Shown one piece after another: positions 1 through 14,994 of a stretch of 14,994 nucleotides of DNA. The notes under the pieces were generated by a model, which was not told the DNA's origin, did not search any database, and was given only the letters and a program-made list of their open reading frames with translations. The stretch's first letter is position 1, and the number at the start of each line of letters is the position of its first letter. The DNA lies in contig PCAH01000070.1 of the NCBI GenBank assembly GCA_002730485.1, forward strand, positions 1-14,994, in the 5' to 3' direction. Origin of the DNA: Dehalococcoidia bacterium. GTDB lineage: Bacteria; Chloroflexota; Dehalococcoidia; UBA3495. Both the position numbers and the translations under genes were made by a program.

Positions 1-232
1 GGCCGGTATAGCCCGCATGAACTTTTGGAAATTCAGCTTCTACACCTTCGTCGGTTCCTATCCATGGAGCCTGGGTTTGGCCTACGGTGGGTTCAAGTTG
101 GGTGAGAACTGGGAGGACCTGCGCGAGGTCATGCGTCCCTTTGATTACCCGATCGCGGGCATCATCCTAGTGGTCGTCTTCTGGTTCATCTATCACCGAA
201 TCAAGACCATTCGTGCTGAAGAACGCGGATAG
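1..232 (+). CDS. DedA-family membrane protein, C-terminal end (5' end outside window)
   Basis: The open frame runs in from the left edge (first full codon at base 2) and ends at TAG 230-232, leaving about 76 residues. The visible start AGIARMNFWKF, followed by the conserved stretch FVGSYPWSLGLAYGG and then KLGENW, matches the C-terminal part of DedA/SNARE-associated (VTT-domain) proteins. The AGIARM segment sits in the re-entrant loop/amphipathic region, and the last hydrophobic segment (IAGIILVVVFWFIY) is the final membrane helix, followed by a short basic cytoplasmic tail. DedA proteins are polytopic inner-membrane proteins, and several act in lipid-carrier (undecaprenyl phosphate, phosphatidylethanolamine) translocation. 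Which one this is cannot be told from the tail. The ATG at 17 is internal, not the real start. Confidence 0.85.
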   Translation, partial: AGIARMNFWKFSFYTFVGSYPWSLGLAYGGFKLGENWEDLREVMRPFDYPIAGIILVVVFWFIYHRIKTIRAEERG

Positions 233-233
233 C

Positions 234-290
234 GGACTTACAGCTTGCGGGCGTCCCTGGTGTCCCGGCACACGTATCCAGCTGTAAGCC
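234..290 (+). terminator. Large inverted repeat after the DedA stop, possible transcript-end hairpin
   Basis: CTTACAGCT (237-245) is perfectly complementary to AGCTGTAAG (280-288). GG (234-235) can also pair with CC (289-290) around one bulged A. The 34-base loop is GC-rich and may fold further. There is no U-tract after it, so it is not a classical intrinsic terminator. It may stabilise the 3' end of the dedA transcript or act as a Rho-linked end. Confidence 0.35.
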
Positions 291-294
291 GTCG

Positions 295-323
295 TTGACA
301 CGCCCATAGGCGCCCAATAAGCT
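295..323 (+). promoter_or_regulatory. Candidate sigma-70 promoter for the dehydratase gene
   Basis: A perfect -35 hexamer TTGACA (295-300) is followed after 17 bases by TAAGCT (318-323), which keeps the key T, A and final T of a -10 box. Transcription would begin near 330, giving a leader of about 44 bases before the ATG at 374. The -10 is weak, so this is tentative. Confidence 0.4.
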
Positions 324-373
324 GATTGAGATTCTTGGTCATCCCATTAATACGATTTAAAAGGTGGCAAGAT

Positions 374-1339
374 ATGCAGGCCCCGACTCTCAGGGACGTT
401 TACCGGGCGAAGAAGACCATCGCCCCTCATATACCGCGTACACCGTTACACTTTTCTGCAGGGCTTAGTGACCTGTTAGAAGCAGAAGTGTACTTGAAGC
501 ACGAAGAGTATCTGCCCCTTGGGGCATTCAAGGGAAGGGGCGGGATCAATCTTTTGGTCAACCTCAGTGATGAGGAAAAGGAACGCGGGTTGATCACCGC
601 ATCCTCTGGCAACCACGGTCAGTCGATGGCCAGCGCCTGCAGGTTGTTTGGGGTCAAGGCCGTCATCGGACTGCCGGAGGATGCCAACCCCAATAAAGTG
701 GCGGCCATGCGGGCCCTCGGGGCTGAGCTGGTTTTCCATGGGGCTGATTTCGATGCCGCGCGACTGCATTGTGAAACCTTGGCGAGGGAAGAAGGGTACC
801 GGTTCGTCCATCCGGTCAACGACCCCCTGCTGATTGCAGGTGTCGGCACCCAGGCTTTAGAGACACTGGAAGACCTGCCCGACGTCCAGGTTCTGATGGT
901 TCCCTTAGGCGGCGGATCCGGCGTTTCCGGAGCCTGTATCGTCGCCAAGGGAATCGACCCTTCTATAGAAGTGTTCGCTGTGCAGTCGGAGCAGGCCCCC
1001 GCCGGCTATCTGTCCTGGAGAAAGGGAGAGATAGTTGAAGCCGAGATGAATACCTTCGCCGAGGGCGTGGCCACCAGGTCAGGTTATGAGCTTGCGCAGT
1101 CGATCATCCGCGACCTGCTGGACGACTTCCTATTGGTGAGTGACGAGGATATCCACCGCGCGATAGGCACGCTGGTAGACAAAGCCCACACTCTGGCCGA
1201 GGGCGCTGGCGCCACCGCACTAGCGGGGGCCATGAAGTACCCGGAAAAGGTAAGAGGCAAAAAGGTAGCGATTACCGTAAGCGGTGGCAACATCACCGCC
1301 GAGCAACTCAGCCAGTCATTAGAAATCTACCGTAGCTGA
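374..1339 (+). CDS. PLP-dependent threonine/serine dehydratase-family enzyme (fold type II)
   Basis: The protein has 321 residues from ATG 374. This start is chosen because AGGTGG (362-367) lies 6 bases upstream. A frame-extending TTG at 326 lacks such a site and would overlap the likely transcription start. Key motifs are LGAFKGRG with the presumed Schiff-base Lys53, the SSGNHGQSMA substrate/carboxylate loop, the glycine-rich GGGSGVSG phosphate loop, and a C-terminal TVSGGN in place of the usual cofactor-ring Ser/Cys region. This is the pattern of threonine ammonia-lyase/serine racemase/hydroxyectoine-dehydratase (EutB-like) enzymes, which remove ammonia from hydroxy-amino acids. The length fits the short catabolic type without an ACT regulatory domain. 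The exact substrate (threonine, serine or an ectoine-derived amino acid) cannot be fixed from the sequence, and no ectoine genes are nearby. Confidence 0.87.
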   Translation: MQAPTLRDVYRAKKTIAPHIPRTPLHFSAGLSDLLEAEVYLKHEEYLPLGAFKGRGGINLLVNLSDEEKERGLITASSGNHGQSMASACRLFGVKAVIGLPEDANPNKVAAMRALGAELVFHGADFDAARLHCETLAREEGYRFVHPVNDPLLIAGVGTQALETLEDLPDVQVLMVPLGGGSGVSGACIVAKGIDPSIEVFAVQSEQAPAGYLSWRKGEIVEAEMNTFAEGVATRSGYELAQSIIRDLLDDFLLVSDEDIHRAIGTLVDKAHTLAEGAGATALAGAMKYPEKVRGKKVAITVSGGNITAEQLSQSLEIYRS

Positions 1340-1448
1340 GTCTTCCGGCATTAATGCGGAATAAATGTAACGCCGCTCAGGCTCCGCATATATAGCGCCC
1401 ATCGACCGAACGACTCTTATTTATGCTCATAGCCAGAGTCATAATTAA

Positions 1449-1477
1449 TTGATGTGGCTTATTCACGGCGATATACT
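1449..1477 (+). promoter_or_regulatory. Candidate sigma-70 promoter for the 1576 gene
   Basis: TTGATG (1449-1454) and TATACT (1472-1477) are separated by 17 bases. They match 4/6 and 5/6 of the consensus hexamers in an AT-rich stretch. Transcription would start near 1484, about 90 bases before the GTG start. The 1340-1575 gap also holds an imperfect palindrome (TTCCG-CATTAATG-CGGAA with one extra G, 1343-1361) of unknown use. Confidence 0.5.
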
Positions 1478-1575
1478 TAGCGCAAGGTATTTGGTCTAGC
1501 GTCGCACTGGCTTTCTGGTTGGATGCATAGATCACTAGAAGCCAAGCGCTCGTTGGAACTATTGGAGGGTCGGAA

Positions 1576-2217
1576 GTGTTCGAGAACGTGGATGAGCACC
1601 TGGATGAGGCCGTGAGGCTGGCAGAGCGGTGTCCTGAGAAATATCAGATCGCCTGCTTCCAAGCGTTGATCCGAGTGCTGGCCCAGCCTGATGCACCCCT
1701 GCCGCAGAACGGTAACGGAGATCCCCATCTCTTCAATGATAATAGATCCAACGGCGATACCCAGTCCTCACCGTCCAATGGTTCCTACGGCAACAGGACC
1801 AGTTCAAATACGACTTCCGGCTCCGCTGTCGGCCGCTCCCTGGATAGCAGCGAACGCGGATCCCTATTTATGGACCAGCACCAAATACCTGAGGCGTCCA
1901 TCTCACGGGTCTATCATTTGGACGGTCAGTCATATCGTATTATCGTCAAAGACCTAAAGGAAAAGACCAACTCCAAGAAGCAGGTAAAACTGGCTTTGTT
2001 GCTTGGGGTCGGGGGGCTGCTCTCCAGCGGCCAGCCCATATTCTCCAAAGAGAGATTAATCGAGGCCTGTAGGGAATACGGCGCCTACGACGCTCCGAAC
2101 TTTGCATCACATATGAAGAAGCAAAGGGACATGTTCATTTCCCAGGGGAATGAGTGGTCCCTGACGGTGCCGGCTCAGCAAAGAGCCGCAGAGGCGATAA
2201 AAGAACTGACCACCTGA
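1576..2217 (+). CDS. Hypothetical protein with Asn/Ser/Gly-rich linker and C-terminal, possibly winged-helix-like domain
   Basis: The protein has 213 residues from GTG 1576, which is preceded by a strong ribosome site (TTGGAGGGT, 1562-1570). I do not recognise the family. Three parts are visible. An N-terminal helical segment covers residues 1-40. A low-complexity linker rich in Asn, Ser, Gly and Thr covers about 42-95. A conserved-looking C-terminal domain covers about 107-210, with a beta hairpin (RVYHLDGQSYRIIV), a basic linker, a hydrophobic helix (LALLLGVGGLL) and a segment around EACREYGAYDAPNFASHM. The last part, ending in GNEWSLTVP, has the feel of a winged helix-turn-helix, so DNA binding is possible. 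That is a guess from pattern only. There are no membrane segments or signal peptide. The gene stands alone between two recognisable enzymes and is convergent with the next gene. Confidence 0.75.
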   Translation: MFENVDEHLDEAVRLAERCPEKYQIACFQALIRVLAQPDAPLPQNGNGDPHLFNDNRSNGDTQSSPSNGSYGNRTSSNTTSGSAVGRSLDSSERGSLFMDQHQIPEASISRVYHLDGQSYRIIVKDLKEKTNSKKQVKLALLLGVGGLLSSGQPIFSKERLIEACREYGAYDAPNFASHMKKQRDMFISQGNEWSLTVPAQQRAAEAIKELTT

Positions 2218-2294
2218 CCCAAAAATCGCCACCCCAGTCTTTGCAGACCCCTTAAATCAACCGACAGGTAAGCGACTTTAATCTTGCAGTGAAG

Positions 2295-3308
2295 CTAAGC
2301 CTGGGGACGGCTGAAGTAACGGGCCAGCTCATCGCGGCTGAACTGAGGAAGCTCAACCTCGCCGGTCCGTCCAATGGAAACCAACCCCTCTTCCAAGGGC
2401 ATCATCCTTCCGATCTCCCAGCCGTCTATTCCCTTTTTCTCTAATTCAGAAAGTAAAGAAGGAACATCTTCGGGTGAAAGTGTAATCAGTAAAGCGCCCG
2501 ATGCCAGTAGTCCCAACGGGTCTATTTTAAGGGCTTGGCACACCTTTGATGTCTCCGGCAGTATCGGAATACTACCTTCTTCAATGGCTACTCCCAATCC
2601 TGAAGCCGCGGCGATCTCTCTCAACCCGGTGACCAATCCGCCCTCAGTGACATCGTGCATTGAGTGTATTTGCGCAATAGTGCAAGCAATTTGAGAGTCA
2701 GCGAGTACACTTATCCCAACTGCATCAAGTAAATCGGTGCATTGTGTAATAGTGTCGTCACTCACCCCTGCTTTGCGCAGGTCATCGGCCCGTTCCAAGG
2801 CTAGAAGCGCTGTGCCTTCGATTGCGAGGCCTTTAGTGACCACGATGCTGTCACCCTCCAGTGCGCCCCCGGTTTTGACCAGTCGGTCGCGCGTGACCTC
2901 GCCCAACATGCTTCCCGACACTATGGGTCGGTCGATACCGTAGGTGACCTCGCTGTGGCCGCCGATCAGTGTGACGTCGATGGCGTTACAGGCGTCCAAT
3001 ACCTGATTGAAGACCTCTTCCGCCTGGTCCTCGGTGAAACTCTCAGGGACCAGCAGCGTGGCGAGAAACCACCGCGGGGTGCCACCCATGCAAGCGATGT
3101 CGTTGGCGTTGACCTGTACGGCATACCAACCGATCCTGTCCGTGGCAAAGGTAATGGGATCGCTCTTGGCAATCAGCAGTGTTTCGCCCAGGTCTATGAC
3201 CGCTGCGTCCTCGCCGAGGCCCGGCCCCAGGAGCACCCTTGGGTCGGCAACCCTGGGCTTCTGCAGCAACTTCTCGAGTAATGAGTGGGGGAACTTGCCA
3301 ATGTCCAC
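2295..3308 (-). CDS. HypE-like / AIR synthase-family protein
   Basis: The protein has 337 residues. The start is GTG (3306-3308) with AGGAGTT a few bases upstream on the minus strand. It has the PurM/HypE fold order: an early GPGLGEDAAVI ATP-binding loop, the signature NANDIACMGGTPRWFLATLL, a GGHSEVT loop, then GDSIVVTKGLAIEGTALLA at the domain join and HDVTEGGLVTGLREIAAASG in the C-terminal domain. HypE dehydrates a carbamoylated C-terminal Cys during hydrogenase Fe(CN)2CO cofactor assembly. Here the C-terminus is YFSRPQA, without the PRxC tail and its Cys, and no hydrogenase or other hyp genes are in the window. It is therefore better called a HypE-like AIR synthase-related protein of unknown substrate. 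The alternative families ThiL, SelD and PurL fit less well. Confidence 0.82.
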   Translation of the reverse strand: MDIGKFPHSLLEKLLQKPRVADPRVLLGPGLGEDAAVIDLGETLLIAKSDPITFATDRIGWYAVQVNANDIACMGGTPRWFLATLLVPESFTEDQAEEVFNQVLDACNAIDVTLIGGHSEVTYGIDRPIVSGSMLGEVTRDRLVKTGGALEGDSIVVTKGLAIEGTALLALERADDLRKAGVSDDTITQCTDLLDAVGISVLADSQIACTIAQIHSMHDVTEGGLVTGLREIAAASGLGVAIEEGSIPILPETSKVCQALKIDPLGLLASGALLITLSPEDVPSLLSELEKKGIDGWEIGRMMPLEEGLVSIGRTGEVELPQFSRDELARYFSRPQA

Positions 3309-3585
3309 TGGAACTCCTGGTCGGGCTGGTCGGGATTCATCGGGTATAGCCCGTGGGGGTATTCAAATGAGGCAACTGGGCTACTGATTGCGTGGGCGGC
3401 GGCTTCCAACTCCCACATCCGTGGACATGATAGTCCAGGTGCAACTGAAGTTACCATAGCGCAATCTAGAACCGGATGAGCAACGCGCACGTATCTTATA
3501 CAAGGGGTTTCCCGATGCTGAGGAATACAGCGCAGAGCGGGTAGGATAATCGGAAAGACGATACGCAGGATGACCCGCCTGCTCG
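3309..3585. other. Non-coding stretch between divergent genes
   Basis: No convincing gene was found. Short open frames occur here on both strands, but they have unusual composition and no ribosome sites. The left edge carries the ribosome site of the minus-strand HypE-like gene and a small CGGG-TATAG-CCCG palindrome near 3338-3350. The right side leads into the promoter of the cupredoxin gene. Confidence 0.4.
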
Positions 3586-3613
3586 TTGACACTCAAACAG
3601 TGCTTGTGATAAA
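3586..3613 (+). promoter_or_regulatory. Strong candidate promoter of the cupredoxin lipoprotein gene
   Basis: A perfect TTGACA (3586-3591) is followed after 16 bases by GATAAA (3608-3613). A TG at 3605-3606 sits one base upstream of that box, giving an extended -10 arrangement. The transcript would start near 3620, with a leader of about 58 bases. Confidence 0.55.
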
Positions 3614-3622
3614 AATAACAAA

Positions 3623-3644
3623 GTAATTTCCTGCCTAAAATTAC
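3623..3644. repeat. 7-bp inverted repeat in the cupredoxin leader
   Basis: GTAATTT (3623-3629) and AAATTAC (3638-3644) form a perfect inverted repeat with an 8-base spacer, just downstream of the predicted transcription start. It could be an operator for a dimeric regulator or a weak leader hairpin. The sequence alone cannot decide. Confidence 0.4.
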
Positions 3645-3677
3645 CCTTTTAAACCGGATGATATGGAGTCTAGATCA

Positions 3678-4250
3678 ATGAGAAAACCACTAGTGATTCT
3701 TTTTGCAATGTTGAGCGCCGTCATGCTCATGGCCATTGCTTGCGGCAGCGACGAAGCTGATCCCAACGCCACCGCTACCCCGGCACCGCCGAACACGGTC
3801 CCGGCGGAACAGCGTGCTGCTGAGCCTACCGCGGCTCCCACCGCAGTCCCGGCCACCAAGGCCCCGGCAGCTTCCGGCGGTGGTGGAGCAACCACCATAG
3901 ACATTGACGTGAACGGCGATGCACTACAGTTCGACCTTTCTGATATGTCTGCCGACTCCGGCGCCGAGGTCGTGGTGAACTTCAACAACTCCTCAGGCGT
4001 CAACTCCCATAACTGGGCGATAGTCGAGAACGGCACCAAGGACGCCGTGTCTGTAGATGGCACAGCCGCCGGTCCGGCCAACGACTGGCTTCCAGTGGGC
4101 GACTCTCGGGTGATTGCCAACACCGCCGTCTTGGGACCTGGTGAGAGCGGATCGGTGACCTTCACCGCTCCGGCGGCTGGTACCTACCAGTTCGTCTGCA
4201 CCTTCCCTGGACACAACTTCACCATGTTTGGTGACTTCATCGTCAACTAG
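3678..4250 (+). CDS. Auracyanin/azurin-like type 1 copper lipoprotein
   Basis: The protein has 190 residues from ATG 3678. This start is preferred over ATG 3663 because GGAG (3665-3668) sits 9 bases upstream of it, and the earlier ATG has no ribosome site. An N-terminal hydrophobic segment ends in a lipobox (MAIAC, Cys22), so the mature protein should be a membrane-anchored lipoprotein. Residues 25-70 are a Pro/Ala/Thr-rich tether. The cupredoxin domain (about 72-190) carries the four copper ligands: His111 in NSHNW, then Cys174, His179 and Met183 in CTFPGHNFTM, with azurin-like Cys-x4-His-x3-Met spacing. Auracyanins are small electron carriers of Chloroflexus-type photosynthetic and respiratory chains. 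In a non-phototroph this protein would carry electrons near a cytochrome oxidase or similar complex. It is monocistronic, with its own promoter and terminator. Confidence 0.92.
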   Translation: MRKPLVILFAMLSAVMLMAIACGSDEADPNATATPAPPNTVPAEQRAAEPTAAPTAVPATKAPAASGGGGATTIDIDVNGDALQFDLSDMSADSGAEVVVNFNNSSGVNSHNWAIVENGTKDAVSVDGTAAGPANDWLPVGDSRVIANTAVLGPGESGSVTFTAPAAGTYQFVCTFPGHNFTMFGDFIVN

Positions 4251-4315
4251 ACTCTCTACGGCAGGCGTTGGGCCTACCTGGCCAGGTAACCTGCCTTCGG
4301 ATCGATTGACCAAGC

Positions 4316-4352
4316 GAAAGACCGGCCCACTCTAATGGGCCGGTTTTTCTTT
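4316..4352 (+). terminator. Rho-independent terminator of the cupredoxin gene
   Basis: ACCGGCCCA (4321-4329) pairs perfectly with TGGGCCGGT (4336-4344) across a 6-base loop, and TTTTTCTTT follows at once. A-rich bases just before the stem can pair with the start of the T-tract. Confidence 0.93.
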
Positions 4353-4458
4353 GCCACGGATCTATCAGGCAAGCGATGAGCGCCCTCTTCACGGTCTATA
4401 TGAGACTACACCGGGAGCACCCACAGATTGGGAATCGGATACTCGATGTCGAATTAGA

Positions 4459-4487
4459 TTTACAACCCCAGCCGTGTTTGATAGCAT
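4459..4487 (+). promoter_or_regulatory. Candidate tRNA-Glu promoter
   Basis: TTTACA (4459-4464) and TAGCAT (4482-4487) are separated by exactly 17 bases. They match the -35 at 5/6 and the -10 at 4/6. They lie about 50 bases upstream of the mature tRNA 5' end, a usual distance for a tRNA leader. Confidence 0.45.
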
Positions 4488-4535
4488 AGCTAGGCTGGAT
4501 TCGCTAGTGGGCCGAGGGTCCAGCGCTTCATGTGT

Positions 4536-4612
4536 GGGGCGTTCGTCTAGCGGCCCAGGACACCGCCCTCTCAAGGCGGAGATCAGGGGTTCAAATCCCC
4601 TACGCCCTACCA
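4536..4612 (+). tRNA. tRNA-Glu (anticodon CTC), CCA encoded
   Basis: A full cloverleaf can be drawn. The acceptor stem GGGGCGT (4536-4542) pairs with ACGCCCT (4602-4608), with one G-U at the end. The D-arm is GTCT/GGAC. The anticodon stem CCGCC/GGCGG (4563-4567, 4575-4579) closes the loop CTCTCAA, with anticodon CTC at 4570-4572. The T-arm is AGGGG-TTCAAAT-CCCCT. The discriminator is A4609 and CCA is at 4610-4612. CTC reads GAG codons. A decayed copy of the 3' half lies 2.2 kb downstream. Confidence 0.97.
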
Positions 4613-4629
4613 AACCACACCGCAACAAA

Positions 4630-4664
4630 AAGCCCCCTGAAACTTCAGGGGGCTTATCTTTTTG
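4630..4664 (+). terminator. Rho-independent terminator of tRNA-Glu
   Basis: AAGCCCCCTGA (4630-4640) pairs perfectly with TCAGGGGGCTT (4645-4655) across a 4-base loop. It is followed by ATCTTTTTG. It lies 18 bases after the CCA end. Confidence 0.94.
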
Positions 4665-4695
4665 TCAGAACTCTACTTATTCAATAAGTTTTGTG

Positions 4696-4723
4696 TTGGC
4701 ATACTCTTACCGTTGTTTAACAT
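4696..4723 (+). promoter_or_regulatory. Candidate promoter of the DUF4145/TM-coil operon
   Basis: TTGGCA (4696-4701, 5/6 match) and TAACAT (4718-4723, 4/6 match) are 16 bases apart. Both lie within the inverted repeat described above, so a protein bound to that repeat would cover the promoter. Transcription would start near 4730, with a leader of about 80 bases. Confidence 0.4.
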
Positions 4724-4736
4724 AACCGTATGCCAA
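4696..4736. repeat. Perfect 9-bp inverted repeat at the left end of the islet
   Basis: TTGGCATAC (4696-4704) and GTATGCCAA (4728-4736) are exact inverse complements 23 bases apart. A second small palindrome, TGTTTAACA (4714-4722), lies centrally between them. The left arm coincides with a candidate -35 box. It could be an operator pair, a hairpin or a recombinase core site. Confidence 0.6.
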
Positions 4737-4811
4737 TGATGCAGCGGGTCAATTGTTGGGGTTGGTGGCTGGGTTAGCGGATTTGGTTGAAGTGAAGGAA
4801 TAAGAGAGGGC

Positions 4812-5270
4812 ATGTCTGTTTTAAAGAACATACTTGAAATCGCAAGATGTCCTCATTGTCAGATTGACACTCCTTCACTCAACGAGTTGGCCAGGGTTAC
4901 AACCAATTCGTCCGACGGTAACACCAAACGATTTTGGGCGTGGTACAAATGCGCGCGGTGCGGTGGGATGGTTTCCGCCTATTCCTGGCAAGATAGCGGG
5001 GAAGTGGAATATGTATCCCCAAGCATGCAGGAAGTAGACGCAGATATTTCGCCAACCGCCAGGGAATACCTAACGCAGGCAATCCAGTCTCTTCACGCTC
5101 CAGCCGGAGCAGTCATGCTGGCAGCAAGCGCCGTCGATGCGATGTTGAAGCACAAAGGTTACCTCGAAGGTAGTCTTTACGTTCGCATTAATGAGGCGAA
5201 AGAAGCCCACTTGATCACCGAAGATATGGCGGAGTGGGCTCATGACATTAGGCTAGACGCAAACGACTAA
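4812..5270 (+). CDS. Zinc-ribbon DUF4145 protein, cut short by an in-frame TAA
   Basis: The protein has 152 residues as read from ATG 4812, which has a GA-rich ribosome site (AGAGAGGG, 4803-4810) very close upstream. The N-terminus has a zinc ribbon: CPHC (Cys13, Cys16) and CARC (Cys47, Cys50). From about residue 78 the sequence PTAREYLTQAIQSL, the ASAVDAMLKHKGY helix, a short LYVRINEA segment and WAHDIRLDAND follow the DUF4145 pattern. In that family the motif normally continues with a polar residue, then xHAD/E, and one or two more helices. DUF4145 domains are common in restriction, abortive-infection and other accessory loci, but their biochemical role is unclear. Reading stops at TAA 5268-5270 in the middle of the conserved motif, and the missing end follows in the same frame. 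The gene is therefore probably a nonsense mutant or recently decayed. Confidence 0.78.
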   Translation: MSVLKNILEIARCPHCQIDTPSLNELARVTTNSSDGNTKRFWAWYKCARCGGMVSAYSWQDSGEVEYVSPSMQEVDADISPTAREYLTQAIQSLHAPAGAVMLAASAVDAMLKHKGYLEGSLYVRINEAKEAHLITEDMAEWAHDIRLDAND

Positions 5271-5420
5271 AGGCACGCCGATGAAGATTCCGAACTTCCG
5301 AATAGTAGAGACGCCCAAAGGTGTATCGACTTCGCTCAGGCATTAGCCCAGTTCTTGTTCGTCCTGCCGGAAAGAGTGAGGCGGGGTAGAAAAACCGCCG
5401 AGTCGACTGAAGGGACCTAG
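5271..5420 (+). pseudogene. Severed C-terminal 49 codons of the DUF4145 gene
   Basis: Immediately after the TAA and in the same frame, 49 sense codons encode RHADEDSELPN, then CIDFAQALAQFLFVLPERV and a basic tail, ending at TAG 5418-5420. This is the expected end of a DUF4145 protein (the HAD/E motif plus a final long helix). A CAA-to-TAA change (one C to T) would explain the stop, since Gln fits the ...ANDQRHAD... context. The restored protein would be about 202 residues, and its stop lies only 5 bases before the next gene's GTG. Confidence 0.75.
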
Positions 5421-5425
5421 AAAAC

Positions 5426-5977
5426 GTGACAGGCGAGAACCCCCAGCTGAACCAGCAAGACCAGTCGACGGGAAAACCGCTTCAGAAGGGGATGAAGTAC
5501 ATCTGGGTCGTTTTCCCAGCGATTATTCTGGCGTGGTTGATTTATTTTTTTGTGGTTGGCAGTGCCATAGAGTCTTGGGGAGCAAGAGGCCAGTTCGGAA
5601 ATATGTTTGGGGCCTTCACAGCCCTTGTCTCAGAATTCGCATTCGCTGGGATTATTTACGCCATAATGTTGCAACGTGAGGACCTTGGCCTACAGCGAGA
5701 GGAACTGAAACTTCAGCGTCATGAACTCGTGCTTCAGCGTCAGGAGCTCGCCCGATCAGCAGAAGCGCAAGAGCAACAAAACGAGGCGCTTCTTCTTACT
5801 GCGAAGTTGAATTCCCATGCTGCCCTGTTGACCTATAACTCAGCCACAAACGATGTATTGGAAGCGAGCAGCATGGAAAGAAATTCTTCGGCGAGTTCAC
5901 GACATGCCCAGGCATTAGAGCAAATTATCGAACGTCTTGACCACCAGTCGGGTGCGGGAGATAAATCCGGAGAGTGA
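5426..5977 (+). CDS. Two-TM protein with perfect-heptad coiled coil, resembles the membrane module of putative AbiC-type proteins
   Basis: The protein has 183 residues from GTG 5426, placed 5 bases after the ancestral end of the DUF4145 frame, so the two were probably translated together. Segments are a polar N-terminus (1-22), TM1 about 24-45, then the motif RGQFGNMFGAFTALVSEFAF leading into TM2 (about 60-82). Four consecutive heptads follow: LQREDLG, LQREELK, LQRHELV and LQRQELA (residues 82-109). After these come a further helical stretch and a charged tail. The order short loop, xGxFGxxFG, TM, LQREEL repeats is typical of many small membrane proteins and of the N-terminal part of putative AbiC phage-abortive-infection proteins. 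The large AbiC domain is absent here. A defence role is an inference. A coiled-coil oligomer tethered at the membrane is the only thing the sequence shows directly. Confidence 0.78.
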   Translation: MTGENPQLNQQDQSTGKPLQKGMKYIWVVFPAIILAWLIYFFVVGSAIESWGARGQFGNMFGAFTALVSEFAFAGIIYAIMLQREDLGLQREELKLQRHELVLQRQELARSAEAQEQQNEALLLTAKLNSHAALLTYNSATNDVLEASSMERNSSASSRHAQALEQIIERLDHQSGAGDKSGE

Positions 5978-5979
5978 GG

Positions 5980-6180
5980 CTAATTTGGGATATGGGCGTT
6001 GGCCGTAAGGATGATGGACGCCCTATCTCGAAGCTCCTGTAATTCTGAAGCTAAATCCTCACGTCTTTTGATTTCGGGGTGAGCGTCTAGAAGGGTCATG
6101 GTTGCCTTCTACATGAAGGCAATCATCTCCCCGCTTAGCTTCGCTTCCTGAATCAGAGAGTCATGTTCTAGTTTCTGAAC
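5980..6180 (-). pseudogene. Decayed minus-strand gene with an in-frame TAG
   Basis: On the minus strand one frame reads 23 codons (6180 down to 6112, with LEHDSLIQEAKLSGEMIAFM), then TAG (6111-6109), then 42 more codons (including MTLLDAHPEIKRRED, ASELQELRDRASIIL and the end NAHIPN) to TAG 5982-5980. Composition on both sides of the internal TAG looks like real helical, charged protein, and no start codon is found upstream. The gene would be convergent with the preceding one, with a 2-base gap between stops. It may be a broken gene, or the last 39 codons from ATG 6099 (AAGG nearby) may survive as a small protein. I do not recognise the family. Confidence 0.5.
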
Positions 6181-6214
6181 CAGATGGAAATCGTAACAAC
6201 AGGAGAGTGAATTA

Positions 6215-6658
6215 ATGGAGGAGTCGGATATCGTTATTGCCGCAATTTCTGCTGGTGTTCCCTCTTTGACTTTTGCCTATTTCGTACTAAAGCACGCCTT
6301 CAAAACAGGGCATCGCCTAACGACCGTCGAGAGCGCACTTAATCCTCTTCCAGAAGCCATGGATCGGTTGAGTCGAATCGAGACGAAGGTAGAAGAAGCG
6401 GTAAACGGGCTCAAGGAACGGATATCAGATCTATTAGTTTTAGTCGGGGCTCCGGGTAATCCCATGTCGCAAGAGAGATGGGAGGAGCTATTAGGGCAAT
6501 TACGGGCCAACACGATTTCTGAGCAAGATGCCGTTTTACTCAATGAAGCGATGCTTGAACGTCAGGAAGAAGCTAAGAATAAGAACGAAGGGTGGGCGCT
6601 GTTAGCGATTGCCGTTGGTCTTGCGTTACTGGCGGTTTATCTAAACAGCAAAGAGTGA
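6215..6658 (+). CDS. Small membrane/coiled-coil protein, unrecognised
   Basis: The protein has 147 residues from ATG 6215, preceded by AGGAGAG (6201-6207). Residues 5-28 form an N-terminal membrane segment (IVIAAISAGVPSLTFAYFVL). Residues 33-78 are a charged amphipathic helix (TTVESALNPLPEAMDRL, then VEEAVNGLKERISDLL). Residues 82-120 are polar, and WALLAIAVGLALLAVYL (about 126-142) is a C-terminal membrane segment with the short tail NSKE. Both ends thus lie at the membrane with a helical middle, reminiscent of small phage, holin-like or accessory membrane proteins. The ribosome site overlaps the upstream end of the decayed minus-strand gene. No family is assigned. Confidence 0.7.
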   Translation: MEESDIVIAAISAGVPSLTFAYFVLKHAFKTGHRLTTVESALNPLPEAMDRLSRIETKVEEAVNGLKERISDLLVLVGAPGNPMSQERWEELLGQLRANTISEQDAVLLNEAMLERQEEAKNKNEGWALLAIAVGLALLAVYLNSKE

Positions 6659-6767
6659 TTTAGGGATTTTTAGGAGGCTCTTGATAACTGCCTTGTCTAA
6701 AAACAGGGATGAAACGCACTAAAGCACACGCCTACAGACACCAGATTTAGTTGGTTTACAAACCCGG

Positions 6768-6815
6768 CCCTCTCTTAAGGCGGAGATCAAGGGCTCAAAT
6801 CCCCAACGCCTACCA
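6768..6815 (+). pseudogene. Decayed 3' half of tRNA-Glu
   Basis: By eye, about 43 of 49 aligned columns match tRNA-Glu from CCCTCTC (4566) to its CCA end. Differences are two extra T in the anticodon loop, a broken T-stem (AAGGG against CCCCA) and one missing acceptor base. Weaker similarity continues for about 30 bases past CCA (CACCGCA-TAAAAAGG), where the terminator of the intact tRNA would be, and faintly upstream into the D-arm. It cannot fold into a functional tRNA. Confidence 0.75.
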
Positions 6816-6884
6816 GCCTCACCGCATAAAAAGGCTTCCGGAAATTCCAAAGGTTTACTAACGCCTAGGCGTCACCAACACCCC

Positions 6885-6890
6885 TATAAT
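6885..6890 (+). promoter_or_regulatory. Consensus -10 box upstream of the HAD gene
   Basis: A perfect TATAAT lies 44 bases before the ATG at 6935. No good -35 is seen at 16-18 bases; TTTACT (6854-6859) is too far away. The leader is very rich in C and A (CAACACCACCAACACCC), and AGGAG (6915-6919) sits 15 bases from the start, which is long. Confidence 0.35.
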
Positions 6891-6934
6891 ACCCAAACAA
6901 CACCACCAACACCCAGGAGCAAACCAACAAAGCA

Positions 6935-7636
6935 ATGACTCATGCGATAGACACAGTGATCTTTGACCTTGATGGGACTTTGGTTGATAGCCAGCCGGCG
7001 GCGCTGGGGGCGACCATCCAGGCTTTGTCCCAGTTTGGGAATGTGGCCACCGAAGCCGAGTTGAGGGTGGTTTTTGGCGGTGGGGCTCGTAAGCTTCTGA
7101 ATCACTTCTTGGAGCGGGATCTGGGTTCAGAACGGGCCGCAGAGGTGCTGGAGGATGCGATCAAGTCCCGGGCCGCCTTGCAGTTGGATCTCACCGGCAA
7201 GGTGGAGCTGCTGCCCAAGGTGAAAGAACTGCTCGCTTTGTTGCAGGACAAAAAATACAGACTTGCGGTTGCCACCATGAGCAGCGGGGCGGTGGTGGAC
7301 AGCGTCTTGAGCCATCACGGGATTCGGGACAACTTCGACGCTGTTTTGACCATCGGTGACGTGACCCAGGGCAAGCCCGACCCGGAGATCCTGGTCAAGA
7401 CCGTTGACCGGTTGGGCGGAGCGGTCAACAACTCCCTGTACGTCGGCGATTCCAGCCACGATATGGAGGCCTCGGTCAGCATCGGGATGCCGTTCCTGCT
7501 GGTGGACTCGGAGCTATACGTCAGAGGCGATGCCAGGGATAAACTCCGGTCAGAAGCCGAGCAGAACGGGTTTCCTATCGTCGGGTTTGATGAGATCTTG
7601 AACATCGCTGAAGTCGTTAAACAACGCTCTGCCTAA
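6935..7636 (+). CDS. HAD-superfamily phosphatase, phosphoglycolate phosphatase-like
   Basis: The protein has 233 residues. All four HAD motifs are present: DLDGT (nucleophile Asp11, acid/base Asp13), the motif II Thr114 in VATMSSG, Lys147 in GKPDPE, and GDSSHDM with Asp172 and Asp176 for magnesium. The inserted helical segment at about 18-90 is a C1 cap, as in phosphoglycolate phosphatase (Gph), beta-phosphoglucomutase and PpaX-type enzymes. The substrate is most likely a small sugar or organic phosphate, and the cap does not allow a finer call. The protein has no signal peptide and should be cytosolic. The stop TAA (7634-7636) overlaps the stop of the convergent minus-strand gene. Confidence 0.9.
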   Translation: MTHAIDTVIFDLDGTLVDSQPAALGATIQALSQFGNVATEAELRVVFGGGARKLLNHFLERDLGSERAAEVLEDAIKSRAALQLDLTGKVELLPKVKELLALLQDKKYRLAVATMSSGAVVDSVLSHHGIRDNFDAVLTIGDVTQGKPDPEILVKTVDRLGGAVNNSLYVGDSSHDMEASVSIGMPFLLVDSELYVRGDARDKLRSEAEQNGFPIVGFDEILNIAEVVKQRSA

Positions 7637-8274
7637 TCCCAATGGGCCTGCATCAGCCGCACCCACGTCTTCTCTGAGATGTCCATGCGCCGGTTCCGTA
7701 GAGGCGACTCCTGCTGTCTCAGTTCTTGGTCGACGTCGGTCTGCTCGCTGCTGGTGACCCGCGTCTGCTCCCAGTGGGTGGGACTGTGGTACCCGGTGAG
7801 CAAAAGTATCTCCATGGGCTGGGTGGTGGCGACGGTACTCCACAATCCCAGGATGCATGCTCCCTGGGACTCGATCCTGGGCCAGATTCCGTTCTGCGAA
7901 CTGTTGACGAAGTCCGGCAGGTCTGCTGGGTTGATCACGAACCGGCGGTACCCGTACACGGCCCTCTGGTCTTCCTGGGGCACCTGCGGTTTTGGCCTGG
8001 AGGCGATGGGTCTCAAGAGACGGACCGACTCCTCAACTACCATGCCGTGGGCCGAAGGAGAAACTTTCTCCTGGGCCGACTGCCACGCTGAAATATCCTC
8101 AAACCCAGTGACCTGCAGGTACTGGTTGGCCGGGTCACCAATCAGACCGCTGAGCAGGGCCAGGGGGTCTGCGCCAAGCGTTCTGAGTTCCGGCAAGCGT
8201 TCCATCTGACAGAACTGCAAGTAATCGTTGGTGGATTTGGAGTGGGCGAGGGTTCGCCGTTCTTCGTAGATCAT
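7633..8274 (-). CDS. NIPSNAP-like protein with two ferredoxin-like (dimeric alpha-beta barrel) halves
   Basis: The protein has 213 residues from ATG (8272-8274). The first half (about 1-105) starts MIYEERRTL and contains LPELRTLGADPLALLSG and YLQVTGFEDISAWQSA. The second half (about 110-213) repeats the pattern with YGYRRFVINP, ILGLWSTVATTQPMEILLLT and HSPTHWEQTR. This two-fold arrangement of a leading strand, a helix, a hydrophobic beta strand and an xFxDxxAW helix is that of NIPSNAP-type proteins. Their function in bacteria is poorly known, and some related proteins bind or modify small hydrophobic compounds. Its last base pairs overlap the HAD gene stop. The upstream minus-strand context has no clear ribosome site (a weak GAGAGA). 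Confidence 0.72.
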   Translation of the reverse strand: MIYEERRTLAHSKSTNDYLQFCQMERLPELRTLGADPLALLSGLIGDPANQYLQVTGFEDISAWQSAQEKVSPSAHGMVVEESVRLLRPIASRPKPQVPQEDQRAVYGYRRFVINPADLPDFVNSSQNGIWPRIESQGACILGLWSTVATTQPMEILLLTGYHSPTHWEQTRVTSSEQTDVDQELRQQESPLRNRRMDISEKTWVRLMQAHWD

Positions 8275-8694
8275 TCTGCTGTCTCTCGTTCGGAATCTGG
8301 GATCGGTCCATCTGCATCGACAACCAATATCAACTGGAGCCCACCCAGCATATGCTACTATTGGACATAACCAAACTGCATTTGTCGACGCGATTTAACC
8401 CTGTTTGCTGGTACAAAGATCGCATTTGAATCGCGGCACCGAAAATACAGCTTTCTTTAATGACATAACAGGCACTAAAATAATAAGAAGAGTTCCCAAT
8501 ACCAACGAGCAATATTTAAACCCTGATTCACCATAAAACTTAACGAAGAGACCCTTGGTAGATTATCCAGTCACGCCTTTAATCTTGACTGGCCTTTATT
8601 GAACGACCGACATCCAGGCGCATGAGACCTCTGTGAGGCTCCAGAGACGTCCGGTGATTTGATTTCCCTCAACTAAGGACCCCAACCTAGGCCG

Positions 8695-8713
8695 GAATGG
8701 GCTTGCCCCATTC
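8695..8713. repeat. Hairpin GAATGGG / CCCATTC
   Basis: A perfect 7-bp stem with a 5-base loop. It is extendable by GGC (8690-8692) against GCC (8715-8717) with bulges. No T-tract follows at once, so it is not a clear terminator. Confidence 0.4.
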
Positions 8714-8826
8714 TGCCGTGGCTTTTACCGCCCAATTGGTACAAACCCCCAAGGTTTTAAGCGTCGTTTCCACAGGTTCGCTGCGGCTTCTGCTGTGACG
8801 CGTCTGCGCGGCTTCCTCTTCCATTG

Positions 8827-8840
8827 GTAAATCTATTTAC
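8827..8840. promoter_or_regulatory. Short palindrome just upstream of the SulP start
   Basis: GTAAAT (8827-8832) and ATTTAC (8835-8840) are exact inverse complements two bases apart, ending 9 bases before the SulP ATG. It could be an operator or a small hairpin affecting translation. A weak GGA ribosome site follows it. Confidence 0.3.
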
Positions 8841-8849
8841 GGAATATCA

Positions 8850-10388
8850 ATGATCAACCTCGCGCGTCTGACACAGATCCGCATCGAATCCCTGGCCGGA
8901 CTCACCGTCGCCCTGGCTCTGGTTCCAGAGGCTGTGGCCTTTGCCTTCGTCGTGGGTGTCCATCCGCTGGTGGGCCTTTACGCTGCATTCATCGTTGGGC
9001 TGATAACTGCCATGACCGGCGGCCGCCCGGGCATGATCTCCGGCGCCACCGGGTCCCTTGCCGTGGTCATGGTGTCACTGGTCAGCGAAAACGGCATCGA
9101 ATACCTGTTCATCACCGTGGTGGCCATGGGTGTGATCCAGGTGGCCGTAGGTGCCTTACGACTGGGTAACCTGATCCGCATGGTGCCCTTCCCAGTGATG
9201 CTCGGGTTTGTGAACGGACTTGCCATCGTCATCGGGTTGGCCCAGCTGGAGAGCTTCAAAGTAGAGAACCATGACGGTACCCACTCTTGGCTGCCATTGG
9301 ACGAACTGGGACTGATGATCGGCCTGATCGCCGTGACGATGTCCGTGATCTACCTAGTGCCAAGGCTGTCCAAACGAGTACCGGCCGCTCTGGTCGGAAT
9401 AGTCGTGGTTTCAACCATAGTGATCCTAGGTGGTATCAATACGCCCACAGTTGGCGATCTGGCCAGCATCTCAGGCGGCCTGCCCGAGTTCTCGGTCCCA
9501 GACGTCCCCTGGAACCTGGAGACCGTCAGGATCGTCCTGCCCTTCGCCTTCATCCTGGCCGGAATCGGTCTGATCGAATCGTTGCTCACCCTTTCGCTAA
9601 TCGACGGCATCATCGAGACCAGGGGCCAGAAGAACCGGGAATGCATGTCTCAAGGTCTGGCCAACGTGGTCACCGGCTTCTTTGGTGGTATGGGCGGCTG
9701 CGCCATGATTGGTCAGAGCATGATCAACATCAAATCGGGCGCGCGGATGCGGCTTTCCGGAATCCTGGCGACGCTATTCTTGCTGCTATTCATACTGTTC
9801 GCATCGTCGCTGATCGAGCAGATTCCCATCGCTGCCCTGGTCGGTGTGATGTTCGTGGTGGTCGTTGGGACGTTCTCCTGGTCCAGTCTGCGGATCATCC
9901 GCAAAGTACCGATCTCCGACGCTCTGGTTATGGTCATCGTTTCAGCGGTTACAGTGGCAACGGACCTGGCCATCGCCGTAATCGTTGGAGTGATCGTGTC
10001 GGCCCTGGTGTTGGCCTGGAAGACGGCACGTCATATCTATGTCAGCCCTGGTTTTGGAACCACTCTGCACCGGCAGGTCTACAACCTCCACGGTCAGCTT
10101 TGCTTCGCCTCGGTTAGCACCTTCCGCGACCTGTTCGATCCTGCGGCGGACTCTCCGGAAGTGGTCATCGATTTCGGCAACTCCCGGGTCTGGGACCACT
10201 CAGGGCTGGAGGCGATCGTTGACCTAGCCCAGCGGTATGATCGCGCTGGTACCAGGTTGCACCTGCTGAACCTGAGTGAGAACTGCCAGGACATGCTCCA
10301 TAAAGCGAATGTCATCGCTCCACCAGACAGCACCTTTGAAGACTCCAGTTACCGGGTCACGATTTCAGATTTGGGAGAGACTGATTAG
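8850..10388 (+). CDS. SulP-family anion transporter with C-terminal STAS domain (possible bicarbonate or sulfate transporter)
   Basis: The protein has 512 residues. The N-terminal signature LVPEAVAFAFVVGVHPLVGLYAAF, then the GSTGALAV-equivalent SGATGSLAVVM, and about 12-14 hydrophobic segments up to residue 395 define the SLC26/SulP membrane domain. Residues about 405-505 form a STAS domain with the conserved DHSGLEAI (Ser-containing) turn. The stretch FFGGMGGCAMIGQSMINI resembles that of BicA/YbaR-type members, so sodium-dependent bicarbonate uptake is plausible. Sulfate or other anions cannot be excluded. The protein is slightly shorter than typical BicA because the STAS part is compact. 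It appears monocistronic, with a terminator downstream. Confidence 0.92.
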   Translation: MINLARLTQIRIESLAGLTVALALVPEAVAFAFVVGVHPLVGLYAAFIVGLITAMTGGRPGMISGATGSLAVVMVSLVSENGIEYLFITVVAMGVIQVAVGALRLGNLIRMVPFPVMLGFVNGLAIVIGLAQLESFKVENHDGTHSWLPLDELGLMIGLIAVTMSVIYLVPRLSKRVPAALVGIVVVSTIVILGGINTPTVGDLASISGGLPEFSVPDVPWNLETVRIVLPFAFILAGIGLIESLLTLSLIDGIIETRGQKNRECMSQGLANVVTGFFGGMGGCAMIGQSMINIKSGARMRLSGILATLFLLLFILFASSLIEQIPIAALVGVMFVVVVGTFSWSSLRIIRKVPISDALVMVIVSAVTVATDLAIAVIVGVIVSALVLAWKTARHIYVSPGFGTTLHRQVYNLHGQLCFASVSTFRDLFDPAADSPEVVIDFGNSRVWDHSGLEAIVDLAQRYDRAGTRLHLLNLSENCQDMLHKANVIAPPDSTFEDSSYRVTISDLGETD

Positions 10389-10462
10389 TTCTTGGCCGAT
10401 TGGTCAATGGGCAGATTATTAGAAGGCGCAGGTAGTCACAAGTTGATATTCAGAGGGCGCAG

Positions 10463-10498
10463 AAAAGGTCGAGGACAACCCTCGGCCTTTTCTTTTTA
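10463..10498 (+). terminator. Rho-independent terminator of the SulP gene
   Basis: AAAAGGTCGAGG (10463-10474) pairs with CCTCGGCCTTTT (10480-10491) across a 5-base loop, with one G-U pair. CTTTTT follows. It lies 75 bases past the SulP stop. Confidence 0.9.
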
Positions 10499-10582
10499 GC
10501 GGCGCACGTTTCCTGAACCATGACCGATCATTGTTCCTGTATCATTACTCACCAATCAACCGAGCAGGAACCGCTAATCAAG

Positions 10583-11416
10583 ATGACCACACCAGAGGCA
10601 ACAGCGAAAATACTTGAGTCTGAAGTTAACTCCGTTAAGGGATACTTTGCGTCACTCACGGAATCCGATCTGCAGAAGCCCAGCGCCTGCGAAGATTGGT
10701 CGGTTGCCGATGTTATGGCGCATCTGGCCGGGCAAGACCATGCGCTGCGGGTCAGGAGAGGCCTGAAGGGCGACTACTCCCCGCCCGAGGGCGCTCCGGA
10801 GGTGGCAGACCACGACGAAGACAAGTTTGCCAAGAGTATCTTTGACCGGGCATTGGCAACCAGAGAGCAGCACGGTGAAGGCCTAAGTGATTACCTGATC
10901 CAACGGCTGGATGAAGTTGTCACCGTATTCAACAGCGTTGGCCCGGAAGACTGGGAGAAGCTCTGTTACTGGCCCCCTGGGCCGGAGATGGTTCAAACCT
11001 TGCTCAGCCAGCGCATCGCCGAACTGACCATGCATACCTGGGATATAAGGTCGGTCTTGGATGACCAGTTCCACCTTTCCGACGATGCTGTTGCGGTGCT
11101 GATCGACGGCGTCGACCGCGCGGTGCGTCGGGCTTTCCGTCCCGACCCGTCTTTGAATACACCGATCACCCACCGGTTTGTGGTTTCAGGCCCTGCAGAG
11201 ACGAGGAAGGACATAATCATCGGGTTTGATGGCGGGCGGATAGAGGACGCGGGAAGTGAGGAGTCTGACGTCACATTCGAGTGTGACGGCGAGACCTACG
11301 TGCTCATCATGTACGGTCGACTCAAGATTGCCGATGCCCTGGCCGACGGACAGTTGTACTTTGACGGCAATCCCTCACTGGCGGTGGGCTTTGGTCGCCG
11401 GTTCGTCGGTGGCTGA
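10583..11416 (+). CDS. Mycothiol-dependent maleylpyruvate isomerase-like (DinB/MDMPI superfamily) protein
   Basis: The protein has 277 residues from ATG 10583. An upstream in-frame ATG at 10520 would add 21 residues of non-conserved sequence with no ribosome site. AGGA (10566-10569) favours the later start, although it is rather far from it. The four-helix DinB-like domain contains the family opening TTPEATAKILESEV, CEDWSVADVMAHLAG with the metal ligand His47, and AELTMHTWDI with Glu147 and His151. These form the usual His/Glu/His zinc site. The C-terminal third (about 190-277) is a small alpha/beta domain, with DVTFECDGETYVLIMYGR then ADGQLYFDGN, like the SCP2-type partner domain of MDMPI proteins. 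Family members use a low-molecular-weight thiol to isomerise or conjugate small molecules. Whether this host makes mycothiol is unknown. A VOC gene follows 60 bases later. Confidence 0.83.
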   Translation: MTTPEATAKILESEVNSVKGYFASLTESDLQKPSACEDWSVADVMAHLAGQDHALRVRRGLKGDYSPPEGAPEVADHDEDKFAKSIFDRALATREQHGEGLSDYLIQRLDEVVTVFNSVGPEDWEKLCYWPPGPEMVQTLLSQRIAELTMHTWDIRSVLDDQFHLSDDAVAVLIDGVDRAVRRAFRPDPSLNTPITHRFVVSGPAETRKDIIIGFDGGRIEDAGSEESDVTFECDGETYVLIMYGRLKIADALADGQLYFDGNPSLAVGFGRRFVGG

Positions 11417-11476
11417 ACATATCATGCGTCGCATAAACGGCGCGCGTTAGCCTCGTTTGATCCACGGGAGGGGATG

Positions 11477-11911
11477 ATGGACCCAAGAATCAGCATGATT
11501 ACCCTGGGTGTTGGCGACTTGGCAGCGGCGATCAAGTTTTATGAGGAAGGTCTTGGCTTTCCAAGGATGGAATCCCCGCCAACCGTGGCCTTCTTCACCC
11601 TCAATGGAAGCTGGCTAGGCCTCTACAGTCGGGATTCACTTGCGGAAGATGCCACCGTATCGGCAGAGGGGAGTGGGTTCAATAACTTTGCCTTGGCGCA
11701 TAACGTGGCCTCTGAGGAGGAAGTGCACCAGGTGATGGAACAGGAATTGCGGCGGGTGCCACCCTGGTTAAGGACCCTGAGAAAGTCTTTTGGGGCGGCT
11801 ACTCGGGTTACTTCAAAGACCTGGACGGACACCTATGGGAAGTGGCCCATAACCCCTTCTTTTGGATCGGGCCTGAGCAGAGTTAGGCCGCCGCTTGGAC
11901 TGCCGACCTGA
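11477..11911 (+). CDS. VOC/glyoxalase-family protein, frameshifted near its C-terminus
   Basis: The start at ATG 11477 is preferred over ATG 11474 because GGGAGG (11466-11471) is then 5 bases away. The first about 90 residues are a typical vicinal-oxygen-chelate half: RISMITLGVGDLAAAIKFYE, then GLGFPRME, VAFFTLNGSWLGLY and NFALAHNVASEEEV. After about 11744 the frame turns into Arg/Pro/Thr-rich sequence (RRVPPWLRTLRKSFGAATR) unlike the family. The neighbouring -1 frame gives the expected second half (see the next entry). As it stands the product would have a scrambled end and lose the C-terminal metal-ligand Glu, so it is probably inactive unless the shift is an assembly error. VOC proteins of this kind act on small carbonyl or aromatic compounds. 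Confidence 0.78.
   Translation: MDPRISMITLGVGDLAAAIKFYEEGLGFPRMESPPTVAFFTLNGSWLGLYSRDSLAEDATVSAEGSGFNNFALAHNVASEEEVHQVMEQELRRVPPWLRTLRKSFGAATRVTSKTWTDTYGKWPITPSFGSGLSRVRPPLGLPT
11752..11886 (+). pseudogene. Second half of the VOC gene in the -1 frame
   Basis: From GCG 11752 the -1 frame reads AGATLVKDPEKVFWGGYSGY, then DLDGHLWEVAHNPFF and IGPEQS, and stops at TAG 11884-11886. DLDGHLWEVAHNP is the signature end of VOC proteins, with the metal-ligand Glu. One missing base between about 11744 and 11752 (in the GGAATTGCGGCGGG stretch) joins the two halves. The restored stop overlaps the stop of the next, convergent gene by four bases, which supports this as the original end. Confidence 0.8.
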
Positions 11912-12491
11912 GTTCTTCAAACCCCATGTTCCCCGAGTGCAGTCGGCCACCTATCTGAAACGTCGGAGTTTGGGTTATCCCTGAAGCCACCGCCGCTTCA
12001 TGTTGGGCCAGCACCATCTTGTGGTAATCGCCCGACTCCATCTGCGGCCACATCTGCTCCCAGTCAAGACCGGCGGCCACTGAGAGTCTTCTGATGGAGT
12101 AGAGATTGCCAAGGTCGGTGCCCAACTCCCAGTACTCTTTGGACGCCAGCGCAAAAAAATCGCCGTCCAAACCTTGTTCCTTGGCGTAAGAGGTTGCGGC
12201 GTGGATGGCTAGAGTGCTGACTGACCTGTTGGACGCCGGTTCAGTATCCATCCCAACGACTCCCAAGACCGAGCTGTAAAGAGGTTGCCTTCGGCCAGTT
12301 ACCGGGGTGCTGGTCAGGTTGTTTGGTACCACGCTCTCTTCCACAAAACCAGGTGAATTGAACCGGACCAGGAACGGCCTGCGGTCTATCTCGATGTCCA
12401 TGGATGAAGCCAATTCCACAAGCCGGTTCAACCCGATAAAAGAATGCGGGCAGGAGTAATCAAACCAAACGGTGACGGTTGTGGAAGGCAT
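11883..12491 (-). CDS. DsbA-family oxidoreductase / 2-hydroxychromene-2-carboxylate isomerase-like, active site CPHS
   Basis: The protein has 202 residues from ATG (12489-12491), with GAGGGG about 8 bases upstream. It begins VTVWFDYSCPHSFIGLNRLV, the thioredoxin-fold DsbA/FrnE/HCCA-isomerase opening, followed by a long helical insert (about 60-155) and the cis-Pro loop GITQTPTFQIGG. The active site is CPHS (Cys14, Ser17) instead of CxxC, so it cannot form the usual disulfide. A thiol-transferase, glutathione-S-transferase-kappa-like or isomerase role is more likely than protein disulfide formation. The lack of a signal peptide places it in the cytosol. It is downstream of the UDG gene with an 11-base gap, a likely operon. 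Its end overlaps the restored VOC gene. Confidence 0.85.
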   Translation of the reverse strand: MPSTTVTVWFDYSCPHSFIGLNRLVELASSMDIEIDRRPFLVRFNSPGFVEESVVPNNLTSTPVTGRRQPLYSSVLGVVGMDTEPASNRSVSTLAIHAATSYAKEQGLDGDFFALASKEYWELGTDLGNLYSIRRLSVAAGLDWEQMWPQMESGDYHKMVLAQHEAAVASGITQTPTFQIGGRLHSGNMGFEELRSAVQAAA

Positions 12492-12502
12492 TGCCTGGCC
12501 CC

Positions 12503-13198
12503 TCAGCGTTGGCTCAATTCTTTGGCTTGCTTCAGTACCTTTACTAGCGCATCCATGGTCAACACACCGGTGTTGGTGTTGCGGGGACTGGGGTGGTACG
12601 AAGCAATCATCATGGGCAGCTCTGGTCCGAACCGGTAGACCTCACCGTGCAGGAATTTGCCCCGTACTCTTTCCTGAGCCATGTCGCTCAGGGTTTGGAG
12701 GGCGGCCCGAAATGCGATGTGGCCCAGGGCCATGATCACCTTGAGGTTGGGCAGCATGCGGAGTTCCTGCACCAGGTAGGGCAGGCAGGTGCGCTGTTCT
12801 TCTGGTGTGGGTTTGTCGCCAGGGGGAACACAGCGTACGGCGGCTCCGATGTAGACACCGTTCAGTTCCAGGCCGTCCTCACGGTGCTCGGAGGTGGGTT
12901 GGTTGGCCAGCCCTGCCTCATGCATCGCGGCAGTCAAGAAGGTTGCTGAAGGGTCTCCGGTAAAGACCCTACCCGTCCTGTTGCCGCCGTGGGCAGCCGG
13001 GGCCAGGCCTAATAATGCCAGGGGAGCGTCCGGGTCTCCAAAGCTGGGTACCGGTTTGGCCCAGTAATCCCAGTCTTTGTACGACGCCCTTTTCTCCTTG
13101 CCGATCTTTTCCCGCCAACTCACCAATCGGGTGCACATCCGGCAGGCCACGATCTCGTCGGTGAGGGCTGACAACTGTTTTATATGACTTTCTGCCAC
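12503..13198 (-). CDS. Uracil-DNA glycosylase family 5 (UDGb-like), iron-sulfur type
   Basis: The protein has 231 residues from GTG (13196-13198), with GGAG about 7 bases upstream. The motif GLAPAAHGGNRTGRVFTGD (about 64-82) is characteristic of UDGb/family 5, and HPSPRNTNTG (202-211) is its second catalytic motif. Four cysteines (Cys19, Cys22, Cys123, Cys138) are placed as the 4Fe-4S ligands of the family 4/5 enzymes. The enzyme removes uracil and related deaminated bases from DNA to start base excision repair. The family is best known from thermophiles and actinobacteria and is common in Chloroflexota. It is the first gene of a two-gene minus-strand unit, and its start is 60 bases from the divergent DMT transporter. 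Confidence 0.94.
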   Translation of the reverse strand: MAESHIKQLSALTDEIVACRMCTRLVSWREKIGKEKRASYKDWDYWAKPVPSFGDPDAPLALLGLAPAAHGGNRTGRVFTGDPSATFLTAAMHEAGLANQPTSEHREDGLELNGVYIGAAVRCVPPGDKPTPEEQRTCLPYLVQELRMLPNLKVIMALGHIAFRAALQTLSDMAQERVRGKFLHGEVYRFGPELPMMIASYHPSPRNTNTGVLTMDALVKVLKQAKELSQR

Positions 13199-13245
13199 TG
13201 ATAACTCCGTGTTGTGTTTGTCACTAAGTACGGCTGGCCCGGTGC

Positions 13246-13251
13246 TATACT
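13246..13251 (+). promoter_or_regulatory. -10 box placed for a leaderless transcript of the DMT gene
   Basis: TATACT lies 7 bases before the ATG at 13259, so transcription would begin at or next to the start codon. There is no ribosome site before this ATG. A TTGTCA at 13218-13223 is 22 bases upstream, too far for a normal -35. Confidence 0.4.
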
Positions 13252-13258
13252 CCGGCCC

Positions 13259-14134
13259 ATGACAGCCGTATCCTTGGTACTCGTCCTACTTTCCGCCCTG
13301 GCTCACGCATCCTGGAACCTGATGCTGAAACGGGCCGGAGACCCTCAGATATTCGCCTGGTGGCTCTTGGTGGTCGCCAGTGTTCTGCTGGCACCGTTGG
13401 GAGCGGTGCTATTGTGGTTTAACTCTGTGGGATTTCCCGGGCTGTGGTTCGTATTAGCCACAATAGGTCTCCACGTATTCTATTTCAACCTGCTGGCCCG
13501 GGCCTACGCCCAGGGAGACCTTTCTCTGGTCTACCCAGTGGCCCGCGGTATGGGCCCCATGTTGGTTCCGATTCTCGCAGTGATCCTTCTGGACGAGATC
13601 GTCGAGCCCTTGGCCATCGGTGGCATCGCCGCCATCATCTGCGGGATATACACAATCTCATGGTGGGGCAATTTCCATCAAGTGCTAAGAAGCCCTCTGC
13701 TATTTCTCAGATCAGCCGGAATGCGTTACGCAGTCCTCACCGGTCTGACAATAGCCGTCTATTCGATCGTCGACAAAGAGGGAGTCAGCCATATCCAGCC
13801 GCTACTCTACATGTATTTTTTGAGTATCGGTACCGCCGTCATGTTGGCACCCTACATCCTGGCCAGCAAAGGTCTCGATGCCGTTAAATCGGAGTGGCGG
13901 GCCAATGCTCTGCCGATAACAGCGGCCGGACTGCTGACATTTGCCGCCTACGGGTTGGTGCTAACCGCATTCTCATTGTCGCGGGTGAGTTACGTGGCAC
14001 CAGCGCGGGAAGTAGGCATCGTGATCGGAGTGCTGATGGGCATCATCCTGCTAAAGGAACCGTTTGGCCGAGGGCGTTTGTTCGGGTCCACCTCGATTGT
14101 CATTGGTTTGGCCCTGATCGCCCTCTCGAAATAG
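13259..14134 (+). CDS. DMT/EamA-family transporter
   Basis: The protein has 291 residues from ATG 13259. A GTG at 13214 in the same frame would add MFVTKYGWPGAILRP, which looks like untranslated sequence. About ten hydrophobic segments fall in two EamA halves. The first has HASWNLMLKRAGDPQIFAWW, LLARAYAQGDLSLVYPVARG and ILLDEIVEPLAIGG. The second has AVYSIVDKEGV, VLTAFSLSRVSYVAPAREVG and ILLKEPFGRGRLFGS. The paired motifs (SLVYPVARG, SYVAPAREVG and the xLxEP/xLDE turns) are typical of drug/metabolite exporters. Such proteins export amino acids, nucleobases or other small metabolites. The substrate cannot be read from sequence. Confidence 0.9.
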   Translation: MTAVSLVLVLLSALAHASWNLMLKRAGDPQIFAWWLLVVASVLLAPLGAVLLWFNSVGFPGLWFVLATIGLHVFYFNLLARAYAQGDLSLVYPVARGMGPMLVPILAVILLDEIVEPLAIGGIAAIICGIYTISWWGNFHQVLRSPLLFLRSAGMRYAVLTGLTIAVYSIVDKEGVSHIQPLLYMYFLSIGTAVMLAPYILASKGLDAVKSEWRANALPITAAGLLTFAAYGLVLTAFSLSRVSYVAPAREVGIVIGVLMGIILLKEPFGRGRLFGSTSIVIGLALIALSK

Positions 14135-14178
14135 CTGGGATAGGCGGCAAATCAGGTCTGTCGCGGCCAGACATAATG

Positions 14179-14184
14179 TATAAT
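14179..14184 (+). promoter_or_regulatory. Consensus -10 box upstream of the M20 peptidase gene
   Basis: TATAAT follows AATG and lies 49 bases before ATG 14234. Only a poor -35 (CTGTCG, 15 bases away) is visible. The leader contains a 5-bp hairpin (CGCCT 14191-14195, AGGCG 14201-14205). Confidence 0.4.
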
Positions 14185-14233
14185 ACCGTCCGCCTAAATC
14201 AGGCGATGGAAATTAGTTCGATAGAGGGAATTG

Positions 14234-14994
14234 ATGATTAACCAGGAACGCTTGGTCAACGCATTCTGTGATCTCGTGAAGATTGATAGCCCGTCGGATG
14301 AAGAAGAGGACGTGGCCAGGCATCTGACCGACCGCCTGATCGGGCTAGGCTTCAGCGTTGCCAGAGATGCCCACGGAAACGTCATAGCGTCCGAGTACGG
14401 CGACAACCCACTGATGCTCTCCGCCCACATGGACACGGTTGATCCCGGCCGGAGCATCAAACCCCAGGTTGACGGCGACATCATCCGTTCCGATGGCTCA
14501 ACGATCCTTGGCGGCGATTGCAAAGCCGGAGTTGCCGCGATCTTTGAGGCGTTGGAGTCGGCTAAGGAAGACGGTACACCAAGGCGGCCCGTACAGGTGG
14601 TGCTGACCAGAGGTGAGGAGATTGGCCTGGTGGGCGCAGCCAACCTTGATTACTCCATGATCCACTGCAAAGAGGCGGTCGTCTTCGACGGTAACGGCCC
14701 GGTGAACACCATCACCGGAGCCAGCCCCACCTACATGAAGTTCGACGTTACGGTGACCGGCCGGGGCGCCCACGCGGGCGTGGAACCGGAGAAGGGTATC
14801 TCGGCCATCCGCATCGCCTCTGAGATCATCAATGACATGCCCAACGGTCGCCTGGACGAGGAATCGACATTCAACGTGGGCTTGATTACTGGTGGAACCG
14901 TCCGGAACGCAGTTCCGGTGGAGGTCACCTTTGGCGGTGAGTTCCGCAGCCGGAACACCGAGACGGTGGACCTGCTGGGCCTGCAAGTGAAAGA
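14234..14994 (+). CDS. M20-family zinc metallopeptidase, peptidase T-like (3' end outside window)
   Basis: The frame opens at ATG 14234, with GAGGGA just upstream, and runs off the right edge after 253 residues. Metal and catalytic residues follow the M20 order: SAHMDTV (His65, Asp67), GGDCKAG (bridging Asp95), TRGEEIGL (catalytic Glu128, metal Glu129) and VVFDG (Asp152). The dimerisation domain then begins near residue 165 with ITGASPTYMKFDVTVTG and GAHAGVEPEKG. The combination GDCKAG plus xFDG is that of peptidase T-like M20 aminotripeptidases (YqjE/PepT group), though related deacylases share it. Two Zn ions are expected. The final His ligand near the C-terminus is outside the window. Confidence 0.92.
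   Translation, partial: MINQERLVNAFCDLVKIDSPSDEEEDVARHLTDRLIGLGFSVARDAHGNVIASEYGDNPLMLSAHMDTVDPGRSIKPQVDGDIIRSDGSTILGGDCKAGVAAIFEALESAKEDGTPRRPVQVVLTRGEEIGLVGAANLDYSMIHCKEAVVFDGNGPVNTITGASPTYMKFDVTVTGRGAHAGVEPEKGISAIRIASEIINDMPNGRLDEESTFNVGLITGGTVRNAVPVEVTFGGEFRSRNTETVDLLGLQVK

Follow-up and report, generated by a model that had tools for sequence, protein, structure and literature searches.

A probable remnant of a small integrative element in the 3' half of a tRNA-Glu(CTC) gene of a Dehalococcoidia bacterium

An islet of about 2.1 kb (4613-6761) behind the tRNA-Glu(CTC) gene of a Dehalococcoidia bacterium, in a stretch of 14,994 nucleotides that we call the window, is very probably what remains of a small integrative element, one that recombined site-specifically into the 3' half of this gene, most likely by means of a tyrosine integrase. 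This reading draws on a displaced half-copy of the tRNA, empty sites in relatives, a foreign base composition, genes that are rare in the order, one of them broken, and integrases that relatives carry at this tRNA. A sequence-only reading of this DNA had already proposed the attL/attR layout of a degrading element integrated into a tRNA, and had suggested looking for an empty site in relatives, aligning the two copies against shuffled sequence, and comparing GC and codon usage with the flanks. The layout is borne out by a half-copy that lacks its 5' half, by the empty sites of two relatives (L001 and L003) and by the relatives' integrases, and the three comparisons agree with it. Because the integrase gene is missing inside, we file the islet as a remnant and not as a complete island; it has probably lost its mobility. 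Its kind is already well known. The features are as follows, all on the + strand:

4536-4612, +: intact tRNA-Glu(CTC), left junction of the islet (ARAGORN; Rfam)
4630-4655, +: terminator hairpin of the intact tRNA-Glu (perfect 12-nt inverted repeat; fold z -5.41)
4812-5270, +: ORF A, zinc-ribbon-like N-terminus (weak) and DUF4145 domain, truncated at an in-frame stop
5271-5420, +: leftover C-terminal piece of ORF A past the stop, in the same frame (match to P0028)
5426-5977, +: ORF B, hydrophobic N-terminal module and coiled-coil-like stretch
6215-6658, +: ORF C, small membrane-type ORF, near-orphan
6762-6815, +: decayed half-copy of tRNA-Glu (positions 25-77), displaced; marks the islet's right boundary
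6816-6847, +: decayed terminator region behind the half-copy, aligning to the intact tRNA's terminator (fold z -0.52)
6935-7636, +: HAD-type hydrolase gene, first neighbour past the islet (PF13419, E 3.4e-34)

The intact tRNA-Glu(CTC) stands where it had first been read: ARAGORN calls it at 4536-4612 and the Rfam tRNA model matches at 4536-4609. The degenerate repeat, first given as 6768-6815 with about 43 of 49 columns matching, measures 6762-6815 and shares 47 identities with tRNA-Glu positions 25-77; ARAGORN does not call this second copy as a tRNA. Displaced fragment and intact gene have the same orientation and lie at opposite ends of the islet, which is the arrangement of tDNA islands. 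Position 25 of the tRNA is the start of the half-copy both in the window and in a relative, L040, and other half-copies occur at the loci L003 and L045. The half-copy count leaves out matches that turned out to be tRNA-Asp (G004:C53, G005:C187, G007:C536, G008:C18, G016:C7, G023:C1, G042:C25) or tRNA-Glu(TTC) (G032:C7, G049:C180, G050 at 337468), partial matches in G037 (2) and G038 (2) as well as in G005:C116 and G027:C45, and some nine short, weak ones whose E exceeds 1e-5 and which mostly fall in the query's terminator part or at its 3' end; in G040:C11 the two pieces belong to a single tRNA interrupted by N. In L051, whose tRNA-Glu is split, a candidate intron was rejected as well, the gap being a run of N.

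The DNA between the two copies differs from its surroundings. Its GC content is 0.491, whereas none of 169 overlapping, equally long flank segments falls below 0.539 (mean 0.561), and GC3 lies at 0.48-0.54 for ORFs A-C but at 0.63-0.77 for five genes of the flanks. The genes had been described as partly broken, and this is true of ORF A, which an in-frame stop cuts short at 152 aa (its listed homologues, 120 in number, mostly have about 200 aa), while ORFs B and C are open. ORF A matches PF13643 (E 9.8e-07, over its cut-off) and phrog_1305 (E 6.2e-17), and the piece past its stop is 72% identical to residues 154-200 of P0028 over 47 residues. The hydrophobic module and the coiled-coil-like stretch of ORF B recur at the N-terminal end of putative AbiC (PF16872) proteins; ORF B is without their C-terminal domain, and the Pfam scan found no match to PF16872 itself in it. 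ORF C has a single homologue besides itself (P0148, 38%). Within the order, relatives of ORF A were found in two of 247 genomes and those of ORF C in two of 250, and a search run without a positive control found relatives of ORF B in none of 250.

The empty site exists: in L001 and L003 a single tRNA-Glu is followed directly by the HAD gene, at 144 and 312 bp respectively. From the relic to the HAD gene there are 119 bp in the window and 123 bp in L040. This 119-bp interval does not align above chance to L001 (10.0, shuffle mean 10.1), L003 (12.5, 95th percentile 13.0) or L040 (8.0, mean 8.6); the evidence for the right flank is gene order and distance. L003 also carries two half-copies behind the HAD gene, with the intact tRNA in front of it, an arrangement that simple insertion does not explain. 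L004-L006, L011 and L012, whose HAD genes are distant relatives, were left out of this comparison.

Integrases or a remnant of one lie immediately 3' of tRNA-Glu at 5 of 12 comparable loci. In L041, L042, L043 and L051 the gene, whole or frame-broken, is convergent with the tRNA; L048 has a remnant (80% over 49 residues), and a further one lies behind the HAD gene of L003 (79% over 75 residues). These integrases are tyrosine recombinases that match PF00589. The islet itself was rightly said to lack an integrase: the search for a remnant ended at a best E of 0.93 with tblastn and 1.2 with profiles, so that this component of a tDNA island was not found, and the islet of L040 is likewise free of any trace. 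Direct repeats stand right behind the tRNA terminator in the integrase-bearing relatives and are absent from the window and from L040; a search of the islet for TTGCAACC-type repeats found none. With neither integrase trace nor such repeats, it is by its site only that the islet is tied to the relatives' integrase family.

We propose that the agent of entry was most likely a tyrosine integrase like those which relatives have at tRNA-Glu. The element's attachment site would have brought a replacement 3' half of the tRNA with its own terminator, and tRNA-Glu would thereby have kept its function. The tRNA's former 3' half and terminator would have been displaced to the far end of the islet, where, selection on them having ended, they would have decayed. 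The integrase and nearby recombination sites would have been deleted later, and the remaining cargo, of accessory type and perhaps partly anti-phage, would itself be decaying. The terminators bear on this scheme. The two window copies had been seen to resemble each other past CCA, into the terminator, and the similarity is real but modest, as aligning the 60 nt that follow CCA in each gives a score of 15.0, with a 95th percentile of 9.5 and a maximum of 12.0 in 500 shuffled pairs. Eight post-CCA stretches were folded, six from relatives at the same locus and two from the window, and in six of the eight z is at most -3.5, but not for the window half-copy and the intact tRNA of L040 (0.13); a terminator is thus usual behind whole tRNAs and half-copies alike, as expected if incoming DNA carries a tRNA 3' half with its terminator. 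The post-CCA DNA of the window tRNA scores best with the integrase-bearing L051 (26.5) and L041 (24.5), but the empty-site L003 is almost level with these element loci (22.5), which counts against the scheme. The terminator of the L040 half-copy is closest to that of the L003 empty site (22.0), which is what an ancestral origin of the displaced copy would lead one to expect.

Alternatively, the islet could be a cassette that never had an integrase of its own, its cargo lying between tRNA-Glu halves and being mobilised in trans by integrases that co-resident elements encode. The islets of the window and L040, both devoid of integrase traces, would fit this, and there are precedents in the accounts of Dehalococcoides islands that lack an integration module between their attachment repeats (15 ssrA islands without, 16 with; PMC3146451) and of Methylophilaceae additive islands with tRNA-Lys repeats, from 330 bp up (PMC10872708). 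However, the direct repeats missing behind the tRNA terminators of the window and L040 mean that the relatives' integrase probably would not recognise the islet's left end now, and integrase loss through decay does occur at this locus, as the remnants of L003 and L048 demonstrate. We consider such a cassette quite unlikely.

Still less probable is the segmental duplication of tRNA-Glu and terminator that had been offered as an alternative, with one copy decaying and other DNA inserted later between the two. The post-CCA similarity speaks for it, and a duplication did occur in the relative L056, where a cupredoxin gene and tRNA-Glu are present twice and the second tRNA has decayed along its full length. 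A duplication, however, predicts a 5' half, and tRNA positions 1-24 left no trace in the bases 5' of the window half-copy (3/24 identical, P 0.46), whereas in L056, which served as positive control, the test detected it (17/25, P 0.001). It is missing also from the half-copies of L040, L003 (A and B) and L045 (P 0.22-0.90); that of L040 is 92% identical across tRNA positions 25-77 and yet stops there, and the empty sites carry one tRNA. By the 5'-half test the duplication is largely refuted. A last alternative, in which the downstream match arose by chance or convergence and the islet is a mere variable intergenic region, is practically excluded, and nothing was found in its favour. Downstream bases included (6762-6847), the local match scores 49.5, whereas 300 dinucleotide shuffles of 4681-6935 average 14.5 and never exceed 25.0; the rest of the window gives 18.0 on one strand and 20.5 on the other. 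The same half-copy also stands at the same locus and in the same orientation in L040, with more in L003 and L045.

The remnant of a tRNA-targeted element has well-described counterparts. Like the Islander tRNA/tmRNA islands as described in PMC4383910, it is flanked on one side by the intact target tRNA and on the other by a displaced 3' fragment (3' fragments in 3760 of 3919 islands), and its fragment begins before the anticodon loop, as at the anticodon-type sites (2083 of 3919); unlike those islands, whose sizes peak at 13.6 and 39.9 kbp, it measures about 2.1 kb and its integrase is gone. The Dehalococcoides ssrA islands, whose hosts also fall within Dehalococcoidia, likewise follow an RNA gene, in tandem and with the gene's 3' end repeated, and about half have no integration module; by the account in PMC3146451 they target tmRNA and use a serine recombinase, whereas here the target is tRNA-Glu and the relatives' integrases belong to PF00589 (the check for a serine recombinase consisted of Pfam scans of the islet ORFs). 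Additive flexible genomic islands and tycheposons, compared in layout from their description in PMC10872708, share the variable cargo behind a tRNA gene and, in the former, repeated tRNA 3' fragments. The tRNA-Lys repeats of additive islands are 20 nt, shorter than the half-copy of positions 25-77, and tycheposons span 4-200 kbp and carry a recombinase, unlike our islet.

The islet itself is ordinary; the integration hotspot in SAR202 is the more interesting by-product. Empty, occupied and decaying states could be mapped there side by side among relatives. The host belongs to a marine, uncultured lineage related to the SAR202 group. Where both ends can be placed, the elements at tRNA-Glu measure about 2.3-3.2 kb and hold one or two cargo genes, some of which resemble anti-phage genes, and a conserved, uncharacterised protein of about 298 aa accompanies the integrase; both this partner and the integrase family are candidates for study. 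One could imagine the tRNA-Glu(CTC) of the SAR202 type as an integron-like loading dock, at which tiny elements (integrase, ~298-aa partner, one or two cargo genes) and integrase-less cassettes like the islet stack, each with its own tRNA 3' half and terminator, supplying changing genes, anti-phage ones included, although we hold this to be rather unlikely. Among the literature matches listed, none dealt with tRNA-targeted integrative elements in SAR202.

Some minor observations complete the picture. The DNA beyond the window tRNA terminator was compared with 11 other stretches for homology, and the best value (P 0.01, L045; others 0.06-0.95) fails correction; minus-strand Rfam matches in the terminator region (His_leader, RcsR1) are under their gathering scores. 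At 20 other integrase loci, the search for displaced fragments gave a single weak match (L104). A pattern scan of viral contigs returned two (L067, L068) with a tRNA-like stretch. Of the 175 records that the phage search matched, the 20 listed ones match over about the tRNA alone (2-3% of the query), and 12 of these 20 are annotated as tRNA-Glu.

The islet, the DNA between the intact tRNA-Glu(CTC) of the window and a displaced, decayed copy of its 3' part, is best read as the decayed remnant of an island integrated into the tRNA gene. Its components, and the hydrolase gene (HAD) beyond it, are as follows.

4536-4612, tRNA-Glu(CTC), the single tRNA gene called in the window
4812-5270, plus strand, ORF A
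5426-5977, plus strand, ORF B
6215-6658, plus strand, ORF C
6762-6815, half-copy of tRNA positions 25-77, with 47 identities
6935-7636, plus strand, HAD gene

GC content is 0.491 in the islet; among 169 overlapping segments of that length from the flanks, none is below 0.539 (mean 0.561). GC3 is 0.48-0.54 in ORFs A to C versus 0.63-0.77 in five genes on the flanks. In layout the islet matches tRNA-integrated islands as the available part of PMC4383910 presents them, except that it has no integrase. This kind of element is already known. In the accessible parts of the respective papers, islands lacking an integration module are described in Dehalococcoides (PMC3146451) and very short islands with tRNA repeats in Methylophilaceae (PMC10872708), and tRNA fragments derived from integration are an acknowledged annotation problem (PMC9897764).

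The half-copy is well above background: its local score (49.5) exceeds those of 300/300 dinucleotide shuffles (mean 14.5, maximum 25.0), and the best scores elsewhere in the window are 18.0 and 20.5. The sequence-only reading had also considered a segmental duplication of the tRNA with its terminator, and a fainter likeness to the DNA downstream of tRNA-Glu does continue beyond 6815, as far as 6847. A full duplication is found in one relative (L056): the unit of cupredoxin and tRNA-Glu is present in two copies (8900-10600, genome G035), the second with a tRNA that is decayed over its full length and followed by a terminator-like hairpin. We compared the 40 bases preceding each match with tRNA positions 1-24. 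By this test the 5' half is present in L056 (17/25 identities, P 0.001) and absent before the five half-copies, with P 0.46 in the window, 0.61 in L040, 0.90 for L003 A, 0.22 for L003 B and 0.23 in L045. The matches start at tRNA position 25 in the window and L040, 30 and 29 in L003, and 41 in L045. Judged by these alignments, the second piece in the window is a half-copy and not a duplication.

Terminators differ between the two ends. A strong hairpin follows the intact tRNA of the window (fold z -5.41) and none follows its half-copy (-0.52). Hairpins are present after the tRNAs of L001 (-3.73) and L003 (-5.23) and after the half-copies of L040 (-4.10) and L003 (-3.50, -5.63); after the intact L040 tRNA, z is 0.13. 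The post-CCA DNA of the window scores highest with the integrase-bearing loci L051 (26.5) and L041 (24.5), followed by the L003 empty site (22.5), which suggests, short of proof, that the terminator came from the element. The post-CCA DNA of the L040 half-copy scores highest (22.0) with the L003 empty site.

A search with the HAD protein returned six loci, three of them close (73-75% identity): L001 and L003, from SAR202 cluster bacterium MAGs, and L002, from a Dehalococcoidia bacterium MAG. In L001 and L003 the order is thiL-type gene, cupredoxin, tRNA-Glu and HAD, the last two separated by a short interval alone (144 and 312 bp, respectively); from half-copy to HAD the distance is 119 bp for the window and 123 bp for L040. 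Counting against this empty-site comparison, alignment of the window interval with its counterparts in L001, L003 and L040 was not above chance.

The tRNA-Glu search covered 50 genomes of one family, with matches in 45. Among the matches examined, half-copies share a contig with tRNA-Glu(CTC) in G042, G003 and G048, and a more sensitive search added a second in G003, giving four copies in three genomes. Cupredoxin adjoins tRNA-Glu in 12 of 30 loci scanned. What lies downstream of the tRNA is an integrase, whole or frame-broken, in four of these (L041, L042, L043, L051), the remnant of one in L048, a half-copy with no integrase in L040 and L045, HAD in L001 and L003, the duplication in L056 and nothing except TTGCAACC repeats in L044 and L049. 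The L040 half-copy accompanies a gene that looks permease-like by eye and matches no Pfam or NCBIfam model; in L045 a SulP gene precedes the half-copy and a TIR gene follows. In L003 the two half-copies lie past HAD, on either side of an integrase remnant, so that HAD separates the tRNA from them; beyond the second come a gene with leucine-rich repeats and a small gene of membrane type (L003:10690-15611). In L051 (9328-9730, G040) a run of N with a 5-base overlap on its flanks interrupts tRNA-Glu, possibly reflecting coexisting empty and filled sites in the sample.

ORF A has a DUF4145 domain and an in-frame stop that is missing from intact homologues. ORF B shares the N-terminal module of PF16872 (putative AbiC) proteins without their C-terminal domain; one such protein, P0021, matches the PADLOC AbiP and AbiC models. 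ORF C has a single homologue. Across the order, relatives were found in 2/247 genomes for ORF A (E<=1e-15), 0/250 for ORF B (E<=1e-6, a search without positive control) and 2/250 for ORF C (E<=1e-5), and ARAGORN called no tRNA in the four short loci retrieved. An anti-phage role of the cargo stays a guess, since PADLOC gave nothing better than E 0.014 for ORFs A to C and the good matches at the hotspot are to other proteins: a 397-aa protein of L003 (PDC-S54, E 2.6e-67) and one of L045 (TIR-TM, E 1.6e-52). Five further non-reference hotspot proteins (298-aa, 202-aa, 316-aa, LRR) had weak matches or none. On the minus strand, a reading frame that lies between ORFs B and C and is interrupted by one stop (5979-6213) could be a decayed gene, and an imperfect inverted repeat (TTGGCATACTCTTA / TAACCGTATGCCAA, 4696-4736), after the tRNA terminator and before ORF A, is perhaps an operator or promoter region.

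L041, L042, L043 and L051 share one order. Behind tRNA-Glu and its terminator, TTGCAACC occurs once or twice within about 60 bp; we infer these repeats to be integrase arm sites. Next come a small gene of cargo type, an integrase placed tail-to-tail to the tRNA, and finally a protein of about 298-303 aa. The L042 integrase matches PF00589 and has SAM-like and arm-binding domains. The partner protein, interrupted by the contig end in L042, has no Pfam match; it occurs in 6/247 genomes of the order, four times beside the tRNA-Glu integrase and once beside another (G062:C126), the sixth genome being G041. Neither it nor the SAR202 examples turned up among the papers listed by literature searches that leave out most subscription journals. 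Where both ends could be placed, elements measure about 2.3 kb (L003, half-copy to half-copy) and 3.2 kb (L043, tRNA to the apparent left end, by eye, of a second element). At L043:13370-13622 a short ORF, excisionase-like (AlpA-like) by eye, runs into a sequence like the left end of a second element (terminator and TTGCAACC repeat), as if two elements had been joined through a deletion.

The integrase matched 52/247 genomes of the order (E<=1e-40), and a tRNA was called in 24 of 30 fetched loci. Of the nine top-scoring loci, six lie at tRNA-Glu(CTC), a seventh (L070) at a tRNA-Glu(CTC) interrupted by N, and the other two, close to the end of a contig, lack a called tRNA; at the remaining loci with a tRNA it is one for Ser, Trp, Lys, Ala, Arg, Gly, Leu, Ile, Thr or Tyr. 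The integrase is 3' of the tRNA and convergent in 17/24 and on the 5' side in seven (L078, L085, L086, L087, L091, L092, L094), five of them at Ser, Leu or Tyr tRNAs. No displaced 5' tRNA fragment was found around these seven in the DNA searched; islands with 5' fragments are uncommon in Islander (159/3919, in the part of PMC4383910 available). At three more distant tRNA-Glu integrase loci (L108, L077, L109), other short direct-repeat pairs (GCTAAC or GCTAATC type, by eye), about 11 bp apart, lie just 3' of the tRNA in the same position as TTGCAACC, suggesting an arm-site layout common to the whole integrase family.
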